The notes: a model not told the origin generated them from the sequence alone. DNA of 64,000 nucleotides from an uncultured Geobacteraceae bacterium (GCA_903876875.1 CAIRBT010000057.1:1-64000), one strand, 5' to 3'. Shown: positions 1-64,000, counted from the first letter of the stretch. Numbers and translations are program-made.

Positions 1-20
1 GGAATTGAAATCATGTCCAT
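1..20 (-). CDS. nuoN: NADH-quinone oxidoreductase subunit N, first codons only (partial)
   Basis: Minus strand reads GGAGGATATTTTAG-ATG GAC ATG ATT TCA ATT just downstream of nuoM; position after nuoM fits nuoN. Confidence 0.45.
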
Positions 21-57
21 CTAAAATATCCTCCGGTCGGATTGACTCGTGTAGTTA

Positions 58-1710
58 CTATTTCGCTTCGTGTGGGTTAACAGCTGGAGCAGGTGTTGTC
101 CCCTGCTGTAGTGCTGAAGCAGCAGGTGCCGACGTCTCATGAGAACCACCTGCAGCGGGGACAGACGACTGACCCTCAACAGGATTTGCAACCACAGGCT
201 GAACTGGTTGTGCCTGTGCAACAGCGGGTGTCACCCTCACCTGTGCAACAAGTTTTTTTATGGCCGGTTCCATTTTGTCAATTATCGGTTTTGGATAGAG
301 ACCCATAAAGAATATCATGACAATGAGCGGAACCATAATGGCGATCTCTCTGCCATTCAAATCAGTTAGTTTCTGATTTTTAGGATTGTCAAGCTCTCCA
401 AACATAACACGTTGAAACACCCACAACATGTAAACAGCAGAAAGGATGACGCCGCTGGTTGCGATAATAGTCCACCAACGAAGGGTACTTTCAAAAGCTC
501 CAAGCAAGATCAAAAACTCGCCAACAAAACCGTTCGTACCGGGCAAACCGACAGAAGAAAACGTGACAATCATGAAGATGGTAGCAAATACCGGCATCTG
601 TTTTGACAAACCACCAAAATCAGTGATGAGACGGGTGTGACGACGTTCATAGATAAAACCAACTATAAGGAACAGTGCCCCGGTGGAGATACCATGGTTA
701 AGCATCTGCAACATGCCACCAGAAATACCCTCAACATTAAAGGCAAAGATACCGAGCATAACAAAACCGAGGTGGGCTACCGATGAATAGGCAACAAGCT
801 TTTTGACATCTTCCTGAACCATGGCAACCAGGGCGGCATAGATAATACCAATAACCGCCAGTGTGGCAATCAATGGAGCAAACTTGTTAGCTGCTTCAGG
901 AAAGAGCGGAATGGCAAAGCGCACATAACCGTAAGTACCCATTTTCAAGAGTACAGCTGCCAGAATAACAGAACCAGCTGTTGGCGCCTCGGTATGTGCA
1001 TCTGGCAACCATGTGTGAAGCGGAAACATGGGAACCTTGATGGCGAATGCGAAAGCAAAAGCAAGGAACAGCCAGATCTGCGTAGCAAGATCAAGTTTTA
1101 GAGTAAAGAAATGGAGCAGACCAAAATCGGTAATACCGGCTTCCATGCCTTTGAAGTAAAGGAAGATTAAAGCTACCAGCATCAGCAGAGAGCCGACCAT
1201 GGTGTAGATGAAGAATTTAACAGCAGCGTAAATCTTGTTTTTACCACCCCAGATACCGATCATGAAGTACATTGGGATAAGCATTACTTCCCAGAAAATG
1301 TAGAACAGGAAGAGATCGAGAGAGATGAACGCACCAAGCATGCCAGTTTCAAGCAACAGAAGGCAGATCATGTACTCTTTTACTTTTTCTTCAACAGCTG
1401 TATAGGTAGACAGTACAGCAATAGGCATAATGAAAGTAGTAAGTATCACAAGCCACAGACTGATGCCGTCGATACCAATATTATAGCGCATCATGAATGG
1501 CCCGGCGGCGATCCAGGGAACATTCTCAACAAACTGAAACTCTGCGTTTGTTTGAAAGCCGGACAGAATAAGCAGTGACACTGCGAAAGTTAACGCTGTC
1601 ACCGCGAGGGTAACATTGCGCAGAACACCCTTGCTGTCTTTTGGAATAAACAGCAACAGCAGGACACCCAGAAGTGGCAGGAATGTCGTCAGGCTCAGTA
1701 CGTTACTCAT
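58..1710 (-). CDS. nuoM: NADH-quinone oxidoreductase subunit M
   Basis: 550 aa polytopic protein; TWLPDAHTEAPTAGSVILAAVLLKMGTYG signature; in nuo cluster. Confidence 0.96.
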   Translation of the reverse strand: MSNVLSLTTFLPLLGVLLLLFIPKDSKGVLRNVTLAVTALTFAVSLLILSGFQTNAEFQFVENVPWIAAGPFMMRYNIGIDGISLWLVILTTFIMPIAVLSTYTAVEEKVKEYMICLLLLETGMLGAFISLDLFLFYIFWEVMLIPMYFMIGIWGGKNKIYAAVKFFIYTMVGSLLMLVALIFLYFKGMEAGITDFGLLHFFTLKLDLATQIWLFLAFAFAFAIKVPMFPLHTWLPDAHTEAPTAGSVILAAVLLKMGTYGYVRFAIPLFPEAANKFAPLIATLAVIGIIYAALVAMVQEDVKKLVAYSSVAHLGFVMLGIFAFNVEGISGGMLQMLNHGISTGALFLIVGFIYERRHTRLITDFGGLSKQMPVFATIFMIVTFSSVGLPGTNGFVGEFLILLGAFESTLRWWTIIATSGVILSAVYMLWVFQRVMFGELDNPKNQKLTDLNGREIAIMVPLIVMIFFMGLYPKPIIDKMEPAIKKLVAQVRVTPAVAQAQPVQPVVANPVEGQSSVPAAGGSHETSAPAASALQQGTTPAPAVNPHEAK

Positions 1711-1748
1711 GAATTCGTGCTCCTTTATACATAGTACTTAGGTAGTGG

Positions 1749-3743
1749 TTATTTGAAAATATAGTAGCCGAGCATCACTACAACGCCAAGTGCCATCGAA
1801 AATGCGTAATTGTAAATATAGCCTGACTGCATATAACGAAACACACCGCTGAATGCCATTACAACATTGGCAACACCGTTCACAACGCCGTCAATAACAA
1901 GGACATCAAAACCCTTCCAGAGAAATTGACCCAGAGCTTTACAAGGATTAACGAAGATAAAGTCGTACAGTTCGTCAACATACCATTTGTTGTAGACTGC
2001 CCGGTGCAGTGCAGGGAAGGTTGCCACAAATTTACCAGGCAGATCAGTACTTTTGACATACATCGTAAAGGCAATGCCGATACCAACCAGAGCGATTACC
2101 ACGGAAAGCCCCATCAGACCCCATTCAAGTGCATGACTCGGATGTGCACCATGATGTGCATAGGTACCGCCATATTCATTAGCCATTTCAAAAACCGGCT
2201 CAAGCCAGTGTTCAAAGTAGTTGGGAAGCATACCAAGTATTTTAGGCATACCGAGGTAACCACCAACCACAGCCAGAGTGCCAAGCACCATCAGAGGAAT
2301 GGTTATGACCAGTGGGGACTCGTGGAGGTATTCCTTCGCCTTGCTATTGATTCGGCACTGACCGTAGAAGGTCATGAAGACAAGACGGAACATGTAGAAT
2401 GCGGTGAAGCAGGCAGCAATAGCACCGATAGCCCAGAGAACCTTATTCAGTCCACCATGGTACGGATTTGAGAACGCTTGCCAAAGAATTTCGTCCTTGG
2501 AGAAGAAACCGGAGAATCCAGGAATACCGGCAATTGCAATGGTAGAGACGAGAAAAGTTATGAACGTAATGGGCATGGCGGATTTGAGCCCCCCCATGTT
2601 ACGCATATCCTGGGCATCATCATGTGAATGTATCTTATGAAGAGCATGATGCATTGCATGAATAACCGATCCGGAACCAAGAAACAGACAGGCTTTGAAG
2701 AAAGCGTGGGTCATCAGATGGAAGATACCGGCGGTAAAAGCACCAACTCCCATTGCGAGAAACATGAAACCAAGCTGAGATACGGTGGAGTAAGCAAGTA
2801 CCCGCTTGATGTCATTCTGGGCAGTACCGATAGTGGCGGCAAAGATTGCGGTTGCAGCACCGACTACAGCAATAACCATCATTGTTTCCGGTGATTTAAC
2901 AAATACGAAGCTCATGCGTCCGATCATATAAACACCGGCGGTAACCATGGTAGCTGCGTGGATAAGTGCAGATACCGGTGTGGGACCTTCCATGGCGTCA
3001 GGCAACCAGGTAAAAAGTGGTATCTGAGCCGATTTGCCGGTTGCACCAACAAAGAAGCAAAGTGTGGCAACGGTTACAACGCCACCGTAGGGGAGTAAAT
3101 GTGAAGCCGCTTTGATTTCTGTAAAGTTGATAGTCCAGATATTATGGTTGCTTCCGAACCACCAGTACAGCGTGAAGAGACCGATAAGGAAACCAAAGTC
3201 ACCGACCCGGTTCATTACAAATGCCTTTTTAGCGGCATCACCTGCTGATTTTTTGTGGAAATAATAACCAATCAGCAGATAAGAGCAGAGACCTACGCCT
3301 TCCCATCCAATGAACATGACGAGCATATTGCTGCCAAGCACAAGGAGGAGCATTGACATACAGAACAGGTTCAAGTAAGCAAAAAAGCGATAAAAACCCT
3401 CTTCACCATGCATATAACCGATAGAATAAAGGTGGATTAACGTACCAACTCCGGTCACCACCATAATCATTATGCAGGAAAGCGGATCAAGCAGAAACGC
3501 CATATCAGCTTTGAAGTTGCCACAGTGTATCCAGGGAAAAATGACTTTTTCGAATACTCTGTGCTCAGCGGGAAGACCAATCATCTGCATGAGAATAAGG
3601 CACGAAACGACGAATGACCCAAAAATCGCCAGGGTACCGATGGCACCGATTATCGCTTCATTCTTGATTTTTTTCCCGAAGAGCCCATTGATCAGAAACC
3701 CGATGAGCGGGAAGAGCGGGATTAGCCAGACGTTCTCAAACAT
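1749..3743 (-). CDS. nuoL: NADH-quinone oxidoreductase subunit L
   Basis: 664 aa; FTWLPDAMEGPTPVSALIHAATMVTAGVY signature. Confidence 0.97.
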   Translation of the reverse strand: MFENVWLIPLFPLIGFLINGLFGKKIKNEAIIGAIGTLAIFGSFVVSCLILMQMIGLPAEHRVFEKVIFPWIHCGNFKADMAFLLDPLSCIMIMVVTGVGTLIHLYSIGYMHGEEGFYRFFAYLNLFCMSMLLLVLGSNMLVMFIGWEGVGLCSYLLIGYYFHKKSAGDAAKKAFVMNRVGDFGFLIGLFTLYWWFGSNHNIWTINFTEIKAASHLLPYGGVVTVATLCFFVGATGKSAQIPLFTWLPDAMEGPTPVSALIHAATMVTAGVYMIGRMSFVFVKSPETMMVIAVVGAATAIFAATIGTAQNDIKRVLAYSTVSQLGFMFLAMGVGAFTAGIFHLMTHAFFKACLFLGSGSVIHAMHHALHKIHSHDDAQDMRNMGGLKSAMPITFITFLVSTIAIAGIPGFSGFFSKDEILWQAFSNPYHGGLNKVLWAIGAIAACFTAFYMFRLVFMTFYGQCRINSKAKEYLHESPLVITIPLMVLGTLAVVGGYLGMPKILGMLPNYFEHWLEPVFEMANEYGGTYAHHGAHPSHALEWGLMGLSVVIALVGIGIAFTMYVKSTDLPGKFVATFPALHRAVYNKWYVDELYDFIFVNPCKALGQFLWKGFDVLVIDGVVNGVANVVMAFSGVFRYMQSGYIYNYAFSMALGVVVMLGYYIFK

Positions 3744-3797
3744 GTAAGACTCCTTTTATGCAATCTGTAAACGTTATCGCCAGAGGGTAAGTACAGT

Positions 3798-4100
3798 CTA
3801 CCACTTCATCAGGTTTACATCATCAACATCAATTGACTGCTTGTTGTTGAAGAATGCGATGATGAGCGCAAGTCCTACAGCCGCTTCCGCAGCTGCAACC
3901 GTCATGATGAAAAACACAAATATTTGACCATCAAGGTTACCGAGATGACGTGAGAATGCGACGAAGGTCAGGTTGACCGCATTCAACATCATTTCAACGC
4001 ACATAAAGATAACAATGGCGTTTTTTCTGGTCAGAACACCAATGGTGCCGATAGAAAAGAGTATGGCGCTTACTATGAGATAGCTGTTCAGGTTTTCCAT
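3798..4100 (-). CDS. nuoK: NADH-quinone oxidoreductase subunit K
   Basis: 100 aa; [19 protein letters not shown] and [12 protein letters not shown] motifs. Confidence 0.96.
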
Positions 4101-4114
4101 GAAATATATCCCTC

Positions 4115-4618
4115 TTATATTTTTTTCTTAGCAAGTATGACTGCGCCGATAATTGCAACAAGAAGCAGAATTGAAGTCACCTCGAAGGGGAGCAGGAAAT
4201 TAGTAAATATTTCCCGGCCAACCAACTCAGTATGCCCGATACTCTTGATCATATCGCTGCTGTACGGACCGGTAGGCAGGGCGGCACGACTACGATAAAT
4301 AACGAAGAAAGCGTTCAGGAAGGTGAATACACCGAGCATGGAACCTAATATCAACTTGTGTGAATGCTTTTTACTAGCATCGACCCGGATATTAAGAAGC
4401 ATTATGGTAAAGACCATCAGTACCATAATGGCACCAGCATAAACCATTACCTGTACGGCCGCCATGAAAGGAGCATCAAGCATGACATAGTAGGTTGCGA
4501 GGCAGAAAAAAGTCATAATCAATGCCAACGCATTGTTGATCGGATTCTTCAGAGTAACAACAAGTATAGCCGATACTATTGCCACTAAGGTTATAATCAG
4601 AAAGAAAAGGGTTTCCAT
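4115..4618 (-). CDS. nuoJ: NADH-quinone oxidoreductase subunit J
   Basis: 167 aa, [19 protein letters not shown] motif; cluster position. Confidence 0.95.
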
Positions 4619-4632
4619 GCACTGCTCCTTTA

Positions 4633-5034
4633 TTACTTTTCTAAGAGACGCTCTTTGGAGTAGATGAAGTCCTGTCGATGATAATTGGCAAGTTCAAACT
4701 CACCGGTCATCTTCAAGGCATCAACAGGGCATGCCTCAACGCAGTAACCACAGAAGATGCACCGAAGCATATCAATTTCATACACTGAAGCGAATTTGTC
4801 GTGATTAGCATCCTCACCCGCTTCAACCGTAATACACTTAGCCGGACAGACCGTTGGGCAGAGGTAACAGGCAACGCATTTTGCCTTACTATGAGCAACT
4901 TTTAAACCATGAAGGCCACGAAAACGCTCAGATACTTTTGGTCTTTCTGTCGGGTACTGCAATGTCACCGGCTTCATAAACATATGCTTCAATGTTATAG
5001 CCATGCCGTTAATAATCGGTGTAATCGGATTCAT
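4633..5034 (-). CDS. nuoI: NADH-quinone oxidoreductase subunit I (2x[4Fe-4S])
   Basis: CVACYLCPTVCPAKCI and CIFCGYCVEACPVDAL motifs. Confidence 0.96.
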   Translation of the reverse strand: MNPITPIINGMAITLKHMFMKPVTLQYPTERPKVSERFRGLHGLKVAHSKAKCVACYLCPTVCPAKCITVEAGEDANHDKFASVYEIDMLRCIFCGYCVEACPVDALKMTGEFELANYHRQDFIYSKERLLEK

Positions 5035-5077
5035 ATATCCATCCTCTTTTCAGAATTAGCGAGATTCAAATCGGAAA

Positions 5078-6142
5078 TCAGACCAGGTAGCCAAGAATAC
5101 CGGTTACGACAATATTTACCAGAGCAACAGGGATAAACACTTTCCAACCGAGATGCATTAACTGGTCATAACGGTACCGGGGTAGCGTTGCACGAATCCA
5201 CATGCAGACAAACATCAGGAAATACACCTTGCCAATGAAGTAAACCGGTCCAAGTAGCGGTATGGCTGCTGTCAGTGGGCCATTCCAGCCACCAAGGAAA
5301 ATGGTGGTAGTCAAGGCGCATACCGTAACCATGTTTGCATACTCAGCCATGAAGAACATAGCATATTTCATCGAGGAGTACTCAGTACAGAATCCCGATA
5401 CCAACTCTGTTTCAGCTTCCGGCAAGTCAAATGGTGTCCGGTTAATTTCAGCCAGCGAGCAGACAAAAAACATGAAAGCGGCAAGGGGCTGTTTGAACAG
5501 ATACCATTCAAAGCCGCCAAGTCCGGCTTGCAGTTCAACAATCTTGTTAAGTGAAAGTGTTCCGGAAAGCATGAACACAGCCACCAGAGACAGACCGGCA
5601 GAAAGTTCATAAGAGATCATCTGAGCAGAGGCTCGCAGACCACCCATCAAAGAATACTTGCTGTTTGATGCCCATCCGGCTAGTACGATACCATACACAC
5701 CGAGGGAAGACATGGCAAGAATGTAAAGAACACCAACATTTACATCAAATACCTGCCCGGCAGCCGTATCATAATAAGCGGCAATCTGGAGCGGTATTTT
5801 GTAGCCGGCAACCTCTATTATTCCACCAAACGGTATAACGGCAAACGTTATAAAAGCCGGTATAAGAGCAATCAGTGGTGCAACGAGAAATGCAAACGTA
5901 CTTGCTTGTGAAGGGACAATCTCTTCCTTGAAGAAAAGTTTGACACCATCGGCAATCGGCTGCAATAATCCATGCCATCCGGTACGCATTGGTCCCAGAC
6001 GCACCTGCATGTGCCCGATAATCTTCCGTTCGGCATAGGTTGCATAGGCCACTGTCAGCAGCACAAAGACAAACGCCACCAAGACCTTGGCAACCATGGC
6101 GATGTAATACATCAGCGGCAGTCCTAATATCGCGTATTCCAT
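5078..6142 (-). CDS. nuoH: NADH-quinone oxidoreductase subunit H
   Basis: 354 aa; AERKIIGHMQVRLGPMRTG and EINRTPFDLPEAETELVSGF signatures. Confidence 0.97.
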   Translation of the reverse strand: MEYAILGLPLMYYIAMVAKVLVAFVFVLLTVAYATYAERKIIGHMQVRLGPMRTGWHGLLQPIADGVKLFFKEEIVPSQASTFAFLVAPLIALIPAFITFAVIPFGGIIEVAGYKIPLQIAAYYDTAAGQVFDVNVGVLYILAMSSLGVYGIVLAGWASNSKYSLMGGLRASAQMISYELSAGLSLVAVFMLSGTLSLNKIVELQAGLGGFEWYLFKQPLAAFMFFVCSLAEINRTPFDLPEAETELVSGFCTEYSSMKYAMFFMAEYANMVTVCALTTTIFLGGWNGPLTAAIPLLGPVYFIGKVYFLMFVCMWIRATLPRYRYDQLMHLGWKVFIPVALVNIVVTGILGYLV

Positions 6143-6200
6143 CTGTCCCTCTTTCCTTGCACGTTAATATTTTTGATATACTACTAGTTTAGTACGCTAA

Positions 6201-8675
6201 TTACTTTGTTATCGCTACTGTTGTGACAGGAGCACCGTTCCAAATTCGATTAATGGATGTTGTTGCAAAGTGATAGGGTGCAAAGACGATCCCTGCAGGT
6301 ATCCGTAAGGATACTTTCGCTTTTAATTGTAATGACCCGCAATCAGAAGTAACCGTCACGAGATCATTTTCAACTATTTTGCGTGCCGCTGCATCGGTTC
6401 GTGAGAACTCGATATAGCCATCCGGACAAACATGCATCGGTCCTTCACCGTACTGAGAGAGAGTTCCACTGTGATACAATGCACTTCCGGTAACCAGCAG
6501 AAGTTTTCCTGCTGCCGCTGCAACGGGTGCTACAGCCTTAACAGGAACCAAAGTCGCCTTGATAGATACCGGTGCATAAGCACCATCTTTTCTCAGAGCG
6601 GCATAACGCAGGTTCTCATAACCAGCAGTCTGTGCGGCCAAAGCATCAAATTGTGCCGAGACTGTCACTGGTGCAGTACCACCAAGTTTAGACATCAGTA
6701 ATGAGAAGACTTCATAATCTGTCTTACACTGGCCGAGTTTCCGAATAGCCGGCTTTATGTACTGTACTCTACGGTCGCTGCTGGTGAATGTACCTTCTTT
6801 CTCTGCAAAAGAGCATACCGGTAACACAACATCTGCCATGGCAGCAGTATCTGTGAGGAATAATTCAGAAACAACCAGAAACTCAACTGCATCAAGTGCA
6901 GCCTTTACTTTTGCCTGATTTGGATAGGAAACCAGAGGATTTTCACCAGCGATGAAAAGAGTTTTAATCGAACCCGAAGCACAACCATCTAGTATCTGGA
7001 GCGCATTAAGGCCATCACCTTGTGGATAGAACCCTATATCAACCGCACCCTGGCTGTTATTTTTTTCCGACAGACAGAGTACTCCCGAACCTTTCACGCC
7101 AAATTTGCCGGTTAGGATTGCAAGATTAGCAACAGCAGAAGCAAGTTCACTCGTATGACCGGTATACGCCTGGCCTATGGGGAAGATAATTACAGCTTTT
7201 GCAGCAGACGCATAATCCACAGCAATTTTTTTGATTTCTGCAGCTGAAACACCGGTATTCCCTGTAACAGCCTCAACCGTATAGCCAGAGAGTGATTCTA
7301 CCAACGCTGCATACCCCGCAACTGACTCAACGGATGCAACGGTCATTTTCTCATCAATAATGCATTTTGCAATGGCATTAATGAGAAACAGCTCACTGCC
7401 CGGTCTGTGAACGGTGGTTTTGGCATCGGGTAACTTCGATAGCTTACCCCGCTTGTCGGAGAGTATGCTCAGCTTTACATTATTATTTTTTACTGCCATG
7501 TTTATTTCAAAACCGACCACTGGGTGGGTTTCATAGGTATCAGTCTTGATTACCAGTAACAGATCACTATTCTGAATATCAAGTATTGATGCAGACGATG
7601 CTGCAGTACCAAAGCTTTTCACAAATCCCTTTGTAAGAGCATCATGAGCATAGCCAGCGGAATGATCAAAGTTTGCAGTACCAACTTTTTCAGTAAGCAA
7701 CTGCTTAAACAGAGACAGCTCTTCATTGGTCAAACGTGGTGTGGCAAGAGCACCAACCGCGCTTCCTCCCTTCATCCTGACAGCAACAGCTTCCAGTGCT
7801 TCATCCCAGGTTGCTTCAGTGAGAACACCGTTTTTCTTAATGAGAGGCTTGGTAAGACGCTTGGTACTGTTAATGAATTGATAGCCAAAACGACCACGCA
7901 CACAGAGCTGCCCTTTATGGAATCCCTGGTCTTCATCGTATATTGTGGTAAGGACTTTGTTATCCTTTACACCAAGTGTCAGATTACATCCAGTTCCGCA
8001 ATAACCGCAGACAGACTTATGTTTGGTCATTGCCCAGAAGCGAGCCTTATGTTTGAATGGACGAGCCAGAAGTGAGCCTACCGGGCAGACGGAAATGCAT
8101 GAACCGCAGAATTCGCAGTTGAGCCCATCTTCAAATTCACAGCCAATTTTGGTTTCAATACCACGGTCAATAAAAGTCAAAGCACCATAACTGACAATTT
8201 CATCACAGATACGAGCACACTTGCCGCAAAGTACACAGCGGTTCATATCACGTTCAATAAGTGGATTATTGTAGTCAATTTCATGGTTAAATTTTTCATC
8301 GCTAAAACGGTTGCTATTAACTTGATACTCATAAGTCAAGTTCTGAAGATCGCAATCACCAGACTTATCGCATACCGGGCAATCAAGCGGATGATTTAGT
8401 AGCAGCAGTTCAAGCACCATTTTGCGAGCTTTGATGATATCCGGTGTCGCTGTACGGATTATCATACCTTCAGTAACGGGGGTTGTGCATGCAGGGATTT
8501 GACGCCCCTTCATCTGTTCGACTTCAACAAGACACATGCGGCACGCACCGAAAGGCTTCAGCTTTTTATCATGGCACAAAATTGGAATTTTGATTCCATT
8601 GATTTTCGCCGCGTCATAAATCGTTGCGTTTTTAGGTGCAGTTACCTGCTTGTCGTCTATCGTAAGATTTACCAT
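6201..8675 (-). CDS. nuoG: NADH-quinone oxidoreductase subunit G (2Fe-2S/4Fe-4S, molybdopterin-oxidoreductase-like)
   Basis: CRMCLVEV, CPVCDKSGDCDLQ, CVLCGKCARIC, CGYCGTGCNL motifs; start placed at MVNLTIDDK rather than the longer ORF start (8720). Confidence 0.94.
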   Translation of the reverse strand: MVNLTIDDKQVTAPKNATIYDAAKINGIKIPILCHDKKLKPFGACRMCLVEVEQMKGRQIPACTTPVTEGMIIRTATPDIIKARKMVLELLLLNHPLDCPVCDKSGDCDLQNLTYEYQVNSNRFSDEKFNHEIDYNNPLIERDMNRCVLCGKCARICDEIVSYGALTFIDRGIETKIGCEFEDGLNCEFCGSCISVCPVGSLLARPFKHKARFWAMTKHKSVCGYCGTGCNLTLGVKDNKVLTTIYDEDQGFHKGQLCVRGRFGYQFINSTKRLTKPLIKKNGVLTEATWDEALEAVAVRMKGGSAVGALATPRLTNEELSLFKQLLTEKVGTANFDHSAGYAHDALTKGFVKSFGTAASSASILDIQNSDLLLVIKTDTYETHPVVGFEINMAVKNNNVKLSILSDKRGKLSKLPDAKTTVHRPGSELFLINAIAKCIIDEKMTVASVESVAGYAALVESLSGYTVEAVTGNTGVSAAEIKKIAVDYASAAKAVIIFPIGQAYTGHTSELASAVANLAILTGKFGVKGSGVLCLSEKNNSQGAVDIGFYPQGDGLNALQILDGCASGSIKTLFIAGENPLVSYPNQAKVKAALDAVEFLVVSELFLTDTAAMADVVLPVCSFAEKEGTFTSSDRRVQYIKPAIRKLGQCKTDYEVFSLLMSKLGGTAPVTVSAQFDALAAQTAGYENLRYAALRKDGAYAPVSIKATLVPVKAVAPVAAAAGKLLLVTGSALYHSGTLSQYGEGPMHVCPDGYIEFSRTDAAARKIVENDLVTVTSDCGSLQLKAKVSLRIPAGIVFAPYHFATTSINRIWNGAPVTTVAITK

Positions 8676-8725
8676 CTCAACCTCTATAAAGTGAGTTTGA
8701 CTCTGTGTGCATGTACTCAACCAGA

Positions 8726-10507
8726 CTATTCAAGTGCCATGAAGCGACATGCATCATAACAGGATTTGCACTTTGTACATTTTTCCTTGTCGAGATAGGC
8801 AAGTTGCCCTTTTTCCCAGACAATCGCATCAACCGGACAGGCTTTTTTACAGGCACCACACTTAACGCATTTGTCTTCCACAACCTGCCACAGGAGTAAC
8901 TCTTTGCAGCAGTTTGAGGGGCAGCGCTTGTCGTTGATATGGGCTTCATACTCATCACGGAAATAGTTAATCGTGGAAAGAATCGGATTCGGTGCTGTTT
9001 GGCCCAAACCGCACAGTGATGCTTTCTTGATTGCAATACCGAGATCCTGAAGGGTAGCAATATCAGTTGGCTCACCCCGTCCTTCCGTAATCCGCTCAAG
9101 AATGTCAAGCATAACTTTCAAGCCGATGCGGCAGGGTACGCATTTACCGCATGATTCCATACGGGTAAAGTTCAGGAAGAAGCGTGACACATCAACCATG
9201 CAGGTTGTTTCATCCATAACAACGAGACCACCGGAACCCATCATAGCACCAGCTTTGATCAATGAATCATAGTCAACAGGCGTATCAAGAATTTCGGCTG
9301 GAATACAACCACCGGATGGGCCACCGGCCTGAACGGCCTTGAATTTACGGTTGTTAGCAATACCACCGCACACATCGTAGATAACTTCACGTATTTTCAT
9401 GCCCGCCGGCACTTCTACAAGACCAGTGTGCTTTACCTTGCCGGTGACCGCAAATATTTTTGTACCTTTGGTGGTATCAGTACCAAGAGAGGCGTACCAG
9501 TCGCCCCCTTTGTTGATGATGTGACGCACGTTACCAAAAGTTTCAACGTTATTAATGTTGGTCGGTTTACCCCACAGACCACGTACTGCCGGGAAAGGAG
9601 GACGGGGGCGACTCATGCCGCGATGCCCTTCAATAGAAGCCATCAGTGCTGTTTCCTCACCGCAAACGAATGCACCGGCACCCATTTTGATACGCATATC
9701 AAAATCGAAACCCCACCCCTGAATATTTTTTCCCAGGTAGTTTTTCTCATAGCAGATATCGATGGCATGCTGCAGACGTTGAACGGCCAGCGGATATTCT
9801 GCACGTACGTATACGTAGCCGAAGTCACAACCAATTGCATAGGCAGCAACCATCATGCCTTCAATAATACAGAACGGGTCGCCTTCAAGAAGGGAACGGT
9901 CCATAAAAGCACCCGGGTCACCTTCATCGGCATTACAGATCAAATACTTATGATCACCAGGAGAGGCTTTGCAGAAAGACCATTTCATGCCGGTAGGGAA
10001 ACCACCGCCCCCACGGCCACGAAGTCCGGATTTTTTGACCTCTTCAATAACTTCTTCCGGTTTCATCTGCTTAATACATTTTTCAATCGCCTTGAATCCA
10101 TCTTCTGCCATGTATGCATCAATGCTATCAGGGTCAATCTGACCGCACCCGGTCATAACTACGCGCATCTGGGCATCAACAAACTGGTTATAGTAAGGCT
10201 TTGCCTTTCTCTTCTCCATTATCGCATGGTTAACGATATGTTCGTCGATGATCTTTTCAACTTCTTCCGGCTTAACAAAGTCGTAGGTCACCCGTCCCTG
10301 ATCCGGAGTGATGATATCGACCAGAACGTCGTTGGCACACAAACCCCGGCAGCCGGTTTTTATAACATCACACCGTTTACCGACGACCGCGTTGACACCT
10401 TTAGCAGCAAGATGCTGTACGAAGGCTGCCTCAACTTCTTTGGCACCCATCGAAACTCCACCGGTTCCCTGGCAGATCAGAATTTTTATACCCGTGTTTT
10501 CGCTCAT
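8726..10507 (-). CDS. nuoF: NADH-quinone oxidoreductase subunit F with extra N-terminal thioredoxin-like and C-terminal 2x[4Fe-4S] domains
   Basis: GRGGGGFPTGMKW (FMN/NADH site), ESCGKCVPCRIG, C-terminal CVKCGACKKACPVDAI...CTKCKSCYDAC. Confidence 0.95.
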   Translation of the reverse strand: MSENTGIKILICQGTGGVSMGAKEVEAAFVQHLAAKGVNAVVGKRCDVIKTGCRGLCANDVLVDIITPDQGRVTYDFVKPEEVEKIIDEHIVNHAIMEKRKAKPYYNQFVDAQMRVVMTGCGQIDPDSIDAYMAEDGFKAIEKCIKQMKPEEVIEEVKKSGLRGRGGGGFPTGMKWSFCKASPGDHKYLICNADEGDPGAFMDRSLLEGDPFCIIEGMMVAAYAIGCDFGYVYVRAEYPLAVQRLQHAIDICYEKNYLGKNIQGWGFDFDMRIKMGAGAFVCGEETALMASIEGHRGMSRPRPPFPAVRGLWGKPTNINNVETFGNVRHIINKGGDWYASLGTDTTKGTKIFAVTGKVKHTGLVEVPAGMKIREVIYDVCGGIANNRKFKAVQAGGPSGGCIPAEILDTPVDYDSLIKAGAMMGSGGLVVMDETTCMVDVSRFFLNFTRMESCGKCVPCRIGLKVMLDILERITEGRGEPTDIATLQDLGIAIKKASLCGLGQTAPNPILSTINYFRDEYEAHINDKRCPSNCCKELLLWQVVEDKCVKCGACKKACPVDAIVWEKGQLAYLDKEKCTKCKSCYDACRFMALE

Positions 10508-10546
10508 GACTCAATTGTCCCCTGCTGGATAGTTTCGATCTACCGG

Positions 10547-11068
10547 CTATTTCATCGGTCGCTGACTGTAATCAGTGACGATTTCGTCAACCTTCTGTAC
10601 CGTCATACCACCATAGGTGGAATCATTTACCATGGCCAGTGGTGCCATACCACAAGCACCCAGACAGGCAACTTTTTCAAAGGTGAAACGCAAGTCGGGA
10701 GTTGTTTCTGCGTGACCAATGTGCAGCTTGTCAAAGAATGTCTCAACTATTCGCGGTGCGCCCTGAACATGGCAGGCGGTTCCAACGCAAACCCTGATAA
10801 TGAACCTGCCGCGAGGTTTAAGATGAAATTGTGCGTAAAATGTCAGTACGCCGTAAATCTGACTTGGATAGACATTAAGCCGCTCGGCCACATGGTCTGC
10901 AACCACACGGGGTACATAGCCATATTCATCCTGAACGCCCTGAAGCACGGGCATAAGGTTACCAGGAATGTCAATATATTTGTCTATAACAGCATCGGCA
11001 ATGGAAAGATCGATTTCCGGCTCTTGCTCTGTATTATTCTGCGCTGCTACGTCACTCATGCGCCCCAT
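10547..11068 (-). CDS. nuoE: NADH-quinone oxidoreductase subunit E ([2Fe-2S])
   Basis: 173 aa; CVGTACHVQGA...CLGACGMAP motifs. Confidence 0.95.
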   Translation of the reverse strand: MGRMSDVAAQNNTEQEPEIDLSIADAVIDKYIDIPGNLMPVLQGVQDEYGYVPRVVADHVAERLNVYPSQIYGVLTFYAQFHLKPRGRFIIRVCVGTACHVQGAPRIVETFFDKLHIGHAETTPDLRFTFEKVACLGACGMAPLAMVNDSTYGGMTVQKVDEIVTDYSQRPMK

Positions 11069-11088
11069 CTCCTTTGGTCGTGCGGGAG

Positions 11089-12261
11089 TTATCTGTCAAT
11101 TTCACCAAGAACAATGTCAAGGGTTCCGATTACGGCAACAAGGTCGGCAATCATTGAGCCAACACTCATCTGCTCGATGGCCTGCAGATTGACAAAAGAA
11201 GGTGGTCTTATTCTCAAACGTTCCGGCATATTACCGCCATCACTGACAATATAGAAACCAAGTTCACCTTTCGGTGCTTCTACACCCTGGTACACTTCAC
11301 CTTCCGGAGCGTAAAAACCCTCGGAAGCAATTTTGAAGTGGTGAATAAGCCCTTCGATACTGTTGTAGACATTTTCTTTGGGCGGGTAACAGACCTGCGG
11401 ACAGTCAGCAAGCACGGATCCCGGCTTTAGGCGATCAAGTGCCTGACGGACAATTTTGATGGATTCGCGCATCTCAATGAGACGCACTTTGTAACGATCA
11501 AAAGTGTCACATTCTTTGCCGACCGGCACCTGGAACTGATATTTTTCGTACCCTGCATAGGGTATATCCCGTCTCAAATCCCAATCAACGCCCGAACCAC
11601 GGAGTGCGGGTCCGGTAATACCGATGTCGATTGCGTTCTCTGCGGAAATTATGCCGTTACCAATGGTACGTTTGAGCCAGATCGGGTTTGTCGTCAGCAG
11701 ACCTTCATATTGATCGAGGTAGCCTGGCATGACGTCGATAAAGTCACTGACCTTTTTGACAAAGCCTTCCGGCACATCTTGGGAAAGACCGCCAACACGG
11801 AAGAAGTTTGAAGTCATACGGGCACCGGATATCTGCTCGTATATTTCCATGATCGTTTCACGCTCACGGAAGGCATAGATGAAGACCGTCATAGCACCAA
11901 TATCTAGGGCGTGGCAGGCGATCCAGACCAGATGGGACTGCAATCTGGTTAATTCTGCCATTATGATCCTTATGGTTTCAGCACGTTCCGGTATCTCAAC
12001 AGCCATCAACTTTTCAACTGCCAGAATGTACCCCAGATTGTTACTCATGGGAGCAAGATAATCAAGGCGATCAGTCAGTGGCAAAATCTGATGGTATGTA
12101 CGATGCTCGGACAGTTTTTCAACGCCGCGATGGAGGAAACCGATATGGGGAGTTACCTTGACGATTACCTCACCATCGAGTTCAAGTACCAGCCGTAACA
12201 CGCCGTGTGTACTCGGATGCTGTGGCCCCATGTTTAATGTCATTGTTTCTTTATTTGCCAT
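11089..12261 (-). CDS. nuoD: NADH-quinone oxidoreductase subunit D
   Basis: 390 aa; LNMGPQHPSTHGVLRLVLELDGE signature. Confidence 0.97.
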   Translation of the reverse strand: MANKETMTLNMGPQHPSTHGVLRLVLELDGEVIVKVTPHIGFLHRGVEKLSEHRTYHQILPLTDRLDYLAPMSNNLGYILAVEKLMAVEIPERAETIRIIMAELTRLQSHLVWIACHALDIGAMTVFIYAFRERETIMEIYEQISGARMTSNFFRVGGLSQDVPEGFVKKVSDFIDVMPGYLDQYEGLLTTNPIWLKRTIGNGIISAENAIDIGITGPALRGSGVDWDLRRDIPYAGYEKYQFQVPVGKECDTFDRYKVRLIEMRESIKIVRQALDRLKPGSVLADCPQVCYPPKENVYNSIEGLIHHFKIASEGFYAPEGEVYQGVEAPKGELGFYIVSDGGNMPERLRIRPPSFVNLQAIEQMSVGSMIADLVAVIGTLDIVLGEIDR

Positions 12262-12303
12262 GTATCGCCTCTTCTGATATCGAATTACCGTACGATGTTT
12301 AAA

Positions 12304-12792
12304 CTATGACAAGCGCCCTTTGTAAGGTTCGCGATCAGGGCCCTGTACCGGATAATCTTTTCTGAGTGGATGACCGACCCAATCATCAAGCATGAGGATA
12401 CGCCGCAGGTCAGGATGTCCCTCAAAGTTTATGCCAAAAAGGTCAAAAACTTCTCGTTCAAGCCAGTTTGCAGTGCCCCATACAACTGAAGCAGACGGTA
12501 TCGTACAGCTTTCTTCCGAAACCGGTGTCTTAATACGCAGCCGATCCTTGTTCGGAATCGAACAGAGCAGGTAGACTACCAGAAAGCGTTCATCTGCTTT
12601 TCCCTGATTATCAACTGCCGTAAGGTCAGTTAGCAGGTTATACTGAAGTGACTGTTTGAGGAAAGTGAGGATATCCGATATGGCATCCTTTTTCACGGTC
12701 ACCGTTACCTCACCCCTGAATTCTACGACATCAATGATTGAAGCGGCGAATTTTTCTCTCAGTTTCAGAACTGCACGATTATTTTCTGCCAT
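12304..12792 (-). CDS. nuoC: NADH-quinone oxidoreductase subunit C
   Basis: ANWLEREVFDLFGINFEGHPDLRRILMLDDW signature. Confidence 0.96.
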   Translation of the reverse strand: MAENNRAVLKLREKFAASIIDVVEFRGEVTVTVKKDAISDILTFLKQSLQYNLLTDLTAVDNQGKADERFLVVYLLCSIPNKDRLRIKTPVSEESCTIPSASVVWGTANWLEREVFDLFGINFEGHPDLRRILMLDDWVGHPLRKDYPVQGPDREPYKGRLS

Positions 12793-12845
12793 AATATCCA
12801 ACCCTTTTGTGGGATTTGTGATGATTAGTGCTGCTTACGTTTCCG

Positions 12846-13361
12846 TTAGGCGGCTTCCGGAATATACCGTTGACCCAAGCCGATCGCTGAACCAAATGAG
12901 TTACGCTCAGTCATAATCTTATCCTGAAGCTTCATCAGACCATACAGCAAAGCTTCTGGACGTGGGGGGCACCCGGGAATATAAACATCAACCGGCAGTG
13001 CTTCGTCAATTCCCTGTAATACACTGTAGGTATCGAAAATACCACCGGAACAGGCACAGGCACCCATGGCAATAACCCATTTTGGTTCCGGCATCTGCTC
13101 GTAAACGGTTTTGATGACCGGTAGCATCTTCTTGGTGACAGTGCCGGCAATGATAATACAGTCGGACTGACGGGGCGATGCCCTGAAGATAATGCCAAAA
13201 CGGTCAAGGTCGTTGTGGGAAGCACCGGCTGCCATCATTTCAATAGCACAGCATGCCAAACCGAAGGTCATCGGCCAGATGGATGATTTCCGGGACCAGT
13301 TTACCAAAAGATCCAGTGACGTGGTGATAACGTTATCGCCAAGCGGATTGTCTACTCCCAT
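12846..13361 (-). CDS. nuoB: NADH-quinone oxidoreductase subunit B
   Basis: [11 protein letters not shown] and [20 protein letters not shown]...[13 protein letters not shown] motifs; start at MGVDNPLG, about 10 nt overlap with nuoA. Confidence 0.96.
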
Positions 13362-13708
13362 TCCAGCGCTCCTTTTTTCCAAACGTAAATATAACCGACA
13401 AACAGTATAACGATGAAAAGTCCCATCTCAACCAGACCAAACATGCCAAGCTTCTTGTAGAGAATAGCCCAGGGATAGAGAAATACAGCTTCAATATCGA
13501 AGAGGATAAACATCATAGCAATCAGATAAAACTTGATCGAGTAACGCTCACGGGCTGTACCTACCGGATCACAACCACTTTCATAGGGCTGCAGCTTAAC
13601 TGCGGACGGTTTTTTGGGGCCAATCAGTGACGACATGACCAGGGAAACGAGACCAAACCCGATGGCCACAAGCACCAGAAGTAGTATTGGCAGATAAGCA
13701 CCAAGCAT
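13352..13708 (-). CDS. nuoA: NADH-quinone oxidoreductase subunit A
   Basis: 118 aa; [40 protein letters not shown]. Confidence 0.96.
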
Positions 13709-13755
13709 TAGACATCCTCCTCACTGCGGACGGTATACTGTATACAAACGCTACT

Positions 13756-13784
13756 TAAATAGGTTATTTGAGGTTTCTTGTCAA
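13756..13784 (-). promoter_or_regulatory. Sigma-70-type promoter of the nuo operon
   Basis: Minus strand TTGACA-N17-TATTTA upstream of nuoA. Confidence 0.65.
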
Positions 13785-13860
13785 CTGTTTTTTTACTTCT
13801 CTCCATTTTACAGTTCTCCGTACTGTTTCATAAATCACAAATGAAATTACTGCTTTACCA

Positions 13861-13890
13861 TTGACATTTCTTTCACTTTCATGATATTTG
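13861..13890 (+). promoter_or_regulatory. Putative sigma-70 promoter of hemL
   Basis: TTGACA-N18-TATTTG about 60 bp upstream of hemL ATG. Confidence 0.45.
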
Positions 13891-13948
13891 ATGAGGATGT
13901 CGACGTATCGGAATTCTCCATATTTTCACCTAAAAAGAGAGAACATTC

Positions 13949-15235
13949 ATGAATCATTCACGCTCCAGTACACTTTTTGCTCAGGCTAAAATTGCCATCC
14001 CCGGCGGCGTCAACAGCCCGGTACGGGCTTTCAAGTCCGTAGGTGCCGATCCTCTTTTCATTAAAAAGGCATCAGGATGCCATATCTATGATGAAGATGG
14101 CAACTCGTTCATCGATTTTGTTGGCTCATGGGGACCAATGATTGTTGGTCATTGCCACCCTGATATTGTGCAGGCCGTTCACGATACCATGAATAGTGGT
14201 GCCAGCTTTGGTGCCCCCACCGAGCGGGAGACAATCCTCGCAAACATGGTGATTGAGGCAGTTCCCTCCATAGAGATGGTGCGTATGGTCAGTTCGGGCA
14301 CCGAGGCCACCATGAGTGCTATTCGAGTCGCCCGTGGTTTTACCGGCAGAGATAAAATTATTAAATTTTCTGGCTGCTATCATGGTCATGCTGATTCACT
14401 CCTCGTGAAAGCAGGTTCGGGTGCTGCCACTTTTGGTGTACCTGATTCACCCGGAGTTCCTGCCGATGTTGCCCGCCTTACCCTGACTGCCGAATATAAT
14501 TCACTAGATTCAGTAAAGAAGCTCGTTGCCGACAATAAAGACTCAATAGCCTGTATTATTGTCGAACCGGTTGCCGGTAATATGGGGACCGTCCCCCCAC
14601 GGGAAGGATTTCTGGAAGGATTGAAAGAAATATGTACCTTGGAGGGGATTATTCTCATTTTTGACGAGGTAATGTCTGGCTTTCGGGTTGCCTACGGCGG
14701 TGCACAGGAGTTGTACGGCGTGACACCGGACATGACCACTCTGGGCAAAATAATCGGCGGCGGCCTGCCAGTGGGAGCGTTTGGTGGTAAGCGGGAGATC
14801 ATGGAAAAGCTCTCCCCTTCCGGCGGGATCTACCAGGCGGGTACGTTATCAGGTAACCCCCTTGCCATGTCAGCCGGTATAGCAACCTTGAATATACTCA
14901 AACAGCCCGGGTTCTACAGCCGTCTCGAAGAGAAGAGCCGTATTATTGCCGAAGGGATCGCCCAGGCTGCACAGAAAGCCGGGTACCCTATTTACTCTAC
15001 CCGGGTCGGCAGCATGTTTTGTGCTTTCTTCACCAAAGGAGAGGTTATTGACTGGCCAACAGCGTCCCGATCCGACACGGCTGCTTTTGCTAAGTATTAT
15101 CTCGCCATGCTTGATGAAGGGGTATATCTGGCGCCATCCCAGTACGAGACAGCTTTCGTTTCTGCCGCCCATGGCGACGCAGAAATTGAGCGTACCATTG
15201 CTGCCGCCGAAAAATGTTTTAAATTGATTGCCTGA
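13949..15235 (+). CDS. hemL: Glutamate-1-semialdehyde 2,1-aminomutase
   Basis: 428 aa; [16 protein letters not shown] and [18 protein letters not shown] signatures. Confidence 0.97.
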
Positions 15236-15254
15236 GCGGTGTCTTCGTTTCTAT

Positions 15255-15284
15255 TTGACATACCGGAGTTACCTATGGTAATGA
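15255..15284 (+). promoter_or_regulatory. Putative promoter of atpZ/I-B-E operon
   Basis: TTGACA (15255-15260), weak -10, with TTACC-TAT-GGTAA inverted repeat at 15269-15281. Confidence 0.35.
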
Positions 15285-15321
15285 ATACCGGTTTTGAGTA
15301 CTTTAATCTGGCTCTTGTACC

Positions 15322-15558
15322 ATGAATTCAAACAACCGCCAGCTGTTTCAGAATCTTGCCATGGTTTCCAGCATGGGCATATCTGTAGTGCTTGCCATCG
15401 GAATCGGCGTCTGGTTTGGTCTGATGTTAGACAGTTGGTTTGACACAAAACCTTGGTTCTTTTATATTTTTCTTTTGATCGGTATTGCCGCTGGTTTTAA
15501 GAATGTTTATGTCATCGCCGGCAGGGAGATTCGCAAAAGTGATGATGCAACTCCTTGA
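15322..15558 (+). CDS. AtpZ/AtpI-family protein (F0F1-ATPase assembly subunit)
   Basis: 78 aa, two TM segments, G(I)GVWFGLMLDSWFDTKPWFF...GIAAGFKNVY typical of AtpZ. Confidence 0.85.
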   Translation: MNSNNRQLFQNLAMVSSMGISVVLAIGIGVWFGLMLDSWFDTKPWFFYIFLLIGIAAGFKNVYVIAGREIRKSDDATP

Positions 15559-15922
15559 AGAGAAGATTTTTGGCATCGTCCTGAAGGGAAGTCTGGGGCT
15601 TGTATCCGTTCTCAGCATCGGTGCCTTGGTATTTTTTTCTGTGCCTGTTGCTCTTGGAATACTGGTTGGCGGAATTATTGCGGTAGTTAATTTTGTCTGG
15701 ATCCGCAGCGTGCTGCAACGGATTCTCGTACAGTTACCGGCGAGAGCTTCTCTGTATGCACAGATCAGATACGTCGGACGCTTAACTGTCTTCGCCATTG
15801 TACTTTATTTTATTATTACTTCCGGTTGGTTTTCGCTGGCTGGGCTTTTTATCGGTCTTTCGGTTGTTGTGATATCTATTATCGCACTTTCACTATACGG
15901 CGCCCTACGCGCAGGAGGTTAG
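15542..15922 (+). CDS. atpI: ATP synthase subunit I family protein
   Basis: Four TM segments, between atpZ-like and atpB; start at MMQLLEEK (ORF as listed begins 15485). Confidence 0.75.
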
Positions 15923-15926
15923 CTCC

Positions 15927-16616
15927 ATGGTTCATCCTTTACTGTTTCTGGAATTTTTCCGCAAGTTACTGGCACCCCTTCATATTACCGGTGCCAGTGC
16001 CGACGCAATCGCCTACACCTGGCTGATTATTGTTCTCTTGCTGGTGTTGTCTCTGATGGCAACCTCTGCCCTCAAGTCTATTCCAAGTGGCATGCAGAAC
16101 TTTATGGAAACCGTCATTGGCGGCATTGAAACCATGATAGTCGATACCATGGGAGAACATGGGCGGCCGTTTTTTCCACTCATTGCCACACTGGCAATCT
16201 TTGTGCTTGTCTCCAACCTGATTGGTCTGATTCCCGGTTTTTTCCCACCGACCGCCAATATTAATACCACAGCGGCCTGTGCGGTTATCGTTTTTGTATC
16301 GACCCATGTGGTTGGCATCAAGCATCACGGCCTGCACTATCTCAAGCATTTCTGCGGCCCCATCGCCTGGCTTGCTCCTGTTATGTTCTTTATTGAGGTT
16401 ATTGGTCACCTGAGCCGCCCTGTTTCGCTGACACTGCGTCTCTTCGGTAACATGAACGGTCACGAGCTGGTTTTGATGATATTCTTCGGTCTGGCACCGT
16501 TTCTGGTTCCACTGCCGATGATGCTGATGGGTGTGCTGGTTTCTTTCATCCAGGCCTTTGTCTTCATGCTGCTGGCAATGATCTACATTCAGGGATCCCT
16601 GGAAGAGGCACACTGA
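15927..16616 (+). CDS. atpB: F0F1 ATP synthase subunit a
   Basis: 229 aa; [20 protein letters not shown] and [15 protein letters not shown]. Confidence 0.97.
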
Positions 16617-16689
16617 TTCAGCGCTTTTTTCTCTTTACTTAATTACTCCTATACTGTTTAGGAGACATAACCATACGGAGGTAGTAAAA

Positions 16690-16965
16690 ATGAGTTTTTT
16701 CACGATGTGCGTTCTGGCAGCAGGTATTGGTATGGCACTGGGCACCGTAGGAACCGGCATTGGCCAGGGTCTTGCTGTTAAAAGTGCAGTTGAAGGTGTT
16801 TCCCGTAACCCCGGCGCTTCCGGGAAAATCCTGACCACCATGATGATCGGTCTGGCCATGATCGAATCCCTCGCAATCTATGCACTGGTTGTCTGTCTGA
16901 TCATCCTCTTCGCTAACCCCTACAAAGATATCGCTATCAAACTTGCTGAAACCGTTGCTAAGTAA
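16690..16965 (+). CDS. atpE: F0F1 ATP synthase subunit c
   Basis: 91 aa; GTGIGQGLAVKSAVEGVSRNPGASGKILTTMMIGLAMIESLAIY. Confidence 0.97.
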   Translation: MSFFTMCVLAAGIGMALGTVGTGIGQGLAVKSAVEGVSRNPGASGKILTTMMIGLAMIESLAIYALVVCLIILFANPYKDIAIKLAETVAK

Positions 16966-16990
16966 TTTAAAGGCATCATTAAAGTAGACA

Positions 16991-17030
16991 CAAGAAAGGG
17001 CATCCGATTGCGGATGCCCTTTCTTGTTTT
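16991..17030 (+). terminator. Rho-independent terminator after atpE
   Basis: CAAGAAAGGGCATCCG-ATTG-CGGATGCCCTTTCTTG perfect 16-bp stem followed by TTTT. Confidence 0.93.
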
Positions 17031-17045
17031 ATGATATCGCCACGT

Positions 17046-17816
17046 TTATTCGTCTTCTTTTAAAGCCCCACTAACTTCCGATGAAGGGAGCGTTTCAACA
17101 AGATGACCATCCCTACCCCGCATAACCATCCTCACCTGATACCGGTACGTTATATCCCGTTCAACAAGAGCATCCTGATACTCACCTCCGGAAAGAGGTT
17201 CCCTGTTAACCGGCAGGAAGGAACGTTGGGCTTGCTCGGCAGTAATCCGATAGATATTGTAACCCACCAGCTGCCACGCAGGTGATTCTGTCGCGGTAAT
17301 GCGTACTCTGATATCGGTTGGCGTTGACTCCACGGCAACAGTCGGTCCCGCGAGAGGAGGCTCGACAACGACATTTTTGATCTCTGCCACCGCCCCTTCC
17401 ACACCATCTGCCATGAAAGGCACCAGATTATACGAATAGGAAAAACCGCTTTTAACATCCTCGTCAATCAGCACCAAGCGACTCCCCCGGTGCTGAACAT
17501 AAGGGGGCAATGAATCGACATACAATCGTCGCAACAACTGGTAGCCGGTGGTGCATGAACGGCAGACCTCTTCATGGGCATCAATAACCCTTCGACTTAT
17601 CTTAATGCCCGATATATGCGGCATTACACCTCCTGCACGGTTTTTTTCCGGCAGAGCGAATTCCAGCCTGACCGAAGCACCACTTTGACGTGCTTCAAGA
17701 GCATTCGGTGCTTCCGGTACCAGCATATCCGGGTAGATGAGTGTGCCCTTCCTGCCACAACCGGACATGACGACCGGCAATGCGATAAAAAGTGTTAACT
17801 TCGCAAATACCTTCAT
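17046..17816 (-). CDS. Lipoprotein with fibronectin-type-III-like region
   Basis: 256 aa; lipobox VVMSGCGRKGTLIYPD; repeated beta-rich Y-N-I-Y-R / Y-R-Y-Q segments. Confidence 0.7.
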   Translation of the reverse strand: MKVFAKLTLFIALPVVMSGCGRKGTLIYPDMLVPEAPNALEARQSGASVRLEFALPEKNRAGGVMPHISGIKISRRVIDAHEEVCRSCTTGYQLLRRLYVDSLPPYVQHRGSRLVLIDEDVKSGFSYSYNLVPFMADGVEGAVAEIKNVVVEPPLAGPTVAVESTPTDIRVRITATESPAWQLVGYNIYRITAEQAQRSFLPVNREPLSGGEYQDALVERDITYRYQVRMVMRGRDGHLVETLPSSEVSGALKEDE

Positions 17817-18592
17817 TTTTTTACCTCTGCAGGCACCACTGAGTCGAGCCGTATTTCAAAGCGTCCTTCGGGAGTGGTAAACTTTACCCGATCATACTGA
17901 ATCTCAGAAATAGTTGCGCCTGTTACGACTCCGCCCTCTTTAAGGAGGAAACCATTGATGACCGCCCTCCGCGAGCCACGGTCATCCTGCCAGGCAATAC
18001 CGGACAGTTTGATCTCTGCCGGTGGTGGCACCGTCGGCGGAGGTGTCTTTTTACTAACCGTTTGTGATGGTACCTGTACAGGTACCGGCTTGGCCGTTTG
18101 AGGCTGCTTAAGCGGTTTTATCGGTTTTATCGGTTTTATCGGTTTAACCGGCTTTGCCTTTTTTTGAGTTTTTACTTCCACCGGCTGTTTTTTGCTACTC
18201 ACCGCCTGCACCGGTGTTTTTGGTGGGGGAGCAGCGGCTGTTACCGCCGGTGTCGGCGGCAGTATGACCGGCGGAGGTGCGACCAACGACGGGGTGAGTG
18301 GCACGACACTCCTGTCAACAGCCACCTGGTTTGCAACCGCCACTGACGAGACCGAGGAACGGGAGAGTGCTGATTGCCCCTTGAGCTTCCCTTTCATCAG
18401 ATACCAGATCACACCGGAAGCCACCAGCGTGACAGACAGCACGACAGCAGCAATTTTCATCACTGGCCGGGATTTCACGGGACGTGTACGCTCGTTGAAG
18501 AGTTCACCGGAGATATTAATTTTGCCATCAACCCGTTTTTTCCGGTTTTTTTCCTGCTCAATTTTTTTCAGGGCATCAAGGATATAACTCAT
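17813..18592 (-). CDS. GspB/PulB-like protein (general secretion pathway protein B family)
   Basis: 259 aa; SYILDALKKIEQEKNRK N-terminus, one TM, Pro/Lys-rich linker, C-terminal KLSGIAWQDDRGSRRAVINGFLLKEG typical of GspB. Confidence 0.8.
   Translation of the reverse strand: MSYILDALKKIEQEKNRKKRVDGKINISGELFNERTRPVKSRPVMKIAAVVLSVTLVASGVIWYLMKGKLKGQSALSRSSVSSVAVANQVAVDRSVVPLTPSLVAPPPVILPPTPAVTAAAPPPKTPVQAVSSKKQPVEVKTQKKAKPVKPIKPIKPIKPLKQPQTAKPVPVQVPSQTVSKKTPPPTVPPPAEIKLSGIAWQDDRGSRRAVINGFLLKEGGVVTGATISEIQYDRVKFTTPEGRFEIRLDSVVPAEVKK
18113..18148 (-). repeat. 9-bp tandem repeat (about 4 units) encoding KPI repeats in GspB-like linker
   Basis: (CGGTTTTAT)x3 followed by CGGTTTAAC, translating to KPIKPIKPI on the minus strand. 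Confidence 0.9.
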
Positions 18593-18601
18593 AGGGTACG
18601 G

Positions 18602-19471
18602 TCACTTTCCTGAGAAAAAATGATTTAAAAGTCGAGACCAGAACCGACTGCGGTGCTCATCGCCATTAAGCTCTGCAATAACTTCTCCAACAATGCCAGG
18701 TGTCACATGAACCTGTTCCCGTGTCCATGCCATAATAAGTGCCTGTTCACAGGCTACGTTGATTAGGCGAGGAATGCCGTTGGAGAAGCGATAAATCCGC
18801 CGCATCGCTCCCGGGGTGAAGATGCCGGGAATTCTACTGCCTGATATGTGCAGACGATGATTAATGTACTGCTCCGTATCATCAAATGACATTGCCGTCA
18901 GCCGACAGCGCACGGTAATGCGCTGATTGAGCTGCCGCAGGTCATGGCGTCGAAGGATGCCATTCAGCTCCGGTTGACCGGCAAGTATGATCTGAATCAG
19001 CTTATCCCGCTCCGTTTCCAGGTTTGAAATCATCCGCACCTGTTCCAGCACTTCAGGTTCCAGATTCTGAGCCTCATCAATGACCAGCACCACCGTCTGT
19101 CCCTCACCGTTCCGCTCTATGAGGTAACTGTTGAGCTGGTGCAGATACCCGGCACGGTTCTGCTCTGCCGGGGGAGTTTCGATGCCATACTCGCGGCAGA
19201 TGGCAGCCAAAAGCTGTTCCCCCGACATGCAGGGGTTAAAGATCAGGGCACTGGTGTACTTCTCCGGGTCAAGCTGACCCAGCAAGGTGCGGAGCATGGT
19301 GGTTTTACCGGTACCAACCTCCCCCACCAGTGCGATAAACCCCGCGTGACTGTCTACGCCGTAGAGAAGCCGTGCAAAGGTTTCCCGGTGGGTCGTACTG
19401 AGAAAAACGAAATGCGGATTTGGCGTAATGGTAAATGGTTTTTCTGAGAAGCCAAAAAAGTCGCAGTACAT
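18602..19471 (-). CDS. ExeA/GspA-like AAA ATPase
   Basis: 289 aa; MYCDFFGFSEKPFTITPNPHFVFLS, GEVGTGKTT Walker A, LVIDEAQNL Walker B. Confidence 0.87.
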   Translation of the reverse strand: MYCDFFGFSEKPFTITPNPHFVFLSTTHRETFARLLYGVDSHAGFIALVGEVGTGKTTMLRTLLGQLDPEKYTSALIFNPCMSGEQLLAAICREYGIETPPAEQNRAGYLHQLNSYLIERNGEGQTVVLVIDEAQNLEPEVLEQVRMISNLETERDKLIQIILAGQPELNGILRRHDLRQLNQRITVRCRLTAMSFDDTEQYINHRLHISGSRIPGIFTPGAMRRIYRFSNGIPRLINVACEQALIMAWTREQVHVTPGIVGEVIAELNGDEHRSRFWSRLLNHFFSGK

Positions 19472-19477
19472 CCCGAC

Positions 19478-20854
19478 TCAGTTTCCAGCCCGAACCGTAT
19501 TAATTTCATCCTCTATCCGTTGCCGTGCCGTACCACCCGGCACATTTCTGGCGTTGACACTCGCCTCCACCGTACAGCATTCAAAGATATCCCGCTCAAT
19601 CCTCCCGGAAAACAGCTGCCATTCGGTCAAGGAGAGTTCGGACAGATCCATCTGGTTTTCGACACAATAGGCAACCGCCTTACCAACCACCTCATGGGCA
19701 TCACGGAACGGCAGCCCTTTGCGGACTAAATAATCGGCAACGTCGGTGGCCGTCGAAAAGCCCTGTCCGGCCGCCCGTGCCATACTGCCCCGGTTAACCC
19801 GCATTTCCCGGATCATGTCAGCAAAAATCTTCAGGCACCCCTTGACCGTATCTATGGTGTCAAAAAGTGGTTCCTTATCTTCCTGCATATCCTTGTTGTA
19901 GGCAAGGGGAAGTGCCTTCATGGTTGTCAAGAGTGCCATGAGATTACCATAGACCCGCCCGGTCTTACCCCGCACCAGTTCGGGCACATCGGGGTTCTTC
20001 TTCTGGGGCATGATGGAAGAACCGGTGCAAAAGCCATCGGACAGCTCGATAAACTGGAAGGCACTGGTAGACCAGATAATCAGCTCTTCAGAAAAACGTG
20101 ACAGATGCATCATCAAGATGGAGGCGTTACCCAGAAACTCCAGGGCAAAGTCCCGGTCAGATACCGCATCGAGGGAGTTACGGGTAATGGCGGGAAAGTC
20201 CAGCTGTTCAGCCACATACTCACGATCAATGGGGAAGGTTGTGCCGGCCAGTGCCCCTGCACCAAGGGGAAGCACATTAATCCGCTTGAGACTGTCATCC
20301 AGACGCCCCTTGTCCCGTTTGAACATCTCCACATAGGCCATCAGATGATGGGCGAACAGGATCGGCTGGGCGGTTTGCAGGTGGGTGAAACCGGGCATAT
20401 AGGTATCCAGGTTATCTTCCGCCTGCGTCAGCAGAGCGTCAATCAACAGGTCAAGATAGGTGGTGATGGCAACCACCTCATCACGCAGGTAGAGCCGGAT
20501 ATCCAGTGCCACCTGATCATTACGGGAGCGACCGGTATGGAGCCGTTTGCCCGCTTCACCGATGGCCGCCGAAAGCCGGGACTCGATATTCATGTGGATA
20601 TCTTCAAGGGCTATGGAGAAATCGAAGTGCCCCGCCTCAATCTGTTCCAGAATACCATGGAGACCATGGACGATCTGCTCAACATCCTCAAGGGGGATGA
20701 TCCCCTGCTTCCCCAGCATCCGGGCATGGGCAACGGAACCGCGAATATCCTGGTGATAGAGCCGCTTATCAAAATCTATGGAAGCGGTGAATTCTTCGAC
20801 AAATTTATCGGTAGGCTGGGTAAAACGTCCACCCCACAGTTTATCTTTTGACAT
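19478..20854 (-). CDS. argH: Argininosuccinate lyase
   Basis: [25 protein letters not shown] signature; start at [11 protein letters not shown]. Confidence 0.97.
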
Positions 20855-20948
20855 GGCAGTGATTTCCTTCATGGAGAATAAATAGGTGTTAAAAAAGAGA
20901 GGGAGCACGTTGGTATGGTGCTCCCCCGCTTGAACTATTGAAATGCCA

Positions 20949-22169
20949 CTATTTCCGATTTGACTCCATCAGGGAGCGGATCCGCAAACGGAGCGAGTTG
21001 ATTTTGATAAAACCTTCTGCATCGGCCTGATTGAAGACCTGATCCTTCTCAAAGGTGGCAAAATCAAGGTTGAACAACGAATCTGTTTCTGATTTACGAC
21101 CAACGGTGCGGCAGTGCCCCTTGTACAGCTTGACACGTGCCACGCCATTGACACATTTCTGTGAATCATCGATCAGCGTTTGCAGCATCAACCGCTCTGG
21201 CGAGAACCAGTAACCGGCATAAACCTGCCAGGCGTATTGCGGAATCAGGCCGTCACGGATCCGCATCACTTCACGGTCCATGGTGATCTGCTCCACGGCG
21301 GAATGGGCTTCCCGTAGGATAGTGCCCCCCGGGGTTTCGTACACGCCCCGTGACTTCATGCCAACAGAACGGTTTTCAAGCAGATCGACTCGACCGACAC
21401 CATGGAGGCCACCGATGGTGTTGAGATGGGCCAGCAACTCTGCCGGTGTCATGGCGACGCCGTCAACCGCCACCGCATTGCCGTTGCGGAATTCGATTTC
21501 CACATACTGTGGTTTATTGGGTGCCTTTTCCGGCGGACGGGTCAGCACGTACATCTCTTCCGGTGCTTCGGCCCAGGTATCCTCCAGAATGCCCCCTTCA
21601 AAAGAGATGTGCAGCATGTTGCGATCGGAAGACCAGGGGCGTTTTTTGGTGACAGGGATTGGAATACCGTTTTTCTTGGCATAGGCAACCAGTGCCTGAC
21701 GGCTGTTAAGGTTCCATTCACGCCAGGGGGCCACCACTTTGATGGCAGGATTGAAGTGATAATAGGCCAGTTCGAAACGCACCTGATCGTTCCCTTTACC
21801 GGTGGCACCATGGGAAACGGCGTCGCACTGTTCGGCAGCAGCTATCTCCATCTGCCGTTTGGCGATCAGCGGACGGGCGATGGAGGTGCCGAGCAGGTAA
21901 TGCCCTTCATAGATGGCATTGGCACGGAACATGGGATAGACAAAATCACGGACAAATTCTTCGCGCAGATCATCAATGTAGACTTTGTCGGCACCGGTTG
22001 CCAGAGCCTTTTCACGTACCGGATCGAGTTCATCCCCCTGACCAAGGTCGGCCGAAAAAGCGACGACCTTGCAGCCATACTCGTTTTTCAGCCATTTCAG
22101 GATAATTGAGGTGTCCAGTCCACCGGAGTAGGCAAGGACAATATTCTGGATTTCTGTTTTTTTTGCCAT
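20949..22169 (-). CDS. argG: Argininosuccinate synthase
   Basis: 406 aa; [16 protein letters not shown]. Confidence 0.97.
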
Positions 22170-22196
22170 CTGAGTGTCTCCTTTAATGTACCGTTT

Positions 22197-23108
22197 TTAT
22201 TTTAGTAAGGTAGCCATTATGGCCTTTTGAATATGCAGCCGGTTCTCCGCTTCATCCCACACCACCGAATGGTTCCCTTCGATAACCGAATCGGAGATTT
22301 CCTCTCCCCGATGGGCCGGCAGACAGTGGAGTACGATGGCGTCCGGCTTTGCCAGGGACAACAGTTCATCGTCAAGACAGAAGCCAACAAAGGCTTTTTC
22401 CCGTTCCTTCTGTTCACTCTCCTGCCCCATACTGGCCCAGACGTCGGTATTGATAACATCGGCTCCGGCAACCGCCTCCCGGGGGTCGGTGGTCAGGATA
22501 ATACGCCACGGTGCCTTTGCCCGTGCCCAGGCGAGCACCGCTTCATCCGGTTCGTAGCCGGTGGGACAGGCCAGTCTCAGTTCAAAGTCACAGATGGCAG
22601 CCGCCTCAATCCAGGTATTGGCCATATTATTGCCATCGCCAATCCAGGCAAAGGTCTGACCGGCGTAACTCCCCCTATGCTCAATCACCGTCTGGAGATC
22701 GGCCATTATCTGACAGGGATGGAACAGATCGGTCAAGCCGTTAATAACCGGAATTGATGAATAACGTGCGAACTCATCAACGATCTCCTGGCCGAAGGTG
22801 CGGATCATGACCCCGTCACAATAGCGGGACATAACCCGTGCACTGTCCTTAATCGGCTCTCCCCTGCCCATTTGGGAGGTGCCGGACGAAAGAAACAGTC
22901 CATGTCCCCCCAACTGAAACACCCCGACCTCAAAAGAGATTCTGGTACGTGTCGATGCCTTTTCAAATATCAGTGCCACCGTTTTGCCTTCCAGCAACCG
23001 GTGGGCTATGCCCTGTTTCTGCTTTACCTTCAGATCATGAGCCAGTGCCAGAAGCGCGTCCAGCTCCTCTTTGCTGTAGTCATGTAATGCCAAAAAATGT
23101 CGTGTCAT
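22197..23108 (-). CDS. argF: Ornithine carbamoyltransferase
   Basis: 303 aa; FEKASTRTRISFEVGV and HCLPAHRGEEI. Confidence 0.97.
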   Translation of the reverse strand: MTRHFLALHDYSKEELDALLALAHDLKVKQKQGIAHRLLEGKTVALIFEKASTRTRISFEVGVFQLGGHGLFLSSGTSQMGRGEPIKDSARVMSRYCDGVMIRTFGQEIVDEFARYSSIPVINGLTDLFHPCQIMADLQTVIEHRGSYAGQTFAWIGDGNNMANTWIEAAAICDFELRLACPTGYEPDEAVLAWARAKAPWRIILTTDPREAVAGADVINTDVWASMGQESEQKEREKAFVGFCLDDELLSLAKPDAIVLHCLPAHRGEEISDSVIEGNHSVVWDEAENRLHIQKAIMATLLK

Positions 23109-26339
<3,231 letters not shown>

Positions 26340-26389
26340 ACCTGACTCCGAACGGCACTAGAATTTTCCCTGGGCGGCCTGCCAAGCCA

Positions 26390-29026
26390 CTACCGTGAAC
26401 CGAGAATACCGGCAACCGCCGCCAATGCGGCAGCCAACTGACCCGGGTTACTCCCCCCCGCCTGGGCCAATTCCGGTTTTCCACCACCACTTCCCCCCAC
26501 AAGGGGAGCTATCTGCTTGACTATGTCACCCGCTTTGATGGTACCGATCAGATCACGGGTAACCGCCACCAGCAGATTCGCCTTGCCGCCGATGGCCGCC
26601 CCCAGAACAATAACCCCGGAACCGATACCATCTTTCAGCGTATCTGACAAGTCACGGAGTGACTTGATATCTTCAACCGTCACTTCTACCGCCAGCAACC
26701 TTACCCCCTGCACCTCAACCACCTGGGAAAGAAGGTCACCTGATGCGGCGGCATTCAGCTTGGCCTGCAACAGTTCTATTTCACGGTGCAGCTCCTTCTG
26801 GCGCAGCAACAGTTTTTCCAGCCGGTCAGCGGAATTGCCCGCATCGGTTTTCAGCAGGGCGGCAATTTCCTTCCGTTCATCCTCCATCTGCTGGACAAAA
26901 TCAAGGGCACCAAAACCGGTCAATGCTTCAATTCGCCGCACTCCGGCCGCAATACCCGCTTCGGAAACAATTTTGAAGAGCCCGATGTCCCCCGCCGATC
27001 TGACATGGGTACCGCCACAGAGTTCCATGCTGACCTCACCAACCCGTACCACCCGCACCGAATCGCCGTATTTCTCGTCAAACAGGGCAGTGGCTCCCGC
27101 CTCTATCGCCTCGGCAATGTTCATTTCACGGGTAATTACCTGATCGTTGGCAAGTACGAAGCCGTTCACAATCGTCTCAACCTGGCGCAGTTCTCCATCG
27201 GTCATAGCAGAAAAATGGGTGAAGTCAAAGCGAAGACGCTCCACGGACACCAGCGAACCGGCCTGTTTGACATGTTCGCCCAGCACCTGACGCAAAGCGG
27301 TTTGCAGCAGATGGGTTGCGGTATGGTTGCGACAGGTGGCAGCACGCTCACGGCACGCCACCTTTAAATCGGCAGCATCCCCAACGGTAATAACCCCTTC
27401 CTTTACCACCGCATGGTGGACGATCAGATCCGTAAAGGGACGACTGGCCGTCATGACCTCCAGGTGGGCATGACCTGACGATATTGTGCCACTGTCCCCC
27501 TTCTGACCACCGGAATCGCCGTAGAACGGGGTGCGTTCCGTAATAAGCGCGACCGTATCCCCCCCCTGGGCCGAAGCAACTGAAACACCATTGCGCAGGA
27601 TCGCCAGCACCGGCGCATACACAGCACTTTCATCGTACCCCACAAAACTACTCCGGATGCCGCTGCTATGCAGCTCCTTGTAGACCTGCTCAATCCCCGC
27701 TTCCCCCGATCCTTTCCAGTGTTCCCGCGCCTGAGCCCGCTGCCGCTCCATGCAGAGTTCAAAACCGGTTTCGTCGATGGTGAACCCCTCCGCTTCAACA
27801 ATATCGGCGGTCAGGTCGATGGGAAAACCGTACGTATCGTACAATTTGAAGAGGATGTCACCCGGAATGACCGTATGACCGGCACCCCGCAAGATTGCCA
27901 CCTCATCGTTCAAAATGGCCAGACCACGGTCAAGGGTTTCGGCAAAGCGTTGTTCCTCGGCCAACACAACCTTTTTGATATAGACTTCCCGCTCATGGAG
28001 CTCCGGATAGGCATCACCCATGGCGTCCCGCACGGCATCCACCATATTGTACAGCATCGGTTCGCCGCAGCCGAGCATTTTGGCGTGACGGGCCGCCCGC
28101 CGCATAATGCGTCGCAGCACGTAGCCCCGCCCTTCGTTGGAAGGGAGCGCACCGTCGCAAATCAGAAAGGTAACCGCCCGGGCATGGTCGGCAATAACCC
28201 GCATCGATACGTTATCCTTGTCATCCTGCCCGTATTTTTTGCCGGTCAACCGTTCGATGTGGCGAATGATGGTCTGGAGAATGTCGATATCATAATTGGT
28301 GCTGACCCCCTGCATGACCGCAGAGATCCGCTCGAGCCCCATGCCGGTATCGACGGCAGGTTTCGGGAGCGGCGTCAGTGTACCATCGCTGGAGCGATCA
28401 AACTGCATGAAGACGTTGTTCCAGATTTCCATATAGCGGTCACAATCGCACCCCACGGCGCATTCCGGGCTATCACAGCCAACGGCACTCCCCTGATCGT
28501 AGAAGATTTCACTGCAGGGACCGCAGGGACCGGTGTCCCCCATGGACCAGAAGTTATCCTTCTCGCCGAAACGAAAAATCCGTTCACGGGGAACCCCTTC
28601 CTGAATATGCCAGATATCCGCTGCCTCATCATCTTCGTTGTAAACCGTCACATAGAGCCGATTTTTGTCCAGCTTTAGTTCTTTAGTCAGAAATTCCCAG
28701 GCGTAGGCAATGGCCTCTTTCTTAAAATAATCACCAAAGGAAAAGTTACCGAGCATTTCAAAAAACGTATGATGGCGTGCAGTTCGACCGACATTTTCAA
28801 GATCGTTATGTTTGCCACCGGCACGGACACATTTCTGGGAACTGGCCGCCCGGTAATAACCACGATCCTCAAGGCCAAGAAAGCAATCCTTGAACTGGTT
28901 CATACCGGCGTTGGCAAACATCAGGGTGGGGTCGTTCTTGGGAAGAATGCCGGAGCTGGCAACAATCGTGTGACCACGCTCTGCAAAATAGCTGAGAAAA
29001 CGTGCGCGAATTTCAGTACCTGTCAT
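26390..29026 (-). CDS. alaS: Alanine--tRNA ligase
   Basis: 878 aa; [40 protein letters not shown] motifs. Confidence 0.98.
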
Positions 29027-29062
29027 GATGTCCTCATTATAGTGTAATAATTACAGAAAAGT

Positions 29063-29569
29063 TCAGAACTGCTCTTCAGCTTTCAATACCTGCAGTATGG
29101 CGACAAAGCCGAAACCACGGCGCTGCAAATAACCGATAACCCGCTGCCGTTCACGAGGGGAGGCCTGTGAATACGTAAATCCGGGATATCGCCGTTCAAC
29201 CAAAGCTTTCACCTCGGGAATTTCGTCATATGCCACAAGAAGTGGCGCCAACGTTTCCTGCACCAACTCGCTCTCAAAGCCCCGCTTCTGCATCTCAATG
29301 CGCAGCCTGGCACCGCAAAAACGCCCCGAAGAGAGGGCTGATTCGGCAAAGCGCCCCGCATATCGGGCGTCATCAAGCCACCCTTCCCGCTGCAATCGGG
29401 AGATAATTTCTTCACAATCCCCCGAAACCACACCCCACCCCGCCAACTTTTTCCGCAGACGAGCCGCCGTATAATCCCGACCGGTCATCAGTCGTAGGGC
29501 ATAGGCATACGCCTGCTCAACGGTTCTTGCCTCAGTATCGTTCGATTTCAAGCTTTTCCGTTTCCCCAT
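29063..29569 (-). CDS. recX: Regulatory protein RecX
   Basis: AYALRLMTGRDYTAARLRKKLAGWG...; adjacent to pilT/recA; start uncertain (ORF reaches 29647). Confidence 0.88.
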   Translation of the reverse strand: MGKRKSLKSNDTEARTVEQAYAYALRLMTGRDYTAARLRKKLAGWGVVSGDCEEIISRLQREGWLDDARYAGRFAESALSSGRFCGARLRIEMQKRGFESELVQETLAPLLVAYDEIPEVKALVERRYPGFTYSQASPRERQRVIGYLQRRGFGFVAILQVLKAEEQF

Positions 29570-30683
29570 CGGCGGACTTATTTTCAAACCCTTCCCACGA
29601 AGCATCGGAGGTTGATGATATACCGGAGACCTTGAGGGCAAAATCATCCGGATTCGAACTTTGGCGGATCGCCTCTTCGTAGGTGATCAACTTACCGGTA
29701 TACAGCTTCATCAACGACTGATCAAAGGTTTGCATGCCATAGGTCACAAAGCCGTGGGCAATGGCATCAGTAATCATCTTGGTTTTTTCACTATCGTCAA
29801 TACACTCCCTGACCCGGGCTGAGGCCAGTAGCACCTCTACCGCCGGCACCCGCCCCTTGCCATCGGACTTCGGTACCAGGCGCTGGGAAATCACCGCCTT
29901 GACAATACTGGACAGTTGCATCCGCACCTGACGCTGATGGTAGGGAGGAAACACACCGATGATTCGATTGATGGTCTCCGCAGCATCCATGGTATGGAGG
30001 GTAGACATGACCAGATGGCCGGTTTCTGCTGCGGTCATGGCCGTTTCAATGGTCTCCAGATCCCGCATTTCCCCCACCAGAATAACATCCGGATCCTGCC
30101 GCAGGGCACCCTTCAGAGCCATCGAAAAGGTGGGGGTATCCGTACCGACCTCCCGTTGGCTGATAATACTCTTGTTATCACGGTGCAGGAATTCCACCGG
30201 ATCTTCAATGGTAACAATATTACAGGTACGTTGACTGTTGATGTAGTCAATCATGGCCGCAAGGGTGCTCGATTTCCCCGAACCGGTGGTACCGGTCACC
30301 AGAATGAGCCCCCGCTCTTCCCGACAGATTTTCTGCATGACCGGCGGTAGATTCAGCCCCTCAAGGGTTGGAATCACGATGGCGATGGAGCGGAATACCA
30401 TGGCCACCGTGCCCCGCTGCCGATAAACACTGACCCTGAACCGGCCAAGCCCTGCTATTGAATAGGCAAGATCAACTTCGTAGTTCTCTTCAAACAGGCG
30501 TCGCTGACGCTCGTTCATGAGCCCCAGTGCGGTGTTTGAAACAAACTCTGCCGTCAAACGGGGTGCATTGGGAATTGGATGCAGACGCCCATCAATCCGG
30601 ACAATAGGGGGCAGACCCGTTTTGATATGGATATCTGAGCCCTTGGCTTTAAAGGCAATGGCTAATATTTCATTCAATTCCAC
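29532..30683 (-). CDS. pilT: Type IV pilus twitching motility ATPase PilT
   Basis: 383 aa; VTGTTGSGKSSTLAAMIDYIN, EDPVEFLH, GEMRDLETI, HTMDAAETI. Confidence 0.95.
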   Translation of the reverse strand: MELNEILAIAFKAKGSDIHIKTGLPPIVRIDGRLHPIPNAPRLTAEFVSNTALGLMNERQRRLFEENYEVDLAYSIAGLGRFRVSVYRQRGTVAMVFRSIAIVIPTLEGLNLPPVMQKICREERGLILVTGTTGSGKSSTLAAMIDYINSQRTCNIVTIEDPVEFLHRDNKSIISQREVGTDTPTFSMALKGALRQDPDVILVGEMRDLETIETAMTAAETGHLVMSTLHTMDAAETINRIIGVFPPYHQRQVRMQLSSIVKAVISQRLVPKSDGKGRVPAVEVLLASARVRECIDDSEKTKMITDAIAHGFVTYGMQTFDQSLMKLYTGKLITYEEAIRQSSNPDDFALKVSGISSTSDASWEGFENKSADGETEKLEIERY

Positions 30684-30699
30684 GGCGCACCTCCGGTTA

Positions 30700-31728
30700 T
30701 CAGGCGGCTGTCTCGGCGACCGGCACCGGCTTCAGAAGTGCCATCAATTTAATTTCCAGTTCGGCAAGCACCTCGGGATGCTCGGTCAACCAGGTGCGGG
30801 AATTCTCACGTCCCTGACCGATACGCTCCTTACCGTAGGAGTACCAGGCACCACTCTTCTCAACGATATTCTTATCAACCGCCAGATCGAGCACATCGCC
30901 GGTGCGTGAAATTCCTTCACCGTAGAGGATATCGAATTCAACCTCTTTGAACGGTGGTGCCACCTTATTCTTTACCACCTTGACCCTGGTACGGGAGCCA
31001 ATAATCTGATCCCCCTGCTTCAATGTGGCAATTTTACGAATATCCATACGAACCGAGGCGTAAAACTTCAGTGCGTTACCACCGGTGGTGGTTTCCGGAT
31101 TACCGAACATAACGCCGATTTTCATTCGGATCTGGTTAATGAAAATAACACAGCAGTTGGATTTACTGATGATACCGGTCAGCTTCCGAAGTGCCTGTGA
31201 CATGAGTCGAGCCTGAAGTCCCATGTGGGAATCTCCCATGTCACCCTCTATTTCCGCCTTGGGAACCAGTGCGGCGACCGAGTCAACAACCAGTACATCA
31301 ATGGCACCACTCCGCACCAGGGTTTCAGCTATTTCCAATGCCTGTTCACCGGTATCGGGCTGGGATACCAGCAGGTCATCGGTTTTAACACCCAGTTTAC
31401 GGGCATAGCCGATATCAAGGGCATGCTCGGCATCGACAAACGCGGCAATCCCGCCGGTTTTCTGTGCTTCTGCCACGATATGGAGCGCAAGGGTCGTCTT
31501 TCCGGAAGATTCCGGGCCATACACTTCAATAACCCTGCCCCGAGGCACCCCGCCGACCCCCAGTGCCATATCAAGGGAGATGGAACCGGTGGAAATGGCC
31601 TCAACCCCCGGTAGAGCCTCATCATTACCGAGCCGCATGATGGCACCCTTGCCAAACTGTTTCTCAATCTGGCTCAGAGCCAGATCAATCGCCTTATTTT
31701 TCTCGATCATGTTGTTCTTCTCAGCCAT
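30700..31728 (-). CDS. recA: Recombinase RecA
   Basis: 342 aa; [47 protein letters not shown]. Confidence 0.98.
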
Positions 31729-31947
31729 TTGTATGGTTCTCCTGAAGGTGGGGTAGCTTGAATGTCGATATAAACACGTTAAAATAACATACTCAGCAGA
31801 AGCATCGCAAGGATTTATCCCTTGAAAATAAATTGGTATGGAATCAACTCCTTTGGCACAGGAAGCACAACGATGAGTAGATGGGGGGTGAGAGGGAGAA
31901 GTTGATAAGAAGAATCTATGTTCTTTCCATTGTTTGCTGTAATGGCA

Positions 31948-32010
31948 TTACCGGTAGACTTCTTTGCGGTGGGCAACACGAATGACGGTAACGATATAAA
32001 ATCGTCTCAC
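31948..32010 (-). pseudogene. Possible degraded RelE/ParE-family toxin C-terminal remnant
   Basis: Minus strand ...VRRFYIVTVIRVAHRKEVYR* resembles RelE-family C-termini; no intact ORF upstream. Confidence 0.35.
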
Positions 32011-32096
32011 GCAACACCGCACGACGCTACGACAAAACAGTATAAAATGAGGTGGCTGTTTTTACTGTTTTTGTTTTAAATTATTTATGATATGTA

Positions 32097-32123
32097 TAAA
32101 AATTAATTGTATTCTGCCTTTCA
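32097..32123 (+). promoter_or_regulatory. Putative sigma-28 (FliA) promoter of MCP gene
   Basis: TAAAAATT-N11-GCCTTTCA compared with TAAAGTTT-N11-GCCGATAA, about 29 bp upstream of ATG. Confidence 0.45.
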
Positions 32124-32151
32124 TTAGTTTTACCATATCGGGGGTATTACC

Positions 32152-33330
32152 ATGTTTTTTCTTTTCGAATTTTACCGGGGCTTGAGAATTCGTACCCGTA
32201 TCGTGTTCCTCAGTGGATGCTACAGCTTGTGTATCATTTTCGCCGTAATGACAGGCCGCATGTTTTCCCAGACGGTTTCCATTCTGTCAACAGCGCTGTT
32301 TGTTCTGCTCGGTATCTTCTTCAGCTTCCTCCTCTTCTGGACGGTCAATGACGCCCTTGACAGAATTATGAACTACCTTGCCCAGATGACTGAGGGGAAC
32401 CTGACCCAAAACATCAAGGCACTCCGCAATAATGAAATCAGCTTTATTATCAGAGCTATCGGCACACTTCAGTCAACTATGCGGGAAATTATCGGCCAAA
32501 TTTCCCAGACATCCCAGCAGATCACTATGGCAACGGACACCCTCCATACCAATGCCAGCCAGATTGCCACCGGCACGGAGGAAGTCGCCCACCAGACCAA
32601 TTCGGTTGCCGTGGCTAGTGAAGAGATGGCCGCCACATCCAACGATATTGCTCACAACTGCCTCAGTGCCGCCGAAACCTCTAACCGTGCCAGCGAGACG
32701 GCACGCACCGGGACGGAGATTGTCAGCCGTGCCACGGGGGGCATGGAACGGATCGCTGCACGAGTCAAGGAAACGGCAAAGACCGTAGAAAGCCTCGGTG
32801 CCCGTTCTGACCAGATTGGCCAGATCATCGGTACCATTGAAGACATTGCGGATCAGACAAACCTGCTGGCTCTCAACGCCGCCATTGAGGCGGCACGGGC
32901 CGGCGAACAGGGGCGTGGCTTTGCCGTTGTTGCCGATGAAGTTCGTGCCCTGGCCGAACGGACAACCCGGGCAACCCGTGAAATAGGTGAAATGATCAAG
33001 GCGATCCAGAGCGAAACAAAGGGAGCTGTTGCCGCAATTGAAGAAGGGGTAACTGAGGTGGAAAAGGGAACCGAGTATTCCATCCGTTCCGGTGAAGCAC
33101 TTGAGCATATCCTGGACCAGATTAACGATGTCACCATGCAGGTCAACCAAATCGCCACAGCGGCAGAAGAGCAGACCGCCACTACTGGTGAAATAACCAA
33201 TAATATCCAGAATATCACCCGGGTGGTGCAGCAGACCGCTGCCGGTGCAACGGAGACAGCCGCAGCTTCTTCCGATCTTTCACGGGTTGCCGTTGAGCTT
33301 CAGCGTTTGATCGGCCGCTTCCGCCTGTAA
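32152..33330 (+). CDS. Methyl-accepting chemotaxis protein lacking an extracytoplasmic sensor domain
   Basis: 392 aa; two closely spaced TM segments, then HAMP-like region and signalling hairpin [38 protein letters not shown]. Confidence 0.95.
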
Positions 33331-33335
33331 AGCGA

Positions 33336-34139
33336 TTATCCCTGGCAGGAGCGACAGAATACGGTACTTCTGTTGCCCTGCCTTGTTTCAACAAGCATGT
33401 CGCCGCAGCGGCGACACGGCTCCCCTCCCCGGCCGTAGACGTTGTTATCCAGCGGAAAATACGCCACCGAATCCTCCATAACCCGCAAACTGCTTCCCCG
33501 CGCCACCGAACCACCTAATACCTGCTGGATTGCCTCTGCCAACCGGTTGAACTCCACCACTGTCACCGAGGCGGAAACCCGTTCCGGACTGATTCCGGCC
33601 ATAAACAGCGCTTCATTGGCATAGATATTTCCAACCCCGGCCACAACTTGGCTGTCCATAATCAACTGTTTAATGGCGACCTTGCGGGATTTTCCAACGC
33701 TATGAAGGACGCTTCCGTTAAACCGCTCTGAAAGCGGTTCGGGACCGATGGAAGCCAAAAGAGGATGGAGCAGGGGATCGCCGGTCAGCCAGAGCACGGT
33801 ACCGAATTTGCGCGGATCGTGAAAACGGAGCATTTTCCCATTGTTAAAATGACAGTCCAGATGATCATGCTTGCCAGGGGGCACCGCAGCGGGTAGCAGT
33901 TGCAAATAGCCAGTCATCCCCAGATGAATTAGCAACCAACCGGTTGCACAATCAAAAAGCAGATATTTGCCCCTCCGTTCGATGGCACGCAATGTTCTCC
34001 CTTCGACCATCAAGCCAAGTTCCTGCGGCACCGGCATACGGAGCTTGGCGACCCGTATCTCAACCTTTTCAAAACGCCTTCCCGTCAACTCCGGCATCAG
34101 ACGGAGACGGGTCACCTCAACTTCCGGAAGTTCCGGCAT
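33336..34139 (-). CDS. mutM: Formamidopyrimidine-DNA glycosylase
   Basis: 267 aa; MPELPEVE N-terminus, C-terminal Cys4 zinc finger CRRCG...TVFCRSCQG. Confidence 0.97.
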   Translation of the reverse strand: MPELPEVEVTRLRLMPELTGRRFEKVEIRVAKLRMPVPQELGLMVEGRTLRAIERRGKYLLFDCATGWLLIHLGMTGYLQLLPAAVPPGKHDHLDCHFNNGKMLRFHDPRKFGTVLWLTGDPLLHPLLASIGPEPLSERFNGSVLHSVGKSRKVAIKQLIMDSQVVAGVGNIYANEALFMAGISPERVSASVTVVEFNRLAEAIQQVLGGSVARGSSLRVMEDSVAYFPLDNNVYGRGGEPCRRCGDMLVETRQGNRSTVFCRSCQG

Positions 34140-34148
34140 AGCTTCTCC

Positions 34149-34652
34149 TTATTCAATTATGGTCTCCAGATACCGCCTGAGCAACTCCAGTGCCGCACAG
34201 GCGGTCTGCATACGAACTTCGTCCCTGTTGCCGCTAAACAGGAAATGGCTGGCACGGCACCCTTCCGGAGTAGCCAGAGCAATATATACCGTTCCGACAG
34301 GCTTTTCTTCTGAGCCCCCTTCGGGGCCAGCGATGCCGGTCACGGCAATGCCGATGTCACTCCCCGAAGCATTGCTGATACCGGTTGCCATGGCAGTTGC
34401 GCACTCCGCACTAACCGCACCACAGCACTCCAGAAGGTCAGCCGGAACCGCTAAAAGCCGCATCTTGGCTTCGTTGGAGTAGGTCACCACCCCTTCTAAA
34501 AAGTAACGGGAGCATCCCGGTACATCAGTGATCCGTTTGGCAATCAGACCACCACTGCACGATTCGGCAAGGGAAAGGGTCATGCCGCTTTCTCGAAGCA
34601 ACAGAGCCACCGCATCATCTAAACTGGCATCCACGATTGCAGCACTATTCAT
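34149..34652 (-). CDS. pncC: CinA C-terminal-domain protein / nicotinamide-nucleotide amidohydrolase
   Basis: 167 aa; [36 protein letters not shown]. Confidence 0.93.
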
Positions 34653-34716
34653 CGTACTATCCCCCCTTTTCCTTTCATAACCAAGACCGAGAGATACCCG
34701 GCATCAGCCACGGAGC

Positions 34717-35466
34717 TCAAATCCGGTTTATCAGACTCGCCGCACATCCTGCCCCGAAACCATTATCAATATTAACCACCGTCACACCGGAGGCACACGA
34801 ATTAAGCATGCCCAGCAGTGCGGCGAGACCACCAAAAGAGGCCCCATAGCCAACGGAGGTCGGCACCGCAATCACCGGCTTATCCACCAATCCGCCGACA
34901 ACCGAAGGGAGTGCCCCTTCCATACCGGCAACCACGATGAGAACCGTAGCGGCAGCCAACTGTTCCCGCCGGGCCAGCAGACGGTGAATACCGGCAACCC
35001 CCACATCGTAGACATGTTCCACACGGTTCCCCATGAATTGTGCCGTAACCAGTGCCTCGGCGGCCACCGGAATATCCGAGGTACCGGCCGACAGCACCAG
35101 GATGGTTCCCTTCCCCCTGATCTCAGGGGGGTGCAGTTCCCAGGTGAGGCAGCGGGCAGCAGCATGGTAGCAGGCTCCCGGCAGTGAGGGGAGTATCTGT
35201 GCCCCCTTCTCTCCGCTGAGACGGGTCACCAGCACATTGCCCCCCCGGGATGACAGGGCGTTGGCGATGGTGATGATCTGCTCTCCGGTTTTTCCTTCAC
35301 CGAAGATGACTTCCGGCATCCCCTGGCGAAGCTCCCGATGGTGGTCAACCTGGGCACACCCCAGATCCTCGGAGGGAAAATGCCGCAGTTCTGCCAGTGC
35401 GGTATCTATTGAAACATCACCTCGTTGTACGGAGTTCAGCAATGTTCTCAGCTGGTGCGTTGTCAT
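34717..35466 (-). CDS. larB: Nickel pincer cofactor biosynthesis protein LarB
   Basis: PEVIFGEGKT, GVAGIHRLL, VVAGMEGALPSVVGGLVDKPVIAVPTSVGYGASFGG; start at MTTHQL. Confidence 0.92.
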   Translation of the reverse strand: MTTHQLRTLLNSVQRGDVSIDTALAELRHFPSEDLGCAQVDHHRELRQGMPEVIFGEGKTGEQIITIANALSSRGGNVLVTRLSGEKGAQILPSLPGACYHAAARCLTWELHPPEIRGKGTILVLSAGTSDIPVAAEALVTAQFMGNRVEHVYDVGVAGIHRLLARREQLAAATVLIVVAGMEGALPSVVGGLVDKPVIAVPTSVGYGASFGGLAALLGMLNSCASGVTVVNIDNGFGAGCAASLINRI

Positions 35467-35621
35467 GGTAATAAACCTCGGTTCGTAGCGTACCCACTGT
35501 TTATACACCAGGGTGGAACCGGGTGCCACCTGATTTTCCCCAACACCTCCACTTACTGCTTTTATTGCCCGCCAGAATCATGTATAGGTGAGAGCAATAC
35601 TGTACTGAAGCGAGGTCATAC

Positions 35622-36905
35622 ATGGGTAAAACAACAGCAGAAAAGATTTTTGATGCACATCTGGTCAACGAGCCGTTTCCCGGCACCAAAGTACTGCGTC
35701 TTGATGCGGTGCTCTGCCACGAAATCACCACACCGATCGCCATCGACGACCTGATCCGTCGCGGCAAAGACCGGGTATTCGATCGGACCAAAATCAAGGC
35801 GGTCATCGACCACGTCACCCCCAGCAAGGACACAAAAACGGCAACCCAGGCAAAGATTCTCCGTGACTGGGCCCGGCGCCACGACATCAAGGACTTCTTT
35901 GATGTGGGGGCAAATGGTGTCTGTCACGCCCTTTTCCCAGAGCGGGGCTTTATCCGTCCCGGCTACACGGTCATCATGGGAGATTCCCATACCTGTACCC
36001 ATGGTGCCTTTGGTGCCTTTGCCGCCGGTATCGGCACCACCGACCTTGAAGTCGGTATCCTGAAAGGGGTCTGTGCGTTCCGCCAGCCGAAAACGATTAA
36101 ATTCAATGTCACCGGCACCCTCCCGACCGGCGTCTATGCAAAAGACGTCATCCTACACATTATCGGCAAAATCGGGGTAAACGGAGCCACCGACAAGGTT
36201 ATGGAGTTCCACGGCCCGGTGGTTGACGCCATGTCAATGGAATCCCGCATGACGCTCTGTAATATGGCCATTGAAGCCGGTGGCACCTCCGGCATCTGTC
36301 AACCGGACATGACCACCGTTGACTACCTCTGGCCCTTTATTCAAGACGATTTTGCCGACAAATGTGCCGCCATCGCCGATTATTCACAGTGGCGCGCCGA
36401 CGCCGATGCCGAATACGATCAAGTCATCGAGATTGATGTGGCAACTCTGGAGCCGACCGTCACCTTTGGCTACAAGCCGGATCAGGTTAAAACTATCTCC
36501 GAAATAGCCGGTTCCCGACTCGATCAGGTTTATATCGGTTCCTGCACCAACGGCCGTCTGGAAGATATCCGCATCGCCGCGCAGATCCTCAAAGGGCGCA
36601 AACTTGCCCCCCATGTCCGTGGTATTCTTTCCCCCGCCACCCCGGCCATTTTCAAGGATGCGGCGAAAGAAGGGCTCATCGAGATATTCATGGAGGCCGG
36701 TTTCTGCGTCACCAACCCGACCTGTGGTGCCTGTCTGGGCATGAGTAACGGCGTGCTTGCCGATGGCGAAGTCTGCGCCTCCACCACCAACCGCAATTTC
36801 ATGGGGCGCATGGGTAAAGGGGGCATGGTTCACCTGATGTCACCGGCAACCGCCGCCGCCAGTGCCGTTGAAGGTGTCATTGCCGATCCAAGAAAGTATT
36901 TATAA
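35622..36905 (+). CDS. leuC: 3-isopropylmalate dehydratase large subunit
   Basis: 427 aa aconitase family; MGDSHTCTHGAFGAFAAGIGTTD, YIGSCTNGRLEDI, TNPTCGACLG. Confidence 0.93.
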   Translation: MGKTTAEKIFDAHLVNEPFPGTKVLRLDAVLCHEITTPIAIDDLIRRGKDRVFDRTKIKAVIDHVTPSKDTKTATQAKILRDWARRHDIKDFFDVGANGVCHALFPERGFIRPGYTVIMGDSHTCTHGAFGAFAAGIGTTDLEVGILKGVCAFRQPKTIKFNVTGTLPTGVYAKDVILHIIGKIGVNGATDKVMEFHGPVVDAMSMESRMTLCNMAIEAGGTSGICQPDMTTVDYLWPFIQDDFADKCAAIADYSQWRADADAEYDQVIEIDVATLEPTVTFGYKPDQVKTISEIAGSRLDQVYIGSCTNGRLEDIRIAAQILKGRKLAPHVRGILSPATPAIFKDAAKEGLIEIFMEAGFCVTNPTCGACLGMSNGVLADGEVCASTTNRNFMGRMGKGGMVHLMSPATAAASAVEGVIADPRKYL

Positions 36906-36921
36906 TAAAGGAGTTATCTAT

Positions 36922-37449
36922 ATGAAAACATTTGGAGGCCCGATCCTCTTTCTTGACCGCAGCGATATCAACACCGACGAGATTATCCCGGCCAAGTATC
37001 TGACCGAGATCACCAAGGAAGATCTTAAGCCGTATATTCTGGAAGACCTGAAGCTCCCCGGCTTTGAGCCCAAGGGGGCAAAAACAGCCCAGGCCCGTGT
37101 TATTCTGTCCCGTGCCAACTTCGGCTGTGGTTCCTCACGGGAACACGCACCCTGGGTATTTGAGGTGAATGGCATCACGGCGGTTATTGCCGAATCCTTC
37201 GCCCGTATTTTCCGTCAAAATATGTTCAACTGCGGCATGGCTGCCATTGAGCTTCCTGCGGCAGACCTTGACCTGATCTTCAGCCACGCCGGAGATGATG
37301 ATGCGACTATGTCCATCGACATCGAAGCAGAGTCGTTGACGGTGAGTGCGGCCGGAAAACAGAAAACCTTCTCCTTCCACATCTCTCCCTTTGATAAGGC
37401 GCTGGTGATGGCGGGCGGCTGGGTTGACTACGCCGACCAGAAGTACTGA
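36922..37449 (+). CDS. leuD: 3-isopropylmalate dehydratase small subunit
   Basis: NFGCGSSREHAPW; start at MKTFGGPILF with AAAGGAG Shine-Dalgarno. Confidence 0.93.
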   Translation: MKTFGGPILFLDRSDINTDEIIPAKYLTEITKEDLKPYILEDLKLPGFEPKGAKTAQARVILSRANFGCGSSREHAPWVFEVNGITAVIAESFARIFRQNMFNCGMAAIELPAADLDLIFSHAGDDDATMSIDIEAESLTVSAAGKQKTFSFHISPFDKALVMAGGWVDYADQKY

Positions 37450-37470
37450 TTTCCTGACCCCGAAAACCGG

Positions 37471-37503
37471 CGGGGCGAAAGGTTTCCCTTTCGCCCCGTT
37501 TTC
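37471..37503 (+). terminator. Rho-independent terminator after leuD
   Basis: CGGGGCGAAAGG-TTTC-CCTTTCGCCCCG then TTTTC. Confidence 0.88.
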
Positions 37504-37518
37504 TTGTACATCCCTCCC

Positions 37519-38562
37519 CTAAAAACGCCTGCTCACCCCAAGATGAAAGCTGACATCCGGAGCAGTTGCCACCGCCACATCCTCCACCACACCGATATCC
37601 AGCAGATAATTATCCGGCAGATGGAGAGCCCCTCCCATGGTCAGCATCAGAGAAGGTGACGAGAGCTCCGCAAGGGAACTGTCCCGGTACAGGGGGGTTG
37701 TACCGTTGAGTTGGATTTTCAACGAAATAAGTGGGGTGGCAAGCCAGCCAAAACCAAGGGAACCGGTTGCCGCCAGGGGATTATGCTGATCGCCCAGCAG
37801 ATCCCCCGGTGCCATGACCAGGCCGCCAACTGAACCGTACAGACCGACGGTTCCCCACTGCCTGCTACCGCAGAGCTGCAGTAGCGCATCGACACCGCCA
37901 CTGCCGGCCAATGTGGTGCTGTCTCCGGTCGGCAACTTGAGCTTCCCCTTGAGGGCCAAACGGTCATGGTGACCATTGCCTGTATCATCAACCAACCGGT
38001 ACCCCCCGGTCACAGCCAAATCGCCAATACCGGAAGAACCATGATCCATCTGCAAGAGTGACACTCCATCCTTGCGATAGCTGTAATTCAGGCGATTCCG
38101 GAGAGCGGTTGTCCGCCCCCCCTGGGGCAGGCCAAACGTGTTGTGCCAATCAATAATGAACGAATCGAGAAAGCCTCCCCCCTGCACAAGGTACGGCAGT
38201 TCAACACCGATCTCCCCCCGGGGTGAAAAGCCATAGCGGGCGACCACGGTCAGCCGATACGTTTCACCATCCAGGGTAATCTGTTCCCGGCGGGAGCTAC
38301 CAACGGTGTAGTTACTTGCCAGATCCTGAAGAAGAGCCATCTGCACGGCACCCGATGGCACTATCTCCGCGCCGGTATCACGGGGAAGTCCGTAGATCTG
38401 CACGAGGGGGCTCTGATTTTGCACCTGAAACGGAGTTATGTCCCCGCTTGCCCCCCTGGCACCGGGCGTATTACCGAACAGAAGAGCGAAGACAATAATT
38501 AGTCCTGCCATGTTCGACCGGCAGGTTCTCAAGCTGCGTCCAGCCAATGGATAGTTTCTCAT
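37519..38562 (-). CDS. DUF3187-like outer-membrane beta-barrel protein
   Basis: 347 aa with signal sequence, alternating beta-strand pattern, C-terminal SRRF aromatic end. Confidence 0.65.
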   Translation of the reverse strand: MRNYPLAGRSLRTCRSNMAGLIIVFALLFGNTPGARGASGDITPFQVQNQSPLVQIYGLPRDTGAEIVPSGAVQMALLQDLASNYTVGSSRREQITLDGETYRLTVVARYGFSPRGEIGVELPYLVQGGGFLDSFIIDWHNTFGLPQGGRTTALRNRLNYSYRKDGVSLLQMDHGSSGIGDLAVTGGYRLVDDTGNGHHDRLALKGKLKLPTGDSTTLAGSGGVDALLQLCGSRQWGTVGLYGSVGGLVMAPGDLLGDQHNPLAATGSLGFGWLATPLISLKIQLNGTTPLYRDSSLAELSSPSLMLTMGGALHLPDNYLLDIGVVEDVAVATAPDVSFHLGVSRRF

Positions 38563-38649
38563 GTAAGTTCTCCCGTCGCGGTACTTGATTTTTTTTTACT
38601 GCGGTGAGATAGTATGATTTTAGTTGACACTTGCAACAGAGGGGGCACA

Positions 38650-38838
38650 ATGTTTGGTTTTGGCATGCCGGAAATGATAATTATCCTGGTCATCGTTTTG
38701 GTCGTTTTTGGTGCGGGGAGACTGCCGGAAATTGGTGGCGCTCTTGGAAAAAGTATCCGCAATTTTAAAAAAGCAGCCGATGGCAAGGACGAGATAGAGA
38801 TCAAACCCAAAGGAGAAGAGAGCGACAAAAAGTCGTAA
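38650..38838 (+). CDS. tatA: Twin-arginine translocase subunit TatA/E
   Basis: [42 protein letters not shown]. Confidence 0.95.
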
Positions 38839-38862
38839 CCTCCCGTCTGTTCTGGGCTCTGC

Positions 38863-38913
38863 TGAGACAGCACAGGGGAGAGCGGTGTCGCCGTTCCCCC
38901 CTGTGCTGTCTCA
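38863..38913. terminator. Strong hairpin between convergent tatA and aminotransferase genes (bidirectional terminator-like)
   Basis: TGAGACAGCACAGGGG ... CCCCTGTGCTGTCTCA perfect 16-bp arms; no clear T-tract. Confidence 0.6.
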
Positions 38914-38915
38914 TG

Positions 38916-40220
38916 TTATGAATTCAGATACTCGCCAATTTTTTCCGCCAGAGTCCGATAGACCCGTCGGCATTCATGCTCATCCTTCTCCAGCAGTGTC
39001 ACCCTGAAGCCCTGCAACGGGGTGGAAAATGACGACAGCGGCACCACGCAAATTCCGGTTGATGCCAGAATCTGATAAACAAAACGTTTGTCCGGTGACA
39101 CCCCCGGCTGGTTAATCAATCCGTCAACCAACTCCCTGACCTCCTGGTTTTCAATCCGGATAGATTGCCGGTTGTTCAGCAACCCATCCCGAAACGCCAC
39201 CGCCATATAAAAGGCACCGTTGGTCCGGTTTACCTGCAGCGCCGGAACCTGACTGAGTGTTTCATAGGTAATGTTGCTCATCCGCTCGTAGCAGCTAATG
39301 CGCTGAGCCAGATAGGCAGCATATTCGGGGTGACGGACTATTTCCGGAATAACCGTCTGGGGGAGCGTGGTTGAGCAGACCTCGTTCATCTTGCCGGTGA
39401 GGATCAGATTAATATACTTACGGAAACGTTCATCTTGCTGTCCGTTATAGACCTCAATCCAGCCACAGCGGGAGCCGGGCCAGGGGAACTCTTTAGAAAT
39501 CCCCTTCAGGGAGATGGCGGGAACGTCACCAATGACGTCACTGATCGGCACCGTACTCTCGCCGTTATAAACGATATTGATATAGACCTCATCGGCAATG
39601 ATAAACAGATCGTTTTCACGGGCAACAGCGACGATCTGTTCAAGGATTTCCCGGGTGTAGACCATGCCGGTCGGATTATCGGGGTTTATCAGCATGATGG
39701 CACAGATGTTCGGATTGTACCGGACATGATTCCGCAGATCATCCATGTCCGGATACCAGTTATTGTCCGGCTGGAGACAGAACAGGGAGGGTGCCGAGTG
39801 GGCATGACCAATCTCACCGAGGGTGTGGGTGGTATATGACGGGGATGGCATCAGAACCCGTGCTTCCGGGCGGAGGCAGCCGTAAATTTTGGCAATGGCA
39901 TCACCAAGCCCATTAAAAAAGATGATGTCGTCCGGCGTTATCTGCGCTCCGCCACGACTGTTGGTGGCTTCACAGATAAACTCCCGTGTTTCGAGCACAC
40001 CCCGGGTATGACAATATCCCCAGGTGCGGTTATCCATGGCGGCCTTCGCCACAATCTCCTTCATCCACTCCGGAATGACCTCACCTTTGACAATGGGATC
40101 GCCGATATTTTCCCAGTTGATCTTGACGCCATGTTTTTGCAGTTTTTCTGCAACATTGACGATATTTCTGATTTCATAGGTCAACTCGCCGGTGCCTGGT
40201 GGTACAAGTTCTATTCTCAT
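38916..40220 (-). CDS. Pyridoxal-phosphate aminotransferase, class I/II (AlaA/YfbQ-like alanine/aspartate aminotransferase)
   Basis: 434 aa; INPDNPTGMVYTREIL, ISKEFPWPGSRCGWIE PLP-lysine region. Confidence 0.88.
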   Translation of the reverse strand: MRIELVPPGTGELTYEIRNIVNVAEKLQKHGVKINWENIGDPIVKGEVIPEWMKEIVAKAAMDNRTWGYCHTRGVLETREFICEATNSRGGAQITPDDIIFFNGLGDAIAKIYGCLRPEARVLMPSPSYTTHTLGEIGHAHSAPSLFCLQPDNNWYPDMDDLRNHVRYNPNICAIMLINPDNPTGMVYTREILEQIVAVARENDLFIIADEVYINIVYNGESTVPISDVIGDVPAISLKGISKEFPWPGSRCGWIEVYNGQQDERFRKYINLILTGKMNEVCSTTLPQTVIPEIVRHPEYAAYLAQRISCYERMSNITYETLSQVPALQVNRTNGAFYMAVAFRDGLLNNRQSIRIENQEVRELVDGLINQPGVSPDKRFVYQILASTGICVVPLSSFSTPLQGFRVTLLEKDEHECRRVYRTLAEKIGEYLNS

Positions 40221-40260
40221 CTCAACTCCTCCTCACGATATGTAGGCATTAAGTCGTCTA

Positions 40261-40294
40261 AACAAAAAGGAGCCGTGGGCATCTGCCCACGGCT
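40261..40294 (-). terminator. Rho-independent terminator/attenuator 40 nt upstream of aminotransferase ATG
   Basis: Minus strand AGCCGTGGGCA-GA-TGCCCACGGCT-CCTTTTTGTTT. Confidence 0.85.
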
Positions 40295-40322
40295 CGCGAT
40301 TATCTCTCATAGGTAAGGACAA

Positions 40323-40391
40323 TCAGCAGGCAACGGGCATCGCTGCGGCATCAAACGCCGCCGCATAAAAAACTCGTCCTGCTCTTGCCAT
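40323..40391 (-). CDS. Putative leader peptide MARAGRVFYAAAFDAAAMPVAC
   Basis: 22 codons with 9 Ala, ending about 30 nt before the terminator hairpin; in-frame upstream ATG at 40406. Confidence 0.4.
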   Translation of the reverse strand: MARAGRVFYAAAFDAAAMPVAC

Positions 40392-40460
40392 AGTAATCAT
40401 ATCCATAACGGCTGTCTATCACACCAGAAGAACCACGTCAATAGTTATTCTGCCACCGCC

Positions 40461-41072
40461 TCAGGGTTGAAAGCCCACCAGCAATCGGCCATCCTCATCA
40501 CGCCATCGAATCCACCCCAACCGATAAGGTACCGACAGCACCATCACCCAGTCATTTTCCCGTTTCAACACCCGAAACTGCTGCTTTGCTTGTACGGTAC
40601 CGAGGGAAGTACCCCCTGGCGTCGATACCAAACTGTAGTAGCGGGGCAGGAGCCCAGGGAGTATACGACAGTTCTGCTGTTTCAAAAAATGATCCCACCC
40701 CTGGAACCGGCCTGCCACCTCCGGATTAACCCACCCTTCATGACCGGCATCATCGTACAGAATCCGCAGCCATTCCCCCCTGCGGGCGGTAACAATGAAA
40801 GGTACCGGCTTTACGCCGTTTCCGAAAAGCCACTCAATGCCGGTTACCGTGGTGCCGCTCACTGCACCGATCCGTGTAAGTCCCGGCTCCTCGTACAGGG
40901 GGAGCGGCAGCAGTTCCCCCTCTGCGGAAATCAGACCGGCAGAGAAAACCAGACCGATACCCGCATACGGTCGCATCGGGGGTCGCGGTGAAACGGAGCC
41001 TGCCGAAACGGTCAGAGGAACCACGAGCAGCAGCGTCATCACCCCGGAGCACAAGAGAGACCACTTAGTCAA
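40461..41072 (-). CDS. Secreted SH3-domain-like protein
   Basis: Signal peptide followed by GNGVKPVPFIVTARRGEWLRILYDDAGHEGWV; TTG start overlaps stop of upstream gene. Confidence 0.65.
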   Translation of the reverse strand: MTKWSLLCSGVMTLLLVVPLTVSAGSVSPRPPMRPYAGIGLVFSAGLISAEGELLPLPLYEEPGLTRIGAVSGTTVTGIEWLFGNGVKPVPFIVTARRGEWLRILYDDAGHEGWVNPEVAGRFQGWDHFLKQQNCRILPGLLPRYYSLVSTPGGTSLGTVQAKQQFRVLKRENDWVMVLSVPYRLGWIRWRDEDGRLLVGFQP

Positions 41073-41532
41073 ACAGACTCCGTAGTCGTTCCAGATAGAG
41101 TGACGCCTGGGGATCACCATCTTCGGGAGCCCAGGTGCCTTTTTCCTCCTCGCGGAGCGGCAGATAGGGACCCGCCTTTGCTTCATAGAAGACAGTTCCC
41201 GACTCCAGACTCACAGCGGTATGGAACACACCGTGGGGAATGTCGGCGGCCAGATTACCCCCATCACGGGAAAGAAGCACGGCTTCAGCCACCTCACCTG
41301 CATCGGTAAAAATGACAATACCGAGCCGCCCCCCCATCAGAATGAAGGCCTCGTCTTTTTCAGGATCAAGGTGACGATGGGGTCTGATGTATGAGGCCGG
41401 TTCGATGGCGTTGAGCAGACGATGACACCGGGAGCTGTCAGATACATGGATATTATAATTCTTCCGCAACCGGGGATTCAGCTGCGCGTCCCCAACCACA
41501 CTTGCCAGCAGTTCACGGGTCACAATCTTCAT
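41065..41532 (-). CDS. WbuC-family cupin-fold protein
   Basis: 155 aa; SSRCHRLLNAIEPASYIRPHRHLDPEKDEAFILMGGRLGIVIF. Confidence 0.85.
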   Translation of the reverse strand: MKIVTRELLASVVGDAQLNPRLRKNYNIHVSDSSRCHRLLNAIEPASYIRPHRHLDPEKDEAFILMGGRLGIVIFTDAGEVAEAVLLSRDGGNLAADIPHGVFHTAVSLESGTVFYEAKAGPYLPLREEEKGTWAPEDGDPQASLYLERLRSLFD

Positions 41533-41886
41533 CTAACGATCCACCAGAGCCATCATATTACCGTCAAAATCCGCAACGACCGCCATTTTTCCCCAGGGGC
41601 TGGATTCGAGAGGTTCCACAAAGTGAGCCCCACCAGCATTGAGCTTTTCACACACTGACACAATATTATCGACCTTCAGCGTCAGGCCGGTATGTCGTCC
41701 AATGAGAGTTCGGGCATCTTCGTGGAGAGCCAGTGAGACACCGAGTGTGGTGACGGCACCGGGGAAAAACTCCATGAGCATTTCACTCTGGCCGGCAACC
41801 GGCAGACCGAGCAGATCCACATAAAACGTTTTCGCACGGGCAAGATCGGTAACAAAGATCACGAGGTTTTTCAGTGTAATTGCCAT
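41533..41886 (-). CDS. VOC-family (glyoxalase-like) protein
   Basis: MAITLKNLVIFVTDLARAKTFYVDLLGLPV ... DFDGNMMALVDR; start at MAITL. Confidence 0.88.
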   Translation of the reverse strand: MAITLKNLVIFVTDLARAKTFYVDLLGLPVAGQSEMLMEFFPGAVTTLGVSLALHEDARTLIGRHTGLTLKVDNIVSVCEKLNAGGAHFVEPLESSPWGKMAVVADFDGNMMALVDR

Positions 41887-41896
41887 AAGTCCCCCG

Positions 41897-42919
41897 TTAC
41901 TTCTGTGACAGACGATGGACGCACTCAACCATGTGAATTGCGTTTGCCGGTGGCACCGTCGGCAGAATACCATGACCCAGGTTAAAAATATGACCGGGAC
42001 GACCGGCGTTTTCATCAAGAACCCGCTGCACTTCCCGCTCGATAATTTCCGGGGTGGCGTAGAGTACCGTCGGGTCCAGGTTCCCCTGAACCGCCATTTC
42101 GGAGCCGAGCAGATCCCGCGCCGCTCCCAGATTCACGTGCCAGTCAAGCCCCATAACATCGCCCCCCGCCTTCTTAACGGTGTCGAGCATGGAGCCGGAG
42201 CCCTTGACAAAATGAATGACCGGCGTTTCCAGCCGGTTCAGCCCGTTGATGAGACGTGACGTGTAGGGAATGACGTACCGTTCATAATCGGCAGGGGAAA
42301 GGATGCCTCCCCAGGTGTCAAAAATCTGGATACACTGGGCACCGGCAGCAATCTGGGCGTTCAGGTATTCAATACTCATGGTGGTAATTTTTTCCATGAG
42401 AGCCCCATAGATTTCAGGAGCGGCATACATCATCCGCTTGATCTGGGCAAAATCCTTGGAGCCCTTCCCCTCTACCATATAGCAGGCCAGGGTAAACGGT
42501 GCGCCGCCGAAACCGATCAGCGGAACCTTTCCAGCCAGCTCACGGCGGAGGATTTTGATGGTTTCCAGAACGTACGGTACGTCCTGCTCCATCTGGGGAA
42601 TACGCAGTCTCTCCACATCGGCCATGCTCCGGATCGGGCTTTCAAAAACCGGGCCCGGCACAAAATCAAGTTTCATCCCCATGGGCTCCACCGGAGTCAG
42701 GATGTCGGAGAACATAATGGCCGCATCAACGCCGAGAATGTCTACGGGCTGAATGGTAACTTCGGCCGCCAGTTCGGGGGTTTTACACAGTTCCAGAAAG
42801 GTGCATTTGGAACGAACCGCCATGTATTCAGGCAGGTACCGGCCAGCCTGACGCATCAACCATACCGGAGTCCGATCTACCGGTTTTCCCCAACAGGCAT
42901 CAAGAAAACGCATATTCAT
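41897..42919 (-). CDS. hemE: Uroporphyrinogen decarboxylase
   Basis: PVWLMRQAGRYLPEYMAVR and GFGGAPFTLACYMVEG. Confidence 0.97.
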   Translation of the reverse strand: MNMRFLDACWGKPVDRTPVWLMRQAGRYLPEYMAVRSKCTFLELCKTPELAAEVTIQPVDILGVDAAIMFSDILTPVEPMGMKLDFVPGPVFESPIRSMADVERLRIPQMEQDVPYVLETIKILRRELAGKVPLIGFGGAPFTLACYMVEGKGSKDFAQIKRMMYAAPEIYGALMEKITTMSIEYLNAQIAAGAQCIQIFDTWGGILSPADYERYVIPYTSRLINGLNRLETPVIHFVKGSGSMLDTVKKAGGDVMGLDWHVNLGAARDLLGSEMAVQGNLDPTVLYATPEIIEREVQRVLDENAGRPGHIFNLGHGILPTVPPANAIHMVECVHRLSQK

Positions 42920-43025
42920 GAAATTCTCCTCAATAACGCCCGCAGGCGCAGAAATTGGCACATAAAATCAGTGCATAAAATATTTCAACTATCTGATACA
43001 TAGAGCAAATTACAGAAGAGCCCAG

Positions 43026-43229
43026 TTATTCCGCCTCGACAACAAAGCGTCTTTTCCCGTACACGACCCGGTCACCGGGATAGAGCTTGCGCCCCCGGCG
43101 CAACTCAACCTCACCATTGACGGTGATATACCCTTCGGCGATCATCATTTTGGCTTCTCCACCGGACGAAACCGCGTTTTCTACTTTAAGAAAGCTGTCA
43201 AGCTTTATGAATGGTGTAGTTATCTGCAT
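43026..43229 (-). CDS. Small S4-domain RNA-binding protein (YbcJ-like)
   Basis: 67 aa; ITTPFIKLDSFLKVENAVSSGGEAKMMIAEGYITVNGEVELRRGRKLYPGD. Confidence 0.88.
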   Translation of the reverse strand: MQITTPFIKLDSFLKVENAVSSGGEAKMMIAEGYITVNGEVELRRGRKLYPGDRVVYGKRRFVVEAE

Positions 43230-44149
43230 GGTTGAACCGTATCCCCTTCTGCCGCACCTTGAATTGCCACCGGCATGGCACGTCCTGCCACATATCCCAT
43301 CCGCAGTTCGCAGTGGGGAGCCCCGCCACCGTACTCGGCGGCAACCTCACCAAGGGGGATATAACGCACCGGACGCTCTGCCAATCGGCCAAGTAAATCC
43401 ACAAACTGCTCCGCGAGAGCTTTCCCTTCAAGTTCGGCATGAATGGTGTGGACGTTCAGCCCCGGCTGCAACAGTGCTACGTACTGATCGTTAATGTTTT
43501 CCGTCGTTATGCCGTTTTCACCGAGCAGCTCATCCATAGTCGGCCACGTCGAAGGAATCTGGAGCGTTGTGAAGCGGTGACCGGCCATGGTCGGATAGAA
43601 AGGTGACCGGCCACGGGAATCACTGCTGTAGGCCAATCCCATGGCATCCTGCACGGCAAGGGAGTCGGCGGTTACCGTCCACCCCGGTGCGGCGGTCGTG
43701 GCTGCCGGAACGCCAAAAATAGTTTCAAAGACGTCGTTTGCCAACCCCAGTTCACGGGCTACCGTCTTCCTGTCATAACGCGGTAGATAATCGTGCCACT
43801 TAACATGGTCCCAGCAATGAATACCCACTTCGTGCCCCGCCCCCTTTACCGACGCGATGACGTCAGCCAGATCCCTGCCGATGGCCGGTGCGGGAAGCAG
43901 GGTGCCGTATAACATGGTCCGCATCCCGTACATTGAAGGTGCCCGGGTTCGGAGCATTTTTTTCAGAAACCCCGGATGCAAAATCCGCCGTATCGCTTTG
44001 CCCGAATTATCGGGGCCGAGAGAAAAATAAAATGTCCCCCGGATGCCAAACCGCTGCAAAATCTTCAGCAGATTCGGAACACCTGCCCGGGTTCCCACAT
44101 AGGTGTCAACATCGACCTTGAAGGCCAGAACGGATTCTGCCTCACTCAT
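43220..44149 (-). CDS. arnD: 4-deoxy-4-formamido-L-arabinose-phosphoundecaprenol deformylase (ArnD-like polysaccharide deacetylase)
   Basis: FKVDVDTYVGTRAGVPNLL...RFGIRGTFYFSLGPDNSGKAIRRI; HEVGIHCWDHVKWHDYL. Confidence 0.93.
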   Translation of the reverse strand: MSEAESVLAFKVDVDTYVGTRAGVPNLLKILQRFGIRGTFYFSLGPDNSGKAIRRILHPGFLKKMLRTRAPSMYGMRTMLYGTLLPAPAIGRDLADVIASVKGAGHEVGIHCWDHVKWHDYLPRYDRKTVARELGLANDVFETIFGVPAATTAAPGWTVTADSLAVQDAMGLAYSSDSRGRSPFYPTMAGHRFTTLQIPSTWPTMDELLGENGITTENINDQYVALLQPGLNVHTIHAELEGKALAEQFVDLLGRLAERPVRYIPLGEVAAEYGGGAPHCELRMGYVAGRAMPVAIQGAAEGDTVQPCR

Positions 44150-44173
44150 TACTATTTCTCCCCTCGGTCACTA

Positions 44174-45214
44174 TCAGAGCAGATGTTCAATCTTCTGCCG
44201 ATCCTCAACCAGATAGAAATCAAGAGTTTTCCGCAGGGCATCATCAATCGTTGTGGTCGGCTCCCAGCCGAGCCGTTCCTTGGCATTTTTCACCGACGGT
44301 ACCCGGGTCAGCATGTCCTGATACCCTTTACCATAGTAACTGTCAGAGGTAACATCAATAATCTGGCACTTTTCAGCTTTTTCCCGATAGGCCGGGTACT
44401 CTTTGACCAGGGAGATCAATTTTTCAGCCAGCTCGCGAACCGATAGATCGTTGTGCGGATTGCCAATATTGAAAATACCCCCGTTTGCGACACCATTTTC
44501 GTTGGCAATTATTTTCATCAGACAGTCAATGCCATCTTCCACAAAGGTAAAGGAGCGGCGCTGACCGCCACCATCAACCAATTGAATCGGTTCACCGGCA
44601 ACAATGTTGTAGAGAAACTGGGTCAGCACCCGGGAACTCCCCTCTTTGGCGGTGCTGATGCTGTCAAGCTTGGGCCCAATCCAGTTGAAGGGACGGAACA
44701 GGGTATACTGGAGCCCCTCATGATTACCGTAGGCATAGATGACCCGATCCAGCATCTGCTTGGCACAGGAGTAAATCCACCGTTCCTTGTTGATGGGGCC
44801 AAGCATGAGGGGCGAATTTTCTTCGTCAAATTCCCGATCCGGGCTCATGCCGTAGACTTCCGAAGTTGACGGAAAAATAACCCGTTTCTTGTATTTAGCA
44901 CAGAGGCGAATAATCTTCAGGTTCTCTTCAAAGTCGAGTTCAAATACCCGCAGCGGATCCTTTACATAGGTAACCGGCGTGGCAATGGCGACCAGCGGCA
45001 GCACCACATCACATTTTTTGATATTATACTCAATCCACTCTTTGTTGATGGTGATATCCCCTTCAAGGAAATGGAAACGGGGATCACCGAGGGAATGTTC
45101 CAACTTGTCACAGGCCATGTCCAACCCGAACACCTCCCAGTCGGTGGTTGCCAGAATCCGCCGGGTAAGGGTGTTGCCGATAAAACCATTGACACCAAGT
45201 ATGAGTACTTTCAC
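44174..45214 (-). CDS. arnA: UDP-glucuronate decarboxylase (ArnA C-terminal-domain-like)
   Basis: 346 aa SDR; LGVNGFIGNTLTRRIL, PSTSEVYGM, RERW-IYSCAKQMLDR. Confidence 0.9.
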   Translation of the reverse strand: MKVLILGVNGFIGNTLTRRILATTDWEVFGLDMACDKLEHSLGDPRFHFLEGDITINKEWIEYNIKKCDVVLPLVAIATPVTYVKDPLRVFELDFEENLKIIRLCAKYKKRVIFPSTSEVYGMSPDREFDEENSPLMLGPINKERWIYSCAKQMLDRVIYAYGNHEGLQYTLFRPFNWIGPKLDSISTAKEGSSRVLTQFLYNIVAGEPIQLVDGGGQRRSFTFVEDGIDCLMKIIANENGVANGGIFNIGNPHNDLSVRELAEKLISLVKEYPAYREKAEKCQIIDVTSDSYYGKGYQDMLTRVPSVKNAKERLGWEPTTTIDDALRKTLDFYLVEDRQKIEHLL

Positions 45215-45254
45215 AGTTGCTCCTTATTGATTCGTGGAAATAACAAAGAAAAAA

Positions 45255-46163
45255 TTACGTAAATTGTTCTGCCGCAGGATACCGAGCCGCAAACTGAACG
45301 GCCGACTCTTCGGCCATGCCGCCGACCTGCACCATCCTTAGCTCCAGTAGACCATCGCCGGTACCGACTACCAACGGCTCCCGTGACACGACCCTGCCCG
45401 GCTCTGCAGTCCCTACGACCGGCCACGCCCCCCACACCGTCACCGTGGCATCCCCCAGACGGGTGAACGCACCCGGATAGGGGTGGGTAACCCCCCGCAC
45501 CAGATTATAAATCTGCACGGCACTTTTTGACCAGTCGATCAGACCATCGGCCGGCGTGCGACCACCGTAGTAACTCCCCTGCCCAAGATCCATGGGGATA
45601 CGGGGGGCGGTTCCGGCGACCAACCGCGGCCAGGAACGCCTGATAATGGCCGTGGCCGCGCCGGTCAATGAGGTAAAGACATCAAAGGCCGTGTCGGTAA
45701 CGGCGATCGGCACTTTTTCCTGATCGACGATATCACCGGCATCGGGCTTGGCGGTCATATAATGGAGCGTTGCCCCGGTTTCGGTTTCGCCGTTAATCAC
45801 CGCCCAGTTGACCGGTACCCGTCCCCGATATTTCGGCAGAAAGGAGCCATGGAGGTTTAATGCCCCCCCCGATGCCAACCCAAGCACCCCCACATCAATC
45901 ATGTTCCGGTAGTAAAAGGAGAGAATAAAATCGGGGGCGATACGAGCCACACTATCACGGTTTTCCGGTTCATTGATACTGCTGGTACAAACCGGAATGC
46001 CGTGCTTTTCTGCCAGTTCACGGACAGATTTAAACCAGATTTCCTCATTCAGAGAATCTTCATGGGTAAAAACCAAGGCCACATCTGCGTTCTGAAGCAG
46101 CAGCTCTTCCAGACACGCGTACCCCACATTGTGATAGGCACAGACCACAATCCGGTTATTCAT
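45255..46163 (-). CDS. UDP-4-amino-4-deoxy-L-arabinose formyltransferase (ArnA N-terminal-domain-like)
   Basis: VVCAYHNVGYACLEELLL, LNLHGSFLPKYRGRVPVNWAVINGETETGATLHYM. Confidence 0.9.
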   Translation of the reverse strand: MNNRIVVCAYHNVGYACLEELLLQNADVALVFTHEDSLNEEIWFKSVRELAEKHGIPVCTSSINEPENRDSVARIAPDFILSFYYRNMIDVGVLGLASGGALNLHGSFLPKYRGRVPVNWAVINGETETGATLHYMTAKPDAGDIVDQEKVPIAVTDTAFDVFTSLTGAATAIIRRSWPRLVAGTAPRIPMDLGQGSYYGGRTPADGLIDWSKSAVQIYNLVRGVTHPYPGAFTRLGDATVTVWGAWPVVGTAEPGRVVSREPLVVGTGDGLLELRMVQVGGMAEESAVQFAARYPAAEQFT

Positions 46164-47091
46164 CGGCCGCCCCGTGAACCCGGCGCACCACGTAGCGGGG
46201 GCGCTGACGTACTTCCTGGTAAATGCGTCCCACATACTCACCGACAATCCCGATACCAAAAATGGTTATGCCGATAAAGAAAAACATGATGGCAAAAAGG
46301 GTAAAGACCCCTTCAACCTCGGCACCGACCACGAAACGCCTCACCAGCAGAAAGAGAGCGAAGGCCACGGAGAACAGTGACGTCAAAATCCCCAAGAGGG
46401 CAAAAAGTTGCAGTGGCACTACGGAAAAGCCGGTCATCAGGTCAAAATTCAGCCGAATGAGTCGGTACAGGGAGTATTTGCTTTCTCCCTCAACCCGCTC
46501 TGCGTGGGCAACGGCAACCTCCCCCGGATTGGTGGCAAAGGTCTGAGCCAGTGCGGGAATAAAGGTGGAACTTTCACTACAGCGATTGATATTATCCACC
46601 ACGTTGCGCCGGTACGCCCGCAACATACAGCCATAATCACTCATCTGCATACCGGTCATTTTACGGGTAATGACATTGACCATCAGTGACGCCGATTTAC
46701 GGGCAAAGGAGTCCTGCCGTTTCTGGCGCACGCTCCCGACCACATCATGCCCCCGCTCCACCGCCGCAATCAGCTTCGGAATTTCTTCGGGGGGATTTTG
46801 CAAGTCGGCATCGAGGGTAACGACAATTTCGCCCCGGCTGATTTCAAAGGCGGCCATAATTGCCATGTGCTGGCCAAAGTTGCCGTTAAATTCGACGACC
46901 CGCACCTCCTCATGGGATGCAGCGAGGTTTTTGAGCATTTCCAGGGAGCGATCCTTGCTGCCGTCATCGGTAAAGATGATCTCAAACGGTCTGCCCATAT
47001 TCTGCATGACCGGGTAGAGTCTGCCGAACAGCCGTTCCAGATTCCCCTCTTCGTTGTAAACCGGGATAACTATTGAGATATACGGTGTCAT
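46156..47091 (-). CDS. arnC: Undecaprenyl-phosphate 4-deoxy-4-formamido-L-arabinose transferase
   Basis: 311 aa GT2 plus two C-terminal TM; SIVIPVYNEEGNLERLF, DYGCMLRAYRRNVVD. Confidence 0.93.
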   Translation of the reverse strand: MTPYISIVIPVYNEEGNLERLFGRLYPVMQNMGRPFEIIFTDDGSKDRSLEMLKNLAASHEEVRVVEFNGNFGQHMAIMAAFEISRGEIVVTLDADLQNPPEEIPKLIAAVERGHDVVGSVRQKRQDSFARKSASLMVNVITRKMTGMQMSDYGCMLRAYRRNVVDNINRCSESSTFIPALAQTFATNPGEVAVAHAERVEGESKYSLYRLIRLNFDLMTGFSVVPLQLFALLGILTSLFSVAFALFLLVRRFVVGAEVEGVFTLFAIMFFFIGITIFGIGIVGEYVGRIYQEVRQRPRYVVRRVHGAADE

Positions 47092-48251
47092 TTCCGGTGT
47101 CTCGCTATCACTGTTTTGACCGCAGCAACAACGTCAGCGGCATCGTCCTCTGTCATCCGGGGAAACAGTGGCAAGGACAAAATCCGGTCAGAAGCGTAGT
47201 CGGCATTGGGTAGACTCTGCTCCGTCTGGGGGAGGTTTTCCCGGTACCAGGGGTGGTGATGCACCGCTTTGTAATGTAATCCGGTACCGATATTTTCTTT
47301 CTTGAGCTCGGCCATAAAAGCGTCACGATCCAGTGTCAGCATTTCAATCCGCACCAGGGGGGTGTAGAGATGCCAGGCGTGGCGCTGCTGGTATGGCGCA
47401 GTGACCGGAATCGCCAGTTCGTCGACAGTGGCAAATGCCCTGTTATAGAAGTCAGCAATTGCCTTGCGGCTGTCGATGAAGCCATCCAGCTTCGGCAGTT
47501 GATGGATACCGATTGCCGCCTGGATATCCATCATATTGTACTTGAAGCCGGGGAGCAGAATGTCATAGTTCGGTGTCCCGGTGGCGGCAAAACGCTTCCA
47601 CGCCTCGCGACTCATGCCATGGAACTTGAGCAGGGAAACCTCCTCGGCCAGTGCTTCATCGCCGGTACAGACCATCCCCCCCTCACCGGTGGTAATATTT
47701 TTGTTGGGGTGAAAGGAAAAGATGGATACTGAGTCTAGGGAACCAATCCGCTTCCCTTTGTACTCACTGCCGGCTGCATGGGCCGCATCCTCAATGACCG
47801 TAAGCCCGAATTCCGCAGCCAGGGCAAATAGCGGGTCCATATCACAGGCTTGGCCGGCGAAATGCACCGGGATAATGGCCCGTGTCCGGGGGGTGATCTT
47901 TTCCCGTATTTTTGTCACATCAATATTCAGGGTACCCGGCTCAATATCAACCAGCACCGGCACACCACCGGCCAGCACAATCATGCTCACCGTGGAGACA
48001 AAAGTCATGGGAGTGGTGATAATTTCATCCCCGTCCTCAATCTTCAGAGCCAGCAGCGTCAGATGGAGCCCGGCCGTCGCCGAACTGAGCGGCACGGCAA
48101 AGGGGGCTCCCACATAGGCACCAAATGCCTCTTCAAACCTCTTGACCTTCGGCCCGGTGGTAATCCAGCCTGAGCGGAGTGAATCAACCACTTCATTAAT
48201 CTCGGCATCTTCGATTGTCGGTGTTGAAAAGGGAAGAAACTCGTTTCGCAC
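47088..48251 (-). CDS. arnB: UDP-4-amino-4-deoxy-L-arabinose--oxoglutarate aminotransferase
   Basis: FLPFSTPTIEDAEINEVVDSLRSGWITTGPKVKRFE; FSFHPNKNITTGEGGM; GTG start proposed. Confidence 0.93.
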   Translation of the reverse strand: MRNEFLPFSTPTIEDAEINEVVDSLRSGWITTGPKVKRFEEAFGAYVGAPFAVPLSSATAGLHLTLLALKIEDGDEIITTPMTFVSTVSMIVLAGGVPVLVDIEPGTLNIDVTKIREKITPRTRAIIPVHFAGQACDMDPLFALAAEFGLTVIEDAAHAAGSEYKGKRIGSLDSVSIFSFHPNKNITTGEGGMVCTGDEALAEEVSLLKFHGMSREAWKRFAATGTPNYDILLPGFKYNMMDIQAAIGIHQLPKLDGFIDSRKAIADFYNRAFATVDELAIPVTAPYQQRHAWHLYTPLVRIEMLTLDRDAFMAELKKENIGTGLHYKAVHHHPWYRENLPQTEQSLPNADYASDRILSLPLFPRMTEDDAADVVAAVKTVIARHRK

Positions 48252-48329
48252 ATCACCCTCCTGCACATACTGACCAGCATCGCTCTTTATCGCACAACAT
48301 GGGAACGACTGCAAACTTTTTCAAACGAT

Positions 48330-50006
48330 TCAGCGATTTGAGATCAAGAGTTTGCGATGATCCTCTCCAATCACCCGTACCGGAGTAAGAGCAGCAGTTT
48401 TCAGTTTTACCAAGCTGTCCGGAGTAATCAGCGCAACCACCGGGCGCTCCGAATCCCACAGCGCGGGCAAACGCCCCTCTTCCATAAACCAGGAAGATTG
48501 ATCTCCCCGCTGTGCTCCGAACTCCAACTCCCCCATGTTGCCGGCCAGAATGACGCGCCGCCCCGCGTAGAACGGCAGTCCCTGTTCGTACCCCACACTT
48601 ACCACCGCCGTATCTGGACCGGCAGTGGCCTTCACCATACGGCACAGCTCCCGTGAACAGGCGTTTTTTTCAGACACCAGCGGCAACACGACATGGGGTG
48701 CGGTGACCGACAGCAAGACACCACCGGCAACAAAGGTGAGAAGCAGTGCCCCCCCCCTGTTGTCCCGTACGAAAACAAAGGCCATCACCCCTTCCAGCAG
48801 AAACAGGGAGCCAAGAAGCATCCCCCCGAGCGGGGTCGCAAACGGAACGGCACCAAAGAGAGGCAGAGAGACAGAGGGGTAGGCGACAAAACCACAGCCG
48901 ATCATCACAAGGATTACTGCCGCCACCATGCCGCTCTTCCGGGGGATGGTTTCACCATCCAGGCAACGGCTGAACAGTCGTCCGACCAGCAGAGAAAGGG
49001 GTGCAAAGACCGGCAGAATATACGGTATCAGCTTGGAATGGGATTTTGAGAAAAACAGGAAGATAAAACCTGCCCAGATGAGCAGATAGAGCACCCGCTC
49101 TCCATACTCCCCCCTTCGTTCACGCCAGGCCCGAGCTACTGCCGTGGGGACAAAAAATGACCACGGCAACATGGTCAGCAGCAGTATGGGAATAAAGAAC
49201 CATACCGGCTGATAACGACCATGCACATCGCTCAGAAAACGCTGAAAATGTTCATGAATGAAAAAGAAGTGGGCGAACTCAGGATTTCTCAGTGAAACCA
49301 CCACAAACCAGGGGGCGGCTACGGCAAAAAACAGCAACAGACCGCTCGGCAATGCCATGGTTCGCAGCAGTGACCAGCGGCGACAGAAGAGCATATACAG
49401 AAAGAGGACTCCCCCCGGCAGCACAAAGCCGATGAGCCCCTTGGCGAGTACGGCCAGAGCGGAACAGAGATAAAACAGGTAGTAGTGTCGCAATTTGTGC
49501 GGTTCATCATGTCGTGATGCCAGCAAAAATGAGCCGATTGCCACCGTCATACAGCAGGTCAGGGTCATATCGGTCAAATTGATGCGGCTTTGAATCAGAA
49601 AGCCGGTGGTCGAACCAAGTATCAGGGCGGCCAAAAACCCCTCCCGACGCCCAAAGAGTTTTCTTCCCAGATAATAGATGAAGAGCACCGTCAACAACCC
49701 GCAGAGTGTTCCGGGAAAACGACCGGCAAACTCGGTTTCGCCAAAGAGCTTCATCGAAATGATGTTAAGCCAGTAATGAAGCGGCGGCTTTTCAAAATAC
49801 TTTACATAATTAAGCATCGGCGTCACAAAATCGCCCCGTTCTATCATCTCCCGGGGGATCTCGCTGTACCTCCCTTCGTCCGGCTCCATAAGTGGCAGCC
49901 GACCAAGAAACTGAAAAAAGGCGATACTAAACAAAAGAGTGAGCAGGGATAAATCCCTGCGTGCCGAAACCGTTCTGGAGGTAATAATTTCAAACAGATA
50001 CTTCAT
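48330..50006 (-). CDS. arnT: Lipid A 4-amino-4-deoxy-L-arabinose transferase / GT-C family
   Basis: 558 aa polytopic; LMEPDEGRYSEIPREMIERGDFVTPMLNYVKYFEKPPLHYWLN. Confidence 0.92.
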   Translation of the reverse strand: MKYLFEIITSRTVSARRDLSLLTLLFSIAFFQFLGRLPLMEPDEGRYSEIPREMIERGDFVTPMLNYVKYFEKPPLHYWLNIISMKLFGETEFAGRFPGTLCGLLTVLFIYYLGRKLFGRREGFLAALILGSTTGFLIQSRINLTDMTLTCCMTVAIGSFLLASRHDEPHKLRHYYLFYLCSALAVLAKGLIGFVLPGGVLFLYMLFCRRWSLLRTMALPSGLLLFFAVAAPWFVVVSLRNPEFAHFFFIHEHFQRFLSDVHGRYQPVWFFIPILLLTMLPWSFFVPTAVARAWRERRGEYGERVLYLLIWAGFIFLFFSKSHSKLIPYILPVFAPLSLLVGRLFSRCLDGETIPRKSGMVAAVILVMIGCGFVAYPSVSLPLFGAVPFATPLGGMLLGSLFLLEGVMAFVFVRDNRGGALLLTFVAGGVLLSVTAPHVVLPLVSEKNACSRELCRMVKATAGPDTAVVSVGYEQGLPFYAGRRVILAGNMGELEFGAQRGDQSSWFMEEGRLPALWDSERPVVALITPDSLVKLKTAALTPVRVIGEDHRKLLISNR

Positions 50007-50024
50007 ACTGCTCCCTTCATGAGC

Positions 50025-50062
50025 TAAAAAACAAAAAAGGTATGGAGGTTATCCCCCATACC
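50025..50062 (-). terminator. Terminator-like hairpin immediately upstream of arnT
   Basis: Minus strand GGTATGGGGGATAACCTCCATACC followed by TTTTTTGTTTTTT. Confidence 0.85.
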
Positions 50063-50130
50063 CTGTACCGTGATGGCACACATAAATCAAGAATTTAATT
50101 ATCATCCCACTACAAAAGGGGGGCTTCGTA

Positions 50131-50511
50131 CTACGCCGTGACGTTGGCTGTCAATTCGGTCTTGGACATCAGGTCTTCGGTTTTTGCCACCATCTCTGTA
50201 GGGATTTGGTAAATTGTATTGTTATTGCTATCGAGAAATTTTATCCGCACCTTACCCTGCGGATTATACGACTCAACGATATGCCTCATGGAGCGACCCG
50301 ATGTGGCAGCGTTTTTTGTCGTCGCCACGACAGGCACCTTCGCCGGTGCAACCGGCTTGCTGTCAACAGTTGCATCCTTCGAATGCGCCTGCTGCACCTG
50401 GGCTGCAATGGCAGCGTTCTTCAAAGCCCCATCCCGTGTTGCCATCGCTGGCACCGGGGAAGTAGGTAACTTGTAAGAAGCAGCATCACCTGAAATTGGA
50501 CTTAATCCCAT
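50131..50511 (-). CDS. FlaG-like small protein
   Basis: C-terminal GKVRIKFLDSNNNTIYQIPTEMVAKTEDLM resembles FlaG core; start at MGLSPISG; downstream of sigma-28 promoter. Confidence 0.55.
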   Translation of the reverse strand: MGLSPISGDAASYKLPTSPVPAMATRDGALKNAAIAAQVQQAHSKDATVDSKPVAPAKVPVVATTKNAATSGRSMRHIVESYNPQGKVRIKFLDSNNNTIYQIPTEMVAKTEDLMSKTELTANVTA

Positions 50512-50559
50512 CACACACCTCCACACGTCACTGTTTTAAACCATGCTCACGGCAGGTTT

Positions 50560-50817
50560 CTACGCGGTAACGTGTAACCCCCCGCCCGTTTTTCCCCCGG
50601 CATTTCCCGCCAGTTGCCGGGAAGGAGAACCCCCTTCACCTGCCAGCTTCTGTAATGCCTGTTTAGAGATTGTTACCGTATCGGTCTTGGATGCCTGAAC
50701 AGATTTCTGCGCATCCTGCTTTACCTGGGGTGCTGCCGCCGTCAGGTCAACTTTAGCCTGCGGATTCACGTACCCCTGATTCCCACTCACACTGTACGGA
50801 GAAATAGTATGTAACAT
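50560..50817 (-). CDS. Small protein of unknown function with DTVTIS-x-x-A-x-x-L motif (flagellar regulon candidate)
   Basis: Start MLHTISPY preceded by GGAGGTG; own sigma-28 promoter upstream. Confidence 0.65.
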   Translation of the reverse strand: MLHTISPYSVSGNQGYVNPQAKVDLTAAAPQVKQDAQKSVQASKTDTVTISKQALQKLAGEGGSPSRQLAGNAGGKTGGGLHVTA

Positions 50818-50851
50818 AACACCTCCCATCAAACTCCACCTCTTATGGATT

Positions 50852-50878
50852 CTATCGGCATTGCTTCAAAAAACTTTA
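50852..50878 (-). promoter_or_regulatory. Sigma-28 (FliA) promoter
   Basis: Minus strand TAAAGTTT-N11-GCCGATAG, 15/16 match to TAAAGTTT-N11-GCCGATAA. Confidence 0.88.
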
Positions 50879-50909
50879 CAAAAAAAATGCTCCACGCAAA
50901 AAAAATACG

Positions 50910-51095
50910 CTACTTCTCGTTTTCATGCTTTCTCACACAGGTAACATCGTAGGGCTTACCCCTGAAATCCTTCATATAGGTATAGGCCATGCCCGCTTCG
51001 GTACATTTGTTGATTTTAGCGTCAAGTTCTTCCTGACTAACATTGGAGCAAGCCCCCAGCAACAGTGCCACAACCAGAACGACCAGAGCTTTCAT
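50910..51095 (-). CDS. Small lipoprotein
   Basis: 61 aa; MKALVVLVVALLLGACSN lipobox; AGGAGG Shine-Dalgarno. Confidence 0.75.
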   Translation of the reverse strand: MKALVVLVVALLLGACSNVSQEELDAKINKCTEAGMAYTYMKDFRGKPYDVTCVRKHENEK

Positions 51096-51186
51096 ACGAC
51101 TACCTCCTTTAGAAATTATTAATTTGGATCTTCATATTGGAATATCAATTAATAGTATCACAAATTCGTCTCTCGTGTAACTGCTA

Positions 51187-51221
51187 TTTACAATTGATGA
51201 CAGCACACCATACAATATGGT
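51187..51221 (+). promoter_or_regulatory. Putative promoter of HK-RR pair with overlapping operator-like inverted repeat
   Basis: TTTACA-N18-TACAAT; ACCATA-CAA-TATGGT at 51207-51221 overlaps the -10. Confidence 0.5.
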
Positions 51222-51290
51222 AGTTTGGTTGAAATTTGCATTGACGACCTATTCAATTAAGTACCCGATACCACAGCAAGGGGGCGGCTG

Positions 51291-53231
51291 GTGAGAGAGC
51301 AGTTCATCCGATTTTATTTTGCGTTGTCTTTGCGAACCCACCTGATTCTGTTGGTACTCCTGCTGACCATCCCCACGCTTGTACTTATCTTCCACTCCGG
51401 GGCATCCCAACGACAGGAGGGTATTCGCAAAGGGCTCGGAGAGGCTCGCAGACTGGTCAACACCATCTCAATGGAGCAGTACAACCTGACAGGGGACGTG
51501 GAACAGCTGTTGGTGACACTGGCACAGATTCCAGACATCCGGAACCAGCGCACGAAATCGGTCAATACCATGCTGGGGAAAATTCTCACGGGAAGCCCCC
51601 ATTTCACTAATATTGTCATTGCCAGACCGGACGGCACCGTATGGGCCAGCGGACTACCGACGACTCTGGCTCTATCCCTGAAAGGAAAGCGGTCGTTCCA
51701 AAATGCTGTAATAACAAAAAAGTTCTCCTCCGGTGAGTATGTGGTAGGTACCATTTCCGGCAAGCCAACCCTTGGCTTTGCCTATCCCCTGTTAAACGAA
51801 AGCGGTGAGGTAGAACAGATCCTGGCTGCAATTGTCAATTTTAATTTTTATAACTCTCTGCTCAGTCAGAGCGATGTCACAAAAAATATTTCCTTCTCCG
51901 TTATTGATACGAATGGAACCATTGTCCATAGAAACAGTTCACCGGAACAGTATGTTGGTAAAAAAGTCGAAGAGAAGGCTTTTCAGCGCATGAAAAGTGG
52001 CCCGGCCAGGGATACCCATATTGAAACGGATAATGGAGACATTGACCAGATAGTTTCCTATCGGGCCATGCAACTTCCGGGAGAGCAGTCCCCCTACCTC
52101 TACATACGAGCCACCATGCCGACCACCGGTGCTTTGGAAAACGCACTCCGTGCGGAACTGATCAATATCGCCATCCTGTCACCCTTGTTACTGATAGCCA
52201 TTGTAACGGCAATTCCCATCGCCGATCGCTGTTTCATCAGACGTATCAACAAACTGTGGGATGCAGCTCTGCGACTTGCATCGGGTGATCTTCAGGTGAG
52301 AGCGTCGGACTCCGTAAGCGGCGGCGAGTTGGGAGAACTGGCTCGGGCCTTCGACACCATGGCCAGCCAACTGGCCGAAAGGGAGCAGATACTGTCACAG
52401 AGCAAGCAGGAACTGCATAACCTGAATGAAGGCCTGGCAAAGCGGGTCGAGGAGGAGACGGAAAAGCGGTTGACCCATGAACGCCTGCTGGCACGTCACG
52501 CCCGACTGGCGGCCATTGGCGAAATGATTGGAGCCATCGCCCATCAGTGGCGACAACCACTTGCCACACTCGGAGCTACCATTCAAGGCATACGAATGGC
52601 ATGGGACACTCACTGCCTTGACGACACCTTTATGGAAACGGCCGAACTCGATGCCCAGGCACAAATTTACCATATGTCGGATACCATCGAAGGCTTCAGG
52701 AATTTTTTCAGCCCTGAAAAAACAGTGGAGCAGATAGATATCAGAAAAGTTGTTACCGACGTGGTTCCCCTAGTTATTTCACAGTTTACCGACTCCGGAG
52801 TCGCACTTGAGATAGCAGACACTACCGATGAGGCAATTTTCACAATCAGCGGCTACCAGAATGAGCTGAAGCAGTCGATTCTTAATCTGGTCAGCAACTC
52901 CCTCGACTCTATTCTGGAAAAAAGGCTCCTTTCCGGCGCAGTCGATGGAACCGGGCTGGTCACCATAGCACTCCGCAACACGGGAAATACAGCAATCATT
53001 CAGGTACGGGATAATGGCTGTGGTATTCCGGAAGAATTTGCCGATAAGGTATTTGAACCATACTTCACCAGCAAGTCGCTTCATAAGGGAACCGGCATCG
53101 GGCTCTATATGTCAAGACTGATTGTTGAAGAGAGCATGGGGGGTCGCCTTGGTTACATTAGTGGACCAGAGGGAACCGTTTTCACCATTGAACTGGTAAA
53201 AAACGGCATAGAGGAGCTGAACAATGGGTAA
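51291..53231 (+). CDS. Sensor histidine kinase (dCache-like sensor, HAMP, HisKA, HATPase)
   Basis: 646 aa, GTG start; GEMIGAIAHQWRQPLATLG H-box; DNGCGIPEEFADKVFEPYFTSK. Confidence 0.93.
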   Translation: MREQFIRFYFALSLRTHLILLVLLLTIPTLVLIFHSGASQRQEGIRKGLGEARRLVNTISMEQYNLTGDVEQLLVTLAQIPDIRNQRTKSVNTMLGKILTGSPHFTNIVIARPDGTVWASGLPTTLALSLKGKRSFQNAVITKKFSSGEYVVGTISGKPTLGFAYPLLNESGEVEQILAAIVNFNFYNSLLSQSDVTKNISFSVIDTNGTIVHRNSSPEQYVGKKVEEKAFQRMKSGPARDTHIETDNGDIDQIVSYRAMQLPGEQSPYLYIRATMPTTGALENALRAELINIAILSPLLLIAIVTAIPIADRCFIRRINKLWDAALRLASGDLQVRASDSVSGGELGELARAFDTMASQLAEREQILSQSKQELHNLNEGLAKRVEEETEKRLTHERLLARHARLAAIGEMIGAIAHQWRQPLATLGATIQGIRMAWDTHCLDDTFMETAELDAQAQIYHMSDTIEGFRNFFSPEKTVEQIDIRKVVTDVVPLVISQFTDSGVALEIADTTDEAIFTISGYQNELKQSILNLVSNSLDSILEKRLLSGAVDGTGLVTIALRNTGNTAIIQVRDNGCGIPEEFADKVFEPYFTSKSLHKGTGIGLYMSRLIVEESMGGRLGYISGPEGTVFTIELVKNGIEELNNG

Positions 53232-54573
53232 CAAACTGCCGCTCAAAGTCCTCTACATTGAAGACGAACCAAAACTGAATGAACGTATCTGCATCGTCTT
53301 GAGAATGCACTTCGCATCGGTCATCAGTGCCGCAAATGGCCGTGAGGGCTTGGAACTCTACAGCTGTGAGCGACCGGATATTGTGGTCAGTGACATTAAA
53401 ATGCCGATCATGGATGGGCTGGAAATGACGGTTCGCCTCCGGGAGCAGGCACCGGACGCGCCGATTATTTTAACAACGGCCTTCACAGAGACGGAATATC
53501 TGCTCAAGGCCATTGAACTGGGCGTCTGCGCCTATGTGAGAAAACCTCTGGACTGCCGTCAACTGGTGGAAACCATCACCCGCATCGCCACCCCCCTTCT
53601 GCAGAAAATTGAGCTTACGGAGGCCCGGCAACGGGAACAATCCTCACTGGAACTGCTCATTGGCACAAGTCCGGCCATGCAAAAGGTGATACAACAGGCG
53701 CGTCGCATTGCTGACACCGATTATTCGATTCTCATACAGGGGGAAACCGGGGTCGGCAAATCGCGGCTTGCTTCAATCATTCACGGCTTAAGCAATCGTA
53801 AGAGCCACACCTTAATTCCGGTTACCCTGGGCACCCTTTCGGAAACACTGGTGGAAAGCCAGCTGTTCGGCCATGTCAGGGGAGCTTTTACCGGAGCGGT
53901 CTCCACCAGAAAAGGGCTGTTTGAAGAGGCCAATGGCGGCACAGTTTTTCTCGACGATGTTGATTGTGCTTCCCCAACCATCCAGGCCAAGATTCTCCAG
54001 GTCGTCGAACAGAAAAAGTTCTTTCCCGTTGGGGCAACGAAACCGGTCGATGTTGATATCCGGGTTATTACCGCCAGCAATCGGGACCTCTTTGATGAAG
54101 TTCATGGCGGCAATTTCAGGGAAGATCTCTATTATCGGCTCAATGATCTCATCATAACCATCCCCCCACTTCGCGAACGGAGGGAAGACATTTCCGAAAT
54201 TGCCCGATTGTTTCTTAATGAAATTTCCCAGGAACACAAAAAATCGCCCCCCCACTTAACGGCGGAGGCACTATCCCTACTCCAAAACTATCACTGGCCC
54301 GGGAACGTCAGAGAGTTAAAAAGCGTCATAAAGAGAGCTGCACTCTTTGCCGATGAAGTTATTTCCGGGCATGACCTGAGTTCTGTCATGGGCACCCCCA
54401 AATATCAGGTTCAAAATCCGTACATTGCCATCCAGTTGACCCTCGACGAACTAACGCGCCAGGCGGTACGTCAAGCCCTTGAAGCCTCCGGCGGCAAAAA
54501 AATGGAGGCGGCCAGAGTGCTTGATGTGGATTACGGGAAATTCAAACGAATGCTTGAAAGATATCAGATCTGA
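53224..54573 (+). CDS. Sigma-54-dependent (NtrC-family) response regulator
   Basis: Receiver YIEDEPKLNERI...VSDIKMPIMDG; QGETGVGKSRLA Walker A; GAFTGA motif; C-terminal HTH. Confidence 0.94.
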   Translation: MGNKLPLKVLYIEDEPKLNERICIVLRMHFASVISAANGREGLELYSCERPDIVVSDIKMPIMDGLEMTVRLREQAPDAPIILTTAFTETEYLLKAIELGVCAYVRKPLDCRQLVETITRIATPLLQKIELTEARQREQSSLELLIGTSPAMQKVIQQARRIADTDYSILIQGETGVGKSRLASIIHGLSNRKSHTLIPVTLGTLSETLVESQLFGHVRGAFTGAVSTRKGLFEEANGGTVFLDDVDCASPTIQAKILQVVEQKKFFPVGATKPVDVDIRVITASNRDLFDEVHGGNFREDLYYRLNDLIITIPPLRERREDISEIARLFLNEISQEHKKSPPHLTAEALSLLQNYHWPGNVRELKSVIKRAALFADEVISGHDLSSVMGTPKYQVQNPYIAIQLTLDELTRQAVRQALEASGGKKMEAARVLDVDYGKFKRMLERYQI

Positions 54574-54678
54574 CACTCGTCATTTTACCCACCCCTCGCA
54601 CTGCATCACTCTTCATTTTGCATACCTGAAATAGAATATAACTCATTCTGATACCAGTAAATTAACCACCTCAAAACA

Positions 54679-54694
54679 TGGCATACCTCTTGCT
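54679..54694 (+). promoter_or_regulatory. Sigma-54 (-24/-12) promoter
   Basis: TGGCAT-ACCTC-TTGCT with GG-N10-GC spacing, about 100 bp downstream of the sigma-54 activator gene. Confidence 0.75.
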
Positions 54695-54782
54695 AAACTG
54701 TAGAGCGGCGGCTCCACTGACAGCACTAACAAGCAACTGCACACGCACCGTGGAGAACATCTTTCCGCCTGTCGGGCTATCT

Positions 54783-54998
54783 ATGAAACATGACATTGTA
54801 ACCGGTATAATCAATAACAGCAGTATCCTGGGCAAAGGTTCGATGTGTAGCCATCTCTCGGAGCCGTTTCCAGAATGCTACTGCAAACAGCTCACAGGTA
54901 CGAACATCCCCAAGATTATAAAATTCTGCTCCGGTGAGTTCAAGTTCTGTAGCGTCTACCTGAGCCACGCTGAGGGGAACAGCCTCTCATCAAACTAA
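54783..54998 (+). CDS. Small cysteine-rich protein (C-x9-C-x-C-x14-C-x6-C)
   Basis: 71 aa; SMCSHLSEPFPECYCKQLTGTNIPKIIKFCSGEFKFCSVY; start at MKHDIV, or at 54843 preceded by AAAGG. Confidence 0.6.
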   Translation: MKHDIVTGIINNSSILGKGSMCSHLSEPFPECYCKQLTGTNIPKIIKFCSGEFKFCSVYLSHAEGNSLSSN

Positions 54999-55060
54999 CA
55001 ATATTCCAATTAATTTATTTGGAGGCAACCCGTTGCCCCGCTACTAAAAGGAGATTTCTC

Positions 55061-55150
55061 ATGTTCATTTTTCTCGCCATTCTGGCACTCGCCTTTTCCG
55101 CTGTTTCTCTTCAGTTCTATTGCTATACCCTCTATAGGAAATCACACTAG
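55061..55150 (+). CDS. 29-aa single-TM small protein MFIFLAILALAFSAVSLQFYCYTLYRKSH
   Basis: Strong Shine-Dalgarno AAAGGAGA 7 nt upstream of ATG; hydrophobic helix; below the ORF-track length cut. Confidence 0.6.
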   Translation: MFIFLAILALAFSAVSLQFYCYTLYRKSH

Positions 55151-55172
55151 AAATTACACTTGGAGCAGCCAC

Positions 55173-55373
55173 ATGCCACACAAGAAAGTGAATCCACGCT
55201 ACCGAGTCGTCTCCGTGCGCCTGAGTGAGGTGGAACATGCCTTTTTGAAGGATGCCACCGTTGAATCCAACAGCAGTTTATCCGAACTGATGCGGGAAGC
55301 GGTGCTGTCTCTCATGGCGAACGCTCCGGACGGGCATCGGATGGCACCGGTTGACAAATCAAGTATCCCATAG
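55173..55373 (+). CDS. Ribbon-helix-helix-like small protein
   Basis: 66 aa; YRVVSVRLSEVEHAFLKDATVESNSSLSELMREAVLSLM. Confidence 0.7.
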   Translation: MPHKKVNPRYRVVSVRLSEVEHAFLKDATVESNSSLSELMREAVLSLMANAPDGHRMAPVDKSSIP

Positions 55374-55403
55374 CAGAGAACCATACATTGAGGGAGTACA
55401 GGA

Positions 55404-55688
55404 ATGATCAAGTCTGAACTTACACAGGCGGTTGCGGATTATCGGGGCATCAGCTACCGAATGGCCGAAAAAATCGTCAATGAAATTTTCGATGGCATGT
55501 TTGAAGAACTTGCGGGGGGTGGACGCATCGAAATACGGGGATTTGGCAGCTTTGCCAACCGGCATTACAACACCTACCAGGGACGCAACCCAAGAACCGG
55601 AGAAGTAATCACCGTTAAACCCAAAAAAATAGCTTTTTTTAAAGCCGGTAAAGAGTTACGGGAACACCTGGCCACACCCAACAGTTAA
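55404..55688 (+). CDS. HU/IHF-family DNA-binding protein (IHF-beta-like)
   Basis: 94 aa; GGGRIEIRGFGSFANRHYNTYQGRNPRTGEVITVKPKKIAFFKAGKELRE. Confidence 0.93.
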   Translation: MIKSELTQAVADYRGISYRMAEKIVNEIFDGMFEELAGGGRIEIRGFGSFANRHYNTYQGRNPRTGEVITVKPKKIAFFKAGKELREHLATPNS

Positions 55689-56860
55689 CGTTCCCTGAGC
55701 GAGCCGGAAAAGGTCTTATTCAAAGGTTTTGTCAGGTAATGCATGACCGTTTGGGTGCCGGTTTTTACTTCTACCAGTCCGGTCATACCCGGCTTTATTT
55801 CTATTTTTTTATCCGGTTTCTTTTTATTATGTTCGACAATACTCGGCTCATCTATTTCCACGTGAACCCGGTAATAGACCACTTCCCCCTGCCGACTCTC
55901 CTCGTTAATGGCATCGGGACTCACATAGGCAACCGTACCACCAAAAAAACCATAAATGGAGGGGTCAAAGGCATCCAGTTTTATGGAGGCGGCCTGCCCT
56001 GTTTTTACGTGGGTTAAATCAACCGGTTTCAGCTTTGCTTCAACAATCAGCTTGCTATCCGTCGGCAACATTTCCAAAACCACATCTCCCGGCTTGATCT
56101 TCGCTCCCGGGGTCGTGAAGGTTATCCGTTTCACAATGCCATTTGCCGGAGAGAGTATCTCCGTTCGCTCCACAACCGTTGACCGCTCTGACAACGCCTG
56201 CAGCTGAGTGGATAAATCCTCCTCCACCTTTGTCATCTCCGTCTGGGCATCTTGAAAGTACTTGTTCCGACGGGAACTTATCTGGCCATTCAACTCGGCA
56301 ACCTGCCGTTCTAACCGAATGACTTCGGTTTTACCGATATCGCCACTGGCCAGAAGCGGCCGGTTAAGTTCCAGCTCATCACTGACAAGTTTCAGAACCT
56401 GCTCCAAGGACTGGATATCCATCTTCAGTGCCTGCTGTCGCCGGTTATAGAGTTCCGTCTGATTCTTCACAAAATGTGGATACGCCTTAACATCCGGAGG
56501 GAATTGCAGCGCCTTATTGAATACTTCAGCATTCAACCGCACCAGAGCGGCTTTTAGAGCCGCCACCTTACCTTTTGAGTCATTCTGAGCTGCAACGGCT
56601 TGATTCCGCTCCAGTCTGACGAGAAGCTGTCCCTTACGAACGGTCTCCCCCTCCCGCACCAGCAGTTCAGAGATAACTCCGTCATTTGCACTCTGAACCA
56701 CCTGGGTGCGTGCCATGGCAATGACTTGTCCCCGTGCCGTCGAAACGATATCCAGCTCTGACCTGGCTGCCCACACAAGAAATATGATGATAAGTGACAG
56801 AGTCAGCAGCAGCACCACGGAGGGCCACTTCCCCTGTTTTCGTTTTGAAATCGGTACCAT
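55685..56860 (-). CDS. Type I secretion membrane fusion protein (HlyD family)
   Basis: 391 aa; ILSPANGIVKRITFTTPGAKIKPGDVVLEMLP; EIKPGMTGLVEVKTGTQTVMHYLTKPL. Confidence 0.94.
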   Translation of the reverse strand: MVPISKRKQGKWPSVVLLLTLSLIIIFLVWAARSELDIVSTARGQVIAMARTQVVQSANDGVISELLVREGETVRKGQLLVRLERNQAVAAQNDSKGKVAALKAALVRLNAEVFNKALQFPPDVKAYPHFVKNQTELYNRRQQALKMDIQSLEQVLKLVSDELELNRPLLASGDIGKTEVIRLERQVAELNGQISSRRNKYFQDAQTEMTKVEEDLSTQLQALSERSTVVERTEILSPANGIVKRITFTTPGAKIKPGDVVLEMLPTDSKLIVEAKLKPVDLTHVKTGQAASIKLDAFDPSIYGFFGGTVAYVSPDAINEESRQGEVVYYRVHVEIDEPSIVEHNKKKPDKKIEIKPGMTGLVEVKTGTQTVMHYLTKPLNKTFSGSLRER

Positions 56861-58998
56861 TACTCCGCCCCCTGACCAGCCTGATTTGATGAATTATTGC
56901 TGAGCTTTTCCAACACGGCATCACGGGGGCCATCCATAACAAGCTCCCCCTGACTGAACACGAGAATTCTTTGTACCAGCGCCAGCAGCTTGGGCTTGTG
57001 AGTTACCAGCACAAAGGTCTGCTCCGCCTTCACCTGCTGAGCCAAAGCGACAATCACCCGTTGTTCATGACTATCGTCGAGTGAGGCGGTTGGTTCGTCA
57101 AGCAGCCAGAGATCTGGCTTGGAAAGGATCATCCGGGTGATGCCGATAAGCTGTTTCTGACCACCGGAGACCCCGCCCCCCCCTTCCGCGATTTCCATAT
57201 CGAGTCCCTTGGGATTATTGTTCACGATGACGATCAAACCGGTCAGATGACAGACCATCAGCAGCTCTTCATCGGAGGCCCGTGGGTTACCCAAAAGCAG
57301 ATTGTAGCGGAGCGTCCCGCCAAAGAGATGTACGTGCTGAGGTAGATAACCGATGGAATCGCTCAAATGGGGACGGGAAATCTGTTGGAGATCAAGGCCG
57401 TCAAGCAGCACGTGGCCGCTCTGAGGTTTGTACAGCCCTGCCAGCAACTTGAGCATAGTGCTTTTGCCGCCGCCAATGGGGCCGATAATACCAATCTTTT
57501 CACCCCGCTCAATAACCAGCCTTTTCACCGTCAACGCTTCCCTGCGACCACGATAGGAAAACTGGAGGTCCTCAAGGAAATAACGCCCCTGAACCGTCAC
57601 CGAATGAATGGGGCGATCAACATCATGATTATCCAATTCCAGTTTAAAAACCTTCTCCAGCTCGTCCAGTGACGCCTTGGCATGCCCCCACTGAACGATA
57701 AGACCGGGCAGCATGCCAACCGGTGCCAAAACCCGTCCAGACAGTATGGAGCAGGCAATAATTCCCCCCGTTGTCAGATCGGTACTCGTCGAGGCAATAT
57801 AGGCACCGGCACAGACCAGCATCACGTAAGAGAGTTGCTGTATCATGGCAGAGAGATAGGAGGCGGTTTCGCTGCACCGCTTGACCTTGTCAGAGTCGTC
57901 TATGACCTTGCGGCTCAAATGATCCCACCGACTCAGCAATTGCCACCCCATGCCGGAAGCCTTGAGGGACTCGGCACCTTCCACAACTTCAACAAGAAGC
58001 CCGACCTTACGATTGGATCCTGCCACACCGTTCTTCGTATGGTGGGCTATTTTTGCCTTGGACATAAAGCCGATTGCCATGGCCAGCGTAAAAAACACCA
58101 GCACCACCATTGCCACCTGTGTACCGGCAATGGAGACGATCACCGTAAGAAAAAGCAGGGCAAACGGTGCATCGTTAAAGGCAAACATGGTGGCAGTAGT
58201 GGCAAAGCTGCGTATGGTTTCATAGCTGCGAACCTGAGCGGCCAGCGTCCCCACACTTCCCGGGAGCTGATCCATGCGGATACTCAACAGCCGTCTGAAC
58301 ACCTTGTGGGACAGTTCGTGGTCCATCTCCTTAATGCCGTCCTCTAAAATCAGACTGCGGGATTTCCTGATAATTAACTCAAGTAGCATCGCGATAAAAA
58401 CCCCGACCGTCAGGGTCGTAAGGGTTTCAAGTCCATGGGTCGGAATGACCCGATCGTAGATTTGCATCGAATAGAGTGAAGAGGCAAGGGCAAGAATATT
58501 GCACACGACAGAAGCCCCGGTTGCCATTACAAAGACCCGCTTATGCTTGAGGATTTCGTCGATAAACAGACGCCGTACCGAAACGTCACCGGTGGTATCA
58601 GCACTGCTCGGCAACTGGGCATAACGGCTCTTTGCCGGAAAACTGTCCAGATAGCTGGTACCCTCAGTCCCCTCGACCAGCCATCGCCCCTGATCGGTTA
58701 CGGCACAGACAATACGGCACCCCACACCGGGCAGCAGTGCAATCAGAGGAAGAGCACTGGGTACCGGCACCGAGTGCCACACCGGCGCACCGGCACCAAA
58801 GGCTTCAAAGAGTCGCTCAATAACTATCTCGGCACTCTCACCGGCATTCGGGTCATCATTTCCCCCAACTGTTTTTTCCAGTTCAAAGACAATTTGTTTC
58901 GACAAGCGGGGCAAATCTACCTGTAAAGCACTACAACGGTCAGCAAGCCATTTGACATCAATGGCGGGACCAGCCTCATTATCAAGAGTATTTTCCAT
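56860..58998 (-). CDS. Type I secretion ABC transporter permease/ATPase (LapB/HlyB family)
   Basis: 712 aa; IYDRVIPTHGLETL, GPIGGGKST Walker A, VSGGQKQ signature, LLDEPTASLD Walker B. Confidence 0.95.
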   Translation of the reverse strand: MENTLDNEAGPAIDVKWLADRCSALQVDLPRLSKQIVFELEKTVGGNDDPNAGESAEIVIERLFEAFGAGAPVWHSVPVPSALPLIALLPGVGCRIVCAVTDQGRWLVEGTEGTSYLDSFPAKSRYAQLPSSADTTGDVSVRRLFIDEILKHKRVFVMATGASVVCNILALASSLYSMQIYDRVIPTHGLETLTTLTVGVFIAMLLELIIRKSRSLILEDGIKEMDHELSHKVFRRLLSIRMDQLPGSVGTLAAQVRSYETIRSFATTATMFAFNDAPFALLFLTVIVSIAGTQVAMVVLVFFTLAMAIGFMSKAKIAHHTKNGVAGSNRKVGLLVEVVEGAESLKASGMGWQLLSRWDHLSRKVIDDSDKVKRCSETASYLSAMIQQLSYVMLVCAGAYIASTSTDLTTGGIIACSILSGRVLAPVGMLPGLIVQWGHAKASLDELEKVFKLELDNHDVDRPIHSVTVQGRYFLEDLQFSYRGRREALTVKRLVIERGEKIGIIGPIGGGKSTMLKLLAGLYKPQSGHVLLDGLDLQQISRPHLSDSIGYLPQHVHLFGGTLRYNLLLGNPRASDEELLMVCHLTGLIVIVNNNPKGLDMEIAEGGGGVSGGQKQLIGITRMILSKPDLWLLDEPTASLDDSHEQRVIVALAQQVKAEQTFVLVTHKPKLLALVQRILVFSQGELVMDGPRDAVLEKLSNNSSNQAGQGAE

Positions 58999-59001
58999 AG
59001 G

Positions 59002-60369
59002 TCAGTTTTTTTCCTTGTAAGACCAGGATTGATTTCCCGCATATAACTGCAAACGGTACTCCGAAGCAACGAACAGCGCCTGTGCATCGGCCATCTGCTG
59101 TTCGGTTTGAGTCAGCTCACGGGCCGCATTCAGCACATCAAGCCAGCTCCGCTTCCCGGCGATAAACATCCGCTTATAGGATTCCAGCACCTCACGTGAT
59201 GAAACCACAATATGGGTGGCAACCTTCAGACGCACAAAGGAACTGACACAATCGTTATAGTCTGCCGCTATCTGCGCCAGCAACTCCCGCCGGGCAACCT
59301 CAAAAACTTCCTTCTGTCCGGAAACCTTCGCCCTGCCCCCTTTAATATCTGAATACGTGGAGAGACCGGCACCCGGTGAATAGGAGACATTCAGATAGAC
59401 TCTTCCCGCCTCCCTCACCGGTTCCTGGGTAAACAAACCGTTCTGGTACTCAGCCTTGACACTGAGAGACGGCCAGAGGGAAGATTTCTGCACCTCCAGC
59501 TGCTGGGAAGCCACCTCTACTTCCGCATCATATCGGAGCAACATCGGATGTTTCTTAACAATACCGTACAGCTCTTCGGAGGTAAAACGAGCCGGGAGCG
59601 CATTTGTTCCGTAGGAAACTTCAATGTCCTCGGCTGCTACCGACCTGCCGACAAGTTGCCCCAACTTTACGAGGGACGTCGACTGCATTGACTTCAAAAT
59701 CGACAGATCGCTGACACCCTGACTCAAGCGTGATTCAACCAGCGACAGATCGGCCTGGGCAGACACACCATTTGCAACCCTTCGCTTAATCATCTCGACA
59801 AACCCTTCGAGACGACGGTTTCCCTCAACCTGTGCGGCACCCCTCTGCTGGCTCTGCATGAAAGCCTGGTACACCGAAAGCACCTGCAGCGCCAGATTAT
59901 ATTTTGCTTCGGCCAGTGAAAACTCAGCTGATTTTGCCTGGGATTTCGCCAGGGCGTAGTTGGAGGTCAATCGGCCACCGGTCCAGACAGGCTGCTGAAG
60001 GCCGACGGTGTACGTGCGATCATAGACACCAAGGGCAGGGTCATTGTTACCCACCTGCTGAAACTGCATATAGGGAGAGGGGAAAAACTGCCAATACGCC
60101 GAATCAACCGCCGATGCGGCACTGGCTGAAAAATAGCGCCGTGACAGGATCTGGGGATTTTTTGACACCGCCTCGTCAACCAATGTATCAAGAGTCCATT
60201 TTGCCGGTGTTTTTTTTCCCACAGGTGGAGAAACAGCACCAACCGGCTCCCCCCCGGACGTTATAAAGGTCATTTCCTGGTCGCACAGCACCAGTGACGG
60301 AAGGGCAACCCCCATCAGCAGCAGCACAAGACCTATTACGCCGGGTGCCCCGGTGCGGGTGCCTTTCAA
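59002..60369 (-). CDS. TolC-family outer membrane efflux/secretion protein
   Basis: 455 aa; LLAQIAADYNDCVSSFVRLKVA...SYKRMFIAGKRSWLDVLNAARELTQTEQQ. Confidence 0.93.
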   Translation of the reverse strand: MKGTRTGAPGVIGLVLLLMGVALPSLVLCDQEMTFITSGGEPVGAVSPPVGKKTPAKWTLDTLVDEAVSKNPQILSRRYFSASAASAVDSAYWQFFPSPYMQFQQVGNNDPALGVYDRTYTVGLQQPVWTGGRLTSNYALAKSQAKSAEFSLAEAKYNLALQVLSVYQAFMQSQQRGAAQVEGNRRLEGFVEMIKRRVANGVSAQADLSLVESRLSQGVSDLSILKSMQSTSLVKLGQLVGRSVAAEDIEVSYGTNALPARFTSEELYGIVKKHPMLLRYDAEVEVASQQLEVQKSSLWPSLSVKAEYQNGLFTQEPVREAGRVYLNVSYSPGAGLSTYSDIKGGRAKVSGQKEVFEVARRELLAQIAADYNDCVSSFVRLKVATHIVVSSREVLESYKRMFIAGKRSWLDVLNAARELTQTEQQMADAQALFVASEYRLQLYAGNQSWSYKEKN

Positions 60370-62594
60370 ACGACACCTCCGGGCAGAGGTACCTGCAGCA
60401 ACCGGGATCGGTCATCCGCGCAATAGCCGCGCCACATACCCGCAAGTAAGGCTTCGAAATGCCGTACATAGCTCTCTATCTCACAGAGGGGGGAAGCGGC
60501 CATCCGTACCCGCAACTTCGGCCGATCCTGGCGCAGTGTCCCATAGCGGGAAGCCAACCGGACCGCCACCGCCACATATTCGTCCTCAGTTGAGGCCACC
60601 CACTCCGATTCTCCCAAGGAAGTCAAGAAACTTGTTCCCATCCGCCCGACAAAATTATTCCCCTTCAGCGTCACCACCGGAATCCCCATCCAAAGAGCCT
60701 GAAGCGTCGTCGTACCGCCATTATAGGGGGTTGGATCAAGGGCAATATCCATATCGCCATATTCGGACATCATATCCGCCAAACCGGTAGGTCCGCGCAG
60801 TATCAGCCGGTCGCCAGTGATACCCTGTTCGGCAAACAGTGCGGCAAACCGTGCCTGTACGGCTTCGTCCCGCAGGGATGGTGCTTTCAGTAAGAGCTGT
60901 GACCCGGGTACGGCGTGCAGAACCCGAGCCCAGAGGTTGATAGTTCGGCGTGACATTTTCATAGCATTATTAAAGGAACCAAAGACAACCGGTTCCCCAA
61001 TGGAACGTGGCGGCGGCAGGGGATACTCATCCACTGAAGCCCAGCAGAAGACACTGTCCGGCATCAGAGCCAGCCCTTCACTAAACAGATGGGCCTGCTC
61101 GGGAGGACTGACCACCCTATCACCAATCAGCCAGTCAATTGTGGACAAACCGGTGGAATGGGGATAACCGAGGAACGTGGCCTGCACCGGGGCAGCACGG
61201 AGTGCAAAGACCCCCAGCCGGTGTGATGAGGTGTGGCCGGCCAGATCGACAAGAATATCAATCTGATCCGCAACAATCTGGCTCTGCAACGCCCTGTCAT
61301 CCATCCCCGCCGCTTCCAGCCAGTGATCAGCACACTCCATGGCCTGCCGGGTATACCCATCGCACATGGTGCCGGTATGATAGATAAAATATTCAAAATC
61401 AGTATGACTATGGCGCAGCAGCACCGGCAGCATGAATACATTCACCGGATGCTGTCGGTGCAGATCTCCCGTCACATAACCGATGCGAAGACGACGCTCC
61501 AGCGACCTCACATTGGTAAAAGTGCTCTTCTGCTCCACAGCGGTGGTAATCGGAGCGCACAGACAACGATGTCGGTCAGCAACCTCTTCAGCGGTCAGAT
61601 CATCCTGATACAGCAAAGTCATCGCCAGACTCGATGCCAAGCGGGAGAGCGGATCTCCACCGGTGTCGTACATCTGCTGCATGAGTTCCAGATACTCACC
61701 GGCATCGCCCATCAATCCCCGCACCCGCGCAGCCAGCAACCGGACTTCATTGTTGTCCGGCGCAAGCGCAGTCAGGCGGCTCAGGGTAGTGCGGCAATCA
61801 TGAAGGCAATAGACATCGGCCTGGATTTGTGCCAGCTTCAGCAACACCGGCACAGTATCAGGACGTATCTGCAGGGCTTTTTCCAGCAGTTCAATCGCTT
61901 CCTGCCAATAATTATGTTCATAGACCCTGACGGCCAGGGTTTGTAAAAAAACCGGATTCTCCGATAACGACGCGCGGGCAAAAGCTTTTTCTGCGGCAAC
62001 CTCATGCCCCACCCGCAGCAGAGCGTCTCCCAGATACATCATCGAACCGAAGCGTATCGGCCGAATATCCAGCAATCGGGAAAAGGCGGCAATGGCACCC
62101 GGTGCGTTTCCCCCCTTCAACCGCCAAAGCCCCATAAAATGTAACGTTTCGCCGACAATCGGTTCAAGGGAACAGGCCCGATCCAGTGAGTGGACGGCAG
62201 CAGCCTCCCCTTCCGCAACTTCTTGAAGCCTGGCCAGATACAACCAGGTCAACCAATCGCCCGGGTATATGGTCACCTGTTGACGAAACCGCCCGATCTG
62301 CCCGGCAGTTTCAGAAACATCACCGTTGCCCAGCAAGGGGGGAGGGATTTCTTCATTCTGCCACCCGACCAGATGAAGAGCCTCCACGCGAGGCAGGATT
62401 CCCCTGTCAACCCGCACCGCCTGCCTGGCTGCATAACCAGCCTGCCACGACAACTTTTCTGCCCCGTAGCCTTTGGCCAGCTCAAACCAGACCGTGGGTT
62501 GGAGAAGCGATTGTGTCAAAGCAATCCACAACAGTCCCGGATTGTTGTTCCTCCCTATCTCTGCCACACACCGCCTCCGCCTCACATGATACAT
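60366..62594 (-). CDS. TPR-repeat GT41 (O-GlcNAc transferase/SPINDLY-like) glycosyltransferase
   Basis: 742 aa; N-terminal TPR-like helices; C-terminal FLGYPHSTGLSTIDWLIGD, VVFGSFNNAMKMSRRTINLWARVL, LDPTPYNGGTTTLQALWMGIPVVTLKG. Confidence 0.92.
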   Translation of the reverse strand: MYHVRRRRCVAEIGRNNNPGLLWIALTQSLLQPTVWFELAKGYGAEKLSWQAGYAARQAVRVDRGILPRVEALHLVGWQNEEIPPPLLGNGDVSETAGQIGRFRQQVTIYPGDWLTWLYLARLQEVAEGEAAAVHSLDRACSLEPIVGETLHFMGLWRLKGGNAPGAIAAFSRLLDIRPIRFGSMMYLGDALLRVGHEVAAEKAFARASLSENPVFLQTLAVRVYEHNYWQEAIELLEKALQIRPDTVPVLLKLAQIQADVYCLHDCRTTLSRLTALAPDNNEVRLLAARVRGLMGDAGEYLELMQQMYDTGGDPLSRLASSLAMTLLYQDDLTAEEVADRHRCLCAPITTAVEQKSTFTNVRSLERRLRIGYVTGDLHRQHPVNVFMLPVLLRHSHTDFEYFIYHTGTMCDGYTRQAMECADHWLEAAGMDDRALQSQIVADQIDILVDLAGHTSSHRLGVFALRAAPVQATFLGYPHSTGLSTIDWLIGDRVVSPPEQAHLFSEGLALMPDSVFCWASVDEYPLPPPRSIGEPVVFGSFNNAMKMSRRTINLWARVLHAVPGSQLLLKAPSLRDEAVQARFAALFAEQGITGDRLILRGPTGLADMMSEYGDMDIALDPTPYNGGTTTLQALWMGIPVVTLKGNNFVGRMGTSFLTSLGESEWVASTEDEYVAVAVRLASRYGTLRQDRPKLRVRMAASPLCEIESYVRHFEALLAGMWRGYCADDRSRLLQVPLPGGVV

Positions 62595-62670
62595 TTCTTT
62601 TCTTCTCTAATGTGCCAAAGGTGCAAGTATGGTTCAAACAAATAGTTACTAAAAATTGTTACCATAAGAA

Positions 62671-62683
62671 TATCATAATGATA
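62671..62683. repeat. Inverted repeat TATCAT-A-ATGATA
   Basis: Direct reading, divergent intergenic region. Confidence 0.7.
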
Positions 62684-62707
62684 CGATTCAATCCCGGCAA
62701 ACTGACT

Positions 62708-62744
62708 GGACATTTTAACCACCAAGGTAGTCATTTTGTCCACC
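62708..62744. repeat. Direct repeat, 21-bp spacing (CATTTTaaCCACC / CATTTTgtCCACC)
   Basis: Two copies at 62711 and 62732, 11/13 identical. Confidence 0.75.
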
Positions 62745-62835
62745 TAGCATTACGGACTGCATAAGCAGCGGAACAGCAGGCAGGAATCTCAGTACGTGTT
62801 TTATACACAACCTTTACTGTACTGTTCACTTACAC

Positions 62836-62850
62836 CATGATATCATGATA
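62836..62850. repeat. Palindrome CATGATATCATG overlapping TATCATGATA
   Basis: Direct reading, about 40-50 bp upstream of transporter ATG. Confidence 0.75.
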
Positions 62851-62888
62851 AAAACTCTTTTATAGACTAACTCTCGGAGAATCGACAT

Positions 62889-64000
62889 ATGTTTACCAGT
62901 CCCCTGCTGCTCGTCTGCCTTGCCATCGGCTGTGGCGCCCTCCTTGGACGTTTCAGCGTCAAAAAAGTTTCACTTGGTGTGGCCGGTGTGCTGTTTGCCG
63001 GCATCATGTGTGGTTTTCTGGAACCGTCAGTCAAGCCACCCGACGCCCTTGCCACCTTTGGCCTTGCTCTGTTCGTGTATGCAATCGGGCTCTCTTCCAG
63101 CGATTTCCTGATTGACACTTGGGCTCACGGCGGATGGCGGTATCTGCTTATCCCTCCCCTGGCACTGGGTGCCGCTTTTCTCGTTGACGTCATGGTATCC
63201 CGCCTGCTGAACATTCCGGTGAGCACATCGGCAGGTGTCTTTGCAGGAGCATTGACAAACACCCCTTCCCTCGCTGCGGCCACAACGGCACTCGGCTCAA
63301 AGGGTGCGGAAGCCACCCTTGGCTACGCCATGGCCTATCCGCTCGGCGTACTGATTCCGATCCTCATGCTTTCGCTCCCCTTCAGACACGAGACCCCCAA
63401 GGGGGGAGAAAAACTGACGCGAGCGGTACTCCTGGTGGCAAACCTCACCTCCCCCGGCGAGTCAATCACCGGCATTCTGGAAAAAAGTTCCTTATCAATC
63501 CGTTTTGCCCGCTGCGTCCGCGGGACGGAACAGTTCGTAATTTCAGGCAATTCCGTTATTATGAATGGAGATATCGTCACCGTTATCGGCTTCTTACCAG
63601 ACGTACAACGCGCCACAGAAGTTCTCGGTTCCGAGTGTACCGACGAAATCCTCAATGACAGAAGCCAGCTCGATACACGGCGAATTTTTGTTTCAAATCC
63701 GGAGCTTTGCGGAAAGACTCTGCGCCAAATTGGCGTATTCAGAAACTTTGAGGGGTTGGTAACACGAGTCCGCCGGGGTGACCGGGACTTTATCCCCACC
63801 GCCGACACCACCATACTGCCGGGAGACCGACTGCGGATAATTGCACCACGGGAAAATCTCACCGCAATTTCAGAGTTTATTGGCGACTCATATCAGGAGG
63901 CCAGTGAGTTCAATGTTCTTACCTTTGGCCTGGGACTTGCCATGGGGATTGCCCTTGGCACCGTTGACATCAATCTGCCGATGGGAGTAGGAACCTTCGA
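62889..64000 (+). CDS. AspT/YidE/YbjL-family transporter with TrkA-C (RCK_C) domains, truncated by window end
   Basis: MFTSPLLLVCLAIGCGALLGRFSVKKVSLG...GVFAGALTNTPSLAAATTALG...; two RCK_C-like segments before second membrane half; not in ORF track because it runs off the end. Confidence 0.9.
   Translation, partial: MFTSPLLLVCLAIGCGALLGRFSVKKVSLGVAGVLFAGIMCGFLEPSVKPPDALATFGLALFVYAIGLSSSDFLIDTWAHGGWRYLLIPPLALGAAFLVDVMVSRLLNIPVSTSAGVFAGALTNTPSLAAATTALGSKGAEATLGYAMAYPLGVLIPILMLSLPFRHETPKGGEKLTRAVLLVANLTSPGESITGILEKSSLSIRFARCVRGTEQFVISGNSVIMNGDIVTVIGFLPDVQRATEVLGSECTDEILNDRSQLDTRRIFVSNPELCGKTLRQIGVFRNFEGLVTRVRRGDRDFIPTADTTILPGDRLRIIAPRENLTAISEFIGDSYQEASEFNVLTFGLGLAMGIALGTVDINLPMGVGTF

Follow-up and report, generated by a model that had tools for sequence, protein, structure and literature searches.

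A conserved sigma-54 two-component locus with a predicted tandem enhancer and a mini-protein operon in an uncultured Geobacteraceae bacterium

Genes and features of the locus

The window, that is, the whole stretch of DNA that was analysed, comprises 64,000 nucleotides and derives from a 3.93-Mb assembly of 191 contigs with a Geobacteraceae-type genome (hereafter the source genome), to which metagenome assemblies of Geobacteraceae/Desulfuromonadales are the closest named relatives. On its plus strand lie, in this order, a dCache histidine kinase (HK), an NtrC-type response regulator (RR) with a GAFTGA motif, a -24/-12 promoter, a Cys-rich protein, a 29-aa transmembrane (TM) peptide, a ribbon-helix-helix (RHH) protein and an HU/IHF protein (Table 1). 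Using gene calls, Pfam and NCBIfam models and a motif scan, we recovered every gene of the original prediction, and its promoter, at the positions given there. Rfam gave no matches within the window, and scans of the window for sigma-70 promoters and terminators returned no more sites than shuffled sequence.

Table 1. Features of the locus, with positions counted from the first nucleotide of the window.
Feature	Position	Strand	Basis
Sensor histidine kinase, 646 aa, GTG start	51291..53231	+	dCache_1, HAMP, H-box, HATPase_c
NtrC-type sigma-54 response regulator, 449 aa; REC, AAA+ (GAFTGA), weak Fis-type HTH	53224..54573	+	Pfam
Predicted enhancer (UAS) copy 1, ACTCGTCATTTTACCCACCC, core 54580-54593	54576..54595	+	Tandem repeat conserved in class A
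Predicted enhancer (UAS) copy 2, core TCATTTTGCATACC 54613-54626	54608..54628	+	Tandem repeat conserved in class A
-24/-12 promoter TGGCATACCTCTTGCT, GG-N10-GC; predicted TSS near 54705	54679..54694	+	Conservation, RpoN consensus
71-aa protein of an unnamed family, C-x9-C-x-C-x14-C-x6-C, no TM segment	54783..54998	+	Profile and alignment
29-aa single-TM peptide, basic C-terminal tail, Shine-Dalgarno sequence AAAAGGAG	55061..55150	+	Codon-level selection, conservation
Ribbon-helix-helix protein, 66 aa	55173..55373	+	Models below cut-off; orthologue match
HU/IHF-family DNA-bending protein, 94 aa, nearest IHF-beta	55404..55688	+	Bac_DNA_binding
Convergent type I secretion operon: HlyD, ABC, TolC, family-41 glycosyltransferase	55685..62594	-	Neighbour in G043 only

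The kinase scored 54.8 bits for dCache_1 (Pfam cut-off 45) and 73.5 bits for HATPase_c, which together with HAMP also exceeded its cut-off; HisKA reached an E-value of 0.08 and the H-box reads IAHQWRQPL (HQWRQPL). In the regulator, Response_reg (81.9 bits), Sigma54_activat (201 bits) and the GAFTGA motif were found, and the C-terminal Fis-type HTH matched HTH_8 with 16.9 bits (E 0.005, cut-off 22). The source genome encodes rpoN, a gene whose deletion proved unobtainable in G. sulfurreducens (PMC2725144). The locus and its genome hold several features of the NtrC family: a regulator with REC and GAFTGA AAA+ domains, a cognate kinase, candidate enhancers and promoter, and rpoN. Loci with close relatives of the regulator (RR phmmer E below 1e-170), 18 in number, were treated as class A, and in nearly all of them a kinase orthologue adjoins the regulator.

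The RHH assignment of the 66-aa protein is based on models below their cut-offs (best DUF6290, 24.5 bits against 27) and on a protein at the equivalent position in locus L073, which passes RHH_1. RHH genes were found behind the Cys gene in 9 of 21 class-A-type loci, a count that includes two similar loci from one assembly (L092 and L102). The HU/IHF protein matched Bac_DNA_binding over its full length (92.2 bits, 1-89 of 90) and scored 94.4 bits for the IHF-beta equivalog, under the cut-off of 115. It is part of the cassette in four loci only (the window, G043, L090 and L091), and in L090 and L091 the HU gene directly follows the promoter.

The original prediction had proposed a synteny search for the order HK, RR, Cys protein, 29-aa peptide, RHH, HU. 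This order is fully retained in genome G043, where the convergent secretion operon is present as well, and several genera share the series Cys protein, TM peptide, RHH. The source genome also carries a paralogous second locus with HK, RR, promoter and Cys gene (G000:C111, L032); this paralogue and the tandem enhancer at 54576-54628 had both been overlooked in the original prediction.

Promoter and tandem enhancer

The promoter begins 105 bp past the stop codon of the regulator gene and fits the RpoN consensus published for Geobacter, TTGGCACGGTTTTTGCT (PMC2725144). A search with the strict consensus TGGCAYN5TTGCW gave one site in the window, with 0.32 expected, and 29% of the shuffled windows contained a strict match; as a lone match within the window, the site is no more than chance. 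What lifts the promoter above chance is its conservation (the G043 version reads TGGCACACCTATTGCT) and its enrichment upstream of Cys-family genes in related loci, since 22 of the 27 strict sites found in 2.1 million strand-bases of such loci sit in the 35 kb upstream of these genes.

Between the regulator stop codon and the promoter we found a tandem repeat, CTCGTCATTTTACCCACCCC and CTCTTCATTTTGCATACCTG, with the consensus CTCnTCATTTTGCmyACCC occurring twice. Two enhancer-like copies lie 32-33 bp apart in 14 of the 18 class-A loci, and at least two enhancer hits were found in 15 of the 18, against a mean of 0.025 in shuffles; the loci compared share ancestry, so that these and the other conservation counts are non-independent. 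In class-A loci with a strict promoter, the distance from the end of copy 2 to the -24 element is 51-53 bp. The enhancer of an NtrC-type activator requires three helical turns between its sites and a constant distance to the -24 element. In the enhancer-promoter gap an IHF site scored a mean of 9.7/13 at one offset across the family, reached in 0 of 1000 shuffles that ignore common descent; the match within the window itself is weak.

In the source genome, exact enhancer matches were confined to these two copies, which argues for a regulon that would consist of a single promoter. With one mismatch allowed, 15 matches were found, compared to 13 for a reversed control pattern. A UAS-like pair at 62710-62744, upstream of the type I secretion/glycosyltransferase operon, was rejected as a link to this operon; it is without a -24/-12 site and was not seen in G043. 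Genome G014 retains the enhancer and promoter without the mini-proteins, a sign that this switch is able either to work for other genes or to persist after the cassette is gone.

The five-Cys protein and the TM peptide

The start codon of the Cys gene is preceded by a weak Shine-Dalgarno sequence only. The five Cys residues are invariant across 62 aligned members, which had been chosen by the Cys pattern itself, and a few further members of the family are without the second Cys of the CxC. Against Pfam, NCBIfam and the PDB the protein gave chance-level scores only; scores for eIF2-alpha, obtained with the family profile against the PDB, were likewise dismissed as chance. A signal peptide or TM segment is absent from the family. 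The AlphaFold model of the full protein was poor (pLDDT 58.6) and that of the Cys core alone moderate (pLDDT 76, pTM 0.47), and the core model matched no fold in the PDB. A literature search found no paper on the family. Because of its five invariant cytosolic Cys residues, which are the only basis for this proposal, the protein probably binds a metal or an Fe-S cluster, or is redox-active.

A single-sequence search detected relatives in 35 of the 76 genomes of the taxonomic family, and a profile found members in 92 of the 141 genomes of the order, where it also catches a divergent single-copy subfamily. One complete genome (G051) carries eight copies. Elsewhere in the phylum the family occurs in few genomes (10 of 395 in the sample in all). 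A sigma-54 activator gene ends at most 700 nt upstream of the Cys gene in 32 of the 64 order-level loci that could be assessed, and no activator stands beside the Cys gene in about half of the cases at order level. In the phylum outside the order, 8 of 9 loci have an HK and a REC-AAA+ regulator followed by the Cys gene, and these regulators belong to another subfamily. Judged by these gene neighbourhoods, the Cys protein accompanies sigma-54 two-component systems across the phylum. Its surroundings are repeatedly signalling or redox contexts: L098 encodes a fusion of the Cys domain with a kinase that looks NarX-like by eye, in L075 the gene adjoins CheW/chemoreceptor genes, and in G051 and G052 it stands behind a hemerythrin-like gene.

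The gene for the 29-aa peptide differs from its G043 counterpart at 20 nucleotides, 17 of which are at codon position 3, resulting in 4 amino acid changes where 13 were expected (0 of 5000 simulations). This bias towards position 3 and the low number of amino acid changes indicate that the open reading frame is a real protein under purifying selection. The peptide matched no Pfam family. Eleven such peptides from ten class-A-type loci have a single TM segment, behind which come an invariant Q...Y and, in most of them, a basic tail. Only about half of the class-A loci encode the TM peptide and the RHH protein; L090 and L120 have the peptide without RHH, L097 has RHH without the peptide, and in L076, L119 and L121 the second gene encodes a 60-67-aa AYSDPGSG membrane protein instead. 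In L120 a single sigma-54 promoter precedes the genes for the Cys protein, TM peptide, HK and RR, and the start codon of the peptide overlaps the stop codon of the Cys gene (TAATG).

Interpretation and relation to known systems

The original prediction had derived a dedicated link from regulator to promoter to mini-protein genes from their adjacency, and this link gains support from the tandem enhancer, its fixed spacing and phase, and the synteny. We consider it strong and very probably correct, because the sequence anatomy is conserved over several genera. We infer that the phosphorylated regulator binds the enhancer and activates RpoN-dependent transcription. In the mechanism we propose, the dCache kinase would sense an extracellular or periplasmic signal and phosphorylate the regulator, which would bind the two tandem sites, located roughly 60 and 90 bp ahead of the promoter, and, together with RpoN, switch on a single operon that immediately follows the regulator gene. 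The cytosolic five-Cys protein and the TM peptide would act at the kinase or the activator, or close to them, and not as metabolic enzymes, and the RHH and HU/IHF proteins may shape how the operon or its targets are expressed. Taken as a whole, a dedicated sigma-54 two-component switch with the two mini-proteins as accessory or feedback signalling parts is the reading we favour and hold to be reasonably likely. Counting against it are G014 with its switch but no mini-proteins, the order-level Cys genes that have no activator beside them, the patchy occurrence of TM peptide and RHH in class A, the moderate model of the Cys core and the weak Shine-Dalgarno sequence of the Cys gene. The accessory or feedback role taken separately, which is suggested by the genes neighbouring those for the Cys protein and TM peptide, is a tentative assignment with nearly balanced prospects. 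A further-reaching version, in which the five-Cys protein would be a new cytosolic metal or redox domain acting phylum-wide as a dedicated third component, with the TM micropeptide tethering it to the membrane kinase, is rather unlikely; if true, such switches would combine a signal from outside the cell with the state of metals or redox inside it.

Alternatively, the link between regulator and promoter could be real with the mini-proteins as its output, the Cys protein being a cargo, metal-handling or stress protein in a module that controls the cell surface (adhesins, type I secretion, cytochromes). Genes with exterior products are indeed often found downstream: a giant DUF4347 surface protein adjoins the Cys gene in L093, adhesin- or fibre-like proteins follow in L032 and L095, a porin-like protein and a multiheme cytochrome in L077, L078 and L080, a methyltransferase/sulfatase in L076, and the type I secretion operon in the window and G043. 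The module output may for this reason be the cell surface, and no single downstream output is conserved, as other loci have guaBA, cytochromes, chemoreceptors or other genes in this position. The connection with type I secretion raised in the original prediction did not hold up beyond G043, the only other genome with this neighbour, and a link resting on these two genomes is weak. The HK-RR-Cys series stays constant while the downstream genes vary freely, the Cys domain is elsewhere joined to a kinase or found beside chemotaxis genes, and the family has neither signal peptide nor TM segment, all of which argues against a mere output, an explanation we regard as having a lesser chance of being right.

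That the TM peptide and the RHH protein form a toxin-antitoxin-like pair within the operon, with a small hydrophobic toxin and an RHH antitoxin, is improbable. The size of the peptide, its hydrophobicity and single TM segment would suit such a toxin, and the RHH protein has weak scores of RelB/NikA type, but no toxin family was hit and RelB reached 25 of the 50 bits required. RHH antitoxins are usually paired with larger toxins, whereas the neighbours of this RHH gene are the 29-aa peptide and HU, with no toxin gene. Moreover, both genes stand behind a conserved sigma-54 promoter in one kind of locus, the Q...Y motif of the peptide is conserved, and peptide and RHH are sometimes separate (L090, L120 and L097). 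Even less credence is due to an artefact of adjacency, with a chance -24/-12 match and small open reading frames under unrelated promoters. The frequency of strict matches in shuffled windows and the weak Shine-Dalgarno sequence of the Cys gene would fit it; however, promoter, tandem enhancer and spacing are conserved across genera, and the 29-aa frame is under purifying selection.

The favoured dedicated switch shares a REC-AAA+ (GAFTGA) regulator, a HAMP histidine kinase, tandem enhancers and a -24/-12 promoter with NtrC/AtoC/ZraR-type systems. It differs from them in that the regulator falls below the cut-off of every named NCBIfam equivalog, the predicted target is a mini-protein operon, and the enhancer sequence is specific to this subfamily. 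With the PrsK/PrsR pair of XrtA/PEP-CTERM systems it has in common an HK and an NtrC-type sigma-54 regulator, although the TIGR02915 score of 294 bits is under the cut-off of 503 and PEP-CTERM cargo was not found here. Geobacter sulfurreducens carries reiterated IHF genes, and in that genus, too, extra HU/IHF copies go together with many RpoN promoters (PMC7962754); here, in contrast, the IHF-beta-like gene lies inside a sigma-54 operon. The closest functional analogue may be PhoQ/PhoP with MgrB, a 47-aa membrane feedback protein on PhoQ (PMC8404706). Both cases have a very small single-TM protein in a two-component regulon (here by promoter prediction), and feedback on the kinase, such as inhibition, is conceivable. 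The 29-aa peptide has no detectable homology to MgrB, its promoter is of sigma-54 and not sigma-70 type, and a five-Cys protein accompanies it.

The switch is of a known kind; the operon it is predicted to control, the five-Cys family and the family of TM micropeptides seem not to have been described before, judging by the libraries and papers searched. Most small proteins that are known to tune a sensor kinase, such as MgrB, are individual cases. As enhancer, promoter and genes can all be read from the sequence, a direct genetic test should be possible in tractable Geobacter strains, and tandem TCATTTTGCmyACC copies, spaced by 32-33 bp and located some 52 bp ahead of the -24 element, offer a searchable signature for such switches and their targets. 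The association of the five-Cys family with such sensors across the phylum suggests that it may be an overlooked working part of sigma-54 signalling systems.

Further loci of the five-Cys family

A second locus with the order HK-RR-(TGGCACATTCAATGCT)-Cys was found in the window's own genome (L032), where the Cys gene is succeeded by genes for a beta-propeller protein, for a dockerin-like protein and for another small lipoprotein-like protein. A divergent Cys subfamily with the sequence CPFYGKNDDYCDVGCGYISPHDVN... (loci L082-L089) is mostly single-copy in Geobacterales, and 3' of its genes lie those for small membrane proteins and for a membrane protein of 348-349 aa; at L086-L088 the Cys gene also lies 3' of a sigma-54 regulator. 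At L064-L069 and L072 (genomes G051 and G052) a hemerythrin-like gene precedes the Cys gene in several copies and an MFS transporter often comes after it. A TatA-like small protein is next after the Cys gene at L071, L072 and L133.

Flanking features and DUF4347 ORFs

Three small genes before the kinase gave no Pfam match. Two TCATTTT..CCACC-like repeats (spacing 21 bp) sit between the type I secretion/glycosyltransferase operon and a divergently oriented transporter gene; no -24/-12 site was found near them, and the pair is not conserved in the relative G043.

Coordinates of the features
Feature	Contig	Position	Strand
Second HK-RR-Cys locus	C111	8819-14822	
Three small genes	window	50131-51095	-
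Lipoprotein-like product	window	50910-51095	-
Repeat pair	window	62710-62744	

Four large DUF4347 ORFs of the window's own genome (contigs C5, C167, C130 and C178; open frames 1132 to 5158 aa), not linked to the window's type I secretion operon, are possible secretion substrates.
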